NCBI RefSeq assembly: GCF_009707705.1
Contig: NZ_WLYX01000001.1
Location: forward strand, 744,001 to 808,000
Length of the DNA stretch: 64,000 nt
Reading direction: 5' to 3'
From: Paludibacterium denitrificans
Lineage (GTDB): Bacteria; Pseudomonadota; Gammaproteobacteria; Burkholderiales; Chromobacteriaceae
The translations under genes were made by a program, and so were the position numbers. The notes beneath the pieces were generated by a model that worked only from the letters and a program-made list of their open reading frames with translations, was not told where the DNA came from and did no database searches. Positions 1 to 64,000 of this stretch are shown piece by piece (the stretch's first letter is position 1; each line of letters opens with the position of its first letter).

Positions 1-320
1 TCCACCGTTCGGCCAACCTCAGGCATCACGCCAATTATACGCGGCCCGTCCCCTGTACCGGAAATTCTCACAGGGCACGGGGACAGCCTTGTGCGCAGGC
101 TGTGGACAGGCACGGCAACGTGTTGATCACAAAATATTTTTATCTGGCTGGTTATTTTTTAGGCAAACACCGGGATTACTCACATGGCCAGTGAAAAGTC
201 ATGTGGAGCGTCTGTGGACAAGTTCGCCAATACCTTGATGCACAAACAAAAACCTTGCCTGCCCATTTTTTAAGCAGCCAGCCAAACCATGCCAAGCCGT
301 GCGCTACGCCGTCAATTCGC
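1..320. other. Intergenic region at left edge
   Basis: I see no gene in these 320 bases. The stretch holds one uptake-like 10-mer at 8-17 (minus orientation) and two DnaA-box-like words, TGTGGACAG at 101-109 and TGTGGACAA at 213-221, each one or two bases from the consensus. There is an AT-rich patch around 130-165. The run TTTTTTAAGC near 266-275 resembles the scars seen at expected GCCGGC sites elsewhere. It lies downstream of the minus-strand asparaginase gene, so it may also contain that gene's terminator, but I see no convincing hairpin with a T run. Confidence 0.5.
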
Positions 321-1301
321 TTAAGCAATCGGGGTGCTCAGCGCCGCACGTAACGCCTCGCCGCGCAGGCCGGATGACAACAGTACATGCAGCTTGGCCA
401 AGGCCGCTTCGGGCGTCATGTCGCCCCCGCTCACCGCACCAGCGGTGGCCAGCGGCTGACTGGCGGCATAGGCGCCAACCTGCACGGCACCATGCAAAAC
501 CTGACTGATATTCAGCACGGCACCGCCTGCCGCACTCAGGCTCCGTACGCCTTCCAGCAATACCGGATCGGCCGGTGCGTTGCCATTGCCATAGCTCATC
601 AGCACCGCGCCATGCAGATCACCAGCCTGCAACGCCTGACCAATACAGCGAGCACCGGCACCGGGCGTCAGGAAGAAACAACCGATATTGACAGATTCAT
701 CCAGCCGTTGCGGCCGGAATGGTTCGGCGGCCTGACGCCAATGCTGGCGTTGCCACTGCTCCGCGATACCGAATTCGGCCAACCTTGGCGCATTCGGCGT
801 GGCAAAACCGGCAAAGCTGGCGGCATCCAGCTTGCGCGCACGGCAACCGCGCAGCACCTGGCGGTTAAAGGCGATCACCACCTCGTGCAAATCCGCCTGT
901 TGTGCCACCGTCAGCGCGTCCGCCAGATTGCTCCAGCCATCCGAGCGCGGGTGTCCCAGCGGCAACTGGGCGCCGGTCAGGACCACCGGCTTGCCCAGCC
1001 CGCGCAGGGCAAAGGCCAGCACACTGGCGCTATAAGCGAGGGTATCCGTGCCATGGATGATGACAAAGCCGTCATACGCGGCGTAATGCGCACTGATGTC
1101 GTCGATCATCCGGTTCCAGTGCGCGGGCGTGATGGCTGCCGAATCAATCAGCTGTGGATATTCCAGCACGGTCATCTCGACGTCGGCAGGGGCCAGCCGT
1201 TGCAACGGTTTGGACAACAAACCCGGCTGCGGGGCCAACCCCTGCGGCGTAGCCGCCATGCCGATGGTTCCCCCGGTATACAGCACAAGCAGACGACACA
1301 T
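321..1301 (-). CDS. ansA: L-asparaginase (type I, cytoplasmic-like)
   Basis: Hydrolyses L-asparagine to aspartate and ammonia. The protein of about 326 residues opens with LVLYTGGTIG, which carries the first catalytic threonine loop, and has IIHGTDTLAYSA near residue 87, the second catalytic Thr-Asp loop of the asparaginase family. No signal peptide is seen, so a cytoplasmic type I enzyme is likely. I chose the ATG at 1301 (Met-Cys-Arg-Leu) because AAAGGA lies just upstream and homology begins there; an in-frame upstream ATG at 1379 would add unrelated residues. The gene ends in Pro-Ile-Ala-stop inside the word GCTTAAGC at 310-317. If that is a corrupted GCCGGC, the true protein ends a few residues later. 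The frame is otherwise clean. Confidence 0.9.
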   Translation of the reverse strand: MCRLLVLYTGGTIGMAATPQGLAPQPGLLSKPLQRLAPADVEMTVLEYPQLIDSAAITPAHWNRMIDDISAHYAAYDGFVIIHGTDTLAYSASVLAFALRGLGKPVVLTGAQLPLGHPRSDGWSNLADALTVAQQADLHEVVIAFNRQVLRGCRARKLDAASFAGFATPNAPRLAEFGIAEQWQRQHWRQAAEPFRPQRLDESVNIGCFFLTPGAGARCIGQALQAGDLHGAVLMSYGNGNAPADPVLLEGVRSLSAAGGAVLNISQVLHGAVQVGAYAASQPLATAGAVSGGDMTPEAALAKLHVLLSSGLRGEALRAALSTPIA

Positions 1302-1429
1302 AGCGCAATCCTTTAACCCATCACAATGCGCGGATACTACCGCAAGCCCGCCAGACCGACATCTGCGCCTCTCACTCAATCACCCGGCTTCAGCAAGCGC
1401 CTTTACACGTATCCGCCATCACCTTGGTG

Positions 1430-1460
1430 AACTTTTGTTTAACTTTTGTTTAACTTTGGT
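1430..1460. repeat. Tandem 11-bp repeat upstream of sulfatase gene
   Basis: Two perfect adjacent copies of AACTTTTGTTT (1430-1440 and 1441-1451) are followed by a degenerate third beginning AACTTTGGT. The block lies about 150 bases before the start of the next plus-strand gene and between divergent genes. It could be a regulator-binding array or part of a promoter. The function is not known. Confidence 0.5.
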
Positions 1461-1608
1461 AAACTCGCCCATTCGCCCGCTCAACGCGCAAGGCGGCCAT
1501 CACCGTGCGAGGCATCTGCAAAACTGCCGTTGCGTCTTGAGCCGATGCACAGCTCCGTTTCTCACCCAACACAACCTACGCTAGTCGGCATTTCGTGCCA
1601 TCACTGCA

Positions 1609-3687
1609 ATGAATAAAAACTTTTTTACGGCCCCAAGCCCGTCACGTAGCACGTCCATCAAGCCATCGTTCTATGCCTTGCAGGCCAGTTGGGGCATCAT
1701 CATTGCCGCTGCCATCATGTTTTTTGCCTTGCGTCTGGCCTTGATTGCTTTTTATGCCAAGCCACTGCCGTCGCTTGACGCGCTGGGTGAATGGCCCCAC
1801 GCCTTGCTTCTGGGCGCACGGTTCGACCTGAAAATTGGCGCTATCGTTGGCGCCTTGTTCAGCCTCGTCGGCTTGCTCGTTCGCCCTGGTGCCAGAAAAA
1901 TTTCAGCACCAGAAAACCCGCGCGCTACGTCTGGCACTCATCAGCGTGCTGTTTATTTTTTCGCTGATCGGCATCATCAACCTGTATTACTACGGGTTTT
2001 ATCAGTCGCCGATCAACGCCATTATTTTCGGGCTGTTTGAAGACGACACATCGGCCGTGCTGCATACCGTCTGGGATGATTACCCCTTCGTCACCCTGAT
2101 CGCCTGTATCAGTGTCGCGACCTATGTTTCCTACCGCGCCATTAACGCTCTCGCCACCCGGCAGTTTGCCCGGCACGCCTCCCGGCGCGGCATCTGGCTG
2201 GCCATCGCCTTACATATCGTCATCATGGCCGTGCTCATCCGTGGCTCGCTCGGGATTTTCCCGTTAAGAGAAATGGATATGGCCATCAGCACCAATCCTC
2301 TGGTCAATGCCTCCGTCCCCAACGGCATGACGGCGCTCTACATTGCCTACAGTGAACGAAAACAGCAGGCACTGGATGGTGATCCGGCGGTAACGCTGAA
2401 AAAGATGGGCTATCCGTCGGCACTGGCGGCGGCCAAAGCACTGGGCTTACCGGCTACAGAAGAAAATCAGGTGGAAAACGCGCTGTTTGCAAAAACCGCT
2501 GTCAATCCCCTGGCTGGCCAAGCATCCGCCGCATGTCGTGTTCTGCCAGATGGAAGGCTGGGGACAGCACCTGATGGATTATCAGTCGGCTAAAAACAAT
2601 GTGATGGGCGAACTGGCCAATCAGCTGGACAAGCTGGTCTGGTATAAAAACTTTACCTCGTCGCAATACGGCACACATCCCAGCCTCGAAAGCCTGATCC
2701 TCAACACGCCGATCACGCCGCTCACCCAATCGAGTTACGGCTTCAAGCCGTATGGCAGTTCCATCGCCGGCCGTTCAAACATAACGGCTACCATACGCTG
2801 TTTGTGACCTCCGGCTCGGGCATGTGGCGCAACCTGTCCAATCGCCTGCCGGTGCAAGGGTTTGATGAAGTGGCCGATCAAAACACCATCATCAAGGCCA
2901 ATCCGGCGGCCGGGCGCAGCCTGACCACCGGGGTGTTTATGATGGCTACATGTTCAGCTATGTCGAACAGCGGCTGAAAGCGGCAGAGGCCAAAGGGCAA
3001 AAACTGTTTGTCTATATACTCTCAACCACCGCCCATCCGCCCTACACCACGCCGCCGGACTACCACATTCTCCCGGTGGACTACAGCGTTTACCAAGGCA
3101 ACGTGAATAAAGACCGGCCTTACGCCGAAAGCATCCTGAAAAGCTATCAATACCAAACCGATGCGCTTGGCTGGTTTGTTCATCATGTCAGCGATGCCGA
3201 TTTTGGCTCCCGCACCATCATCGGCATGACCGGCGACCACAACACCCGGTCGTTCTATCACTACACCGGCACCGATGACATCCTGCACAATTACGGCGTG
3301 CCGCTGATGCTTTATGTGCCATCCGCCTATCAAGCAAACTGGCATGTCGACGCTTCGGTTTATGGCTCGCACCGGGATATTTTCCCCACTCTGATCAATC
3401 TGGCGCTATCCGATACCGCGTACTACCGCAGCGGCCAAAACCTGCTGGCGGCCAATGCCAGACAAAACGGCGTGGCGCTGTCGGTATACGACGTGGCCTT
3501 AACCGGGGACGGCGCCGTGCCGGACATTACGAAAAAACAGTTCATGAAAAAAACCGGCAAGGAATATGTTCCGTGCAAGGGTGCCGACTGCCCGGCTACG
3601 CTGGAATCGATGCGCCGCAAGGAACAGGCCTATGTTGGTCTGATGGACTGGTACATCCGCCAGCAGGCCAACCGGAAAAATCACTGA
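1609..3687 (+). CDS. Membrane sulfatase/alkaline-phosphatase-superfamily protein (LTA synthase or phosphoglycerol transferase type)
   Basis: The first third is hydrophobic with several predicted membrane segments (for example near residues 25-50 and 60-85). The remainder is a periplasmic sulfatase-fold domain. FVTSGSGMWR and MTGDHNTRS, the latter a typical metal-binding Asp-His motif, are recognisable. Such proteins transfer phosphoglycerol or phosphoethanolamine groups to envelope glycans; the exact substrate cannot be told. Three to four frame breaks interrupt the reading: near 1885; near 2510 (an extra C before CTGG); near 2768, where GCCGGCC fits GCCTGGCC with T lost (restoring Ile-Ala-Trp-Pro-Phe); and near 2937 (an extra T). 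Repaired, the protein is about 690 residues. A ribosome site before the ATG is not obvious. Confidence 0.75.
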
Positions 3688-3701
3688 GTCACTGGCGATT
3701 G

Positions 3702-3722
3702 CAGGGTGGCAGGCCCACCCTG
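3702..3722 (+). terminator. Hairpin after sulfatase gene
   Basis: An inverted repeat CAGGGTGG / CCACCCTG with a five-base loop starts 14 bases after the stop codon. No T run follows, so it is only a possible terminator or mRNA-stabilising stem. Confidence 0.4.
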
Positions 3723-3839
3723 TTGGCGCCGCCACTTCAATCTCCGGCCCTTCCAGCCTCAAGGCTACGCAGAGGGCTAAGCCGCACCGCAGTTGCCCGA
3801 AGCCGCCGGTGCGTGGTTCCTCCACACCGTCAACCAGAC

Positions 3840-3868
3840 TTGCCAAATTGGACAAAAACGGCTAAATT
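3840..3868 (+). promoter_or_regulatory. Probable sigma70 promoter of tRNA-Gly
   Basis: TTGCCA at 3840-3845 and TAAATT at 3863-3868 are separated by 17 bases, the ideal spacing, and lie 16 bases before the tRNA 5' end. Confidence 0.65.
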
Positions 3869-3883
3869 CGCACACTTCAATAG

Positions 3884-3957
3884 GCGGGTGTAGCTCAATG
3901 GTAGAGCAGAAGCTTCCCAAGCTTACGACGAGGGTTCGATTCCCTTCACCCGCTCCA
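3884..3957 (+). tRNA. tRNA-Gly (anticodon CCC)
   Basis: A complete cloverleaf is present. Acceptor GCGGGTG pairs with CACCCGC, the D arm is TAGCTCAATGG, the anticodon loop is TTCCCAA giving CCC, and the T arm is GGGTTCGATTCCC. The 3' CCA is encoded (3955-3957). The sequence resembles the E. coli glyU type. Confidence 0.93.
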
Positions 3958-4016
3958 GACCCTTTATCTTCACACTAGTCCAGCCTTCTTGCATGGCCCT
4001 CCCCGAGTAGATACAG

Positions 4017-6170
4017 ATGAAATGGAACTCTGGCCGGTTGTGGCTTCGCATTACCGTTTACGGACTGACCGCCGTGCTCGCGCTGGCGGTGTTGGTGCAA
4101 TCGCTGATCTTCTGGCAGTTTGACGAAACCCGCGTACGCACCGCCCTGACACACGCGCTGCAAGATACGCATCGTCAGATACAGATCGAAGGTCGTATTT
4201 CCCCCAGCCTGTTTCCCTCGCCGGGCATCGACATTGATCACATCATCATTACTGAGCCGGGCCAAACCACGCCATTCGCCCGTATCGAGCAGGCCAATGT
4301 CCACCGGCCTGGTGGCCGCTGTTTTTTGGCCGTAAAGAAGTCAAGGCTATCGGCTTGCATGGTGTCAGCGCCCATATCGAGCGCGACAGCGATGGCAGGC
4401 TGTCGATTGCCGACCTGTTTCAGCGCCGCCATCAACCCGGCATCACCATCCGCTTGGATACGGTTGCCATCCGGGAAGGCACCTTGATCGTCAATGATCA
4501 AGGCTCCAAAACCAGCACCCGGCTGGAAAGCATCAATCTGGATGCCGACAATCTGCGCGACAGCGCCAGCCTGTCGGCCGGAGCGCTGTTGGCCGACAAC
4601 AAACGGCCGGTACGTCTGGCGATCAACACCCCGCTCACCATTCAGGATGATCAGGTCGATTTGGAACAGCTGGAAGCCGTCGCGCTGTCCAATGTGCAAG
4701 GACTGGGCGAAAGCAAGCTGACGCTGAACGGACAGTTCAAACTCAATTTTGCCACGCTGCAAACCACCGGCCAGAACCTCGCCATCACCTTCCACAGCGA
4801 GCGCCCCAGCAGCGAAGTGCACCTGACCCTGCCGACGCTGAACGCCAGCTTCCGCGAAATCACCATGCCGTCCGGCAAGCTCAGCGCCAAACTGGTGTAC
4901 GCACACAGCGAGTATCAGCTGGATACCACGCTCGACAGCCTGAAGCTGGACCAAAGTGGTCTTTATGCTGATCGTCTCAAAGGCAATTTCAACTGGCTGG
5001 CTAAGCAAAACCCGTGTCAATGTCAAACTGAACTCGCCGTTGTCCATCATCGGCCTGAAACAACTGCACATGCAGCCGTTAACGCTGACCGCCGCCATCA
5101 GTACCCCGGCGCTGCCGCGCGGCACGCTGCAATCAAGCATGAGCGGCTCACTGGATGGCAACATCGACGAACCACGCTTCGATCTGCATGTAGCTAAGCC
5201 AGCTGGATGGCTCCAACCTGTCGGTAAATGTCACCCAGTTTGGCCTGATGCGGCCGCGCCACGAAGCAACCCTGTCAGTGGGCAAGCTGGACCTCAACCG
5301 CTATCTGCCGGAAGCCAAGGGCAACCCGGTGGCCATCTTCCAGGATACCAAGCCGCTGGCGCTGGACTGGCTGGATTTTTTTGATCTGACCGGCAAGGTA
5401 TCGGTTGGCGAACTGGCAGTGGGCCGGTTCCGTATCAACAATGTCAGCAGCGATGTGCGCATCAATCCACACGAACTGGAACTGGACCAGATGTCGGCGG
5501 ATATCTATGAAGGCCGCTTACAGGGGGATGCGCTGCTGTCACGCCGCGACACCCCGCACCTGCAACTGAAGCAGACGCTCAAAGGCATGAACATCCGCCC
5601 GCTACTGGTTGACCTGTTCAACTTCAATCGACTGGATGGCAAGGGCAACGGTCAGGTGGACGTCAATGCCGATGGCAAATCGTTTGCCGAATTGCGCAAC
5701 GCGCTGACCGGATCGGTACAGATGAGCCTGAACAAAGGGGCGCTGAACGGGATTGACTTGGTAGCCGCACTGAAAAACCTGCTTAGGCGGAACTGAAAGG
5801 CTGGAATGCCACCGCGCAGGACGGCCAGAAGACCACCTTCTCCACGCTATCGGCCAGCTTCCATCTGGATCAGGGCGTGGCGCGCAGCCGGGACATGAAA
5901 CTGGCCTCGCAACTGGTCAACGTCAACGGCAATGGCAAGCTGGATCTCAAGCAGAACATCATCGACTACACCATGGACGTGCAGGCCAACCCGCATGAGT
6001 TCAGCCGTTTCAAGGGTATCGATGTCCCGCTGAAGATTACCGGGCCGATCAACGCGCCGGTGTATGCGCTGGACTACAACGCCATGGTCAAAGGCAAGAA
6101 GACTGAAGGCGAAAAACAGCAGGCGCTCAAGCAGGAACTGAAGAAGCAGATCACCACCATCCTGCCGTAA
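4017..6170 (+). CDS. AsmA family protein
   Basis: A large envelope protein with a single N-terminal membrane anchor (about residues 10-32: VYGLTAVLALAVLV), followed by beta-rich repeats ending in an AsmA C-terminal domain (DYTMDVQANP..., LKITGPINAPVYALDY). AsmA-like proteins bridge inner and outer membranes and are linked to lipid transport; the exact role of this one is unknown. About 715 residues after repair. Breaks: 4307 (CACCGGCC for CACCTGGCC); 4991 and 5194 (GCTAAGC for GCCGGC, restoring Leu-Ala-Gly-Lys-Thr and Val-Ala-Gly-Gln-Leu); 5785 (GCTTAGGC for GCCGGC, restoring Leu-Pro-Ala-Glu-Leu). The start at 4017 gives the expected short cytoplasmic leader. It converges on the antiporter gene. 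Confidence 0.8.
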
Positions 6171-6181
6171 CCGGCAGACAG

Positions 6182-6212
6182 GGTTGGCCGAAACCGCATC
6201 CTTCGGCCAACC
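6182..6212. terminator. Inverted pair of uptake-like motifs between convergent genes
   Basis: GGTTGGCCGAA (6182-6192) and its reverse complement TTCGGCCAACC (6202-6212) form an 11-bp stem with a nine-base loop. The pair sits 12 bases after the AsmA stop and 18 bases from the end of the minus-strand antiporter gene, so it can serve both strands. No long T run follows on the plus strand. Neisseria DUS pairs occupy the same kind of position. Confidence 0.6.
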
Positions 6213-6229
6213 TTGGCTGGATGTCTTGA

Positions 6230-8202
6230 TCAGCCTTCCAGAATACGGGCCTCGGCCTGCGCCAGCTGGTCGGGCGCACCCAGCGCCACCAGCACATCCC
6301 CTTCCTCAACGATAAAATCGGCGTCCAGATCCACCCTGCTTACTACGGTGCCGACGTACGGCCTTGACCTCTACCCCAAGGTCCTCCAGCTTGAGTTCGC
6401 CTAGCGTACGGCCAATCGACGCCGCACCGGAGCAGACCTGAATGCTCCACAAACGCAGCTGTTGCGCCTCGTCCAGCCCATCGCCATTATCACTGACGCC
6501 ACGGAAGAAGCCGCGGAACAGGTTGTAACGGTGCTCACGCACGGTACGAATGCGCCGCAAGACGCGGTTGAGGGGCACACCCAGCACCATCAGCGCCTGC
6601 GACGCCAGCATCAGGCTGCCTTCCATCACATCGGCCACCACCTCGTCGGCACCGGCCTGACGCAGGGTCTGCATATCGACATCATCAAGGGTGCGCACGA
6701 TCACCGGCAGGGTCTCGCTTACCTGACGCACCGCATGCAGAATCCGTAGCGCCATGTGGGTATCGGTAAAGGTGATCACCACCGCCTTGGCGCGTTGCAA
6801 GTAGGCGGCCAGCAACACCTCCTTTTTTTAAGCATCGCCAAACATCACCGGGTCGCCCGCCTCACCTGCCTTATGCACCCGCTCCGGGTCCATATCCGTG
6901 GCAAACACCGAGATGCCTTCGGTTTCCAGCAGGCGAGCCAGCGCCTGACCACTGCGGCCATAGCCGCAAATCAGCACGTGATCGCTCTTGGCCATGCTTT
7001 CCACCAGCATCTGGTGCAAATCCACCGCCTGCATCATCCAGTCCTGCTTGATCAGCTTGCGGGTAATTTTTTCCCCGTGGATGATGAGGAACGGCGCCAG
7101 CAGCATGGACAGCAAAATCGCCGCAATTGCCGCCTGCAGCGTGGCGGCGCTGATCAAACCGAGCGAACCGGACAGCGCCAGCAGGACAAAACCAAATTCC
7201 CCGCCCTGTGCCAGCGCCAGCGCGCCACGCATCGAATCATGCGGCTTATGACCAAAGGCCCGCCCCAGCCCAAACACAATCGCCAGTTTCACCGGCACCA
7301 ACAGCGCCAGCATCAGCAGGACATCGCCAAAACGCTCGTACAGCACCGACAGCTCTACACGCATGCCGACGGTAATGAAGAAGAAGCCGAGCAGGATATC
7401 GCGGAACGGCTTGATATCCTCTTCCACCTGATAACGGTATTCGGTTTCGGAAATCAGCATCGCTCGGCAACAAACGCCCCCAGCGCCAGCGACAGGCCCG
7501 ACAGCTCGGTCAGCCACGCCACCCCCAAGGTGACCAGCAGCACATTGATCATGAACAACTCACCGGAGCGCTGCCGTGCCACCAAGGTGAACCATGGCCG
7601 CATCAGACGTTGGCCGAAAAACAACAGCAACGCCATCACCACCACCACCTTGAGCGCCGCCAGCCCCGTGTCGAGCCACAGGCTCTCGCTACCGCCCGCA
7701 AAAGTTTAAGCAACAGGATCAGCAGCGGCACCACCGCGATGTCCTGAAACAGCAACACGCCAATGGCCAACTGGCCGTGTGGCTGGTTCAGCTCCAGCCG
7801 TTCAGTGAGCAATTTGCTGACAATCGCCGTGGAAGACATCGCCAAGGCGCCCCCCACCGCGAACCCGGCCGGGTACTGCCAGTCAGATATCCAATGGCGC
7901 CGGTAATCAGCAGCAAGGTCGCCACCACTTGTGCCAGCCCCACGCCAAACACCAGCTGGCGCATGGCGCGCAATTTGGACAGCGAGAACTCCAGACCAAT
8001 CGAGAACATCATGAACACGATGCCGATCTCGCCCAGAAACTGCGTTTGCGGCCCTTGCGGTACCAGTTGCAACACGCCGGGGTTTGGCAATGAACCCCAC
8101 CACCAGATAGCCCAGCATGGCAGGTACTTTCAGGCGGCGGCACAAGGTCACCGCCAACACGGCGGCCAACAGGACAAAAACGATGGGGGCTAATGAATGC
8201 AT
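6230..8202 (-). CDS. Monovalent cation:proton antiporter-2 family protein (KefB/KefC-like)
   Basis: An N-terminal CPA2 sodium/proton exchanger domain of many membrane segments (MHSLAPIVFVLL..., GALAMSSTAIVSKLL) precedes a cytoplasmic Rossmann domain with GYGRSGQALARLLE (TrkA-N, nucleotide binding) and a TrkA-C-like tail ending ARILEG. It probably exports potassium in exchange for protons. About 655 residues. Breaks: 8080 (extra A), about 7885, 7707 (GCTTAAAC for GCCGGCAAC), 7484 (GCCGAGCG for GCCGGC, restoring Phe-Val-Ala-Gly-Met-Leu), 6830 (GCTTAAAAAAAGG for GCCGGCAAAAAGG, restoring Gly-Asp-Ala-Gly-Lys-Lys), about 6345. I cannot separate KefB, KefC and other CPA2 members. No kefG-type ancillary gene lies adjacent. 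Confidence 0.8.
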
Positions 8203-8304
8203 GAATCCAGACGAGTCCCGTGATCAGGTCAAACTGTTATCGATAAGCAAAAGATACACCAGGCTGTGAGCCAGCCGATTATAACCTTGATATACTTTTA
8301 CCCT

Positions 8305-9280
8305 ATGGAAAAGCCACTACAGCAAAAACGACTGCAATTAGCGCAAGAAGTTCTGGATACCGAAGCGCATGCCATCCTCGCCTTGTCCCGCACACTGGGT
8401 GCCGACTTCACGGCAGCCGTGGATGCGATACTCGCCTGCAGCGGGCGGGTAGTGGTGACTGGCATCGGCAAATCCGGACACGTTGGCCGAAAACTGGCCG
8501 CCACGCTGGCCAGCACCGGCTCGCCCGCCTTCTTCATGCACCCGGCAGAAGCGGCGCATGGCGACTTGGGCATGATCACCCACAGCGATGTCTTGCTGGC
8601 GCTGTCCAACTCGGGCGAAAGCGAAGAAATCATCGCCCTGCTGCTCGGCGCTCAAGCGCAAGGGCATCACCATCATCGCCATGACCGGCCTCGACGCTGG
8701 CCCGCGAAGCGGACATTCATCTGAATGCGCATGTGGACAAGGAAGCCTGCCCGCTGGGTCTGGCCCCCACCTCCAGCACCACCGCCGCACTGGCGCTGGG
8801 CGATGCACTGGCCGTGGTACTGCTCGATGCCCGCCACTTCGACAAGGAAGACTTTGCCCTGTCGCACCCAGGGCGGCAGTCTGGGGCGCCGGTTACTGGT
8901 ACATGTGCGCGATGTCATGCATCACGGCGACGAACTGCCGCGCGTCGCACCGGGCACGCCGCTGAAAGACGCGCTGATGGAAATGTCGCGCCAACGTCTG
9001 GGCCTGGTGGTAGTGGTCGATGCCGACGCACAAATCCACGGCATCTATACCGATGGCGACTTGCGCCGCACGCTCGAGCGTTCGGCCAACCTGTACGATC
9101 TGACCATCGACGAGGTAATGAGCCGCCAGCCGCGTACCATCCATCAAGACAAACTGGCAACCGAAGCGGTGCGCCTGATGGAACAACACCAGATCACCGC
9201 CATTCTGGCGACCGACGACGCTGGCTAAGCTGGCTGGCGTGGTTCACATGCACGACCTGCTCAAGGCGGGCGTGGTGTAA
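8305..9280 (+). CDS. kdsD: D-arabinose 5-phosphate isomerase (KdsD/KpsF)
   Basis: Converts ribulose 5-phosphate to arabinose 5-phosphate, the first step of Kdo synthesis for lipopolysaccharide. The N-terminal SIS domain contains GRVVVTGIGKSGHVGRK and FFMHPAEAAHGDLG; two C-terminal CBS domains follow (LGLVVVVDADAQIHGIYTDGDLRR). About 325 residues. Breaks: 8647 (GCTCGGC for GCCGGC, restoring Leu-Pro-Ala-Leu-Lys); about 8690, where roughly eight bases seem missing after Met-Thr-Gly; 8868 (extra G, restoring HPGGSLGRR); 9222 (GCTGGCTAAG for GCCGGCAAG). First gene of the kds-lpt operon, eight bases before kdsC. Confidence 0.88.
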
Positions 9281-9288
9281 GGACAACT

Positions 9289-9816
9289 ATGCAAACGCTC
9301 AACGAACTGGCTCGCAATATCCGCCTGCTGATCATGGATGTGGACGGCGTGCTCACCGACGGCCGCATTTACTACAATGCGCAAGGTGAAGAGAGCAAAT
9401 CCTTTTACGTGCAAGACGGGCTGGGGCTGAAACTGCTGCAGACCACCGATATCAAACTGGCCATCATCTCCGGCCGTGCCGACCGCTGTGTCGAACACCG
9501 CGCCAGCGCCTTGGGCATCGACTACTACTATTGCTTAAGCGTACGCGACAAAAAAGTGGCGCTGGATGAACTGTTGGCCGAAACCGGCCTCACCGCCAAA
9601 CAATGCGCCTTCATCGGTGACGACCTGATCGACCTGCCGATCCTGCGCCGTGTCGGCCTCGCCGTAACCGTACCGGATGCCTCGGCACTGGTGCGTCAAC
9701 ATTCGCATTACGTCACCGGCAGCCCGGGCGGGCACGGCGCCGTACGCGAAGTGGCCGAACTGATCATGCAGGCGCAAGGCACCTTTGATGCCATCATCGC
9801 CGGGTTTTTAGCATGA
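9289..9816 (+). CDS. kdsC: 3-deoxy-D-manno-octulosonate 8-phosphate phosphatase
   Basis: A HAD-superfamily phosphatase of about 175 residues. It contains MDVDGVLTDG near residue 14 (the nucleophile Asp motif), IISGRADRCV, and IGDDLIDLP (the metal-binding acidic motif). It releases phosphate from Kdo 8-phosphate. The frame is open, but at 9534-9542 it reads Tyr-Cys-Leu-Ser-Val through TGCTTAAGC. The family normally has a glycine here, and GCCGGC would give Tyr-Ala-Gly-Val, so a three-base in-frame error is likely. The stop overlaps the lptC start (ATGA). Confidence 0.92.
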   Translation: MQTLNELARNIRLLIMDVDGVLTDGRIYYNAQGEESKSFYVQDGLGLKLLQTTDIKLAIISGRADRCVEHRASALGIDYYYCLSVRDKKVALDELLAETGLTAKQCAFIGDDLIDLPILRRVGLAVTVPDASALVRQHSHYVTGSPGGHGAVREVAELIMQAQGTFDAIIAGFLA

Positions 9817-10385
9817 TCACCAGCCTGATGCGTTCCCACCGGGTGTTCCCGGTACTGCTGATCGGCCTGACCGCGCTGCTGACGCTGTGGCTCGACCAGA
9901 TTTCGCGCTGGGAACCCAATAAGCGCGAACTGGACCCGAACAAGCCGGAGTTCGTGGCAGAAAACTTCACTGCCACCCGCTTTAGCCCGGAAGGTAGCTT
10001 GCAGGACCGGCTGGTCGCCAGCCGCATGTGGCAATACCCCGGCAAAGCCGATGTCTACTTCGACCAGCCGGATATGCGCGTCTACCAGCAAGGCATACTG
10101 CAATATCAGGCCGTGGGCGATAGTGGCCGCTACAACAATAAAACCAAACAGGCGTTTTTTGACCGCAAGGTCACCCTGATCCGCCCTGCCTCTGCCCGGG
10201 GACCGGAAACCCGGGTACTGACCAGTGCCATGCATGTTGACACCCAGCAACGCATCGCCAAGTCACAAGCACCCACCACGATTCACTATGGCAAGTCGGT
10301 GGCCAACTCCGTCGGCTTTGTCTACGAACAGCAAGCCGGGCAACTGAACCTGCTGTCACACGCAAAGGTTATTTATGAACCGTAA
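9813..10385 (+). CDS. lptC: LPS export ABC transporter periplasmic protein LptC
   Basis: A bitopic inner-membrane protein of 190 residues with one N-terminal membrane segment (VFPVLLIGLTALLTLWL) and a periplasmic beta-jellyroll domain (FTATRFSPEGSLQDRLVASRMWQYPG...). It passes LPS from LptBFG to LptA. Identification rests on size, topology and its place between kdsC and lptA. The frame is clean and overlaps both neighbours (ATGA at 9813, lptA ATG at 10375), implying translational coupling. Confidence 0.9.
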   Translation: MITSLMRSHRVFPVLLIGLTALLTLWLDQISRWEPNKRELDPNKPEFVAENFTATRFSPEGSLQDRLVASRMWQYPGKADVYFDQPDMRVYQQGILQYQAVGDSGRYNNKTKQAFFDRKVTLIRPASARGPETRVLTSAMHVDTQQRIAKSQAPTTIHYGKSVANSVGFVYEQQAGQLNLLSHAKVIYEP

Positions 10386-10930
10386 CCGCCACCTGCTGGG
10401 CCTCCTGCTGGTTAAGCAGCCTGCTGCTGCCCGTGGCCCATGCCGAAAAAGCCGACCGCAACAAACCCATCGAAATCACCGCCAATACCGGCAGCCTGGA
10501 TCAGCTCAAGGGCGTGACCACCTGGTCCGGTAATGTCGTGGTGATTCAGGGCACGCTCAAGCTCAACGCCGACCATGTCACCGTCACGCAAGACAAACAG
10601 GGCAACCAGACCATGCACGCCACCGGCCGCATCGTCACCTTCCGCCAGAAAATGGACGGCAAGAACGAATGGGTGGAAGGCCAGTCCAGTGTGCTCGACT
10701 ACACCAGCGCCATTCATCTGGCTGTGCTGACCGGCAATGCCCGCGTCAAACGCGGCGAGGATCTGGTAATCGGCAACGTCATCACCTACAACACCGAAAC
10801 CGAGCTGTATCAGGTCAACGGTGGTCCGAGCAGCGCCCCCAACAAGGGCCGTGTCACGGTAATCCTGCAGCCCAAGAATGCCACGCCGCCCAGCAGCGCC
10901 CCCGCCAAATCTGACGGAAAGCCGAAATGA
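10375..10930 (+). CDS. lptA: LPS transport periplasmic protein LptA
   Basis: A small periplasmic OstA-like protein forming the LPS bridge to the outer membrane. Signal peptide MNRNRHLLGLLL..., then AHAEKADRNKPIEITA and the repeated beta strands DQLKGVTTWSGNVVVIQGTLKL. The signal peptide is broken at 10409, where GTTAAGC stands for GCCGGC; repair gives Leu-Ala-Gly-Ser-Leu-Leu-Leu and a signal cleavage after AHA. The start ATG at 10375 lies within the end of lptC, and the stop overlaps the lptB start. About 185 residues. Confidence 0.9.
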
Positions 10931-11658
10931 CAGACAGCGTACTCAAGGTTGAACGGCTCAAGAAACGTTACAAGAAGCGCACCGTCGTCAAGGACGTGGC
11001 GCTGGACATCAAAAGCGGTGAAGTCGTTGGCCTGCTCGGCCCCAACGGTGCTTAAGCAAAACCACCAGCTTCTACATGATTGTTGGCCTGATCGGCGCTG
11101 ATGACGGGGAAATCACCCTCAACGGCACCCGCATCACCCACCTGCCCATCCATCAGCGGGCGCGCATGGGGCTGGGTTATTTGCCGCAGGAAGCCTCCAT
11201 CTTCCGCAAGATGACGGTGGAAGAAAACATCATCGCCATTCTGGAGATTTCCGGTTTCAAGGGCGAAGAGCTGCAACAGGAACTCACCGTGCTGCTCGAC
11301 GACCTGAATATCGCTCACCTGCGTGAGAACAGCGCGCTGTCCTTGTCCGGCGGCGAACGTCGTCGCGTGGAAATCGCCCGCGTACTGGCCACGCGTCCGC
11401 GCTTCATCTTGCTGGACGAACCGTTTTTTAAGCGTCGACCCGATTGCCGTCATCGACATCCAGAAAATCATTTCCTTTCTCAAGGAACGCGGCATCGGTA
11501 TTCTCATTACCGATCACAACGTGCGAGAAACGCTACGCATCTGCGACCGGGCCTATATCATCAGCGACGGCTCCGTGCTGGCTTCCGGCCACCCACAAGA
11601 GCTGGTCAACAACGAGAAGGTTCGTCAGGTTTATCTGGGCGAACATTTCCACCTGTAG
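10927..11658 (+). CDS. lptB: LPS export ABC transporter ATP-binding protein LptB
   Basis: ATPase driving LPS extraction with LptF/LptG. Visible motifs: [11 protein letters not shown] (Walker A), the Q-loop region [12 protein letters not shown], signature [13 protein letters not shown], Walker B FILLDEP, and the H-loop [10 protein letters not shown]. Two GCCGGC scars fall on essential residues. At 11051 GCTTAAGC splits Walker A (should read GAGKTT), and at 11427 TTTAAGC splits the D-loop (should read Pro-Phe-Ala-Gly-Val-Asp-Pro). A cell could not tolerate this, which supports a sequence error. About 243 residues. Confidence 0.93.
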
Positions 11659-11661
11659 CCC

Positions 11662-13072
11662 ATGAAACAGTCTCTACAGCTCAAAGTTTCGCAACAGCTC
11701 ACGCTGACTCCGCAGTTGCAACAGTCGATCCGGCTGCTGCAACTCTCCACCCTCGACCTGCAGGCCGAAGTGGAGCAGTTCCTGCTGGACAACCCGATGC
11801 TGGAACGCAGCGAGGACCCCACCTCGCCAGCGGAGAGCCCGGCGCAAAGCGAGGACACGCCTGCATCAGACAGCAAAGACGAACAGGCCGACAGCCGGGA
11901 CAGTTCAGCCGGAGAACTGCTCGACTGGGGCGGCAGCGGCAGTCGCCGTCAGGATGGCGATGACGAGTTCGACCCGATGCTCAATGTGCCCTGCCCCGTC
12001 AGCCTGCGCGAACACCTGCTGGCGCAGCTGGGCGAAATTGCCCTGCCGACGCGCGACAACGCCATTGTGCAGTTGCTGATCGAAGAGCTGGACGATGACG
12101 GCTACCTGACGCAGGATCTGGAAGAACTGGCCAGTCACCTGCCACTGGAACTGGAGCTGGAAGCCGATGAGCTGATGATTGGGCTGAAATTGCTGCAGCA
12201 GTTCGACCCCCCGGTGTCGGCGCCCGCTCACTATCCGAGTCGCTCAGCCTGCAACTGGCCCGCTTACCCGCCAGCGAGCCGGGGCGTGAGCTGGCACACA
12301 CCATCGTCACCCAGCATCTCTCACTCTTGGGCAACCGCGACTACACCCGGCTCAAGCGACAGCTGAGTGTGGACGACAGCACGCTGAAAACCGCACAACA
12401 GCTAATTGCCCGCCTCAACCCACGCCCGGCCGCCTCTTTGGGCATGAAGATGTGCACTATGTCATCCCGGATGTCACTGTGCGCAAGCGCAAGGGACACT
12501 GGGTAGCCGAGCTGAACAATGGCGCCATTCCGCGGCTGCGCGTCAACCAGATGTATGCGCAGATGCTGGCAGCAAACCGCAGTGGCGCGGGCGAATTGTC
12601 GTCACGCCTGCAAGAGGCCAAGTGGCTGGTCAAGAACATACAGCAGCGATTTGACACCATCCTGAAAGTATCGGAAGCTATAGTCGAAAGGCAACAAGCG
12701 TTCTTTGAACAGGGTGAAGTGGCCATGCGGCCATTGATTCTGCGCGACATCGCAGATGAATTGGGCTTGCATGAATCGACGGTATCCCGGGTTACCACCC
12801 ACAAATACCTGCTCTGCCCGCGTGGCCTGTTCGAGCTGAAATATTTCTTCGGCAGCTCTCTGGAAACCGATAGCGGTGGCGAGTGTTCGGCTACCGCCAT
12901 CAAGGCCCATATCCGCCGCATGATCGATGCGGAAAATCACGCCAAGCCACTGTCCGATAGCGCAATTGCCGATGAACTGGCCAAGCAGGGGATACAGGTT
13001 GCAAGACGCACGGTAGCGAAGTATCGTGAAGCTATGCAGATACCACCGGTTAACCTGCGAAAGTCCCTGTAA
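11662..13072 (+). CDS. rpoN: RNA polymerase sigma-54 factor
   Basis: Directs transcription from -24/-12 promoters with AAA+ activators. The N-terminal region I is glutamine-rich ([29 protein letters not shown]), an acidic spacer follows, then the core-binding domain, the helix-turn-helix region ([20 protein letters not shown]), and the RpoN box [12 protein letters not shown] near the C-terminus. About 470 residues. Two breaks: 12208, where seven Cs are needed for Asp-Pro-Pro-Gly and six are present, and 12441, where one C is missing before CATGAAGATG. Starts three bases after lptB and is followed by hpf, the usual order. Confidence 0.93.
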
Positions 13073-13141
13073 GGCAGCAACAAGAATAAACCATTCCCGG
13101 ACCGCTTCCGGCCGGGATGCAACACAAGTAAGGAGTACGGT

Positions 13142-13458
13142 ATGAACCTGAAAATCACCGGCCTGCGCCTTGAAGTTACCCCGTCGCTGCGCGAATATGT
13201 TGAAACCAAGCTGGAACGGGTTACCCGTCACGTCGACAATGTTGTCGGGATTTCCGTCACCCTGTCGGTAGACAAACTGGTGCAAAAGGCAGAAGTGAAC
13301 GTACACCTTGCTTAAGCAAGGATGTGCATGTTGAAGCCACCGACGCTGACATGTACGCGGCCATTGATGCGCTGGTGGACAAACTGGATCGCCAAGTGCT
13401 CAAGCACAAGGAAAAGCAGGGTGAACACCGCGGCACGCTGCCAGAAGAGACACTGTAA
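13142..13458 (+). CDS. hpf: Ribosome hibernation promoting factor (short HPF/RaiA family)
   Basis: Binds 30S subunits and promotes 100S ribosome dimers in starvation. About 105 residues with [27 protein letters not shown] at the start and [28 protein letters not shown] later, both typical of the family. The start is preceded by AAGGAG. At 13310 GCTTAAGC replaces GCCGGC; repair gives His-Leu-Ala-Gly-Lys-Asp-Val. A strong terminator follows 16 bases after the stop. Confidence 0.93.
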
Positions 13459-13474
13459 CCCATTGAAAAAACAG

Positions 13475-13499
13475 CGGGAACCTCAGGGTTCCCGTTTTT
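13475..13499 (+). terminator. Rho-independent terminator after hpf
   Basis: CGGGAACC / GGTTCCCG stem of 8 bp with a TCAG loop, followed by TTTTT. It closes the kds-lpt-rpoN-hpf unit. Confidence 0.9.
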
Positions 13500-13576
13500 G
13501 TTTGCCAAGGGGCTTTTTAAGCATGTCCCCCGCAACGTAGAATTGCCGGGTTTTTCAAGCTGCAATACCACCCACT

Positions 13577-14038
13577 ATGAGCCTTATCGGGAAAATCCTG
13601 TCGCGGGACCATGTTCTTCTGGACCGGATGTCGCCAGCAAAAAGCGCGTATTCGAGCAGGTGGGCCTTATGATTGAAAACACCCACGGCATCGCACGCAG
13701 CGAAATTTTTGATTGTCTGTTTGCCCGTGAAAAACTGGGTTCTACCGGTTTGGGGCAAGGCGTGGCCATTCCGCATGGCCGCGCACAGGGGCTGAAAGAA
13801 GCCGTCGGGCTATTCATCCGCCTGAAGAATCCGATCCCATTTGATGCACCGGATGCCAAGCCGGTGCAAAGCCTGTTTGTCCTGCTGGTACCGGAACAAG
13901 CGACCGACCTGCACTTGCAGCTGCTGTCCGAACTGGCCCAGCTGTTTTCCAGTAGAGCAGATGCGGGAGCAACTGTTAAGCGCCGCCAGCGAAGATGACC
14001 TCTACCGCTTGCTGACTGAATGGACGCCACATGCCTAG
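13577..14038 (+). CDS. ptsN: PTS IIA-like nitrogen regulatory protein PtsN
   Basis: The EIIA-Ntr component of the nitrogen phosphotransferase system. It contains the phosphorylated histidine motif GVAIPHGR and LFVLLVPEQATDLHLQLLSELAQLF. I chose the ATG at 13577 (MSLIGKILSRDHVLLD) as the family start. At 13612 GACCGGATG fits GACCTGGATG with T lost, rejoining Leu-Asp-Leu-Asp-Val-Ala-Ser-Lys-Lys. A second break lies near 13949. About 153 residues. The C-terminus overlaps the hprK start in another frame, as expected for a coupled ptsN-hprK pair. Confidence 0.88.
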
Positions 14039-14987
14039 CGTTAGCGTCCGCAAGCTCTATCAGGACAACCACCAGAAACTGAATCTGCAATGGGTTGCTG
14101 AGCACCGGTGGCGCCGACAATGTCATTGGTAATGATGAACAACGCCCAACGCTGGCGCTGGTGGGGCACCTCAACTTCATTCACCCCAACCGCGTACAGG
14201 TACTGGGGTTGGCCGAAGTGGATTACCTGAACCGGCTGGAACAGTCTGCGGCCAAAACCGCGCTAGACCAGCTGTTCTACAAGAGCATGTCGGTCGTGAT
14301 TGTGGCCAACGGCCGGAAGCGCCAACGCTGTTACGCGACTACTGCCGGGCCCACAATGTGCCACTGATGAGCACGCCGCTGGAAAGCCCGTATCTGATGG
14401 ATGTGCTGCGCATCTATCTGGCGCGCATGCTGGCAGTTTCCACCGTATTGCATGGTGTGTTTCTGGACGTGCTGGAAATTGGCGTGCTGATCATGGGCGA
14501 TTCCGCCATGGGCAAGAGCGAGCTGGCGCTGGAGCTGATCTCGCGCGGCCATGGCCCGGTTGCCGATGATGCGGTGGAGCTCTACCGGGTTGGCCCGGAA
14601 ACGCTGGAAGGCCGCTGCCCGCTGCTCCTGCGCGATTTTCTGGAAGTGCGTGGTCTGGGCATCCTGAATATCCGTACCGTGTTTGGCGAAACCGCCGTCC
14701 GCCCGAAAAAAGTACTCAAGCTGATCATTCATCTGATGAAGGCCAGCGATCAGGCCATGCAGGCGCTGGATCGCCTGAACATCCAGTCGGAAACGCAGGA
14801 TATTCTTGGCGTTACCGTCCGCAAGGTAGTGTTGCCGGTGGCAGCGGGTCGCAACCTGGCCGTGCTGGTGGAAGCCGCGGTGCGCAACTACATCCTGCAG
14901 CTGCGTGGCATCGACAGCACGCGTGAATTCATCGAACGCCACACCAATTTCCTGCGGGAACAGGAAAATGCGCCTGATTTTGATTAG
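14031..14987 (+). CDS. hprK: HPr(Ser) kinase/phosphorylase
   Basis: Phosphorylates or dephosphorylates HPr on serine and controls the PTS. The N-terminal domain [13 protein letters not shown]..., the Walker [15 protein letters not shown], the [19 protein letters not shown] segment and the signature [16 protein letters not shown] are clear, and closely match Neisseria HprK. About 318 residues. Breaks: 14094 (GCTGAGC for GCCGGC, restoring Val-Ala-Gly-Thr-Gly-Gly-Ala-Asp) and 14322 (GGCCGGAAG for GGCCTGGAAG). The stop lies inside the rapZ start region. Confidence 0.93.
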
Positions 14988-15809
14988 CGGCCTGTCCGGC
15001 TCGGGCAAGTCCGTGGCCTTGCGGGCACTGGAAGATTCGGGCTTTTATTGCGTCGACAATCTGCCCGCCACCATGTTGCCGGAAGCGCTGACGCTGTATA
15101 GCGATTATGGCTACGATGAAATCGCCATCAGTGTTGACACCCGCTCCAGCCCATCACTGGGAGCACTACCAACGGAAGTGCTGAAGCTGCGCGAGCGCGG
15201 CGTTGATGTGCGCCTGCTGTTTCTGGAAGCCAAGCAAGAAACGCTGGTCAAACGTTTTTCCGAGACCCGTCGCCGACACCCGCTTTCCGGTTCGGCAATG
15301 ACCGTGGAAGAATGCATCCGGCTGGAGCTGGAGCTATTGGCCAACATTCAGGAGCTGGGCATCCGTATTGACACCAGCGAACTGTCCGCCAATGGTTTGC
15401 GCAACTGGGTGAAAAAACTGGTTGGTGCCGACAGCAGCCGTTTGACGCTGACATTCGAATCATTCGGTTTTAAGCATGGCGTACCGCTGGAAGCCGATTT
15501 TCTGTTTGATGTGCGCTGCCTGCCCAACCCGTACTACGACCCGCAACTGCGGCCTTTTACCGGCAAAGACCAGCCCATCATTGATTTCTTCCTGCGTACG
15601 CCGCAAGTGGCGGAGATGACGGAAGACATTCGCCAGATGGTGGCGAAATGGCTGCTTACCTTCCGCCGCGAAAACCGCAGTTACCTGACAGTTGCCATCG
15701 GCTGTACCGGTGGTCAGCATCGTTCCGTCTACATCACCGAACAGCTGGCCGGGCTTTTGCACATGAGCAGGTTCTGATCCGCCACCGCCAGCTTCCCGCC
15801 ACGAAATAA
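14968..15809 (+). CDS. rapZ: RNase adapter protein RapZ
   Basis: A nucleotide-binding protein which in enterobacteria targets the glmZ sRNA and controls glucosamine-6-phosphate synthase. Walker A GLSGSGKS at residues 7-14, the conserved [19 protein letters not shown] and the C-terminal [11 protein letters not shown] are present. The first stop would be at 15777, but the frame shifts at about 15763 (one G short in the ATGAGCAGG segment). Reading through gives Glu-Gln-Val-Leu-Ile-Arg-His-Arg, the normal family tail, ending at 15809. The start overlaps hprK by 20 bases. Confidence 0.92.
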
Positions 15810-15856
15810 ACCATTTTGGGGCCCGCCGTTTCGGCCAACCTTTGTGGAGATTCACC

Positions 15857-16486
15857 ATGCGTCCGCCTGATACCGTCACCGTGGCGCTGACCGGCGCTTC
15901 CGGTCTGCCCTATGGCCTGAAGCTGATCGACAGCCTGATCCGCGCCCAGCGCCGCGTATGGGTGCTCTACTCGCAAGCCGCCCAGATCGTTGCCAAGCAG
16001 GAGATGAATATCAGCCTGCCGTCGCGCCCGGCCGAATTGCAAGACTGGTTGCAACAGCGCACGCAGGCGCAAGCCGGGCAACTGGCGGTATTTGGCCGCG
16101 AGGAATGGTTTGCTCCGGTGGCTTCCGGTTCCAACCCGGCCGACGCCATGGTGGTCTGCCCGTGTTCGATGGGTACGCTGGCGGCCATCGCGCATGGCAT
16201 GAGTGACAATCTGATCGAACGCGCCGCCGATGTATCGATCAAGGAACAGCGCAAGCTGATTCTGGTGCCACGCGAAACCCCGCTATCGGTCATCCATCTG
16301 GAAAACATGCTGAAACTGGCCCGCTTGGGAGTGGTCATTCTGCCGCCTGCCCCGGGCTTTTATACCCACCCACAAACGGTGGATGACATGGTGGACTTTG
16401 TCGTAGCGCGCATTCTGGATCAACTGGGCGTGGAAAACAGCCTGATCCCGCGCTGGGGCAACACGGTAACGGAGCCGACGGCATGA
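15857..16486 (+). CDS. ubiX: Flavin prenyltransferase UbiX
   Basis: Makes the prenylated FMN cofactor used by UbiD decarboxylase in ubiquinone synthesis. 209 residues, intact. ALTGASGLPYG near residue 10 binds FMN; MVVCPCSMGTLAAIAHG and LVPRETPLSVIHLENML are the family core. The ATG at 15857 has GTGGAG eight bases upstream; an ATG five codons earlier is less well placed. An uptake-like 10-mer lies in the gap before it (15830-15839). The stop overlaps the next gene's ATG. Confidence 0.94.
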   Translation: MRPPDTVTVALTGASGLPYGLKLIDSLIRAQRRVWVLYSQAAQIVAKQEMNISLPSRPAELQDWLQQRTQAQAGQLAVFGREEWFAPVASGSNPADAMVVCPCSMGTLAAIAHGMSDNLIERAADVSIKEQRKLILVPRETPLSVIHLENMLKLARLGVVILPPAPGFYTHPQTVDDMVDFVVARILDQLGVENSLIPRWGNTVTEPTA

Positions 16487-17959
16487 ACCGCACCATCCTC
16501 AGCCTGCCAGCCTTGCGCCAACTGGAACATACCGCAGCCGCAGCTGGCGTTGATCTGATGCAACGCGCCGCCAGCTGCATTGCCGATTGGGTGCAGCGCC
16601 ATTATCCGACCGATGCACGCCTGCTGATCGCCGCAGGGCCAGGCAACAACGGCGGCGATGCGCTATTTGCCGCTTGCCAGCTGATGGCCGTAAGCTTTGC
16701 CGTGGATGTCCTGCTGCCACAACCACCCACCAGCCCGGATTGCCAGCAGGCGCTGGCCGCCGTGTGCGAGGCGGGCGGTATTCCGCTGACAAGGTTGGCC
16801 GAAACCCACGAACCGCCAGACTTGATCATTGACGGCCTGTTTGGCATCGGGCTGAGTCGTGAACTGGGTGAGCCGTGGTGCGGCGTCATCCGGCAACTCA
16901 ACCGGTTGGGGACGCCAATTCTGGCGCTGGACTGTCCCAGCGGACTCAACGCCTATACCGGCCAGCCAGTCAATGTAGCGATTCGCGCCTGCCACACCCT
17001 CACCTTTCTCTGCCACAAGCCGGGCCTCTACACCGCTGCGGGTGTCGATCTGGCCGGTGCGGTGGAACTGGCTACTCTCGATTGCCCGCTCGCGTGGCTA
17101 CCCGATGCCGACGGCGCGCTCAACACGCTTAAGCACTGGCTGGATTGGCCAGACAGAGCGATAGCCACAAAGGCAGTTACGGTACGGTATGCATTGTCGG
17201 TGGTGCGGTTGGCATGCTGGGCGCCGCCCTGCTGGCTGGCCGGGCCGCACTGGCAGGGGGGCCGGTAAGGTGTTTGTTTGTACGCTGGATGACCGACTGG
17301 CGGTTGACCCGGTTGCCCCGGAACTGATGTTGCGTCCACTACGGGCCGATACGGCGTTGCCGGAGCACAGCGTACTGGCCGTTGGCCCGGGTTTCGGCCA
17401 ACAGGACGACGCCCGTTGCTGGCTCGATGCGCTGCTGGCACAGCCCTGCCCGCTGGTACTGGATGCCGACGCCCTCAATCTGCTGGCTCAGGATGAGGCA
17501 CGCCAGCAACAGCTGCGTGACCGCTGCGCCCCAACCATTCTTACCCCACATCCGGCCGAAGCCGCCCGCCTGCTGGGCACCGACACCGCCACGATTCAGC
17601 GCGACCGGGTCGAAGCCGCACGCCAGTTGGCACAACGCTATCACGCCATCGTCGTACTCAAAGGTGCCGAGCAGCCTGATCGCCCGCCCCGATGGCTTTT
17701 ACCACCTCAATACCACCGGTAGTCCGGCGTTGGCCGTGGCCGGGCAAGGCGATGTTCTCAGCGGCCTGATCGCCGCCTTGCTGGCGCAGGGGCTGGACGC
17801 CTTCAGCGCCGCCAGCAGTGCCTGTTACCTGCACGGGCTGGCTAATACGAACAGTATCAGGCGGAAGCGGGTGGACCGATCGGGCTGGGAGCAGCGGCTA
17901 CCGTGCCGCGCTTGAGCCGACTGATCAACCAGCATCTAGCGAATACACCCACGGCATAA
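16483..17959 (+). CDS. nnr: Bifunctional NAD(P)H-hydrate epimerase / ADP-dependent NAD(P)H-hydrate dehydratase
   Basis: Repairs damaged NAD(P)HX. The N-terminal YjeF epimerase domain ([31 protein letters not shown]) is followed by the carbohydrate-kinase-like dehydratase ([45 protein letters not shown]). About 490 residues. Breaks: 17109 (GCTTAAGC for GCCGGC, restoring Asn-Thr-Pro-Ala-Leu-Ala-Gly), 17258 (G run too long), 17671 (GCCGAGC for GCCGGC, restoring Lys-Gly-Ala-Gly-Ser-Leu), about 17850 (probably another GCCGGC). Coupled to ubiX by ATGA overlap. Confidence 0.88.
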
Positions 17960-18036
17960 TCTATTGTCTACAATCCAATATTTACCCGTAGCCCGAGCCC
18001 GGTTAGTATGACCGCCCCGCGCTCAGGAGAATACTG

Positions 18037-18918
18037 GTGACAGACCAGAAAAAAGCTTATCTTTTCGGCCTTTCCGCCGTGCTTGCCTGGTCGACGGTAG
18101 CCACGGCCTTCAAGCTCAGCCTCAGCTACTTGAGCCCGGCACAACTGCTGCTATATGCCAGCCTGGCATCGTTACTCAGTCTGTGCGGCGTTCTGGCCGC
18201 CACAGGCAAACTCCCGTTGCTCTGGCCCACCTTGCGCCAACACTGGCGCCGCTCGCTGCTGCTCGGCGCGGTCAACCCCTTTATTTACTACCTGATTCTG
18301 TTCAAGGCCTATGCCTTGCTACCGGCACAGGAAGCTCAGTCCATCAATTACACCTGGGCGCTGACCATGACGCTACTGGCCGTACCGCTGCTGAAACAGG
18401 CACTGCGCTTAAGAAGATATCGTGGCAGCACTGACCTGCTATCTCGGGGTACTGGTTATCGGCACGCGTGGCGAATTATTGTCCCTGCATTTTTCCAACA
18501 TGCAGGGCGTGGCCTATGCCTTGGCTTCGACACTGTTGTGGGCTACTGGATTGCCAACACCCGCGATCAACGCGACCCGCTAGTTGGCCTGACCCTCAAC
18601 TTTGCCCTGTCGCTACCGTTATCGCTGGTCTGGTGTGCCGTCACCGGACAACTCACCAGCGTGGCATGGCAGGGTATCGCCGGAGCGGCTTACGTCGGAG
18701 CACTGGAAATGGGCTTTACCTTTGCCCTGTGGCTGACCGCGATGAAGCTCACCCGCCACACCGCCAGCATCGCCAACCTGATCTTTCTGTCGCCGCTGTT
18801 GTCATTAGGTTTGATTCACCTGATCGTCGGCGAAGCCATTCTGCCCTCTACCCTGCTAGGGCTGGGATTGATCCTGACCGGGCTATTGATCCAGAAATGC
18901 TGGCAGCGCGGACGCTGA
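18037..18918 (+). CDS. EamA/DMT-superfamily transporter
   Basis: An inner-membrane protein of 293 residues with about ten membrane segments in two EamA halves (LFGLSAVLAWSTVATAFK; LTRHTASIANLIFLSPLLSLGLIHLIVGE). Substrate unknown; relatives export amino acids or metabolites. The start is GTG at 18037 with AGGAGA seven bases upstream. Two compensating breaks keep the ends in frame: 18408, where GCTTAAGAAG fits GCCGGCAAGAAG, and about 18545. Between them the true sequence reads Ile-Val-Ala-Ala-Leu-Thr-Cys-Tyr. It stands alone, transcribed toward the kinase gene. Confidence 0.8.
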   Translation: MTDQKKAYLFGLSAVLAWSTVATAFKLSLSYLSPAQLLLYASLASLLSLCGVLAATGKLPLLWPTLRQHWRRSLLLGAVNPFIYYLILFKAYALLPAQEAQSINYTWALTMTLLAVPLLKQALRLRRYRGSTDLLSRGTGYRHAWRIIVPAFFQHAGRGLCLGFDTVVGYWIANTRDQRDPLVGLTLNFALSLPLSLVWCAVTGQLTSVAWQGIAGAAYVGALEMGFTFALWLTAMKLTRHTASIANLIFLSPLLSLGLIHLIVGEAILPSTLLGLGLILTGLLIQKCWQRGR

Positions 18919-19070
18919 ACGCGGCAGAGGATGACAGCAAGCTAATTCCCTTCACGCCAAGCCAACTGGTAGCAAGAATGCGTTGAAAATGCCAAGATGT
19001 CGTGATTCTTGGCGAAGCGTCATGGACAATGGCAAAAGACATGCTGATGGCGCAAGGAACACCACCGATC

Positions 19071-20586
19071 ATGAAAAGCATCAAAACCCGGCTACTGCTC
19101 TGGCTGATGGCCAGTATCACCGTGCTGACCGGCCTGTGCGGCGCCTTGTCTTACCAGCATGAAAGCTCGCCGAGCAAAACTATCAGGACTTGCGCCACGC
19201 GCTGCAGCAGCGGCTGGCGTTATCGCTGCCCCACAGTGTCTGGCAACTGGACGAAACCGCAATGCGGCAGATTCTGGATGCCGAACTAGGCTGGCCAGCC
19301 ATCCACGCCATTCGCCTGCACGACGATGCCAATCTTAACGTTGGCCGTATCCGCGATGAGCGCAACATGCTACGCGACATGGCGCCCTCGGAACGCCCGA
19401 CCGCTGATGATCTTCTCACCCTTCCCATCGTTTATCAGGGCAAGGGAAACACTCGGCGTTGCCACCGTCTACCTGTCACGTCAGGCCCTGCGTGACCGCC
19501 AGCAGCAGCAGGTACTGGAAATACTGCTGCTGATCGCCGTACTCAACGGCGGGGTATGCCTGCTGATGGCAATCAATCTGCAACGGTTGGTATGGCAGCC
19601 GCTGCGCCAGCTACTTGAAGCCATGGAAAGTTCGGCCAACGATAGCGTTCCGGCGGTAAACAACGCCAGCGAATGGACCCCGGCCAGACAGCGTTTGCAG
19701 CAACTGCGCCAGCAACTGGTCACGGCACAAACTCGCGCCACCGAAGCCGAGACAGCGGCACAGCTGGCCCATGAGCAGGTCGAACACAGCGAACAAACCT
19801 TGCAACACACCAGTCAGGCCCTGTTGGCGACGCAGCAACTGGCTGCCTTGGGCGGACTGGTGGCTAAGCGTCACCCATGAGATCAGTCAACCTGTCGGCC
19901 TGATGCTGACCACGGCATCGGATTTGGCCAGCACAACCTCCCGCATCAGCGAGAAACTCAACACCGGCGCCATGAGCAAGGGAGAGTGGCAGACGTATCT
20001 GGAAGCGGCACAGCACTATGAGGAACGACTGCTCGCACAGGCAGGCAGTGCCTCAAAGCTGATCCAGAGTTTCAAACAGATTGCGCTGGACCAGAGCCAG
20101 CCGGTGCGGCGCGATTTTCAGCTCAACCGCTATTTGCATAGCATCATCACCAGCCTGCAACCGACCTTGCGCCACACCACGGTAAAGGTACAAATCCAGT
20201 GCGAGGACGATCTGATACTGGACAGCTATCCGGGAACGTTTGCGCAGGTGATGATCAACTTGCTGCTGCATGTCGTGCAGGCAGGGTTGGCCGAACAGCC
20301 CACGGCGGAAATTCACATCGACGCGCAGCGCAACGGCCAGCAACAGCTGCTGCTGACCCTGCGGGATAATGGTCTGGGGCTATCGCCAGAACAGCTGAAG
20401 CACGTATTCGAGCCATCCTGGCAAACGGAAACCGCACAACCGGGCCATGTTTTGGCGTTAAACGTGATCGAAACGCTGGTACGGCAACAGCTGGGCGGAA
20501 CGCTGGAAGTCAGCAGCGCCCCGGGGAAAGGGACGCAGTTCAACCTGTTGCTGCCCTTTATGGCACCTGGCCTGCACACACGCTAG
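19071..20586 (+). CDS. Membrane sensor histidine kinase, orphan
   Basis: Two membrane segments (LLLWLMASITVLTGLCG; ILLLIAVLNGGVCLLMA) flank a periplasmic domain of about 125 residues. A coiled coil rich in Gln/Glu/Ala (about residues 205-265) leads to an H-box (Val-Thr-His-Glu-Ile-Ser-Gln-Pro) and an HATPase_c domain (LRDNGLGLSPEQLKHVFEPSW). About 505 residues. Breaks: 19165 and 19450 (homopolymers) and 19863, where GCTAAGC for GCCGGC falls four bases before the phosphorylated histidine codon. The ATPase N-box is atypical (INLLLHVVQAGL, lacking the usual Asn-Ala). No response regulator gene is adjacent. The start could be any of three close ATGs. Confidence 0.82.
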
Positions 20587-20655
20587 CACCGGACAGGCCG
20601 AAACAGTCGCAGGCCATGCGTCATGACAGCCAGGCTCAAGCTGGCACGGGCAGGA

Positions 20656-21277
20656 TCAGGCGACGTAAAACAGAATACTCAGGTACTGGCACACGCTGCC
20701 GCCCAGAACAAACAAATGCCAGATCCCATGACCGTGCCGGATCTTTTCATCATTGATGAACCAGTAAATCCCTACGCTGTATAACAGGCCACCGAGAGCC
20801 AGCCAGACCAGCCCGCCGGTCGGCAGCAGGGCCAGCAGCGGTTTGACCGCCACCAACACCAGCCAGCCCATTGCGACATACAGAATCATCGAGAGTAGCC
20901 GTGTCCGCCGCCCCAGCGTCAGCTCCTGCACGATGCCAAACACCGCCAGCCCCCAGCTCACCCCGAACAGTGACCACCCCCACGCGCCGCGCAATGTGAT
21001 CAGCGCGTATGGCGTATAACTCCCGGCGATCAGCAAATAGATGGCCGAATGGTCGCATTTCTGCAGAATAGCCTTCGCCCGCCCGCGCACGCTGTGATAC
21101 AGCGTCGAGATCAGATACAACAACACCAGCGTGCCGCCGTACAAGCTGAAGCTGACGACTTTCCAGGGCATCGCCCTGCTAAGCAATAGTCACCAGAACC
21201 ACCAGGCCGGTAATGGCCAGCAATGCGCCAACCAGGTGGGAAATACCGTTAAAACGCTCCCCGTAATACATCACCAT
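20656..21277 (-). CDS. Hemolysin III family membrane protein (PAQR superfamily)
   Basis: Seven-transmembrane protein of about 206 residues. YYGERFNGISHLVGALLA, YHSVRGRAKAILQKCDHSAIYLLIAGSYTPY and the C-terminal HGHGIWHLFVLGGSVCQYLSI are family signatures; the histidines form the metal site of PAQR proteins. The name is historical and does not prove haemolytic activity. I chose the ATG at 21277 because GGAG lies before it. At 21178-21184 (GCTAAGC on the plus strand, GCTTAGC in the gene) GCCGGC restores Thr-Ile-Ala-Gly-Arg. Confidence 0.85.
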
Positions 21278-21524
21278 GTTCTCCGAAAGCGGCTTTAAGA
21301 ACGGGCCGCGCCCCAAGCGGAGCGCCGCCAACCTTGTTAAAACGGCCTTGCTACCGAACGACACACGACGACGACACTCAGCGTTCGGCCAACCTTGCAT
21401 TACCTGCATTTAATAGGGCAAGGATGGTCCGGGTTGGTTCCGTGTTTTAGCGAATTTGCATGAGAGAGCAAGCCGACAACATTCCCACCACCTGTCATGG
21501 CCGTTTTGCCCCCCACAAATTAAA

Positions 21525-21548
21525 ACAGGCGAGCCGCAGCTCGCCTGT
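21525..21548 (-). terminator. Rho-independent terminator after adk
   Basis: A 10-bp stem (ACAGGCGAGC / GCTCGCCTGT) with a four-base loop, followed on the minus strand by TTTTAA. It lies 24 bases after the adk stop codon. Confidence 0.85.
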
Positions 21549-21572
21549 GATGCCGATACCAAACGCAGGAAC

Positions 21573-22271
<699 letters not shown>

Positions 22272-22310
22272 TCAGGTGAGTGCCGTCTTGATCGCGGCTT
22301 TTTAGCCTGT

Positions 22311-23076
22311 TCAGGCTGCGGCGAACAACGCGCGGACCCGTTCCCGAGTCTTGCGGCGTGTCCACCCCGGCAGGAGGAGCCTGCTCTACCCGCGCCACCA
22401 TGATGGCATAGCCGTGCCACAACACACGCAATTGTTCCAGCGCCTCGAACACTTCCAGCGGCGCAGGAGACAGCGTGGTGTAGGTGGTCAGAAACCCAGC
22501 CTGGTAAGCGTACATACCAATGTGCCGCAAAACGGGTAAGTCTGGCGGCAAGACGTTTGTATCATGTGCAAACGCATCACGGGCATACGGTATCGGTGCC
22601 CGGCTAAAATAAAGGGCACGTCCAGCATGGTCAAGCACCACCTTGACCACATTGGGATTGAACATGTCGGCAGCGCTGTGCACGGGATGTGCGACCGTCG
22701 CCATGGGAACATGGCTGTTGGCCATCAGTTCGGCCAACGTGTCGATCAGCGCCGGGTCGATCAGAGGCTCATCGCCCTGCACATTGACCACGATGTCGCT
22801 GTCGGCCAAACCCAGCTGTTGTGCCACTTCCGCCAGACGGTCTGTGCCACTGGGGTGATCGGCGCGGGTCAGTACAGCCTCAACCCCGTGCGCAGCACAG
22901 GCGGCAATAATCTCGGCATGGTCGGTCGCCACGATCACGCGCGAAGCATGGCTGCGCGCGGCTTGTTCGGCAACACGCACCACCATCGGCTTGCCGTAAG
23001 CGATATCGGCCAGCGGTTTGCCCGGCAGGCGGCTGGACGCCATGCGCGCCGGGATGACCACGGTAAAACCGTTCAT
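22311..23076 (-). CDS. kdsB: 3-deoxy-manno-octulosonate cytidylyltransferase
   Basis: Activates Kdo as CMP-Kdo. Motifs: [22 protein letters not shown] at the start, [37 protein letters not shown]. The frame is open until the last 15 codons. At about 22341 GACTCGGGAACG fits GACCTGGAACG, which restores Glu/Gln-Asp-Leu-Glu-Arg-Val-Arg, the standard tail, and a stop at 22311; uncorrected it would run on to 22252. The ATG overlaps the ycaR stop. With kdsD and kdsC elsewhere in the window, three Kdo genes are present. Confidence 0.93.
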
Positions 23077-23255
23077 TTCACTTCTTCTTCCGGTGGCAGT
23101 TCGCGCGCCTCGGTCTCCAGCATCATCGGAATGCCATCCTTGATCGGGAAGGCCAGCCGGTCGCCTTTGCAGATTAATTCTTGATTGGTTTTGTCAAACA
23201 CCAGCGGCCCTTTGCAAAGCGGGCACACCAGAATTTCCAGAAATTTAGCGTCCAT
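23073..23255 (-). CDS. ycaR: Trm112-family small protein (YcaR)
   Basis: A 60-residue protein: [20 protein letters not shown] carries a CxxC zinc-type motif, and [12 protein letters not shown] is the family core. The family is often found between lpxK and kdsB, as here. Function unproven in bacteria; eukaryotic Trm112 activates methyltransferases. Intact; overlaps lpxK upstream and kdsB downstream. Confidence 0.9.
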
Positions 23256-24257
23256 GTCGTATCTTCAGTCGGGCTAGGATCCAGTCGGCAAGGTCGGGCT
23301 CAAGCTGCGCCGCCACTGGCAGAACCCATAGTCTAGCATGATTGCCGGGGGGCAACTTGACCGCGTCTTTGGCGGTGATGATCACGGCATCCGCCTCAGC
23401 GGGAATGTCCGCAACCGTCAGCGCATGATGATCGGGCAACGCCACGGTAGCGGCCAGCGTCACACCCAATTGCTGCAAGGTGGTGAAAAAACGTTCGGGA
23501 TGGCCAATACCGGCCAATGCCACCACCTGCTGGCCCTGCAGCATCGCTTGCGTACAGCGTTGGGCCGGGTCATCCAGCCGGTACAACTCGCCCGGCTGCA
23601 AGGTCATGCCAAAACGGGGGACATCAGCTTACAGCGTCAGCAACGTTTCGGCCAACTTGCCATTGACCACGATGGCATCGACGCTTGCCAGACGGCTGGC
23701 TGGCTCACGCAACGGCCCGGCTTAAAAAGAGATGGCCGTTACCCAGTCCGCGCGCGCCATCCAGCACCACCAGCTCCAGATCGCGCCGCAGCCGGTAATG
23801 CTGCAAGCCATCATCCGTCAGCAACAATTGCAAATCGGGATGCTGCTGCAACAAATACTGCCCGGCCGCCACGCGGTTGCGCCCCACCACCACCGGGGCA
23901 CCGGCTGCGGCCAACAGTAACGGTTCATCGCCAACCAGCTGGGCGGAACTCTGCGGGGTCACCGGTGGTTGGCCGAACATGACCACCGCCATAGCCGCGG
24001 CTGATGACGCCCACCTTGACCCCACGCGCCTGCAGCGCCTGCAGCAAAGCCACCGTCAGCGGCGTTTTACCCACCCCGCCGACATTGATATTGCCCACCA
24101 CCACCACCGGCACCGGCAGCGCGACACTGGCGCACCAGCCGCGCCGGTACGCCAGACGCCGCACCCAGCTGATCAGAGCAAACAGCCCTTCCAGCGGAGC
24201 CAGAAGGGCTGTCAACCACAGTGTGGGGCGATACCAGTGCCGTTCCAGCCGCGTCAC
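23245..24257 (-). CDS. lpxK: Tetraacyldisaccharide 4'-kinase
   Basis: Phosphorylates the lipid A disaccharide at the inner membrane. An N-terminal hydrophobic segment ([20 protein letters not shown]) precedes the P-loop [14 protein letters not shown] and VISRGYGG. Later blocks include [29 protein letters not shown] and [12 protein letters not shown]. About 336 residues. Breaks: near 23985; 23722 (TTTTTAAGC for TTGCCGGC, restoring Leu-Pro-Ala-Gly-Pro-Leu-Arg-Glu-Pro); 23628 (plus-strand GCTTAC for GCCGGC), an in-frame stop that repairs to Leu-Pro-Ala-Asp. First ATG at 24257 overlaps the exbD stop. Confidence 0.92.
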
Positions 24258-24675
24258 TGTCCCCCCGCCTGAGTGGCAAAGGTCAATTGAGTCAGCCCCG
24301 CCTCGCGGGCAGACTCCATCACGGTAATCACCGACTGATGCGTTGCCTTGGCGTCGGCATTGATGATCACCACAACGTCTTTCTTGCCCGCTGCCGTGTC
24401 CTTGAACAAATTCACCAGCCCGGCCTTGTCACCGGCGGCCAGCTTGCGCTCACCCACCATCATCTCGCCAGCTAAGCCGAAACGGCCACGTTGATCTCGG
24501 TGGTTTTTTGCTGCACGACCTCACCCTGCGCCGAGGGCAGGTTGATTTTCATTTCAGAGAATTTGGAATACGTGGTAGTGACCATCAGGAAAATCAGGAT
24601 CACCAGCAACACGTCAATCAACGGGATGAAATTGATTTCCGGCTCTTCTCGGGAGCGACCGCGACGAAAGTTCAT
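24254..24675 (-). CDS. exbD: ExbD/TolR family biopolymer transport protein
   Basis: Stator partner of ExbB/TolQ, using the proton motive force to energise envelope processes. One N-terminal membrane segment (FIPLIDVLLVILIFLMV) containing the essential Asp, then a periplasmic domain (KKDVVVIINADAKATHQSVITVMESAREAGL). About 140 residues. The frame breaks at 24471, where the gene reads GTTTCGGCTTAGCTGGCGAG; joining Val-Ser-Ala to Gly-Glu-Met-Met needs removal of two (or five) bases, possibly another GCCGGC scar. Start ATG 24675 (MNFRRGR) is preferred; ATG 24684 is possible. Confidence 0.88.
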
Positions 24676-24687
24676 AATAAGCATCCG

Positions 24688-25307
24688 TTACGCATCCGAG
24701 CCGTTCTTGCGATCGCCATGCAGCACTTCCACCAGCTTCACGGCCCGGGACTCCATTTCTACCAGCAAGCCATCAACCTTGGCGCGGAAATGGCGGTAGA
24801 ACATCATGCTGGGGATGGCCACGATCAGACCAAACGCGGTGTTATACAACGCCACGGAAATACCGTGCGCCAGTTCCTTGGGGTTGGCACCGGACGGCGC
24901 TTGCGAGCCGAAAATCTCGATCATGCCCACCACGGTACCCAGCAAGCCAAGCAGCGGCGCCATGGCGGCAATGGTGCCCAGCGTGGTCAGGTAGCGCTCC
25001 AGCTGATGCGCTTCCACCCGGCCCTCGTCCTCGATGGACTCCTTCATGGCTTCACGGCTGCCGGAAACATTGCGCAAGCCCGCGGCAAACAGACGGCCCA
25101 GCGGCGAATGGTTCATCAGCGACTGCAGCAACTCGCCGGACGCACCGCTGCGTCGATACTGCTGAATGGTCAGCGCCAACAGGCCATTCGGTGCTACGCG
25201 GGAAGCGCGCAGGCTGAAAAAACGTTCAAAAATAATGGCAAGCGAAACGACCGAAGCGGTAAGTATCGTCCAGATCGGCCAGTAACCGCTTCTATGATTG
25301 ACCACAC
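24688..25307 (-). CDS. exbB: MotA/TolQ/ExbB proton channel family protein
   Basis: Three membrane segments: near the N-terminus (WPIWTILTASVVSLAIIFERFF), and a central pair in LGTIAAMAPLLGLLGTVVGMIEIF and GISVALYNTAFGLIVAIPSMMFY, which form the family core. About 206 residues. The start is uncertain. ATG 25314 gives an unrelated Pro-Arg-Val-Val-Asn-His leader. GTG at 25307, with GGAG upstream and one base restored in GAAGCGGTTAC (GAAGCCGGTTAC), gives Trp-Ser-Ile-Ile-Glu-Ala-Gly-Tyr-Trp-Pro, the normal family start. First gene of the exbB-exbD-lpxK-ycaR-kdsB-adk unit. Confidence 0.88.
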
Positions 25308-25688
25308 GGGGCATTCTCCAAGGCAGTCCTAAACGTTAAACTTTAGCGTTGAACGGGGGCGCTCGGCAACCGTCGGCGGTTTTTTTCCTGATTTAGCGGC
25401 GCTGGTTCGCAAACCGTTTCAAGGAAATTCGCTAAGCCATGATTTTGTAAGGGAATTTCAGCAACATCCACAAAAGCTGTGGATAAATTTGTTGATAACA
25501 CGGTGCACAGCAGCGCAAAAGCCCGTCCCGTCAAGGTTCCCATTGGTTTGCCCGAAAATTGGACAAACACAATAAGCATTTGATTTTATTGATAATTAAA
25601 AACATCACTCGTCCGTTAGTGACGAGCTTTGTCCGACAATTTACAGACGAAAACATGCAGAACGCATGTTGTGGATGACTTGACAACC
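25308..25688. other. Divergent intergenic region between exbB and xseA
   Basis: No convincing gene. It is AT-richer than its surroundings and must hold promoters for both flanking genes. It contains a perfect DnaA-box word TGTGGATAA at 25478-25486, a near box ACATCCACA just before it, GTTGATAAC after it, and TGTGGATGA near 25668. CGCTAAGC at 25433-25440 looks like a corrupted GCCGGC. Confidence 0.5.
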
Positions 25689-27046
25689 ATGATTTTCAAT
25701 GCCCTGAACAGCGACGTCATCAGCGTCTCCTCCCTCAACCGCATGGCGCGCGACCTGCTGGAATCGGGCTTGCCACCGATGTGGATTAGCGGCGAAGTGT
25801 CCAACCTGACGCTTGCGGCGTCGGGCCATGCCTATTTTTCGCTCAAGGATGGCGGCGCGCAGGTGCGCTGTGTGATGTTTCGCCACAAGCTGGCGGTGTT
25901 GGGGTTTCGGCCAACCGAAGGCATGCAGGTCGAACTGAAGGGGCTGGTCACCTTGTACGAAGCACGCGGCGAGTTCCAGATCAGCGTGGATAGCATGCGT
26001 TCGGCGGGTCTTGGGCGGCTATACGAGGCGTTTGAGCAGCTCAAGAGCAAACTGACGGCAGAGGGATTATTCGACGCCGCTCGCAAACGTCCAATTCCCA
26101 GCCACCCGGCCGCCATCGGCATCGTCACCTCGCTAAGCGGCGGCCGCCTTGCGCGATGTGGTCACCACGCTGCGACGGCGCATGCCGGGGATACCGGTCA
26201 TTCTCTATCCAACGCCGGTGCAGGGCGGCAGCGCTGCGGCGCAGATCGCCCAAGCCATCCAGCAGGCCAGCCAGCGTCAGGAAGTGGAAGTGCTGATTGT
26301 CTGCCGTGGCGGTGGCAGCATTGAGGATTTGTGGTCATTCAATGAAGAGGTGGTGGCGCGAGCCATCGCCGCCTGTCGCGTGCCGGTGGTCAGTGGCGTG
26401 GGGCACGAAACCGATTTCACCATCTGCGATTTCGTCGCCGACCGGCGCGCGCCCACGCCCACGGCAGCGGCGGAACTGGTGTCACCCAGCAGGGAACACC
26501 TGCTAGCCCAGCTGGAACATGGTAAACGCGGGCTGGAACGGGCGCTAGGGCGGCTACTGACCGACAAATCACAGCAGCTGGATTTTCTGTCGCGCTTAGC
26601 TGGCTCATCCCGGCGAAAAACTGCAACGCCAACAGGAAAGCCTGCGGCAGGCAAAAGACCGGCTACAGCGCCGGTTGCACACCTTGTTCGACCAGCGCCA
26701 CTGGGCGCTGCAAATGGCGCAGGCACGGCTGGCACGGCATCAGCCGGATCTGAACGCACATCAGCGCCAGCTCGCCATGTTGTCCAGTCATCTGACACGA
26801 GCCAGTCAGACGCTACTTCGCCAGCAACAGCAACATCTGGCACGACTGGAAATCGGCCTGACCGCACTGAATCCGGAAGCCGTGCTGGCACGTGGCTATG
26901 CCATTGTGCAGAAACAGGATGGCCGGGCCGTCAAAAGTGCGGAGGAACTGCACAACCATGAGCGCGTGTTGTTAAGGTTGGCCGAAGGCAGTACCGAAGC
27001 CATCATCGACCACCCACAGGGTGCGCAGCCGGAACTGCCGTTTTAA
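25689..27046 (+). CDS. xseA: Exodeoxyribonuclease VII large subunit
   Basis: The nuclease subunit that degrades single-stranded DNA with XseB. The N-terminal OB-fold ([33 protein letters not shown]), the catalytic domain ([54 protein letters not shown]) and the coiled-coil C-terminal part are evident. About 452 residues. Breaks: 26134 (GCTAAGC for GCCGGC, restoring Thr-Ser-Pro-Ala-Ala-Ala) and 26597 (GCTTAGC for GCCGGC, restoring Ser-Arg-Arg-Leu-Ala-His). I chose ATG 25689 as the family-like start; an upstream ATG at 25629 is in frame. Confidence 0.93.
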
Positions 27047-27092
27047 GCCGCGCACGTGATCACGCTTGACAGCAACGGCGAAATTTCACAGC

Positions 27093-27584
27093 ATGGAACA
27101 ATTAAAACAATCGTTTGATTTATCCGGCCATGAACTGCCTGCTGCCCTGACCAAACTCATCATCAACCTGTGGCCGCCTTTCCGCGGTGCAGGTATCCGC
27201 GTCACCCACCTGTCTGCCGACTGGCGTCAGGCAGAGGTGCAATTGAAGCTGGGGCTGACCAATCGCAATTATGTCGGCGTGCATTTTGGCGGCAGCTTGT
27301 ACGCCATGACCGACCCGTTTTTCATGCTGCTATTGATGCAGCAGCTGGGGCCGGACTACTACGTGTGGGACAAGGCGGGGCACATCGACTATGTCAAACC
27401 GGGGCGCGGCACGGTCAAGGCACGCTTCCATGTGGACGAAGATCTGGTGAGCCACATCCGTCAGCAGACGGCAAGCGGTGAAAAATACCTGCCGCAATTG
27501 CAGGTAGAAGTGCACGACCAGCACGGCGACGTGGTGGCCCGGGTGCACAAGACACTCTATATCAAACGCAAAAAAGACCGCTGA
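27093..27584 (+). CDS. DUF4442 / hot-dog-fold thioesterase-like protein
   Basis: 163 residues, intact. Features: INLWPPFRGAGIRVTHLSADWRQAEVQLKLG and NYVGVHFGGSLYAMTDPFFMLLLMQQLGPDYYVWDK, where the HFGG..YAMTDP block resembles the active-site helix of PaaI-like thioesterases. No catalytic role is proven. Start ATG 27093 (MEQLKQSF). The stop codon lies in the loop of the terminator that follows. Confidence 0.75.
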   Translation: MEQLKQSFDLSGHELPAALTKLIINLWPPFRGAGIRVTHLSADWRQAEVQLKLGLTNRNYVGVHFGGSLYAMTDPFFMLLLMQQLGPDYYVWDKAGHIDYVKPGRGTVKARFHVDEDLVSHIRQQTASGEKYLPQLQVEVHDQHGDVVARVHKTLYIKRKKDR

Positions 27585-27598
27585 GGCGGTCTTTTTTT
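27574..27598 (+). terminator. Rho-independent terminator overlapping the stop codon
   Basis: AAGACCGC / GCGGTCTT stem of 8 bp with a TGAG loop containing the TGA stop of the thioesterase-like gene, followed by TTTTT. Confidence 0.88.
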
Positions 27599-27640
27599 CC
27601 TTAATGGCACAGCAAACAGTGTGCAGCCAAGCAGGGCGCT

Positions 27641-27938
27641 TCAGTCACCAAAACCACAGAACACTTCGCGCATCATGCGCAGCACTTCCAGTGTACGCAA
27701 ATCACCCACGCGGTAGTAGACCCGGTTGGCATCGCGCCGGGTACGGAGTACGCCCTTGTCGCGCATGATGGCCAGATGCTGGGAAATATTGCTCTGTGAG
27801 GTGCCAACCTGCTCGACGATGTCTTGCACGCTGACCTCCCCCTTCTGCCAGCACCGAAATGATTTTCAGGCGCAGGGGATGCGACATGGCCTTCATGGCC
27901 CGGGAGGTCTGCTCGATCTGGTCATCATTGAACAGCAA
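27641..27938 (-). CDS. ArsR-family transcriptional regulator
   Basis: A small winged-helix repressor of about 98 residues. It opens MLFNDDQIEQTSRAMKAMSHPLRLKIISVLAEG and continues DIVEQVGTSQSNISQHLAIMRDKGVLRTRRDANRVYYRVGD, the recognition helix and wing of ArsR proteins. The classic metal-binding ELCVCDL cysteines are absent, so the signal is unlikely to be arsenite. One break near 27838: a G run is one too long (GAAGGGGGAGG for GAAGGGGAGG). It is divergent from gpmI. Confidence 0.85.
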
Positions 27939-28055
27939 GGTGCGAACTCCTAACGATGGTCATTATTTAGTGGTCTGATTACGTTACAATACTCGCCAAC
28001 TCGCTACAACGCCTACCACCATCAAGAATTTCTAATATTCCTAACGAAATACATC

Positions 28056-29572
28056 ATGAAGACTATCACGCCGGTTCTGCTACTGATCATGGATGGATTC
28101 GGACATCGTCAGGAAGGTGACGACAACGCCATTCTCCACGCCAACATGCCCAACTGGACGCGACTGCGCCAGGATTACCCCTACGGTGTAATCGACGCCT
28201 CGGAAAGCTACGTCGGCCTGCCGGGCGGGCAGTTTGGCAATTCGGAAGTGGGCCACCTGAACATTGGCTGCTTACCGTATCGTGCAACAGGACATCAGCC
28301 GCATCGATTGCGATATCGAAGCACCTTTGCCCAAAACCCGGTGTTGGCCGAAGCCATCAACCAGGCCAAGCACAGCACGCTGCACATCCTGGGCTTGTTG
28401 TCCGATGGTGGCGTACACAGCCACGAAAACCACATTCATGCGCTGATCCGCAATGCCCGGGCACAAGGTGTGCAAAACATCGCCATCCACGCCTTCCTAG
28501 ACGGCCGTGACACGCCGCCGCGCAGCGCCGAGGCTTTACCTCAAGCGGCTGGACGCCGTGTTGGCCGAATGCCCGAATGCCCATCTGGCTTCGGTGTGCG
28601 GCCGGTACTGGGGCATGGACCGCGACAAGCGCTGGGAACGCGTGCTAAGCCTACCAGCTGCTGGTAGAAGGTGAAGGGCTGTATCACGCCGACAGCGGCC
28701 TGCAAGCGCTGGCCGACGCCTATGCCCGTGACGAGAATGATGAGTTTGTCAAAGCCACCGCCATCGGCGCCAAAACGGTGATGCAGGACGGCGATGTCGC
28801 GGTATTCATGAATTTCCGCGCCGACCGCGCCCGCCAGCTCACCAGCGCCCTGACAGACCCGAGCTTCGACGGTTTTCAGGCACGCCAGCCGAAACTGGCG
28901 TACTTCGCCACCCTCACCTCCTACGGCGAAGCCTACAAAAACCCGGTGGCCTACGCGCCGCAGAAAATCCACAACGGCTTTGGCGAATATCTTGCATCGC
29001 TTGGTCTCAAGCAATTGCGGATTGCCGAAACCGAGAAATATCCGCACGTGACCTATTTCTTCAACGGCGGGGAAGAACAGGTGTACCCGGGTGAAGAGCG
29101 CATTCTGGTTGCCTCGCCCAAAGTGGCCACCTATGACCTGCAGCCGGAAATGAGTGCGCCGGAAGTCACCGACAAGATTGTCGAAGCCATTCAGTCCGGT
29201 CAGTACCAAGCCATCATCTGCAATTACGCCAATGGCGACATGGTGGGCCATACCGGCAACTTTGCTGCGGCCATCAAGGCGGTGGAAGCGCTGGACGTCT
29301 GCATGGCGCGTTGCGTCGAGGCCATGCGTGCCGCCGGTGGCGAAGTGCTGATCACCGCCGACCACGGCAACTGCGAAATGATGCACGATGCCGCCAACGC
29401 GCAACCGCATACCCAGCACACCCTGAACAAGGTGCCATTCCTCTATGTTGGCCGAAACGCTACCATAGCCGACGGCGGTGCGCTGCGAGATATCGCCCCG
29501 TCGCTGCTGGCCATGATGGGCCTGCCGCAACCGGCGGAAATGACCGGCCGCTCGCTGATCAACTTCCAGTAA
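28056..29572 (+). CDS. gpmI: 2,3-bisphosphoglycerate-independent phosphoglycerate mutase
   Basis: Glycolytic interconversion of 3- and 2-phosphoglycerate, manganese dependent. The alkaline-phosphatase fold is recognisable from LLIMDGFGHR, GNSEVGHLNIG, DGRDTPPRSAE, FMNFRADRARQL, and the metal site ITADHGNCEMM...QPHTQHT. About 505 residues. Breaks: 28266 (TGCTTAC for GCCGGC, restoring Ile-Gly-Ala-Gly-Arg-Ile-Val), 28330 (only GC left of GCCGGC, restoring Glu-Ala-Gly-Thr-Phe), 28534, and 28646 (GCTAAGC for GCCGGC, restoring Arg-Val-Pro-Ala-Tyr-Gln). It leads the gpmI-envC-ctpA row. Confidence 0.93.
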
Positions 29573-29590
29573 TACTGCTGTCGTCTGCAC

Positions 29591-29612
29591 GGCAGGGCCC
29601 CTCGGCCCTGCC
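29591..29612 (+). terminator. GC-rich hairpin after gpmI
   Basis: GGCAGGGCC / GGCCCTGCC, a 9-bp stem with a four-base loop, 18 bases after the stop. No T run, so it may attenuate rather than end transcription into envC. Confidence 0.5.
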
Positions 29613-29639
29613 TGCGGCTACCGACTACACGGAACAGGA

Positions 29640-30999
29640 ATGAAACCCTACCTGCTAGTTGCCCTGCTCTCCGGCGCCGCCCAAGCGGCCACGCCTCCTC
29701 AACCCTGTCGACCGCGCCGCACCAGCAGACGCTGCAGACGGTGCGCAAGCAAATCGACAGTCTGAAAAAAGATCTGGCGCAAAAGCAGGTGGTGCGCAAG
29801 GAAGCGCAATCGGCCATTCAGGAATCGGAACAGGCCATCCGCCAAACCAGCCGGGCAATTGCCACGCTGGAGCAACAACAGCATGCCTCGGCCTCGCAGT
29901 TGGCCGAACTGCATGCGCAGCTGGAAAACTCGCGCCACAAACTGGCTAAGGCGTACGCCAGCGCGTGACCCAGATGTTGGCCCGCCAGTACAAAAACGGC
30001 CAGCACGACGCCATGGCGCTGATGCTCAACGCGCATGATCCCAACCAGACCTCGCGCGACCTGACCTACTACCAACATATTGCCCAGTCGCAGCAACAAT
30101 TGGTGACGGCGCTGGTCCAACAGCAACGTCAGCTGGAAACGCTGTCGGCCCAACTGGAACAGCAGGTGGATCGGCTGGATCACCTGTCCAGCAGCAAAAG
30201 CCGGGAAAAACGCTCGCTGCTACAGGACAAAACCAGCAAGCTGGCGCAACTGGGACGAATCGACGGCGAAATCCAGCATGGCCAGAGCAAGCTGTCGAAA
30301 CTGCAAGAAGATGAAAAACGCCTGACCAACCTGATCGCCCAGATCAACCGGAAATCAAACGGCGTCAGGCCGAAGCCGCACGGCAGGCCGCCATCGCTGC
30401 GCGCAAAGCGGCGGAAGCACGCAAGGCGAAACAGCAAGCCGCCATTCTCGCCGCGCGCAAGGAAAACGAACGACGCCGCAAGTTGGCCGAAAATGCCAAG
30501 AAACAAGGCAAGCCAGTGCCGCAGGAAGCACGCAGTACCGTAAAACCGGTGATCATTCCGGCCGAACCGGTACCGCGTGAAGACGCGGCCGACAGCAGCA
30601 ACAGCGGGCGCGGTTTTGCCAGCTTGCAAGGCCGCATGAAACTGCCGGTTGCCGGGCAGATCGTCGGCCACTTTGGCAGCGCCCGCTCCGAAGGCACCAG
30701 TTGGAAAGGCTTGTTCATCAAAACCGGCGCTACCAGAGCGTACGCGCGGTGGCCGATGGCCGGGTGGTATATGCCGACGGACTGCGCGGCTTTGGCAATG
30801 CGGTCATCGTGGATCACGGTGGCAACTACATGACGGTGTATACCGGCTTGTCGGCCATCGGCAAGTCCGTGGGTAGCAGTGTCAAAGGTTGGCGACAGCC
30901 CTGGGCAGCACCGGGGCACTGGACAGCGGCGAATCTGGACTGTACTTTGAGATCCGACACTTGGGTCGACCACTCAACCCGCAATCCCGGGTACGCTGA
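29640..30999 (+). CDS. envC: Murein hydrolase activator EnvC (LytM-domain, coiled coil)
   Basis: A secreted activator of cell-division amidases. Signal-peptide-like start (MKPYLLVALLSGAAQA), long coiled coils (about residues 25-260, KKDLAQKQVVRKEAQSAIQESEQAI...), an Ala/Arg/Lys-rich linker and a C-terminal LytM domain (VADGRVVYADGLRGFGNAVIVDHG). The zinc ligands look degenerate, with VYTGLS where active enzymes have a second histidine, as in known EnvC. About 452 residues. Breaks: about 29690, 29945 (GCTAAGGC for GCCGGC, restoring Leu-Ala-Gly-Val-Arg), 30351, 30732, 30883 and 30897 (homopolymers). Confidence 0.85.
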
Positions 31000-31028
31000 T
31001 ACCGGGAACGGAGACGAACGAATTCATC

Positions 31029-32456
31029 ATGACAAGCCAACGAATCAAGAAAATGGCCCGGCTGGGCGCCGGAGCCCTTGCCGGTGGGGTACTCACCCTC
31101 AGCCTGCAAGCGTTTGCCGACAAGGAAGTCGCCACACTCCCCCTGAATGAACTGCGCACCTTTGCCGAAGTCTTTGGCCGCATCAAACAGGATTACGTGG
31201 AACCGGTAGAAGACAAGAAGCTGATTGCCGATGCGATTAAAGGCATGCTCACCGGGCTTGACCCACACTCCGACTACATGGATGCCGAAGCCTTCAAGGA
31301 ACTAAAGGAAGGTACGCAGGGCGAATTTGGCGGGCTGGGCATTGAAATCGGCGCCGAAGACGGCCTGGTCAAGGTAGTCGCCCCGATCGAAGACACCCCG
31401 GCACAGCGCGTCTAGCATCAAGAGCGGCGACCTCATCATCAAGATCGACGACACACCGGTGCGCGGCCTGAGCCTGAACGACGCCGTCAAACGCATGCGC
31501 GGCAAACCGGGCAGCAAAGTCATCCTGACCATCGCCCGCAAGAGCGAAGCCAAGCCGATTGTGGTCAGCCTGACACGCGCCGTCATCAAGACCAAGAGCG
31601 TCAAAATCAAGCTGCTGGAACCGGACTACGGCTATGTGCGGATTACCCAGTTCCGGGAACACACCACCGATAACCTGGCCGATGGCATCGCTACGCTGTA
31701 CAAGGAAAACAAAAAACCGCTCAAAGGCATGATTCTGGACCTGCGCGATGATCCGGGCGGCCTGCTGAACGGTGCCGTCGGGGTTGCCACCGCCTTCCTG
31801 CCGCCGAATGCGCTGGTGGTCTACACCGAAGGCCGTACCGCCGATGCCAAGATGCGGCTGACGGCCAATGTGCAGAACTACGGTCGCCCGGGCGCGGCCG
31901 ATCCGCTGGCGCACCTGCTTACCGACGCGCACAAGGTGCCGCTGGTGGTGCTGGTGAACGGTGGTTCGGCCTCGGCCTCGGAAATCGTGGCCGGTGCATT
32001 GCAGGATCACAAGCGCGCCGTTCTGGTTGGCACGCAAACCTTTGGCAAGGGCTCGGTGCAATCCATCCTGCCGCTGGGCAACGCGGGAGGCATCAAGCTC
32101 ACCACGGCACGCTATTTCACCCCGAATGGCCGCTCCATCCAGGCCAAGGGCATCGTGCCGGATGTCACGGTGGAAGATGCTACCGTTACCTCGGCGGAAC
32201 AGGCCTTGCGCATCCGCGAAGCCGATCTGGAAAACCACTTGTCCAACCCCAACGGCGACGACAAGAACAGCAAGCCAGCAGTCAAACCGGGCGTGCCAAG
32301 CAAGGTTGTGCTTAAGCGCCAAAACCGGACAACAAACGTCCAGCGCCGAAGGATGACGCCAGCCAAGATAACCCGCGCGAGCCGAATCCGAAGAACGACT
32401 ATCAGTTGGCGCAAGGTTTGAATGTGCTCAAGGTGCAGCAGATTCTGATCAAATAA
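31029..32456 (+). CDS. ctpA: S41-family carboxy-terminal processing protease
   Basis: A periplasmic serine protease with signal peptide (GAGALAGGVLTLSLQAFA), a PDZ domain (GLGIEIGAEDGLVKVVAPIEDTPA...) and a tail-specific protease domain with the Ser-Lys dyad: VNGGSASASEIVAGAL and TQTFGKGSVQ. About 475 residues. Breaks: 31410 (GTCTAGC for GCCGGC, restoring Arg-Ala-Gly-Ile-Lys-Ser-Gly-Asp) and 32308 (GCTTAAGC for GCCGGC, giving Pro-Ala-Pro-Lys-Pro in the Pro/Lys/Asp-rich tail). The position after envC matches many proteobacteria and fits a shared role in wall remodelling. Confidence 0.9.
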
Positions 32457-32656
32457 CCACTAACACCGGCAGCCGGTTCCCCGGCCACCCCACCGCCCTG
32501 TTGACCGCACCTGATGTGCCAGGCAACAGGGCGCTTTTACTGTAACGGCCAGCGCCGACGCGACTCCGGCATACCCCATGTCCTGACAGGTATGCCGGAT
32601 TCCTGTTACGCTCCGCCATTAGCTGTCAAAACCGTCATGGCTGGAGTCCAAGCAAG

Positions 32657-33957
32657 ATGTTGAATCGGGAGTTTGTTCTGTCTTTTCGTGAATCCGCCCC
32701 TTACATCAACGCCTTCCGCGACAAAATTTTCGTGGTAGCCGTCAGTGGCGAAACCGTGATGGAAGGTGATTTCCATAGTCTGGCCCAGGATCTCAACCTG
32801 CTGGTCAGCCTGGGCGTTCGCATCGTGCTGGTGCATGGTATCCGCCCGCAAATCGAGGCGCTGCTCAAACGCTACGGCATTGCCCGGCTCTTTCACCGCG
32901 ACCGGCGCGTGACCGATGCGATGACGCTGGACATCGTCAAACAGGCCTCTGGTGCCACCCGCCACGACATCGAAGCCAAGCTGTCGATGGGCCTGCCCGA
33001 TTCGCCCATGCATGGCGCCCACATCCGGGTATCCGGCGGCAATTTGCTGACGGCCCGGCCACTGGGCGTGCTGGACGGCATCGACATGCAGTACACCGGT
33101 GAAGTCCGGCGCATCGACAGCGAAGCCATCCACGCCCGACTCAATGCTGGCGAGCTGGTGCTGATTTCGCCGGTGGGCTACTCGCCAACCGGCGAAGCCT
33201 TCAACCTCACCATGGAAGATGTGGCCACCCACGTCGCCACCGCGCTCAAGGCGGAAAAACTGATCTACGTGATCGAAGGCCGCGGGGTGATCAATGCCGA
33301 TGGCCGCTGCCTGAGCACGCTCACCGCGCATCAGGCGGAACAACTGTTGGCCGCCTGGCACGCTGGAAAAAGATGTCGCGGCCTATCTGCCCTACGCCGT
33401 GCGTGCCACCCGCAATGGTGTGCCGCGTGCCCACCTGATCAGCTGGAAGACGGCGCCCTGTTGGCCGAACTGTTTACCAACGGCGGCAACGGCACGATGA
33501 TCGCACGCGATCCGCTGGTAAAAGTCCGCAAGGCCAATATCGACGACATAGGCAAGATCATCAGCCTGATCCGCCCGCTGGAAGAACAGGGCATTCTGGT
33601 CAAGCGCAGCCGCGAGCATCTGGAAATGGAAATTGGCGACTTTTCCGTGGTCGAGCACGACGACAAGGTTTATGGCTGCGTGATCATGCACCCGTATCCC
33701 GAATCCAGCATGGCAGAGCTGGCCTGTCTGGCCGTGGCACCGGAAAAACGCGCTGCCGGTTTTGGCGAAATGCTGCTGCGCCATGTGGAAAGCCAAGCAC
33801 GCCAATTGGGCATGAAATCGCTGTTCGTGCTCACCACGCAAACGTCGCACTGGTTTGTCGAGCGTGGCTTCAAGGAAGCAAGGATGCCCTGCCGCCATCG
33901 CGCCAGCAACTGTATAACCTGCAACGCCGCTCCAAGGTATTCGTCAAGCCGCTATAA
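32657..33957 (+). CDS. argA: N-acetylglutamate synthase (amino-acid N-acetyltransferase)
   Basis: First step of arginine synthesis. The N-terminal amino-acid-kinase domain ([43 protein letters not shown]) is fused to a C-terminal GNAT acetyltransferase ([33 protein letters not shown]). About 433 residues. Three GCCGGC errors: 33351 (GCCTGGC, restoring Leu-Ala-Ala-Gly-Thr-Leu), 33432 (four bases lost, restoring Ser-Arg-Leu-Glu-Asp-Gly), 33874 (four bases lost, restoring Glu-Ala-Gly-Lys-Asp). Arginine probably inhibits the kinase-like domain, as in the family. Confidence 0.92.
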
Positions 33958-34060
33958 CCGCGGTTTCGGCCAACCTTGTCGGCAGCATGGTTGGAATGGC
34001 AGTCATCTCTGTGACACAATACTGCAGTATTATTTCAGCCTAACAATGCAAGGAATCGCC

Positions 34061-34335
34061 ATGGCAAGAACCGTTAATTGCGTCAAGCTGGGCCGCGAAG
34101 CAGAAGCCCTCGACTTCCCGCCGCTGCCCGGTGAGCTTGGCAAGCGCGTGTTTGAAAACGTCTCCAAAGAAGCCCCGGCAAGGCTGGCTGCGTTATCAGA
34201 CCATGCTGATCAACGAAAATCGCCTCAGCCTTGCCGATGCCCGCGCCCGCCAGTACCTGAGCCATCAACTGGAAGCCTATTTCTTTGGTCAAGGCGCAGA
34301 AACGCTAGGCGGGTTACACGCCGCCGCAAGCCTGA
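34061..34335 (+). CDS. yggX: Fe(2+)-trafficking protein YggX
   Basis: A small protein of about 91 residues linked to iron handling and protection of Fe-S clusters. [30 protein letters not shown] with its single conserved cysteine, then [25 protein letters not shown]. Breaks: about 34176, where the family has Glu-Ala-Trp-Gln-Gly but the text has two bases too many or one substituted, and 34301 (GCTAGGC for GCCGGC, restoring Thr-Pro-Ala-Gly-Tyr-Thr-Pro-Pro and the stop at 34333). An AAGGAA element precedes the ATG. Confidence 0.9.
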
Positions 34336-34350
34336 TCTGCCAGTTTGCCC

Positions 34351-34373
34351 AAGCCCTCCTCGCGAGGGCTTTT
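34351..34373 (+). terminator. Rho-independent terminator after yggX
   Basis: AGCCCTC / GAGGGCT 7-bp stem with a short CG-rich loop, followed by TTT. Confidence 0.75.
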
Positions 34374-34506
34374 GCTTATGCAAACCCGCCGCTTGCCTAA
34401 GCGGCCGGGCAAGCGCAGGATTATCCAGACAGGCGGGGCATGCGCCTCACCGGCTCTTGGCATTGATTACTTCCTTACCGTCTACGTTTATTGGCTGAAT
34501 TACCGT

Positions 34507-36556
34507 ATGTCACAACCGCACGACTTGCTACTGAACCGCGAACTGGGCCTGATCGAATTTAACCGCCGCGTGCTTGCACAGGCGGAAGATCCGCGCCTGC
34601 CACTTCTGGAACGACTCAAGTTTCTGTGCATCGTTTCCTCCAATCTGGACGAGTTCTTTGAGGTGCGCATCGCCCTGGCTCAAGGAAACCGCCCACGTCA
34701 CGCCGGAACGCATTCTGGCTGATGGCAAAACACCGGATCAGGCACTGGCCATGGTATCTGCCGCCGCTCATGCCTTGGTCCGTGAACAATACACAGTAAT
34801 GAGCGATGTGCTGTTCCCGGCCTTGCGCGAGCAGGACATCATTTTCCTGCGCCGGGCCGAATGGAGCACCCAGCAACAGGAATGGATCAGCAATTTCTTC
34901 TTCAAGGACCTGATGCCCATCCTGACGCCGATCGGACTGGACCCTTCCCATCCGTTCCCCAAGGTGCTGAACAAGTCGCTCAACTTTGCCGTCGAGCTGG
35001 AAGGCCGCGATGCCTTTGGCCGCCAGTCAGGCATCGCCATCGTGCAGGCGCCGCGCATCCTGCCGCGCGTGATCAAGCTACCGCCAGAGGTGTGCGACGG
35101 CCATCGTCATACCTTCGTGTTCCTGTCGTCCATCCTGCACTCGCATGTGCATGAATTGTTCCCGGGCATGACGGTCAAGGGCTGCTATCAGTTCCGCGTC
35201 ACCCGTAACAGTGAACTCAACGTCGAAGACGAAGACCTGAAAAACCTGCGCACCGCCTTGCAAGGCGAATTGCGCCAGCGCCAGTTTGGCGATGCCGTTC
35301 GTCTGGAAATTGCCGACACTTGCCCGCCACACATGGAGGAATTCCTGCTCACCCAGTTTGGCCTGCAACCCCGGGACGTGTACCGGGTGGATGGCCCGGT
35401 CAATCTGGTGCGCCTGATGCAATTGCCCGATCTGGTCGACCGGCCCGATTTGAAATTCCCGCCGTTCCGGCCGTCCCTGCCGGGCGTGCTGTCCAAGAAA
35501 ACCCCGCTGTTTGAGGCTATTTCCAAGGGCGATATCCTGCTGCATCACCCCTACCAGAGCTTCCAGCCGGTTATCGACCTGCTGAATCTGGTGGCTACCG
35601 ATCCTCGCGTGGTGGCGGTGAAAATGACGGTCTACCGTACCGGTACCGACTCGGTCCTGATGGACTCGCTCATTGCCGCCGCCCGCGCTTACAAGCAGGT
35701 AACGGTGGTACTGGAGCTGATGGCGCGCTTTGATGAAGAAGCCAATATCAGCTGGGCCAGCTTACTGGAAGACGCTCACGTGGTGTACGGCGTATTTGGC
35801 TACAAGGTGCACGCCAAGATGCTGATGATCGTGCGGCGCGAAGAGCACGGCCTGAAACGCTATGTGCATCTGGGCACCGGCAACTACCATCCGCGCACGG
35901 CCAGAATGTATACCGACTTTGGCCTGCTGACCTGCAATGAGCAGATCGCCAGCGACGTAAACGATATTTTCGTGCAACTGACCGGTCTGGGCCGCGCCAG
36001 CAAACTGCATTTGCTGTACCAAAGCCCGTTTACCCTGCACTCCATGGTGATGACGGCGATCCAGCGCGAGATCGAACACGCCGAAGCAAACCCGCGCAAA
36101 TCATCGCCAAGATGAACGCGCTGCTGGAACCGCAAGTCATCCATGCGCTGTATCGCGCCAGCCAGGGCGGGCGTCAAGATCCAGCTGATTGTGCGTGGCG
36201 TCTGCGCGCTGCGTCCAGGCGTGCCGGGGCTGTCGGACAACATCAGCGTACGCTCCATCGTCGGCCGCTTTCTGGAACATCCGCGCGTGTTCTACTTCTT
36301 CAATGACCGTCAGGAAGACCTGTTCATTGCCAGCGCCGACTGGATGGGCCGCAACTTCTTCCGCCGCATCGAAACCTGCGTACCGATCATCGACCCGCGC
36401 ATCAAGCGCCGGGTGATCAAGGAAGGGCTGCGCCTGTATCTGGAAGACAACGTCAATGCCCGGGAAATGCAGAGCGACGGTAGCTACCGGCGCAAGAGCA
36501 GCCGTGGCAAGGAACACTGCGCACAAAATACCCTGATGGCGGAATACAACGTCTAA
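34507..36556 (+). CDS. ppk1: Polyphosphate kinase 1
   Basis: Makes polyphosphate from ATP. The four-domain protein of about 683 residues begins [21 protein letters not shown], contains [23 protein letters not shown], and the catalytic region [15 protein letters not shown]...[20 protein letters not shown], where one of the conserved histidines is autophosphorylated. ATG 34507 chosen (MSQPHDLL). Breaks: about 34676, 36085 (four bases lost from GCCGGC, restoring Glu-Ala-Gly-Lys-Pro-Ala) and 36168 (extra G). Confidence 0.93.
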
Positions 36557-36580
36557 CGGTTTCGGCCAACCCTGTTCCCG

Positions 36581-36629
36581 ACACCCGCTTGCCCCCGGCT
36601 CCGGCCGTGGTGCACGCGGGTGTTGTTTT
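36581..36629 (+). terminator. Long-loop hairpin after ppk
   Basis: ACACCCGC pairs with GCGGGTGT across a 27-base loop and is followed by TGTTTT. A single uptake-like 10-mer (36561-36570) lies just before it. Confidence 0.5.
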
Positions 36630-36740
36630 ATGTAGTTCCCTGTAAAGAAGCCGCGCAGGCCGATAGCAACAACCGCCGCGAAGGCAGCGCCATTTGGTAG
36701 AATGCCGCCATCTTCAAGCTGCAATCTGTATGGAACCTCT

Positions 36741-38410
<1,670 letters not shown>

Positions 38411-38424
38411 GCGCATCCCCCCTA

Positions 38425-38463
38425 TTTCGGCCAACCTTGCTCGTCAGGGTTGGCCGAAATTGT
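38425..38463 (+). terminator. Uptake-motif inverted pair forming the ettA terminator
   Basis: TTTCGGCCAACC (38425-38436) and GGTTGGCCGAAA (38448-38459) give a perfect 12-bp stem with an 11-base loop, then TTGTTTTT. It starts 15 bases after the ettA stop and is the clearest terminator-like use of the repeated motif. Confidence 0.85.
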
Positions 38464-38465
38464 TT

Positions 38466-38883
38466 TTCCGCCACATTTTTGCCACAGCTATTTTCAGCCT
38501 GCTTCCAGCCCTATTTTCAATAAGGTCATTGTAACAAACCTGTCAGCAATGCCTGCGGCGCCATCCCGCCAGCACTATTCCCTCTCTCAAGCATGGTTAA
38601 GGTTTGCTCGGTAAATTTCCCGCACAGCACGCCTATCCTCACAAATAAATTCATATGTCATTTTAAATAATGTCATAAATAACCGGATTTTTTCTTTACA
38701 TATCAAGGCATCTATCTTTATCGAAACGAAAATTGAATTAGAGATCCAGTGAGAAAATTTGCATGCTACATACCATAATGACTAAGACATGAGCACGCAC
38801 CGGATTAGCGCTACGTGCCGCTCGGGATATTAATTTTTGCCAAGGTTCTGCCGCACAACCGGCAACGAGATGGAGTCGGCTTA
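38466..38883. other. AT-rich intergenic region before PAS-GGDEF gene
   Basis: No convincing gene. Bases 38640-38780 are strikingly AT-rich compared with the window and include several TATAAT-like words, so a promoter for the downstream gene is likely here. No regulator site is recognised with confidence. Confidence 0.45.
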
Positions 38884-40650
38884 GTGAAATTTTGGACTGT
38901 ATGGTCAGGCTGGACACGCCATATCCGGCGTCTACCACGCGTCAGACGCCAGCGGAACCAACCCGGGGCTGACTGGCTGGACAGCAGCCCCAACCCGCTG
39001 ATTGTCATCCGGCCAGATGGCGGCATCCATTACATCAACCCCGCCGCGCAACACCTGCTCGGCTATGGTGGGACATCCCTGCTCGGCGCTTCACTACAGC
39101 GCATCTTGCCCAGTACCGGCGAAGGCGATATTCCGCTATTGCAAATGCTGTTTTCCCATCGCAGCCAGCGCCCTGATGGCTGCATGGGGCTGCGCCAGAT
39201 GATTTGCCACGATGGCCGCAGCATCATGATGCTGATTGATGCTGTCGCCCTGCCCGATAATCTGGTCATGCTGGTGCCACGCCAGCCCTCGCAGCTCTAT
39301 CCCGATCTGTCGCAACACTATTTGGCCAACCGTCTGCTCAAATCGACCAACCTCGGCGAGGTCGGCATTGGAACCTGGATTCTGCACATGGATAGCGGTG
39401 AACTGGTGTGGAGCGAGGAAATGCACCAGTTGTTCGGCACCCACCCCGCGTCGTTTCCGGCAACGCTGGAGGCCTATTACGAATGCATCCACCCGGAAGA
39501 CCGGGACGATGTGCGCTTTGCTCTGGAGCAGCACACCCACGGCAACCAACCGTTTGACCTCGAATACCGCGTCGTGCGCGGCGACGGCAGCATCCGCTAC
39601 ATGCTGGAGCGCAACCACATTCACCGTCGCCCCAATGGCAGCATCGATCACCTGTGGGGCACCGTCGCCGACATGACCGTGTTCCGCGAACTACAGGAAC
39701 AACTCAGCCTGTCGCAACTGGTGGTGGAATACTGCTCGGAAGGCGTGGCGATCATGAACGAATCGTTCGACTGGACCTTCGTCAACCCGGCGCTATGTGA
39801 CATGACCGGCCTCAGCCGCGAAATGCTGCAACGCTCGCCCCCCATCTTCCTGCACCCACAAACCCATCAGCCGCTACAGTTGGCCGAAATGCTGCCCATG
39901 CTGATCAGCCATGGCGGCTTCTGGCAGGGAGAACTGGGCATTGCCCGCGCCGATGGCTATCTGCCGGTGCTCGCCTCACTCTCGGTGGCACACAGCAACC
40001 CGGGGCTGGAAGGCAAATACTATATCTGGACCTGCACCGACATCACACCAATCAAGGTCTACGAACGTCAGCTAACCGAGATGGCGTTTTATGATTCGCT
40101 CACCGGACTGGCCAATCGCACCTTGCTCAATGACCGGCTACAACAGGCACTGCATCACGCACGCCGGAAAAGGAAGGACTGGCACTGGCGTTCATCGACC
40201 TCAACGGCTTTAAAAACATCAATGACAGTTTCGGCCATGCCGCTCGGCGATGCACTGCTCAAGGAAGTCGCCTTGCGGCTGAAAGATGCCGTACGTGACT
40301 GCGATACCGTCGGACGCTGGGGCGGCGATGAATTCGCCATTCTGCTTCCCGACTGCCGCGGGCGCGAAGACGCCCTGACACTGGTGCAGCGCCTGCTATC
40401 CAGTTGTCGGCTCACGCGGGCCCATGTGCGCGGCGACATGCAGGTATCGGCCAGCATTGGCGTCGTGCACTACCCGGAACACGGGGCCGACCCATCCGGG
40501 CTAATTCAACAAGCCGACCAGGCCATGTATAACGCCAAACAATACGGTCAGGGCGTAGTCTGGATTTATGGAGAAACCCAACCTGCCTATGTGCAGGAAC
40601 AACGTTGCGCCCGTGCCAACAGGCGCGCGGATGCGCCACCACAGCGCTGA
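38884..40650 (+). CDS. Diguanylate cyclase with three PAS sensor domains
   Basis: Three PAS-type domains (around NPLIVIRPDGGIHYINPAAQHLLGY; GIGTWILHMDSGELVWSEEMHQLFG with HPEDRDDVRFALE, a PAS_3 type; and GVAIMNESFDWTFVNPALCDMTG) precede a GGDEF domain (YDSLTGLANRTLLNDRLQQAL, GRWGGDEFAILLPD). It probably makes cyclic di-GMP in response to an internal cue. GTG 38884 is chosen because GGAG precedes it; GTG 38815 is in frame upstream. Breaks: 40170 (A run one short) and 40246 (GCTCGGC for GCCGGC, restoring His-Ala-Ala-Gly-Asp). An RxxD inhibitory site before GGDEF is not evident. Confidence 0.88.
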   Translation: MKFWTVWSGWTRHIRRLPRVRRQRNQPGADWLDSSPNPLIVIRPDGGIHYINPAAQHLLGYGGTSLLGASLQRILPSTGEGDIPLLQMLFSHRSQRPDGCMGLRQMICHDGRSIMMLIDAVALPDNLVMLVPRQPSQLYPDLSQHYLANRLLKSTNLGEVGIGTWILHMDSGELVWSEEMHQLFGTHPASFPATLEAYYECIHPEDRDDVRFALEQHTHGNQPFDLEYRVVRGDGSIRYMLERNHIHRRPNGSIDHLWGTVADMTVFRELQEQLSLSQLVVEYCSEGVAIMNESFDWTFVNPALCDMTGLSREMLQRSPPIFLHPQTHQPLQLAEMLPMLISHGGFWQGELGIARADGYLPVLASLSVAHSNPGLEGKYYIWTCTDITPIKVYERQLTEMAFYDSLTGLANRTLLNDRLQQALHHARRKRKDWHWRSSTSTALKTSMTVSAMPLGDALLKEVALRLKDAVRDCDTVGRWGGDEFAILLPDCRGREDALTLVQRLLSSCRLTRAHVRGDMQVSASIGVVHYPEHGADPSGLIQQADQAMYNAKQYGQGVVWIYGETQPAYVQEQRCARANRRADAPPQR

Positions 40651-40765
40651 GAGATGGCTTGGCAGCTGGCGCCAAGCCTGACGTACTCATCATAAATATT
40701 GCAGAACTGCCCATTTTGGGCGAGCATGATTTAAAACTATTCCAACATAAATGATGGATGCTCTT

Positions 40766-41498
40766 ATGTGGCAACGCCTGACGCGGACGTTATTCAGTGG
40801 TATATGGCTGGCCTTGGTACCACTTGCCGTGCAGGCAGCCCCCAAGGTCGTCACCATCGCCTTTGGCGAATCCATGCCGCCCTACGTGATTCAAGAAAGC
40901 AACAGCGGGCTGGAAATGGATATCGTCCGGGCCGCGCTGAAGGCACAAGGCTACGATCTGACACCGGTCTATTACTCACAGGCGCGGTTACGCCTTGGGC
41001 TACGCTCTTCCCGCGTGGATGGCATCGCCACCGTCAATGACGTACCCGGCAACCTGTCCGACATCTACATCCGTTACGAGGATGTGGCCATTACCTTGGC
41101 GGAGCGCCATCTTTTGCTGCGCTCCATTGATGACCTCGCACACTACCGCGTACTCGGCTTTCCCCAAGCGGCGCATTATCTGGGAAAGCGGTATTACGCC
41201 ATGGCGCAGCGCAACCCCAACTATAGCGAACCGCCCAATCAACTGGACCAGAACCGCCTGCTCTACCATAACGCCGCCGACGTCGTAGTAGCCGACCGCC
41301 GCATTTACCACTGGATGGATCGCCAGCTGCAGCAGGTCTACAATGAACGACCGCGTCCGGTGGAAGAACACGCCTTGTTCATGCGCGTGCCCTATCGGGT
41401 TGTTTTCCGCTCCGCCACCGTGCGTGATGCCTTCAACAGCCTTGCGCACCATACAGAAAAACGGCCAGTACGCCCAAATCCTGAACCATTACCCGTGA
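40766..41498 (+). CDS. Periplasmic solute-binding protein (SBP_bac_3, amino-acid type)
   Basis: Signal peptide (LFSGIWLALVPLAVQAAP), then VVTIAFGESMPPYVIQESNSGLEMDIVRAALKAQGYDLTPVYYSQARLRLGLRSSRVDGIA, the typical first lobe of family-3 binding proteins. About 243 residues. No permease or ATPase gene lies nearby, so a sensory role beside the cyclase gene is possible. A break at about 41433 (two bases lost in ACAGCCTTGCG); repair gives Leu-Arg-Thr-Ile-Gln-Lys-Asn-Gly-Gln-Tyr and a stop at 41496. ATGs at 40751 and 40754 are alternative starts. Confidence 0.78.
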
Positions 41499-41561
41499 TG
41501 CCCAGTCACAGCGCCGTAACCATTCGGCCAACCCCGGCATTGCCATCCATATAGACACATC

Positions 41562-42778
41562 GTGAACCGTTACCTGTTACCCAGCCTGATCCTGACCGGC
41601 ACCACGGCCGGTTGTGCCACTTCCTTACCACAACCAGCACAACCGGTTTCTGCTCCGGTCGCCAGCACACCAGCCGAAGCCATCATCCTGCCCCCCGCAG
41701 AAATCGAGGCCCCCACTCCGCCCGTGGTCGTTCCCACCCCGACGGCCCCCAAACCTGTCGTCATCACGGAACAACAAGGCTTGGCAGATTCTGGACAAGA
41801 CCCTGCCGCCACGCATTGCCGACCGCAAGGGCTGGTCAACCGACATCTTCAATGCCTTCAAATACCTCAAGCTGCCGTATACCCGTGAAAATTTCTGTGC
41901 CGTCAACGCCGTGATCGAACAGGAATCAAGCTGGCAATCCGATCCGGGCGTACCCAATCTGCCCGCCATCGTCTGGGGAAAAATTGCGGAAAAAGCACAC
42001 CGTTACCTGATCCCGCTGCCAGTCGTCAAAGCCGGTTTGATGAAAACCTCGCCCAACGGCAAGAGTTACAAGGAACGCATAGACCATCTGCGCACCGAAC
42101 GGGAGATGAATGATCTGTTCGAAGACATGAACAGTGAAGCCAAAAAACTGGGCCTGCCCGCCGAGAAGAGCAACCCGATCCGGACCGGCGGCCCGATGCA
42201 GGTCAGCGTCGAATTTGCCACCGCACACGTACAGGTCTGGCCCTACCCCTATCCACGCCGCAGTATCCGGCAAGAAGTCTTCACCCGCCGCGGCGGGGTG
42301 TATTTTGGCAGCGCCATCCTGTTACAGTATCCGGCCCCCTACACACAAATGCTGTACCGCTTTGCCGACTTCAATGCCGGTCGCTACAGCAGTCGCAATG
42401 CGGCCTTCCAGGGCTGCCGTCGAAAAACTGGGTGGGCGCAGGCTATCGCTGGATGGTGACCTGCTCAGCTACCAGAATGGCCGCCCCGCTGCCAGCACAA
42501 CCGAGCAAGCCCTGCTCGCGCTTGCGGGCCGCTTGGGCATGAGCAGTGGCGAGATCCAGCGTGACCTGAAACTGGAAAAATTTGCCGGATTCAGCCAAAC
42601 CACGCTGTACCGGAAAGTGTTTGCCTTGGCCGATCAGCGTCTGGGGCGCCCGGCTCCACGTGCCATCCTGCCGCAGATCGATCTGAAAAGTCCCAAGATC
42701 ACGCGCAAGCTCACCACCGAATGGTTCGCCAAACGTGTCGAAGGACGCTACGAAAACTGTCTGGCACGTTCGAGATAA
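41562..42778 (+). CDS. DUF1615-family lipoprotein
   Basis: The GTG start gives a lipoprotein signal with the lipobox Thr-Ala-Gly-Cys at residues 15-18, then a Pro/Ala/Thr-rich linker. The conserved region WSTDIFNAFKYLKLPYTRENFCAVNAVIEQESSWQSDP holds Glu-Gln-Glu-Ser-Ser, reminiscent of lytic transglycosylase-like folds; YGRYSSRNAAFQ-type and RPAPRAILPQIDLKSPKITRKLTTEWFA segments follow. About 405 residues. Breaks: 41778 and 42409 (one base too many each). Function unknown; a cell-wall role is an inference. Confidence 0.72.
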
Positions 42779-42860
42779 AAATTGGACAAACTACGCCAGT
42801 GGATAGCCTACCGCCGTGGCCTCCGCGCCGGACTCTTTGCCAAAGAAAGAGCCTGAACGC

Positions 42861-42891
42861 AAAAAGCCCAGCACTGTGTGCTGGGCTTTTT
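42861..42891. terminator. Bidirectional terminator between lipoprotein gene and tRNA cluster
   Basis: AAAAAGCCCAGCAC / GTGCTGGGCTTTTT, a perfect 14-bp stem with a three-base loop and T runs on both strands. It can end both the plus-strand lipoprotein transcript and the minus-strand tRNA transcript. Confidence 0.92.
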
Positions 42892-42900
42892 GGTAAATCT

Positions 42901-42976
42901 TGGCGTCCCCACGGGGATTCGAACCCCGGTTACCGCCGTGAAAGGGCGATGTCCTAGGCCTCTAGACGATGGGGAC
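42901..42976 (-). tRNA. tRNA-Glu (anticodon TTC)
   Basis: The reverse complement begins GTCCCCATCGTCTAGAGG and has the anticodon loop CCTTTCA giving TTC, the T arm GGGGTTCGAATCCCC, and encoded CCA (42901-42903). Last in transcription order of a three-tRNA cluster. Confidence 0.94.
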
Positions 42977-42979
42977 AGC

Positions 42980-43056
42980 TGGTGCACCCGGAGCGATTCG
43001 AACGCCCGACCCTCTGGTTCGTAGCCAGATACTCTATCCAACTGAGCTACGGGTGC
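42980..43056 (-). tRNA. tRNA-Arg (anticodon ACG)
   Basis: The reverse complement begins GCACCCGTAGCTCAGTTGG. The anticodon stem is CTGGCTACGAACCAG with ACG, and the T arm contains GTTCGAATC. CCA is encoded. Three bases separate it from tRNA-Glu. Confidence 0.93.
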
Positions 43057-43062
43057 GGTGAC

Positions 43063-43156
43063 TGGCGGAGAAAGAGGGATTCGAACCCTCGATACAGGTT
43101 TAAGCCCGTATGCTTCCTTAGCAGGGAAGTGCCTTCGACCTCTCGGCCATTTCTCC
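43063..43156 (-). tRNA. tRNA-Ser (anticodon GCT)
   Basis: A long-variable-arm tRNA of about 94 bases: GGAGAAATGGCCGAGAGG at the 5' end, anticodon loop CTGCTAA giving GCT, a variable stem ATACGGG / CCTGTAT, T arm GGGTTCGAATCCC, and CCA. First of the tRNA cluster. Confidence 0.93.
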
Positions 43157-43216
43157 GTCGTCAGAGAACCGCAATACTAATAACTGCGGCGCTCTGTGTC
43201 AAGCATTAACTAGCAA

Positions 43217-44445
43217 TCAGGCCGCGTGATCCAGCCCAAATGCCTTGTGCAACACGCGCACGGCCAGTTCCAGATACTTTTCGTCGATCAGCACCGACAC
43301 CTTGATCTCGGAAGTCGAGATCATCTGGATGTTGATGCCCTCTTCGGCCAACGTGCGGAACATGGTGGAAGCCACGCCGCAGTGCGAACGCATGCCGACA
43401 CCGACGATGGACACCTTGGCCACTTTTTCGTCGGAATCCAGCTTGGCGGCGCCAACGTGAGTCTGTACGTCACGCAGAATGCCAAAGGTACGTTGCGCTT
43501 CGCCACGCGGAACGGTGAAGGAGAAATCGGTGGTACCGTTGTCGCCCACGTTCTGGATGATCATGTCGACTTCGATGTTGGCATCGGAGATCGGGCCCGA
43601 GGATCTGGTAGGCAATGCCCGGCTTATCCGGTACGCCTTTGACATTGATACGGGCTTCGCTGCGGTCAAATGCAATGCCTGCAACCGGGGCTTTTTCCAT
43701 ATTTTCATCTTCCTCGAACGTAATCAGCGTACCTTCACCCTCCTCCCCGGAAACTGGAGAGCACACGCAACCGAACCTTGTATTTCCCCGCAAATTCTAC
43801 CGAGCGGATTTGCAGCACCTTGGAACCCAGACTGGCCATCTCAAGCATTTCTTCAAAAGTAATGGTCTTGAGACGACGGGCTTCGGGCACCACGCGCGGG
43901 TCGGTGGTGTAAACGCCATCAACGTCGGTGTAAATCTGGCATTCGTCCGCTTTCAACGCTGCGGCAAGGGCGACGGCCGACGTATCCGAACCACCACGAC
44001 CCAGCGTGGTGATATTGCCGTTTTCGTCCACGCCCTGAAAACCAGCGACGATCACGACGCGACCGGCCGTCAGGTCGGCACGCATGGCGTCTTCGTCGAT
44101 GGACTGGATGCGCGCTTTGGTGTGGGCATCGTCAGTGGTTACCTTCACCTGCCAGCCGCAGTAGCTCTTGGCATCGACGCCGATGTTCTTCAGCGCCATC
44201 GCCAACAGGCCGATGGTGACCTGTTCGCCGGTGGAGATGATCACGTCCAGCTCACGCGGATCGGGATAGTCTTGAATGTCTTTGGCCAAGCCGATGAGGC
44301 GGTTGGTTTCGCCACTCATGGCAGAAACCACAACTACCACATCATGACCCTGCGCTTTCCATTTGGCGACACGGCGGGCCACATTCTTGATGCGATCGGT
44401 GGTGCCCACCGATGTCCCGCCGTACTTCTGTACGATGAGTGCCAT
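43217..44445 (-). CDS. lysC: Aspartate kinase (monofunctional, lysine/threonine-type)
   Basis: Starts the lysine-threonine-methionine branch. N-terminal [23 protein letters not shown] (the KYGGTS motif), [30 protein letters not shown], then two ACT domains ([40 protein letters not shown]). About 409 residues. Breaks: about 43745 (a G run or C missing before GAGGAGGGT) and about 43602 (an extra G in GGGCCCGAGGATC). Homoserine dehydrogenase and threonine synthase of the same pathway lie 10 kb away. Confidence 0.93.
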
Positions 44446-44624
44446 GCTTGCTTCTTATATACAAAGGGTTGAAATGTCGAACACCGATTCTGTCCATATC
44501 TTGGCAAGAAATGCAAGGCCGTTGTTGGACAATGACCCACTTAATTGATGCAGCGCAGTACCGTCACGCCTGTCACCTAAAAAGTTGCACGACCTCCAGC
44601 CCCCGGCAAGGTTGGCCGAAACCG

Positions 44625-45640
44625 TCACACCGGCCACAGCGGTGGCTCATCCAGCAACGCCACTTGCTCACGCAGGGTAAGGATTTGTTCTTCCCAATAG
44701 CGCTGGCTGTTAAACCACGGGAACGCCGCCGGGAAAGCCGGATCGTGCCAGCGGCGCGCCAGCCGGCACTGAAGTGCAGCAGGCGCAAGGTACGCAAGGC
44801 TTCCACCAGATACAGTTCGCGGGTGTCGAACTCGTAAAAATCCTCATAACCGGCCAGAACATCAGCCAGCTGCTGACTCTGTTCTTGCCGTGAACCCGAC
44901 AGCAACATCCAGATATCCTGAATCATGCGCCCCATGCGGCTATCGTCAAAATCGACAAAATGCGGGCCTGCCTCGGTCCACAAAATATTTCCGACATGAC
45001 AATCGCCATGTAACCGCAGGGTATTCACGGCACCGGCGCGGTCAATACAACGCTGCACGCCATCCAGCGCCTGACGTGCCACGCCGCGATAGACATCCAC
45101 CAGTTCGCGCGGCAGTAACCCGCTGGCAAACACATAGGCGAGCGGCTCCTCGCCAAAACTTTGCTGATCCAGCACGGGCCGCTGCTGATAGGGTTCGATT
45201 GCGCCCACTGCATGGATGCGCCCGAGAAAGCGGCCAATCCATTCCAGCGTGGCTGAATCGCCCAACTCCGGCACCCGGCCGCCACGGCGGGCAAACAGCG
45301 CAAAACGATAACCACCATGTTGATGCAAGGTATGCCCCGGCATGACAATGGCGGCACGACCGGAATCTCGCGTTCGGCCAACTCCAGAGTAAAGGCATGC
45401 TCTTCCAGAATCTGGGCATCACTCCAGCGTTCCGGTCGATAAAACTTGGCAACCAGCGGCGGGCCATCATCCATCCCGACCTGATAAACGCGGTTCTCAT
45501 AACTGTTCAGGGCCAACAGGCTGCCAGAGGTAAGCAGGCCCAGTGCTTTCCACCGCATCCAGCAAGGTATCCGGCGTCAGCCCGGCAAAGGGTGGTGCTA
45601 CCTCATTTTGTGCAGCGTTCAGTTGTGTCGTTTCAGCCAT
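44625..45640 (-). CDS. srkA: Stress response serine/threonine protein kinase (YihE/SrkA family)
   Basis: A eukaryotic-like kinase. NSYENRVYQVGMDDGPPLVAKFYRPERWSDAQILEEH, LHGDCHVGNILW (catalytic loop) and HFVDFDDSRMGRMIQDIWMLL (metal-binding Asp) are diagnostic. About 338 residues. Breaks: 45530 (plus-strand GGTAAGCAGG; the gene's GCTTAC for GCCGGC plus one extra G), about 45343, and 44757, where GTGCCGGCTGG fits GTGCCTGGCTGG, restoring Phe-Ser-Ala-Trp-Leu-Ala-Arg-Arg-Trp. The start ATG at 45640 lies within the end of the upstream membrane-protein gene. Confidence 0.88.
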
Positions 45641-45969
45641 GCCAGCGTCCCCAGAGCACGATTAATAACCAGGGCGGCCAGTACCCACGCCAACGTAGCC
45701 GCTCCCAGCGCATACACCAGCCGCAAACGGTCCAGCAGCAGATAGAGCGACAGCAGATAAATAAAGTAAGGCACCATACCCCACATGCCAAACAGCAGTG
45801 TCAGTTTCAGCGCCGGTACGCCACGTTCACTGCCGACAATGTAATGTGCAATCAGCGCAAACGTGGGAAACAACGGCAACAACCCGGCGACAACATAATT
45901 GCGGGAACGCGACAGCAGGCTGATCAGCAGCACCACTAACGCGCCCAGCAATGACTTGAGCAACAACAT
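45619..45969 (-). CDS. GlpM-like small membrane protein
   Basis: 116 residues, four predicted membrane segments (LLLKSLLGALVVLLISLL, NYVVAGLLPLFPTFALIAHYIVGSERG, LTLLFGMWGMVPYFIYLLSLYLLL, LGAATLAWVLAALVI). The LFPTFALIAHY segment matches the GlpM family, whose role in polysaccharide production is poorly defined. Intact. It overlaps srkA by 22 bases and is probably co-transcribed. Confidence 0.75.
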   Translation of the reverse strand: MLLLKSLLGALVVLLISLLSRSRNYVVAGLLPLFPTFALIAHYIVGSERGVPALKLTLLFGMWGMVPYFIYLLSLYLLLDRLRLVYALGAATLAWVLAALVINRALGTLAWLKRHN

Positions 45970-46159
45970 TCCTGCACCGTCCTATTTTTGGCCTCTTGCC
46001 ACCGATTGTCGCATAGGCCACCACCCACCCCGCAAAAACTCAGGAGTTGCACATCATTCTTGTTTGCATTTCCATTTAAAGTCTTACTACAATTTATTAA
46101 GACTTCCTTAATCTAGCTGTGCGATACTGCGGCGTTCCAAATCGTTTACCGACACTGCC

Positions 46160-47085
46160 ATGACCCCATCCACGCGCCTACCCGACCACGTAGTAAGCGA
46201 GGAAGAAGCCCGCCACCACGCCGCCCGCACCAGTACGCTGGTCAGCGTTGTCGTCAATATTGTCCTGTCGCTGGCACAGATCAGCATCGGTCTGTTTGCC
46301 AAATCCCAAGGTCTGATTGCCGACGGTATCCACTCGCTCTCCGATCTGGTTTCAGATTTTGTTGTCTTGCTGGCCGGGCATCACAGCCGCAAAGGCCCGG
46401 ACGAAGACCACCATTACGGCCATCAACGCTACGAAAATGCCGCGTCATTGGTATTGGGTGTACTGCTGCTGGCCGTCGGTATCGGCATGCTCTGGTCCGC
46501 CGCGGTCAAATTCGAGAACCCGGCTGCGATCCCATCTGTGCATAGCGCCGCGCTGTGGGTGGCGGGTGTGGCACTGCTCTCCAAGGAATTGCTGTTCCGC
46601 TATATGCTGGCCGTGGCCGAACGTGTCCGCTCCAGCATGTTGATTGCCAATGCCCGGCACGCCCGTTCCGATGCAGCGTCCTCACTGGTAGTCGCCGTGG
46701 GGATTATCGGCAACCTGATGGGTTACCCGCTGCTCGACCCGATTGCCGCGCTGATCGTTGGCTTCATGGTGAGCAAGATGGGCTGGAGCTTTACCGGGAT
46801 GCCATGCATGACCTGATGGATGGTGCCGCCGACGAAGAAACCGTAGAAGCCATTCGCCAGACCTTGTTGACCACGCCGGGTGTCTACGCTTTGCACGACC
46901 TGCGTACCCGCAAGATGGGCGACCTGATCGTCGTGGATGTCCATCTGGAAGTGGACGACCGCATCAATGTAGTAGCAGGCCACGATATTGCCGTCACCGC
47001 GCGTCAGCGCGTGATGCAGCAGCACCCGGTACTGGACGTGATGACGCACGTCGACCCGGTTACCCTCAATCCGTCACAAGGCTGA
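46160..47085 (+). CDS. Cation diffusion facilitator family transporter
   Basis: An efflux pump for divalent metals such as zinc or iron. Six membrane segments; metal-site motifs ADGIHSLSDLVSDFVVLL and ANARHARSDAASSLVV on the second and fifth segments (the second has the H-x3-D pattern); cytoplasmic domain with VHLEVDD. About 308 residues. At 46793 ACCGGGATG fits ACCTGGGATG, restoring Phe-Thr-Trp-Asp-Ala-Met-His-Asp. Metal not assignable. Confidence 0.87.
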
Positions 47086-47191
47086 CAGGCGGGCCGCTCA
47101 AGGGTTTATCCGCATTGGCACACACGCAGCATCCGGCGTTTAATGCAGGCTGGATTGTTGCAACGGCCACGGTTGGAGACCCTTGAGCATC

Positions 47192-47947
47192 ATGAAAATC
47201 GGCCTGTTTATTCCCTGTTTCATCAACGAGCTGTATCCGCACGTGGCCATGGCCACGCTGGAACTCTTGGAAGGCTATGGACTGACGGTGGAATTCCCAC
47301 TGCAACAGTCCTGCTGCGGCCAACCACTGGCCAACAATGGCGACAGTGTTGGCGCCACTCAGGCCGCCCGGCACTTTACCGAGGTGTTCAAAAGCTACGA
47401 TTACGTGGTCGCTCCTTCTGGCAGCTGCGTGTCACACGTCACCCATCATTACGACTGGTACATCGCCGACGATCGTGACTATCAGGGACTCAAGCCCAAG
47501 GTCTACGAAATCATTGAGTTTTTGCAGGACGTACTCAAGGTAGAAAAACTGCCCAAGCCGGTGTATTTCCCGCACAAAGTCTCCATTCACCAAAGCTGCC
47601 ACGGCCTGCGTGAACTGCATCATGCCGCGCCGTCAGAACTGATGATGCCGTTTCACTCCCGGCTGGCAGACATCCTCAAACTGGTCGACGGCATCGAGGT
47701 CGTTACGCCTGAACGTCAGGATGAGTGTTGCGGCTTTGGCGGCACCTTCTGCGTGGATGAGCCGGAAGTATCTACCGCCATGGGCGAAGACCGCATCGCC
47801 CAGCACGAAGCCACCGGAGCCGACTACATCGTTGGTGCCGATTCGTCCTGTCTGATGCACATGGGCGGCATTATCCGCCACAACGGCCGCACCATCCGCC
47901 CGCTGCATATCGTGGAACTCCTCACCGGACGCGGAGGCCAGCCATGA
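47192..47947 (+). CDS. lutA: L-lactate oxidation Fe-S protein LutA
   Basis: Part of the LutABC lactate dehydrogenase complex. About 251 residues with two CCG domains: LQQSCCGQPL and the second ERQDECCGFGGTFC, plus HQSCHGLREL; cysteines probably bind Fe-S clusters. Intact. ATG 47192 chosen (MKIGLFIPCFIN); a TTG nine bases earlier has a better-spaced GGAG and may be the real start. The stop overlaps the lutB ATG. Confidence 0.92.
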   Translation: MKIGLFIPCFINELYPHVAMATLELLEGYGLTVEFPLQQSCCGQPLANNGDSVGATQAARHFTEVFKSYDYVVAPSGSCVSHVTHHYDWYIADDRDYQGLKPKVYEIIEFLQDVLKVEKLPKPVYFPHKVSIHQSCHGLRELHHAAPSELMMPFHSRLADILKLVDGIEVVTPERQDECCGFGGTFCVDEPEVSTAMGEDRIAQHEATGADYIVGADSSCLMHMGGIIRHNGRTIRPLHIVELLTGRGGQP

Positions 47948-49327
47948 AGAACGACAGAATCAACCACGCCGAGGCGGCAGTGGGCTTTCTGCAGGATCGC
48001 GCCCAGTGCCAAATGGCACGATAGCGCCATCTGGTGGGTGCGCCAGAAGCGTGACGCGCAAGCCAAACAATTGCCGGAGTGGGAGGAATTGCGCCGTCTG
48101 GCCAAGGAGATCAAGGGGCACACCCTTTCCCGACTGGACGACTACCTCACCCAGTTTGAGGCCAATGCCCAGAAAAACGGCGTTATCGTGCACTGGGCCA
48201 GCGATGCCGACGAACATAACCGCATCGTCCATGGCATTCTGGCCGAACGCGGCGTCAAGAAACTGGTCAAGTCCAAGTCGATGTTGACCGAAGAATGCGG
48301 GCTCAATCCTTACTTGGAAACGCGCGGTATTGAGGTGATCGACACCGATCTGGGCGAGCGCATCGTGCAATTGCGCCACGAGCCGCCCAGCCATATCGTC
48401 ATGCCTAGGCTATCCACTTGAAAAAGAACAGATTTCCGAGCTGTTCCATCAGGAGCTTGGCACCGAGGCGGGCAACAACGATCCCACCTACCTCACCCAC
48501 GCCGCGCGCGCCAACCTGCGCGAGCACTTTCTCAGCGCCGAAGCGGGGCTGACCGGCGTAAACTTCGGCATTGCCGAAACCGGTGGCATCGTTGTCTGCA
48601 CCAATGAGGGCAATGCCGATCTGGGCACCAGCCTGCCGCCGCTGCACATCGCCTGCATGGGCATCGAAAAGATCATTCCCAAACTGGAACATCTGGGGGT
48701 CTTCACCCGTCTGCTGGCACGCTCGGCCATCGGCTCGCCCACCACCACTTACACCTCGCACTTTCACCAGCCACGACCGGGCGGCGAGTTGCATATCGTG
48801 ATCGTGGACAATGGCCGCAGCGAAATTCTGGCTAACGACGATTTCTACCAGAGCCTGCGCTGCATCCGCTGCGGCGCCTGCATGAACACCTGTCCGGTTT
48901 ATCGTCGCAGCAGCGGGCACAGCTATAGCTATGTGATTCCCGGCCCGATCGGCTCCACCCTTGGCCCCAGCCGCGACATCAAGAAACACTCCAGCATGGC
49001 ATTTGCCTGCACCACCTGTGGATCGTGCTCCAATGTCTGCCCGGTCAAAATCAATCTGCACGAACAACTGGTATTGCAGCGTCGCCGGGCATTCGATCAG
49101 GGCGCTCTCAAGCCGGGCAAGAAAATGGGCCTGCTTGCCATGCGGTTCCTGACACAGCATCCGGCATTGTTTGACCTGTCCGGCAAGGTGCTGCGCAAGG
49201 TCATCCCCATCCTGCCGCAAGGCTTCGGCCAACATACCGCCGGGGACGCGCCGGGCGTGATTTACCGCAAGCGCCAGCACAAAGTTTCAAGGAAATGTAC
49301 CGTCGCCGTCAGGAGGACAAAGCATGA
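47944..49327 (+). CDS. lutB: L-lactate oxidation iron-sulfur protein LutB
   Basis: About 460 residues. An LUD domain (GVIVHWASDADEHNRIVHGIL, KSKSMLTEECGLNPYLE, VNFGIAETGGIVVCTNEGN) precedes two 4Fe-4S motifs: CIRCGACMNTCPVYR and CTTCGSCSNVCPVK. Breaks: about 48008 (one base too many in CAGTGCCAAATGG), 48406 (GCCTAGGC for GCCGGC, restoring Val-Met-Pro-Ala-Ile-His-Leu) and 49284 (A run one short, restoring the Lys-Ser-Phe-Lys-Glu-Met-Tyr tail). Coupled to both neighbours by ATGA overlaps. Confidence 0.92.
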
Positions 49328-49890
49328 GCAGCCGCGAGCGTATTCTGGAAAAAATCCGCCAGTCCCGCCCGGCGGGGCCAGAACTGCCGGATATCCATGC
49401 TGTGCCGTTTGTACAGTTCGATGACAAGTTCGGCGCATTCGCCAGCCTGATTCGTAATCTCGGCGGTGAGGCGGTCATTCTGGCCGATGGGCAGAGTATT
49501 GCCGACATCATCCACCAACGTTGGCCGAATGCCGGTCGCACGGTGGACCTGACACAACCCGGCAGCGAGCAGCCAGATCAGCCGCACGGCTGGAATGATG
49601 TGGATATCGCCATTGTGCCGGGAGCACTGGCCGTGGCAGAGAACGCGGCGGTGTGGGTCAGCCACCCGGACAACCGCTACCGCTCGCTCTATTTCCTGAC
49701 GCAGAAACTGGTGATGGTGGTAGCCAAAGACGCCATCGTCGATACCATGCGCGACGCCTATGCCCGGGTTGAACTGCACGAGCACGGTTTTGGCAGTTTC
49801 ATTTCCGGCTCGTCACGCACGGCGGATATCGAACAGAGCCCGGTAATGGGTGCGCATGGTGCCATGGCCGCCCTGGTCATTTTTGTCTGA
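49324..49890 (+). CDS. lutC: LUD-domain lactate utilization protein LutC
   Basis: 188 residues, intact: MSSRERILEKIRQSRPAG, IAIVPGALAVAENAAVWVS and the C-terminal FGSFISGSSRTADIEQSPVMGAHGA, which is the LUD signature (Gly-x-Ser-x-Thr-Ala-Asp-Ile-Glu). Third part of the lactate dehydrogenase complex that feeds electrons to the chain. No LldP permease is adjacent. Confidence 0.92.
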   Translation: MSSRERILEKIRQSRPAGPELPDIHAVPFVQFDDKFGAFASLIRNLGGEAVILADGQSIADIIHQRWPNAGRTVDLTQPGSEQPDQPHGWNDVDIAIVPGALAVAENAAVWVSHPDNRYRSLYFLTQKLVMVVAKDAIVDTMRDAYARVELHEHGFGSFISGSSRTADIEQSPVMGAHGAMAALVIFV

Positions 49891-49945
49891 GCGTGACGGG
49901 CGCCACTTGGCGTGACGCCGCCATTTAGCTTCGTTGCTTCCTTCA

Positions 49946-49967
49946 GCCCCCGCATGGGGGCCTTTTT
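49946..49967 (+). terminator. Rho-independent terminator after lutABC
   Basis: GCCCCC / GGGGGC stem with a GCAT loop, then TTTTT, 55 bases after the lutC stop. Confidence 0.85.
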
Positions 49968-49989
49968 CGTGTGCAAGGTTGGCCGAAAC

Positions 49990-50019
49990 AACAAAGCCCT
50001 GCACAGGCAGGGCTTTGTT
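49990..50019 (-). terminator. Rho-independent terminator after rhlE
   Basis: AACAAAGCCCTGC / GCAGGGCTTTGTT, a 13-bp stem with a four-base loop 20 bases after the minus-strand rhlE stop. A single uptake-like 10-mer (49978-49987) sits right beside it, between the convergent genes. Confidence 0.85.
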
Positions 50020-50038
50020 CGACGAGCACAACGCTGAA

Positions 50039-51417
50039 TCAGCGTGCGCTTTCTACCTTGTAACGCGGCGGCAACAACAAAGCAGGAATTTCGCGAGCCT
50101 TCTTGCGACGTGAACGCGGCGGCAGCATCACATTCTTCAAACCCTCGCCCTTATCGCGAGCTTCGCTACGCACCGGGGTCGCACGGCCGCCGGTGATTGC
50201 GCCAGCAGCACCAGCAGCACCAGCAGTCGAGCGGCGCGGCGCACGCTCCTCCTGCCCGGCCGGACGCGGCAGCCGGGACGGCCAGAAGCCATCCACGGTT
50301 TGCGGCGTCAGCGTCTGCTTGGTCAACCGCTCGATCGCCTCATGCTGCTTACCCTCATCCGCGCTCATCAGCGAAATGGCCACACCGCTGGCACCGGCAC
50401 GACCGGTACGGCCAATGCGGTGTACGTAATCTTCCGGCGAGTTAGGCAACTCGTAATTGACGACAAACGGCAGCTCGGAAATATCCAGACCACGCGCGGC
50501 CACATCGGTCGCCACCAGAACCCGCAGCGAGCCATCCTTGAACGCCGACATGATTTCCATCCGCATGCCTTGCGACTTGTCGCCGTGGATTGCCTCCACC
50601 GACAACCCTTCGCGCTTGAGATCTCGCGCCAGATGATCGGCACTGAGCTTGGTTTTGCAGAACACAATGACCGGCTCATGTCGCGCGTTTTGATCAGGTG
50701 CGCCAGCAAATGACGTTTACGTCCGGCATCCACCGAGTAGACAATCTGTTCCACCTGCGCATTGGTCGAGTTCTGCCGTGCCACCTCCACGGTTTGCGGC
50801 GTCTTCATGAAATCAGCCGCCAGCCGCTTGATTTCCGGGGCAAAGGTCGCCGAGAACAGCAAGGTCTGGCGCTCCTTCGGCAGCATGCTCATGATCTTGC
50901 GGATATCCTGAATGAAGCCCATGTCCAGCATGCGATCCGCTTCATCCAGTACCAGCACATCCACCTTGTTCAGCTGCACGGTCTTTTGCTGAATGTGGTC
51001 CAGCAAGCGCCCCGGCGTAGCAATCAGGATCTCCACACCACGACGCAACTCCTGCGTTTGCGGGTCCATATTCATCCCGCCAAAAATGGTGGTCGCCCGC
51101 AATGGCAGATATTTGGTATAGGTTTTGACATTCACGCCGATCTGGTCGGCCAACTCACGGGTGGGCGACAATACCAAGGCGCGCACCGGATGCATGGCAG
51201 GAGAAACACTCGACGTGGCAAATTTTTTCAACCGTTCCAGAATCGGCAGCATGAAAGCGGCGGTTTTGCCGGTACCGGTCTGGGCCGCAGCCAGCAGATC
51301 GTGGCCAGACAAGACCAGTGGAATGGCTTTTTCCTGAATCGGCGTAGGCTGACTATAGCCCTGTTCTTCAATAGCGCGAAGAATCTCGGGAGAAAGCCCG
51401 AGTTCGGCAAACAACAT
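50039..51417 (-). CDS. rhlE: DEAD-box ATP-dependent RNA helicase (RhlE-like)
   Basis: About 459 residues. Q motif YSQPTPIQEKAIP, Walker A AAQTGTGKTAAF, DEAD in LVLDEADRMLDMG, SATF, and motif VI HRIGRTGRAG. The C-terminal tail is basic and Ala/Gly/Arg-rich (RSRRKKAREIP). ATG 51417 (MLFAELGLSPEILRAI) is the family start; an in-frame ATG at 51474 is less likely. One break at about 50682 (ATGAGCCGGTC for ATGAAGCCGGTC, restoring Met-Lys-Pro-Val-Ile-Val-Phe-Cys). Probably acts in ribosome assembly or RNA turnover. Confidence 0.9.
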
Positions 51418-51514
51418 GAATAAGTACTCCACGGAATCCTGAACACGACACCAACGACCACCGGGGTCTGGCATACGTCAGAGTTCAATAAAAGGACGCC
51501 CACAAAAGGCAAAG

Positions 51515-51531
51515 CCGCCCGGAGGGCGGCA
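51515..51531 (-). terminator. Short GC hairpin after CobD-like gene
   Basis: GCCGCCC / GGGCGGC with a three-base loop, followed on the minus strand by TTTGCCTTTT; 11 bases after the stop. Confidence 0.75.
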
Positions 51532-51542
51532 ATATCTAGCGA

Positions 51543-52464
51543 TCAACTCAAATGGTTGACAACACTCACAAGCAGGATGACAAACAACCATAACAACGCG
51601 CTACGCCAGATCAATCCCACCGCACTGCGCAAGAAGTTAGGGTCGGCGTCGTCGCCCAGCCCCAGTTCCGGGCGGAACTCGACGCTGTAGTCCTGACGCA
51701 GGGGATCACCCAGTTTCACCCCCAAGGCACCAGCGGCTGATGCCAGCAAGATACCATTGGCGTAATTGCCCCGGGTTTTTGCCTGAGAACGCCAGCAATA
51801 AACGGCATCTTCAAAGTCACCCATGATGGCAAAGCCCGCCGCAGTCAGGCGCACCGGCAACCAGTCAAGCCACGCGGCCACACTGGCGGCAAAACGGCCA
51901 AAGCGATCTTCGGCAGCATCCCGGCTACCCCATTTCTGATTGAGAATGGAGCTCAGGCGATACAGCAGCGCACCAGACGGCCCCGGCAGCAACGCAAACC
52001 AGAACATGGTGCCAAACACATGACGATAGCTATCGATCACCCCTTGCTCGATGGCCAGACGTGATACATCGCCCACCGACAGCGCCGCAGTCTGCTGGCC
52101 GGTCCAGTTAGCCAAAGCCTGCTTGGCATCCAGCTCGCGGCCTTCGCTCAACGCGACCGAAATCTCGGAGAAGGCGCTGGAAAAATGGCGGAACCCCATG
52201 GTCAGGTACAACACCAGCACGTTCCACAGCAAAGCCGAGGATCGGGCTGATTGCATACAGGACATAGTACACAGCCGGGCTAATGGCCGGGATCGGTACG
52301 ATAGCGGCCAGCCATCCCATCACCCCATGCCGGTTGGAACCCGCATTGAGGTTACGTTCAAGATGATTGGCGTAGCGGGTAAACAGCAACCAGACCCGGT
52401 TACGGTTACCAAGCGGTCGCAGTTGCTCCAGTGCCAGAGCGATAATCAGGGAAATAAGGGTCAT
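51543..52464 (-). CDS. CobD/CbiB-family integral membrane protein
   Basis: About 307 residues with several membrane segments. TLISLIIALALEQLRPLGNRNRVWLLFTRYANHLERNLNAG at the start, VLVLYLTMGFRHFSS, YRHVFGTMFWFALLPGPSGALLYRLSSIL, and DFEDAVYCWRSQA are typical of the CobD/CbiB fold. No cobalamin genes are nearby, and betaproteobacteria carry related proteins of unknown role; AmpE, a related family, is the alternative. A break at about 52240 in TTTGCTGTGGAACG. Confidence 0.7.
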
Positions 52465-52635
52465 TGGTTCGGCATAATGGTTTTCTCAGGCCCGGTTGCC
52501 AAGATACCACAAAGGCCGCGACACGCCCACCAACAGTCACGCATTGGATGGGGAAAGGGCGAGAAGCCCAAGGAAAGCACACCTAACAACGACCAGTGTC
52601 GTTGCTACAGGCGTGACAGACCAGTGCAGGAAGAA

Positions 52636-53099
52636 TCAGGCCGAACCGAGAAAACGGCCGCCGCCATTGATGGTGGGCTGGGTGCCATCAGGGCCATAGC
52701 CCAGCGTAGCGGCCGCAGCCTCCTTGAGGACAGTCAGGGCCTCATCGACATTTCCGAGGCGCTCCTGAATAAAGCGGCCATTGAGCTGATTGACGCTCTG
52801 GGCACGCAGCAGAATTTCTTCCAGCCGGGTCCAGGCCTCAGTCGCCTCAGGCTTGTCCGCCAGCCAGATATACACCGTATCGCTATCTTGCAAACCCAGA
52901 CGCTGCATCAGCTGGGTACGATGCTCGGCCTGACGGGCAATGTCATCCAGGACCGGCTTTTGGTATCGGCCACACTTTCCAGCCGGTTAACCTGCCCTTG
53001 AATCAGGAGCTGTTGCTCGTCTTCCAGTACAGCCAGCAAGCGGCCCACCTGCTCGGACTCGGCATGGCACAACTGGACAAACTGCTCAACGTCATTCAT
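52636..53099 (-). CDS. flgN: Flagellar export chaperone FlgN
   Basis: A helical chaperone for hook-filament junction proteins FlgK/FlgL. About 154 residues: VEQFVQLCHAESEQVGRLLAVLEDEQQLLIQGQVNRLE, then QHRTQLMQRLGL-type helix and VNQLNGRFIQERLGNVDEALTVL, the family C-terminal block. One break at 52959 (AAAAGCCGG for AAAAAGCCGG). Identity is supported mostly by position after flgM. ATG 53099 or 53108. Confidence 0.82.
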
Positions 53100-53124
53100 G
53101 GCTATCACTTCCGCCGGTCAGTAT

Positions 53125-53430
53125 TTACTTGGCCAATAACTCGCGTGCCGAAGCAATCAGACTACCCGCAATCTTTTCCGGATTGACGCTAAACGACCCG
53201 GACGCAATGGCCGATTTGATTGCCTCAACCTTGGCCGCATCAAAGGCGGGCGTGGCATTTGCCCGGGTTTCTACCGTACCGATATGGCTGGCCAACGGGT
53301 TGATCTCCACACTCTCTGCGCGCGCTGCCGTGGCAGTGCTGGCCGGAGCATTGGCATTGCTGTCGCGTTTGGCGACTTTGCTGGTGGTGGTATAAGCACC
53401 AATGGCGTTGCCCGAATTGTCGATTTTCAT
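53125..53430 (-). CDS. flgM: Anti-sigma-28 factor FlgM
   Basis: 101 residues, intact. Disordered Ala/Thr/Ser-rich N-terminal half (MKIDNSGNAIGAYTTTSK), then VEAIKSAIASGSFSVNPEKIAGSLIASARELL, the sigma-binding helices of FlgM. It holds FliA inactive until exported by the flagellar apparatus. Lies between flgA and flgN, the standard order. Confidence 0.92.
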   Translation of the reverse strand: MKIDNSGNAIGAYTTTSKVAKRDSNANAPASTATAARAESVEINPLASHIGTVETRANATPAFDAAKVEAIKSAIASGSFSVNPEKIAGSLIASARELLAK

Positions 53431-53498
53431 GACGGGGCCTTCCAAAAATAGGGATTGTTTCTATTATCGACCGAAAAAACAATCTCTTGAAACATTTC

Positions 53499-54175
53499 TC
53501 AATAAGTCACGGCCACACTGCCATCCTCGGCCACCACGCCACGGACCACGCGCCCGGAAGCCATGCGCACCGAAACGGATTCGCCAAGCGCCGCGTTGGC
53601 AATGGCCGTACCGTCGGCGACCACATCAAAGCCATCGCCTTGTGCCAGCACCCTGACCCGCTGATTGGCGCGCACCAGAAAAGGCATCCGCACCATGAAA
53701 CCGCGCAACCAGGGCGTTTGGGTGCGCCACTGCGCATGGTATGGCCGATGGCCTGTGACAAGTCGGCCAGAACATTCTGCGCCAGTGCCGGATTCGCAAC
53801 CTCTACCAACTGAACATCTGCCGCACTCAGCACCTCGCCAGCCGCCACCGCACGGTTCAGCACAACACCCAGACGTTTTTCATGAATGGTTACCGGCAGC
53901 CGCAACTGCCAGCCCTGCGCAGGACAGGACAGCGCCACAAACGTCGCCCCGGTGGTCTTGGCGGTGTTGGCCCAACCGGCTTGTGGTTGGGCACAGGTTA
54001 AACACGGCCAGATGTTTATCGAGGTGGCCCAATTGATAGCTGGCCTTACGCGCGGTCAATTCCTGCCGCAGAAAACCGTCGGCCAGCCGCTCCAACGCCT
54101 AAGCAGGCTCTGGTTGGCAGCCAGTACGCTCGCGCTGGCCAACACTGCCAGCAGGCAAAGTATGAATCGTTGCAT
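53499..54175 (-). CDS. flgA: Flagella basal body P-ring formation protein FlgA
   Basis: A periplasmic chaperone for P-ring assembly. Signal peptide (FILCLLAVLASASVLAANQ), then the SAF domain: RLGVVLNRAVAAGEVLSAADVQLVEV and FLVRANQRVRVLAQGDGFDVVADGTAIANAALGESVSVRMASGRVVRGVV. About 225 residues. Breaks: 54106 (gene GCTTAGGC for GCCGGC, restoring Ser-Leu-Pro-Ala-Leu-Glu-Arg), about 53995 and about 53725. It starts the flgA-flgM-flgN row on the minus strand. Confidence 0.9.
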
Positions 54176-54254
54176 CGGCACATTGTAAACCATGAACATT
54201 GACGCGGTGTTCGACCGCGCCATGGCGGCAAGGTTCTGCATCCACCTCATGCAA

Positions 54255-54277
54255 ACAGGCTCCACAAGGGAGCCTGT
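54255..54277 (-). terminator. Hairpin after thrC
   Basis: ACAGGCTCC / GGAGCCTGT 9-bp stem with a short loop, 24 bases after the thrC stop on the minus strand, followed by TTTGC. Confidence 0.65.
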
Positions 54278-54300
54278 CGAAAACGGCGCACGGCGTGGAA

Positions 54301-55718
54301 TTACGCCTCCAGCTGTTGCTGGATAAAGGCTTTGACCTTGGCGGCATCGGCATCGAACACCACCACTTTTTGCGGCAGTTGCTCGATTCCGTCATAACCG
54401 GCCGGACGCGGCGGATCACGATCCAGCGCTTCGCGGATGGTGTCGGCAAACTTGGCAAGGCAGTTTCCAGACACACCACGGTTTCGTCCGGGCGGCGTAC
54501 TTCGCGGGCAACCTTGATGCCGTCAGCCGTGTGGGTATCCACCACCACGCCATCTTCGGCATCGACGCGACGAATGGTCGCCAGGGCGGTCGGCGTGACT
54601 GCTCTTGCCGGAGACAAACCCAAAGGTGTCACGAGCATCGGCAAGGTTGGCCGAAAGATCGAAGCCTTCACCGCGCTCCACCTGAGCCCACAGCGCCTTG
54701 ACCTTGGCGGGATCGCGACCAACCAGATCAAACACGAAACGCTCAAAGTTGGACGCTTTGGAGATATCCATCGACGGGCTGGAGGTCACGTAGGTATCGG
54801 CGGAGCCACGCGGACGATAGATGCCGGTCTTGAAGAATTCATCCAGCACATCGTTTTCGTTGGTAGCGACGATCAAGCGTTGCACCGGCAGGCCCATCTG
54901 TCTGGCAATATGCCCGGCGCAGACGTTGCCAAAATTACCGGACGGCACGCAGAAGCTAACCTGCTCGTCATTACTCTCGGTGGCGTTGAAATAGCCTTTG
55001 AAGTAATACACCACCTGCGCCACGATGCGTGCCCAGTTGATGGAATTGACAGTACCGATCTTGTATTTGGCCTTGAAGGCGTGATCGTTTTGCACCGCTT
55101 TGACGATATCCTGACAGTCGTCAAACATGCCGGTAATGGCGATGTTGTGGATATTGGCGTCTTGCAGGCTGTACATCTGGGCCCGCTGGAACGGGCTCAT
55201 CAGGCCATCCGGGCTGAGCATGAACACGTTGATGCTTAGGCCTTGCCGCGCATGGCGTATTCGGCCGCCGAACCGGTATCGCCGGAGGTGGCGCCCAGAA
55301 TGTTGAGCGTCTCGCCTTTTTTAGCCAGTACGTATTCGAACAGGTTGCCGAGGAACTGCATCGCCATGTCCTTGAAGGCCAGCGTCGGGCCATTGGACAG
55401 TTCCAGAATCACCAGACCATCGTGCAGGCGTTTGACCGGCGTGATGTCAGCACTGCCATACACGGCCGCCGTGTAGGTGCGCGACACGATGTCCTTGAGG
55501 TCCGCCTCCAGAATATCGGTGGCAAACAGGCGGATCACTTCAAATGCCAGATCGGCATAGGACAGCTGGCGCCAGGCATCCAGTTCTTTTCGGCCAACTT
55601 GCGGATAACTTTCCGGCAACGCCAGGCCACCATCGGGCGCCAGCCCCATCAGAATAGTGTCGGAAAAAGCCTGCGGCTGCATGCCGCCACGAGTACTGAT
55701 ATAACGCATTAGTTTCAT
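54301..55718 (-). CDS. thrC: Threonine synthase
   Basis: PLP enzyme making threonine from phosphohomoserine. MRYISTRGG near the start, the PLP lysine in SNGPTLAFKDMAMQF, GATSGDTGSAAEYAMRGK, SGNFGNVCAGHIARQMGLP. About 472 residues. Breaks: 55236 (gene GCCTAAGC for GCCGGC, restoring Gly-Lys-Ala-Gly-Ile-Asn-Val), about 54597, and 54464, where four bases of GCCGGC are missing (restoring Leu-Pro-Ala-Lys-Phe-Ala-Asp). Start ATG 55718 overlaps the stop of the small gene before it; ATG 55709 is an alternative. Confidence 0.93.
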
Positions 55719-56067
55719 TCCAGATAGTTGGCACAAGCCGCCTTGGCTTTGGCCATTTTCTGCTTGCCACGTGGGTCGTCTTTGCGAATTTGCCCGCTGA
55801 GCACGCCCATCACTTCTTCGGCACTGATGTCTTCGGCCAACTTGCGGCTGGCGCACTGGCAATAGCGATTGACCTTGTCGGCCGGATGCATGCCGACACC
55901 GTCAGAGGCGTGCGCTTCAGGCAGCCGCGCATCAGTGCTCCCTGCAGCAGGCTGTTTTGTGCCGGAGGCAAGGAGGCTGCGGCCGCGTGCCCGCTAACCA
56001 CCGTCACCAAGCAGCACAGCAACCAACGGGCGCGCCAGCGGCCACCAGACAAGAGTTGAGCCGACAT
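55717..56067 (-). CDS. Small secreted Cys-containing protein, paralogue A
   Basis: About 116 residues: signal peptide (WLLCCLVTVVSGHAAA), then a helical domain with four cysteines, including RYCQCASRKLAEDISAEEVMGVL and AACANYLE at the end. It is clearly related to the adjacent 56070-56399 gene (shared Tyr-Cys-x-Cys-Ala-x-x-Lys-Leu and Lys-Met-Ala-Lys...Ala-Cys...Tyr-Leu). A break at about 55915 (A run one short in CTGAAGCGC) must be repaired. Function unknown. The stop overlaps the thrC ATG, so co-translation is likely. Confidence 0.68.
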
Positions 56068-56069
56068 GA

Positions 56070-56399
56070 TCACTTCATCAGGTAATGGACACAGGCATAC
56101 ACCCCTTTGGCCATCTTGGCCTTGAACTCGGGGCTGGACGCTTGCAGTTTGCCATCCATGATGTTGACCAGATCGTCTTCGGTCAACTCGTCGAACAGCT
56201 TGCCGGTTGCGCAATCACAGTAGTTCTTCAACCTGCCGTCCGACAGATTCAGGCTTTTGCCGGTATCGGAACTGGCACCCGAGCTGACGCACTGCTTGCT
56301 CATCAGGCTTACCATCGGCTCACGCGCCACATCCTTGATGGATTCGGCCTGAGCCAGCAGCGGGCACAGCAACAAGACGCACCAAAGGGCTTTAGTCAT
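56070..56399 (-). CDS. Small secreted Cys-containing protein, paralogue B
   Basis: 109 residues, intact. Signal peptide [20 protein letters not shown], then a domain with cysteines in SKQCVSS, NYCDCATGKLFDELTEDDLVNIM and VYACVHYLMK. Likely periplasmic, perhaps with two disulfides or a metal site. I do not recognise a named family. It overlaps the hom stop by eight bases and is followed after two bases by its paralogue, so both sit in the hom-thrC operon. Confidence 0.75.
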   Translation of the reverse strand: MTKALWCVLLLCPLLAQAESIKDVAREPMVSLMSKQCVSSGASSDTGKSLNLSDGRLKNYCDCATGKLFDELTEDDLVNIMDGKLQASSPEFKAKMAKGVYACVHYLMK

Positions 56400-57705
56400 T
56401 GAGGTCTTCCATGCGCAGACGAACCACTTTGCCGGTCACGCTATCCAGCGTTTCGATGGCGGCAATGGCGGTGTTGATGGCTTTCTCCTGCACGCGATGG
56501 GTCAGGATCACCACTTCGGCAGTTCCTTCGCTGACCGAGCCTTTCTGGATCAGCGCCTCGATGGAGATGCCGTTATCGGCCAGCAGGCGGGTAATGTTGG
56601 CCAGCACGCCAGCACGGTCAGCAGCGCCGATGCGCAGGTAATAGGAGCTGACCACTTCGTCGATCGGCAAAATCGGCAGGTCTTTGAGCTGATCCGGCTG
56701 GAAGGCCAGCGGCGGAACGCGATGTTCGGTTTCTGCCGTCAGCAGGCGTGCCACGTCGATGATGTCGGCCACCACAGCAGAAGCGGTCGGCAAGGCACCG
56801 GCACCGGCGCCGTAGTACAGGGTCTGGCCGATGGCGTCGCCCTTGGCCAGCACGGCGTTCATCACGCCATTCACATTGGCGATCAACTGGCTTTCCGGAA
56901 TCAGCGTCGGGTGCACACGCAGTTCGATGCCCGCCGCCGTGCGGCGCGTCAGGCCCAACAACTTGACGCGGTAGCCCAGTTCCTCGGCGTAACGGATATC
57001 CTTGGCATCCAGCTTGCTGATGCCTTCCAGATAGCACTTGTCAAACTGGGTGGGGATACCAAAGGCGATGGACGCCATCAACGTCAGTTTGTGGTTTAGG
57101 CATCATGGCCTTCGATATCGAAGGTCGGGTCGGCTTCGGCGTAACCCAGACGCTGGGCTTCGGCCAACACGTCGGCAAAGCTGGAGCCCTTTTCACGCAT
57201 CTCGGTCAGGATGAAGTTGGAGGTGCCATTGATGATGCCGAGCAATCCATTGGATATGGTTGGCCGCCAGACCTTCACGCAGCGCCTTGATGATGGGGAT
57301 ACCGCCAGCGACAGCGGCTTCAAATGCCACCATCACGCCCTTTTCCTGCGCGCGGGCAAAAATTTCGTTGCCGTGGATCGCCAGCAGTTTCTTGTTGGCC
57401 GTTACCACATGCTTGCCATTCTCGATGGCCTTGAGCACCAGCTGCTTGGCGATGGTATCGCCGCCGATCAATTCCACCACCACATCGACATCCGGATGGG
57501 TCACTACCGTATTGGCATCATCAACCAGCGAGACTTCCGGACCCACGATAGAACGTGCACGTTCCAGATCACGATCTGCCGCCATGAACAAACGGATTTC
57601 GCGGCCAGCACGGCGGCTGATTTCTTCAGCATTACGCTTCAGTACGGTGGCGGTACCGCCACCAACTGTCCCCACTCCCAGCAGGCCAATATTGATCGGC
57701 TTCAT
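56392..57705 (-). CDS. hom: Homoserine dehydrogenase
   Basis: Reduces aspartate semialdehyde to homoserine. N-terminal NAD(P)-binding [59 protein letters not shown], catalytic domain, and a C-terminal ACT domain ([32 protein letters not shown]) for feedback by threonine. About 437 residues. Breaks: 57244 (gene GCTCGGC for GCCGGC, restoring Trp-Ile-Ala-Gly-Ile-Ile-Asn-Gly-Thr) and 57090 (gene GCCTAAAC for GCCGGC, restoring His-Asp-Ala-Gly-His-Lys-Leu). Confidence 0.93.
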
Positions 57706-57862
57706 GTGATCTCCTGTGATCTATCCGTTATTTGTCCCTGACCCCGCCCGTCATGCAGCCTTGCTGACGAGTCGACAAAGGCCTCGTGGCAAACCGGCAC
57801 CACCGGCTTGCCACGAAGTCTTTCACCCCGCTAACCAAACCTACAGTTGCGGGCAATAATAA

Positions 57863-57882
57863 AGGGAGCCTGACAGCTCCCT
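57863..57882 (-). terminator. Hairpin after alaA
   Basis: AGGGAGC / GCTCCCT 7-bp stem with a six-base loop, then TTTATTATT on the minus strand. It lies about 80 bases after the alaA stop and suggests hom has its own promoter. Confidence 0.65.
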
Positions 57883-57960
57883 CGGCATTTTACCAATGGT
57901 TGCCCATTTGCGCGCGTTTAGCCTCTGGCTGCGCACACAAACGGCATCCCACCGATTGCA

Positions 57961-59193
57961 TCAATCGGTACCGTAGCGTTTACGGTAGCGCTCAAGGAAG
58001 CGGGCGATACGGCCGATGGCTTCGGTCAGATCGTCCGTATTGGGGAGGAATACCACGCGGAAGTGATCCGGCGCAATCCAGTTAAACCCGGTACCCTGTA
58101 CCAGCAGCACTTTTTCCTGTTGCAGCAGTTCCAGCACAAACTGCTGGTCGTCCTGAATCGGGTAGACATTCGGGTCCAGACGCGGGAACAGGTACAGACC
58201 GCCACGCGGCTTGACACAGCTCACCCCGGGAATCTCCGACAACAGCTTCCAGTGCCAGGTCGCGCTGACGGGCCAGACGACCGGTTGGCATGACCAGATC
58301 ATTGATGCTCTGGTAACCACCCAGCGCCGTCTGAATGGCCAGCTGTGCTTAAGCACGTTGGCGCACATACGCATCGAGGCCAGCATGTTGAGGCCTTCGA
58401 TGTAATCCTTGGCGTGCGCTTTTTCACCTGACAGGATCAGCCAGCCGCCGCGATAGCCACAGGCACGGTAATTCTTGGACAGGCCATTGAAGGTCACGAC
58501 GAACAGGTCCGGCGCCAGCGAGCCGATCGAGGTATGTTTTACCTCGTCGTACAGCACTTTGTCGTAGATTTCGTCGGAGTAGATGATCAGTTGGTGTTCG
58601 CGCGCGATTTCGACAATCTGCTGCAACAACTCGGGCGAATACACCGCGCCGGTGGGGTTGTTGGGGTTGATCAGCACGATGGCTTTGGTATGCGGCGTGA
58701 TCTTGGCACGGATATCGTCGAGGCTGGGGAACCAGCCGTTGTTTTCGTCGCACAAGTAATGCACGGCGTTGCCGCTTACCAAGCTCACGGCGGCCGTCCA
58801 CAACGGGTAATCTGGCGCAGGTACCAGCACTTCGTCGCCGCTATCCAGCAATGCCTGCATCGACATCATGATCAGTTCGGAGACGCCGTTACCGATGATG
58901 ATGTCGTTTATGGTGACGTTGGGCAGTTTCTTTTCCTGCGCGTAGTGCATGATGGCCTTGCGCGCGGCAAACAGGCCCTTGGAATCGGAATAACCCGACG
59001 CTTGCGGCAAGTTGGCAATCACGTCTTCGATGATTTCATCCGGCGCGAAGAAGCCAAACGGCGCAGGGTTGCCGATATTGAGCTTGATAATGCGGTAGCC
59101 CTCGTCTTCCATGCGTTTTGCATGATCAAAGACCGGGCCACGAATATCGTAACAAACGTTGTCTAGTTTTTTGGATTTGTGTACTGACTGCAT
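57961..59193 (-). CDS. alaA: Glutamate-pyruvate aminotransferase AlaA
   Basis: A class I PLP aminotransferase of 410 residues, closely like E. coli AlaA: KLDNVCYDIRGPV, LNIGNPAPFGF, IGNGVSELI, VPAPDYPLWTAAVSL, INPNNPTGAVYS, the PLP lysine in FNGLSKNYRACGYRGGW, and SCVKPRGGLYLFP. The ends are in frame but the stretch between about 58348 and 58245 is shifted. GCTTAAGC for GCCGGC at 58348 restores Cys-Ala-Asn-Val-Pro-Ala-Gln, conserved in the family; a second indel near 58245 restores phase. Upstream of hom. Confidence 0.93.
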   Translation of the reverse strand: MQSVHKSKKLDNVCYDIRGPVFDHAKRMEDEGYRIIKLNIGNPAPFGFFAPDEIIEDVIANLPQASGYSDSKGLFAARKAIMHYAQEKKLPNVTINDIIIGNGVSELIMMSMQALLDSGDEVLVPAPDYPLWTAAVSLVSGNAVHYLCDENNGWFPSLDDIRAKITPHTKAIVLINPNNPTGAVYSPELLQQIVEIAREHQLIIYSDEIYDKVLYDEVKHTSIGSLAPDLFVVTFNGLSKNYRACGYRGGWLILSGEKAHAKDYIEGLNMLASMRMCANVLKHSWPFRRRWVVTRASMIWSCQPVVWPVSATWHWKLLSEIPGVSCVKPRGGLYLFPRLDPNVYPIQDDQQFVLELLQQEKVLLVQGTGFNWIAPDHFRVVFLPNTDDLTEAIGRIARFLERYRKRYGTD

Positions 59194-59512
59194 GGCGGCG
59201 TGTTTTCCCGGTGCGGGTTAGGCATTCGGAAACAGAGGTTTTTTTCCGGTTGCGCGGTTTATGTTCTTTCATAAGATCCCTTGTGTCTCCCGGCAGCCTG
59301 ACGCCTCTTGATACCTGCAGCTGTTGTCGCAATGCTTGGCCACCGGGCCATCGCCTTGATGTCTGATCGCATGCTGGGCGGTGGGTCAAGCTATAATCCT
59401 ATCCCAATCCGTGGTGCGCCGCATCAGGGTTTGGCGTTTCATGGCGACAAAATCTGCCAGCCGCACGCCACGCTTACCACGCGCGCCACAGCGACACGAG
59501 GAAACCCGCCCG
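59194..59512. other. Divergent intergenic region between alaA and the Mth938 gene
   Basis: Promoters for both flanking genes must lie here. I see a T-rich run near 59240 and TATAAT-like TATAATCC at 59391-59398, a plausible -10 for the plus-strand gene. In the last 75 bases an in-frame Arg/Pro-rich extension (from ATG 59440) could lengthen the downstream protein, but it is not conserved-looking. Confidence 0.45.
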
Positions 59513-59881
59513 ATGAAAATGCAACAGTCCCCGGGACAAGGCAAAAACCTGTTTACCGGCTACGGTGACGGCCATGTCCTGATCAATGCCCAACGTCACG
59601 ATGGCCACCTGATCGTTACCCCGGATAGCGTCAGCGCGTGGCAGGTGGAAACCTTCGAGACACTGACGGAACAACACTTTGCCACGCTACTGGCCGAGCA
59701 ACCGGAGGTGGTGTTGTTCGGTTCCGGCAAAACCCTGCGCTTTCCGCATCCGCGCCTCACGGCGAAGTTGGCCGAAGCCGGCATCGGCGTGGATGTAATG
59801 AATACCGCGGCCGCCTGCCGCACGTTCAATATCCTGATGGCCGAGGATAGGCGAGTGGTGCTGGCCCTGCTCGCCATCTGA
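59513..59881 (+). CDS. Mth938-like domain-containing protein (NDUFAF3/DUF498 family)
   Basis: 122 residues: FTGYGDGHVLINAQRHDGHLIVTPDSVSAW, VVLFGSGKTLRFPHPRL, and GIGVDVMNTAAACRTFNILMAE, typical of the family. The mitochondrial relative helps assemble complex I; the bacterial role is uncertain. The frame is intact. Near 59849 the text GAGGATAGGCGA gives Glu-Asp-Arg-Arg where relatives have Glu-Gly-Arg-Arg, so GGCCGGC may have been misread without a shift. It holds the only clearly real intact GCCGGC (59777-59782), right after an uptake-like 10-mer. Confidence 0.82.
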   Translation: MKMQQSPGQGKNLFTGYGDGHVLINAQRHDGHLIVTPDSVSAWQVETFETLTEQHFATLLAEQPEVVLFGSGKTLRFPHPRLTAKLAEAGIGVDVMNTAAACRTFNILMAEDRRVVLALLAI

Positions 59882-59896
59882 GCACCCAGATAGCCA

Positions 59897-59937
59897 AACG
59901 CCCCGTTGCAGCCAGTGCACACGGGGCGTTGCTTTAT
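59897..59937 (+). terminator. Terminator after the Mth938 gene
   Basis: AACGCCCCGT / ACGGGGCGTT 10-bp stem with a 14-base loop, followed by GCTTT. It also faces the convergent AhpD-like gene. Confidence 0.7.
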
Positions 59938-59953
59938 CGGTTGTCGCGTCAGA

Positions 59954-60328
59954 TCAGCATTCCGGGCAGTTTGTGCCGTTGGCCGTTTCCCCGCCGAATT
60001 CTTCGTAGGCCATCAGCGCTTCGGCCGCGGTCATCAGGGACGGACCACCGCCCATGTAGACGGCAACTTGCAGCATTTCCATGAATTCGGCACGGGTACA
60101 GCCCAGCTTGACCAGTGCCTTGGTGTGGAAACCGAGGCAACCCTGACAACGCCCGGCGATACCAATGGCCAGTGCGATCAGCTCTTTGGTCTTGTTGGAC
60201 AGCACACCTTCAACGTGTGCCGTCTTGCTCATCATCCCGAAACCCTTCATGGTTTCCGGGATTTCACGATGCATTTCGGCCAACTTGGCGCTCAGGTCTT
60301 GGGTCAGTTCGCGGTAATCGTGGCTCAT
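59954..60328 (-). CDS. Carboxymuconolactone decarboxylase / AhpD-like protein
   Basis: 124 residues, intact. The redox motif appears in IAGRCQGCLGFHTKALVKLG (Cys-x-x-Cys with a His three residues on), as in AhpD peroxidase partners. There is an extra C-terminal Cys-Pro-Glu-Cys. Likely a thiol-dependent oxidoreductase or peroxidase of unknown substrate. The upstream 60340-60375 stretch is AT-rich (TTATATATTTTAC) and probably contains its promoter. Confidence 0.85.
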   Translation of the reverse strand: MSHDYRELTQDLSAKLAEMHREIPETMKGFGMMSKTAHVEGVLSNKTKELIALAIGIAGRCQGCLGFHTKALVKLGCTRAEFMEMLQVAVYMGGGPSLMTAAEALMAYEEFGGETANGTNCPEC

Positions 60329-60399
60329 CGCAGTCTCGCTTTATGAAATAACATTATATATTTTACTTAATCATACAGTGTCATGACAAGCCCCTGCAC

Positions 60400-60423
60400 A
60401 AAAAAGCCCGTCATGCGACGGGC
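60400..60423 (-). terminator. Rho-independent terminator after ubiB
   Basis: GCCCGTC / GACGGGC stem with an ATGC loop and TTTTTT on the minus strand, 22 bases after the ubiB stop. Confidence 0.88.
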
Positions 60424-60444
60424 CCGGTATCCATGTGGCGTCGG

Positions 60445-61975
60445 TTAGTGCCACACGTCTTTCAGGACAATCACCAATAACAGCACGGCAATGAGCGCCA
60501 GCCAGAAATTACGCCGTTTCTGTTCGCGCATCAGGCCGATATAACCTTGCACCAGCAAATCGGTACGATTCGCGGACAAGGCTTCGTTCAGCTTGCGTGG
60601 CAAGGTGGGCAGCGTGGTCGCCCACTGTGGCGCTTCGTTTTTCAGCGAGCGCAGCAAGCCGCGCCAGCCAATCTGCTCGTTCATCCATTTAGTCAGGAAC
60701 GGCTTGGCGGTATCCCACAGGTTCAGTTCCGGGTCCAGCTGCCGCCCCAAGCCTTCGATATTCAGCAGGGTTTTCTGCAACAACACCAGCTGCGGCTGAA
60801 TTTCCACATTGAAGCGCTAAGCTGGTTTCAAACAGGCGCAACAACACCATGCCAAACGAAATCTGCGCCAACGGTTTGTCGAAGAACGGTTCGCACACGG
60901 TACGCACCGCGGCTTCCAGCTCTTCTGCCCGGGTATCACGCGGCACCCAGCCCGATTCGATATGCGCAGTCGCCACGCGCAGGTAATCGCGGTTGAAGAA
61001 AGCCGGGAAATTGACGGCCAGATAATGCTTGTCCACTTCCGTCAGACTGCCCACGATACCAAAGTCGAGCGCAATGTAACGGCCGTCTTCGGCCACAAAA
61101 ATGTTGCCGGGATGCATGTCAGCATGGAAAAAACCATGGCGGAACACCCGGGTAAAGAAGATTTCCACGCCAAAGCGGCTGAGTTTTTTCAGATCAACGC
61201 CATCCGCCCGCAACTGGTCGATCTGACCGATTGGCGTGCCGTTCATCCATTCCAGCGTCAGCACGTTGCGCGCGGTGTAGTCATAAAACACTTCCGGCAC
61301 CAGCAGCATGTCGGAGCCGATAAAATTGCGCCGCAGCTGCGAGGCGTTGCTTACCTCGTGCATCATGTCCAGTTCATCGTGCAGATATTTGTCGAACTCA
61401 CCCACCACTTCCTGTGGTTTGAGGCGCTTGCCATCGACAAAAAAACGCTCGACCCAGCTTACCAGCGTTTTCAGCAGTGCCAGATCCTGTTCAATCACCG
61501 GTTGAATACCGGGGCGCAACACCTTGACCGCCACCTCGCGCCCTTTGCTGCCATCGCTCTGGCGCAACCAGGCCTTGTGCACCTGCGCCACCGAGGCACT
61601 GGCAACAGGCACATCACCAAAATCGACATACAGCTCGTCCACCCGTTGCCCTAGGCTGGCCTCGATCACGGCACGCGCCTGTTCGCCGGGAAAGGGCGCG
61701 ACCTTATCCTGCAACCGCGCCAGCTCTTCGGCGTACTCGGGCGGCAACAAATCGCGGCGGGTGGACAGCACCTGACCAAACTTGACGAAGATCGGCCCCG
61801 TGCTTTCCAGCGCCAGACGGACGCGTTGCGGCAACGGTTCCGACGTGTCACGGCGCACCGGACACCAGCGGAACAGGCTATGCACAAAACCCAGACGCGA
61901 GTGGCCGCGGAAAAATTCGTCCAGGCCAAAGCGGTAAAAGGTGGAAACAATCTTGAAAAAACGCGAAGTGCGCAT
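60445..61975 (-). CDS. ubiB: Ubiquinone biosynthesis kinase-like protein UbiB
   Basis: An atypical ADCK-family kinase/ATPase needed for ubiquinone synthesis. [30 protein letters not shown] carries the KxGQ motif, followed by [25 protein letters not shown] and [11 protein letters not shown]. Two C-terminal membrane segments ([19 protein letters not shown]). About 510 residues. At 60816 (gene GCTTAGC for GCCGGC) the repair gives Glu-Thr-Ser-Arg-Arg-Phe-Asn-Val-Glu-Ile. Start ATG 61975 ([10 protein letters not shown]). Confidence 0.93.
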
Positions 61976-61991
61976 AAGGGCAAAATGCCTG

Positions 61992-62572
61992 TCAGAAAGG
62001 TTGGGAAGGAGGCAGCACCGCGGCTTCCAGCTGCGCCGGGCGCTTGTCCAGCCGGGCAACATCGTCGCGCAATGCATCCACCTGCTGCACATAACGGTTG
62101 ACGTCGTCCTGTCGCGCCAACAGCGGGGCTTCTTCGCGCAGATGCTCCAGCCAGTTTTCGGCCAACCTCAGCGCCACATTGCCCTTGAAACCAAGCAGTC
62201 CACGCGCCCAGCCTTGCAGCCGGTTGGCGGCCACGTCACCCAGCAGGCGGGACAGGTCTTCTGTCGCATCCCATTGCAAGCGCGCCACCAGCTTGCCGAC
62301 AGCAGCCGCCAGTTCGGCATCACCTTCCAGGCTGACATCGGCCAATGCCGGGCTTCGTCGCTGCAAGGCGGCGAGCGCGGCGGCGTGCTTGAGACGGATC
62401 ATTGCCTCCGGTTCGCCCTCGCAACCGGCCAGCCAGCCTTCTTCGGTAATCACGCCCGTTACCTGCAACGGCGGCAGCACGATACCGATGCGCCGCCCGG
62501 CATAGGCGGCCAGCTCAGCGCGCCGCGCTGCTGGCCCAGCACATGATTAAACACTGCAATCTGGATTTTCAT
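61992..62572 (-). CDS. ubiJ: Ubiquinone biosynthesis accessory factor UbiJ (SCP2 domain)
   Basis: About 193 residues between ubiE and ubiB, the standard place. [17 protein letters not shown] at the start, [30 protein letters not shown] (the SCP2 lipid-binding fold), ending with a coiled-coil-like [32 protein letters not shown]. One break at about 62519 (GCGCTGAGCTGG), where the tail of the first segment must shift to Glu-Leu-Ala-Ala-Tyr-Ala-Gly-Arg-Arg. It lies 16 bases before ubiB. Confidence 0.85.
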
Positions 62573-62656
62573 GCCCTGCGGCCTCCTGCGAGCAAACGGG
62601 CGGCGAAGGTAGCGGCTTAAGCAACGACAACGCCCTTCGCGCCTCATGGCGGTTGG

Positions 62657-63391
62657 TCAGACTTTGTAACCTTTGTGCAACGCCACCACGCCACCGGTCA
62701 TGTTGTGGTAATCGACCTTGCCGAAACCGGCGTCGATCATCATCTGTTTGAGGGTTTCCTGATCCGGGTGCATGCGGATCGACTCGGCCAGATACTGGTA
62801 GCTATCCGGATCATTGGCCACCAGCTTGCCCATCAGCGGCAATGCCTTGAACGAGTACAAGTCATAGAACGGCGCCAGCGGTTTCCAGACCTTGGAGAAT
62901 TCCAGCACCATCAACTTGCCGCCCGGCTTGAGCACCCGGCACATTTCCTTCAGCGCCAAATCCTTGTGCGTCATGTTGCGCAGGCCGAAGGCCACCGATA
63001 CGGCGTCGAAGTAATTATCCGGAAACGGCAGCTTCTCGGCATCAGCCAGCGACACCGGCAGGATCAGGCCTTCGTCCAGCAGACGGTCACGGCCCACGGT
63101 CAGCATCGAGCTGTTGATATCGGTCAGCCACACTTCGCCGGTCTTGCCGACGCGCTTGGCCCAGCCGCGTGCCAGATCGCCGGTACCACCGGCAATGTCG
63201 AGCACCTTGTCACCGGCGCGTACGCCGGAGGTAGTCAATGTGAAATGCTTCCAGACCCGGTGCAGGCCACCGGACATCAGGTCGTTCATCACATCGTACT
63301 TCTGGGCCACCGAGTGGAACACGCCAGCTACCTTGGCGGCTTTCTCGCTTTCGTCTACCGTCTTGAAACCGAAATGGGTCTGCTTGTCCAT
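62657..63391 (-). CDS. ubiE: Bifunctional demethylmenaquinone / 2-methoxy-6-polyprenyl-1,4-benzoquinol methylase
   Basis: SAM-dependent C-methyltransferase of quinone synthesis. 244 residues, intact. Motifs: [49 protein letters not shown] (SAM binding), [35 protein letters not shown] and the C-terminal [14 protein letters not shown]. The start ATG lies three bases after the DUF971 stop, so the two are coupled. Confidence 0.95.
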
Positions 63392-63393
63392 GT

Positions 63394-63764
63394 CTACTCC
63401 CTGCTCGCGCCAGCGGCGGCGAGGCGATTCAGATAATCCTGCCAGTACTGGTCGTGCTTGACGCCCAGATCGTAAAGGTAATCCCGTGTATACAACCCGC
63501 TGTCGTGCCCATCATCAAACACGATTTTCAGCGCATAGTGTCCAACCGGCTCCGGGCAGTAATCGCCACATTTTTCTTGCCGGTTTGCAACACCTCTTGC
63601 CCCACGCCATGGCCACGCACCTCAGCCGAGGGCGAATACACGCGCAGATATTCACACGACAACGAAAAACTGGCGCCATCGTCAAAACGAATTTCCAGCT
63701 GATGCGAGCGTGCATGCAACTGGATTTCCTGCGGTCGCGGTGTCGCGGAAGTCAGCCCGGCCAT
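63394..63764 (-). CDS. DUF971 protein (gamma-butyrobetaine hydroxylase-like N-terminal domain)
   Basis: About 123 residues: [41 protein letters not shown], then [22 protein letters not shown], matching the small DUF971 family commonly encoded before ubiE. A break at about 63552 (one base off in GCCCGGAGCCGG) must be repaired to join VAITA to Glu-Pro-Val-Gly-His-Tyr. It may bind zinc or iron; function unproven. Confidence 0.8.
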
Positions 63765-63839
63765 GATGTGCTTGCTCCAGTCAGATAAACGGTGTCCGGG
63801 CGCTTCGGCCAACCCGGCCCGCGCCACGGCATTCGGTGT

Positions 63840-64000
63840 TCAGTTCTTGCGCTCCAGCAGCATGGCATCACCATAACTGAAGAAGCGGTACTCGGCCTGC
63901 ACGGCATGCTGGTAGGCTTGCCGGATTTCATCGTAACCGGCAAAGGCCGACACCAGCATCATCAATGTCGACTTGGGCAAGTGGAAATTGGTCAGCAGGC
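63840..64000 (-). CDS. queA: tRNA preQ1(34) S-adenosylmethionine ribosyltransferase-isomerase, C-terminal part
   Basis: Only the last 53 codons are in the window; the gene continues past 64000. The visible part is [21 protein letters not shown], then [18 protein letters not shown] and a final Arg-Lys-Asn, the conserved QueA C-terminus. QueA makes epoxyqueuosine in tRNA. Confidence 0.92.

Follow-up and report, generated by a model that had tools for sequence, protein, structure and literature searches.

The ettA locus and the hairpin behind its stop codon

The window, i.e., the whole analyzed stretch of 64,000 nucleotides from Paludibacterium denitrificans, contains the gene of the energy-dependent translational throttle protein EttA on the plus strand (ettA, 36771-38410), which ends with the stop codon TAA at 38408-38410. 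This assignment is based on NCBIfam, where EttA is the best match for 37206-38213, and on a coding model calling 36771-38407; gene context as given here derives from this home-made model and not from curated annotation. Apparent frameshifts are found in ettA near 36904, 37320 and 38213, and homologues of up to 93% identity are free of internal stops. Given the 80.6% completeness, these frameshifts look like indel errors of the assembly. Two frames upstream of ettA lies ppk1 (34574-36112, NCBIfam). The frame between both genes is followed, 3 nt past its stop, by a single copy of the repeat discussed below (36560-36571, minus strand), beyond which a distinct stem (36581-36588/36616-36623) and its T-rich tail can be read from the sequence. 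The next gene downstream of ettA codes for a PAS-GGDEF diguanylate cyclase (38815-40650, plus strand; coding model and NCBIfam).

Directly behind ettA, two copies of a 12-mer face each other. Copy 1 reads TTTCGGCCAACC on the plus strand, which is GGTTGGCCGAAA on the minus strand, and occupies 38425-38436; copy 2, GGTTGGCCGAAA on the plus strand, occupies 38448-38459. With 11 nt in between (38437-38447), the 12-bp inverted pair and 11-base loop of the original prediction are exactly as described, and 14 bases separate TAA from the first copy. The predicted fold lengthens the 12 pairs to 16, including one G-U, and shrinks the loop to 5 nt (38440-38444). Hence, the hairpin spans 38424-38460 on the plus strand, 38424-38439 pairing with 38445-38460, with copy 1 in its 5' arm and copy 2 in its 3' arm. 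Folding of a 70-nt stretch gave -28 kcal/mol (z = -5.7), a stability reached by none of 200 shuffles. Thus, a stable, G+C-containing hairpin stands 14 nt past the ettA stop, and the T-rich tract TTGTTTTT abuts it at the stem foot and just beyond (38460-38467, plus strand), as is typical of intrinsic terminators. An Rfam search at this site matched none of the known RNA families. Based on these features, the site is very probably a terminator, and we infer that termination also takes place here in the cell.

The repeat word and its dialects in Chromobacteriaceae

The 12-mer GGTTGGCCGAAA is present 12 times in the window, where 0.02 copies are expected. The genome as a whole contains 491 copies, the reversed control scoring 0. 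The natural unit of the repeat is, however, not this 12-mer but its 10-mer core GTTGGCCGAA, the top over-represented 10-mer of the window, with 1,851 copies over 3.35 Mb on three contigs versus 24 for the reversed control. These are distributed over both strands (884 + 967, control 10 + 14), an abundance of the kind displayed by the DNA uptake sequences (DUS) of Neisseriaceae. Intergenic copies have the 5' context (C)AAG more strongly than genic ones, and motif density is far higher between convergent genes (1.34/kb) than between divergent ones (0.17/kb; P = 0.001). A literature search on the word itself returned only unrelated papers, apparently mentioning it within primers.

Dialects of the word were sought among the 10-mers over-represented in sequence stretches from related genera, followed by whole-genome counts. 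In all 13 genomes of group g2, which appears to be Vogesella, GTTGGCCGCA reaches 1,871-2,895 copies, while elsewhere in the family it is at or near background; this CA dialect is seen, e.g., at a V. fluminis locus (L040) and at further loci of the group such as L226-L228. A literature search for uptake sequences in Vogesella found no paper. A third form, GTTGGCCGAG, is the dialect of group g137, with 39 copies in 60 kb (L223-L225, L220), where it also forms complement-then-motif pairs whose tails are perfect, e.g., AAAAAGCTCGGCCAACCCTTGAAGGTTGGCCGAGCTTTTT. GTTGGCCGAA itself is abundant in genome G000, in g138, g139 and g141, and in one of ten g4 genomes (G117, 1,368 copies). Both the AA and the CA form are near background in the other nine g4 genomes as well as in g3, g136 and g140; g3, g4 and g136 presumably correspond to Chromobacterium, Aquitalea and Crenobacter, respectively. 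Hence, the endings AA, CA and AG are distributed by genus and absent in some genera, and CAAG ahead of the core is common to all three. In the 2013 survey (PMC3630211), the DUS dialects of Neisseriaceae likewise appear as one word that varies among related genera and is missing in some.

One alternative to an uptake sequence accepts the hairpin as ettA terminator but takes the word for the site of another DNA-associated protein (chromosome organization, Chi-like, segregation), with hairpins arising by abundance. Most copies of GTTGGCCGAA indeed lie inside genes, and 133 of the 228 genic copies in the window and L195-L214 are in sense, in the frame TTG-GCC-GAA (Leu-Ala-Glu). Additionally, a search of 61 family genomes for the neisserial uptake receptor family ComP (PF16734) gave nothing over the cut-off and weak matches in 8, though a divergent receptor would escape it. 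Against this stands the orientation of the word relative to the G-rich strand, which at 133:126 in a 464-kb sample displays no replication-strand bias, unlike Chi or KOPS-type signals; a Chi-like or otherwise replication-oriented signal was rejected because of this balance. The genus-wise switch of the last two bases, near-complete in 13/13 g2 genomes, is moreover the behavior of uptake-sequence dialects (PMC3630211). Another binding protein is therefore regarded as an unlikely user of the word, and DNA uptake as the preferred reading. As for a receptor, two of the weak PF16734 loci (L111, L116) were considered and set aside, their pilin-like frames lying in apparent minor-pilin clusters.

Inverted pairs and gene ends

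Close pairs of the word were counted by a genome-wide pattern search with spacers of 3-33 nt, and their gene context was taken from fetched stretches. This gave 27 pairs in complement-then-motif order (-+), which is the order of the ettA site, and 43 in motif-then-complement order (+-), against 7.9 expected from density in either case (P = 8e-8 for -+). In total, 70 inverted pairs thus face an expectation of about 16 (15.8), while direct pairs amount to 8 instead of 15.9 (inverted versus direct, P about 1e-13). Six relatives yielded 290 inverted and 8 direct pairs. Of 46 intergenic pairs in the own genome, 45 adjoin the 3' end of a gene and the one left over is flanked by divergent genes (P = 0.0008, by length), with median distances to the nearest stop of 11.5 nt for -+ and 13 nt for +-; the remaining 24 of the 70 fall within predicted coding segments, where gene calls are uncertain. 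The other inverted pair of the window (6183-6211, locus L024; +- order, spacer 9 nt) is located between two genes that converge on it, at 12 and 18 nt from the respective stops, and has no strong T-tract. Hence, close inverted pairs exceed direct ones and sit at gene ends, as in uptake-sequence systems, and the genome-wide test proposed with the original prediction agrees with it in pair number against motif density and in position after stop codons. Inverted pairs far outnumber direct ones and lie past stops, which makes order and position look selected rather than a by-product of density. That two copies of so abundant a word met at ettA by chance is accordingly highly improbable: density alone would account for about 8 -+ pairs genome-wide, but more than three times as many were counted, direct pairs are nearly absent and the relatives behave alike. 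At ettA itself, the pair begins 14 nt past the stop, its pairing exceeds the core and a T-tract is present.

The two orders differ with regard to T-tracts. Among pairs of the own genome and relatives, +- (head-in) pairs carry them on 25 of 66 sense sides versus 0 of 18 antisense sides (P = 0.001), while for -+ pairs the figures are 7 of 39 and 2 of 25 (P = 0.46). Within the own genome, -+ pairs have 20 sense sides, 2 of them with a T-tract, and the ettA site is one of these two; hence, it is a minority form among -+ pairs. As most -+ pairs have no T-tract, the enrichment of hairpins is not simply a matter of intrinsic termination. The lack of T-tracts in most gene-end pairs of the -+ orientation also speaks for a different role of the hairpin, in which it mainly shields the ettA mRNA from exonucleases at its 3' end or marks this end (as a ProQ/FinO-type site), with termination brought about by Rho. 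The ettA copy, however, has TTGTTTTT right behind its stem, and several relatives possess a canonical GC stem plus T-tract at the end of ettA, which leaves Rho-dependent termination at this site a rather improbable explanation.

In most of the compared relatives, a terminator-like element was found at the end of ettA. In Pseudogulbenkiania (G339) and in genome G341, the gene is followed by TTCGGCCAACCCCGTT...AACGGGGTTTTTTT, where one copy of the word leads into a canonical stem, and in another genome (G332) a forward copy stands just ahead of a canonical terminator. A g137 genome (G328) has CTCGGCCAACCCCGTT...AACGGGGTTTTTT at the same place, i.e., the same element written in its own dialect CTCGGCCAAC. 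Furthermore, at the loci of Neisseria viridiae, N. weixii and Stenoxybacter, ettA ends in facing copies of the respective DUS-type word. Most simply, this can be read as a terminator conserved at the ettA end, part of which several lineages spell in the word characteristic of each. On this view, the lineage of the window would have exchanged the 3' arm for a second copy, a route from the one-copy form of Pseudogulbenkiania to a two-copy terminator. Since orthologous ettA genes carry a terminator in the corresponding position and inverted pairs are enriched past stops, the original assignment of the pair to a terminator-type hairpin of ettA is supported.

Relation to known uptake sequences and implications

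That Neisseriaceae and Pasteurellaceae possess uptake sequences is well established. Terminators formed from inverted uptake sequences are also already known (PMC1852404, Kingsford et al.). The neisserial ones (GCCGTCTGAA...TTCAGACGGC, PMC1852404) resemble the present case in being built from a short word abundant on both strands, in a large excess of inverted over direct pairs, in their position past stops and in the DUS-type pair that ends ettA at the Neisseria and Stenoxybacter loci. At the same time, the word is a different one and a smaller share of its copies is paired in this genome. Order differs as well: in Neisseria, 226 +- pairs face 5 -+ pairs (PMC1852404), whereas the ratio here is 43:27 and the ettA site is of the -+ type. 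The original claim that Neisseria DUS terminate transcription in exactly this arrangement does therefore not hold, and the scarcity of T-tracts among the own -+ pairs contradicts it, too. In their weak orientation bias and modest paired fraction, the pairs resemble the terminators made from the Pasteurellaceae uptake signal sequence (USS, AAGTGCGGT; PMC1852404), with 50 +- versus 25 -+ pairs in Haemophilus influenzae (PMC1852404) and, for spacers of 3-10 nt, about 25:10 in this genome. Word and bacteria are unrelated in that case, and neither AAGTGCGGT nor the USS core variant ACAAGCGGT but GTTGGCCGAA is the top 10-mer of the window.

Comparison with the DUS dialects gives a mixed picture. Read in the same orientation, AGGTTGGCCGAA and simDUS/mucDUS agree in 9 of 12 positions, a match reached by 0.8% of shuffles. 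According to the 2013 survey (PMC3630211), all DUS dialects share A at +10 and CTG at +6 to +8. GTTGGCCGAA, in contrast, has CCG at +6 to +8, and the g137 dialect has G at +10. The same survey reports no obvious DUS for Lutiella nitroferrum 2002 and Pseudogulbenkiania NH8B, nor for Chromobacterium genomes, although its Table S1D of over-represented 10-mers (Frye et al. 2013) may already list this 10-mer. Since the CTG core is missing and ComP gave no match over the cut-off, an uptake function of GTTGGCCGAA is something we infer, if as a probable one. The hairpin had originally been counted as independent support for it, and this is true only in part, because a preference for hairpins is no test of DNA uptake. 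Stronger support is given by the genus dialects, by the lack of replication-strand bias and by the finding that the copy in the ettA terminator matches the dialect.

Taken together, the site is with good probability the intrinsic terminator of ettA, co-opted from two copies of a likely uptake sequence. RNA polymerase would proceed beyond the ettA stop codon, the transcript would fold into the 16-pair hairpin and UUGUUUUU behind it would lead to release ahead of the diguanylate cyclase gene (38815-40650), which the terminator would insulate from ettA transcription. The arms of the hairpin are two inverted copies of the scattered repeat with the core GTTGGCCGAA. This repeat most likely acts as a DNA uptake sequence, allowing self-recognition in natural transformation, and its abundance on both strands would have offered ready-made arms that were co-opted for termination.

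On a wider scale, it seems somewhat likely from the sequences compared that Chromobacteriaceae have an uptake-sequence system of their own, with a postulated receptor, at least three genus dialects (GTTGGCCG-AA, -CA and -AG) and a second use of the word in terminators, among them that of ettA, for which Neisseria and Stenoxybacter employ DUS-type words. As part of this same reading, the system would be related to the neisserial DUS as a sister or more remotely, its CTG core having been lost or never present. If this is true, dialects of about 1,100-2,900 copies in environmental relatives would provide a second, independent set of words and receptors, the receptor could be found by co-variation across word-receptor pairs, and the genus dialects would help to date the origin or replacement of the uptake system. 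In the ettA terminator, several lineages are seen to compose one regulatory hairpin from their respective words.
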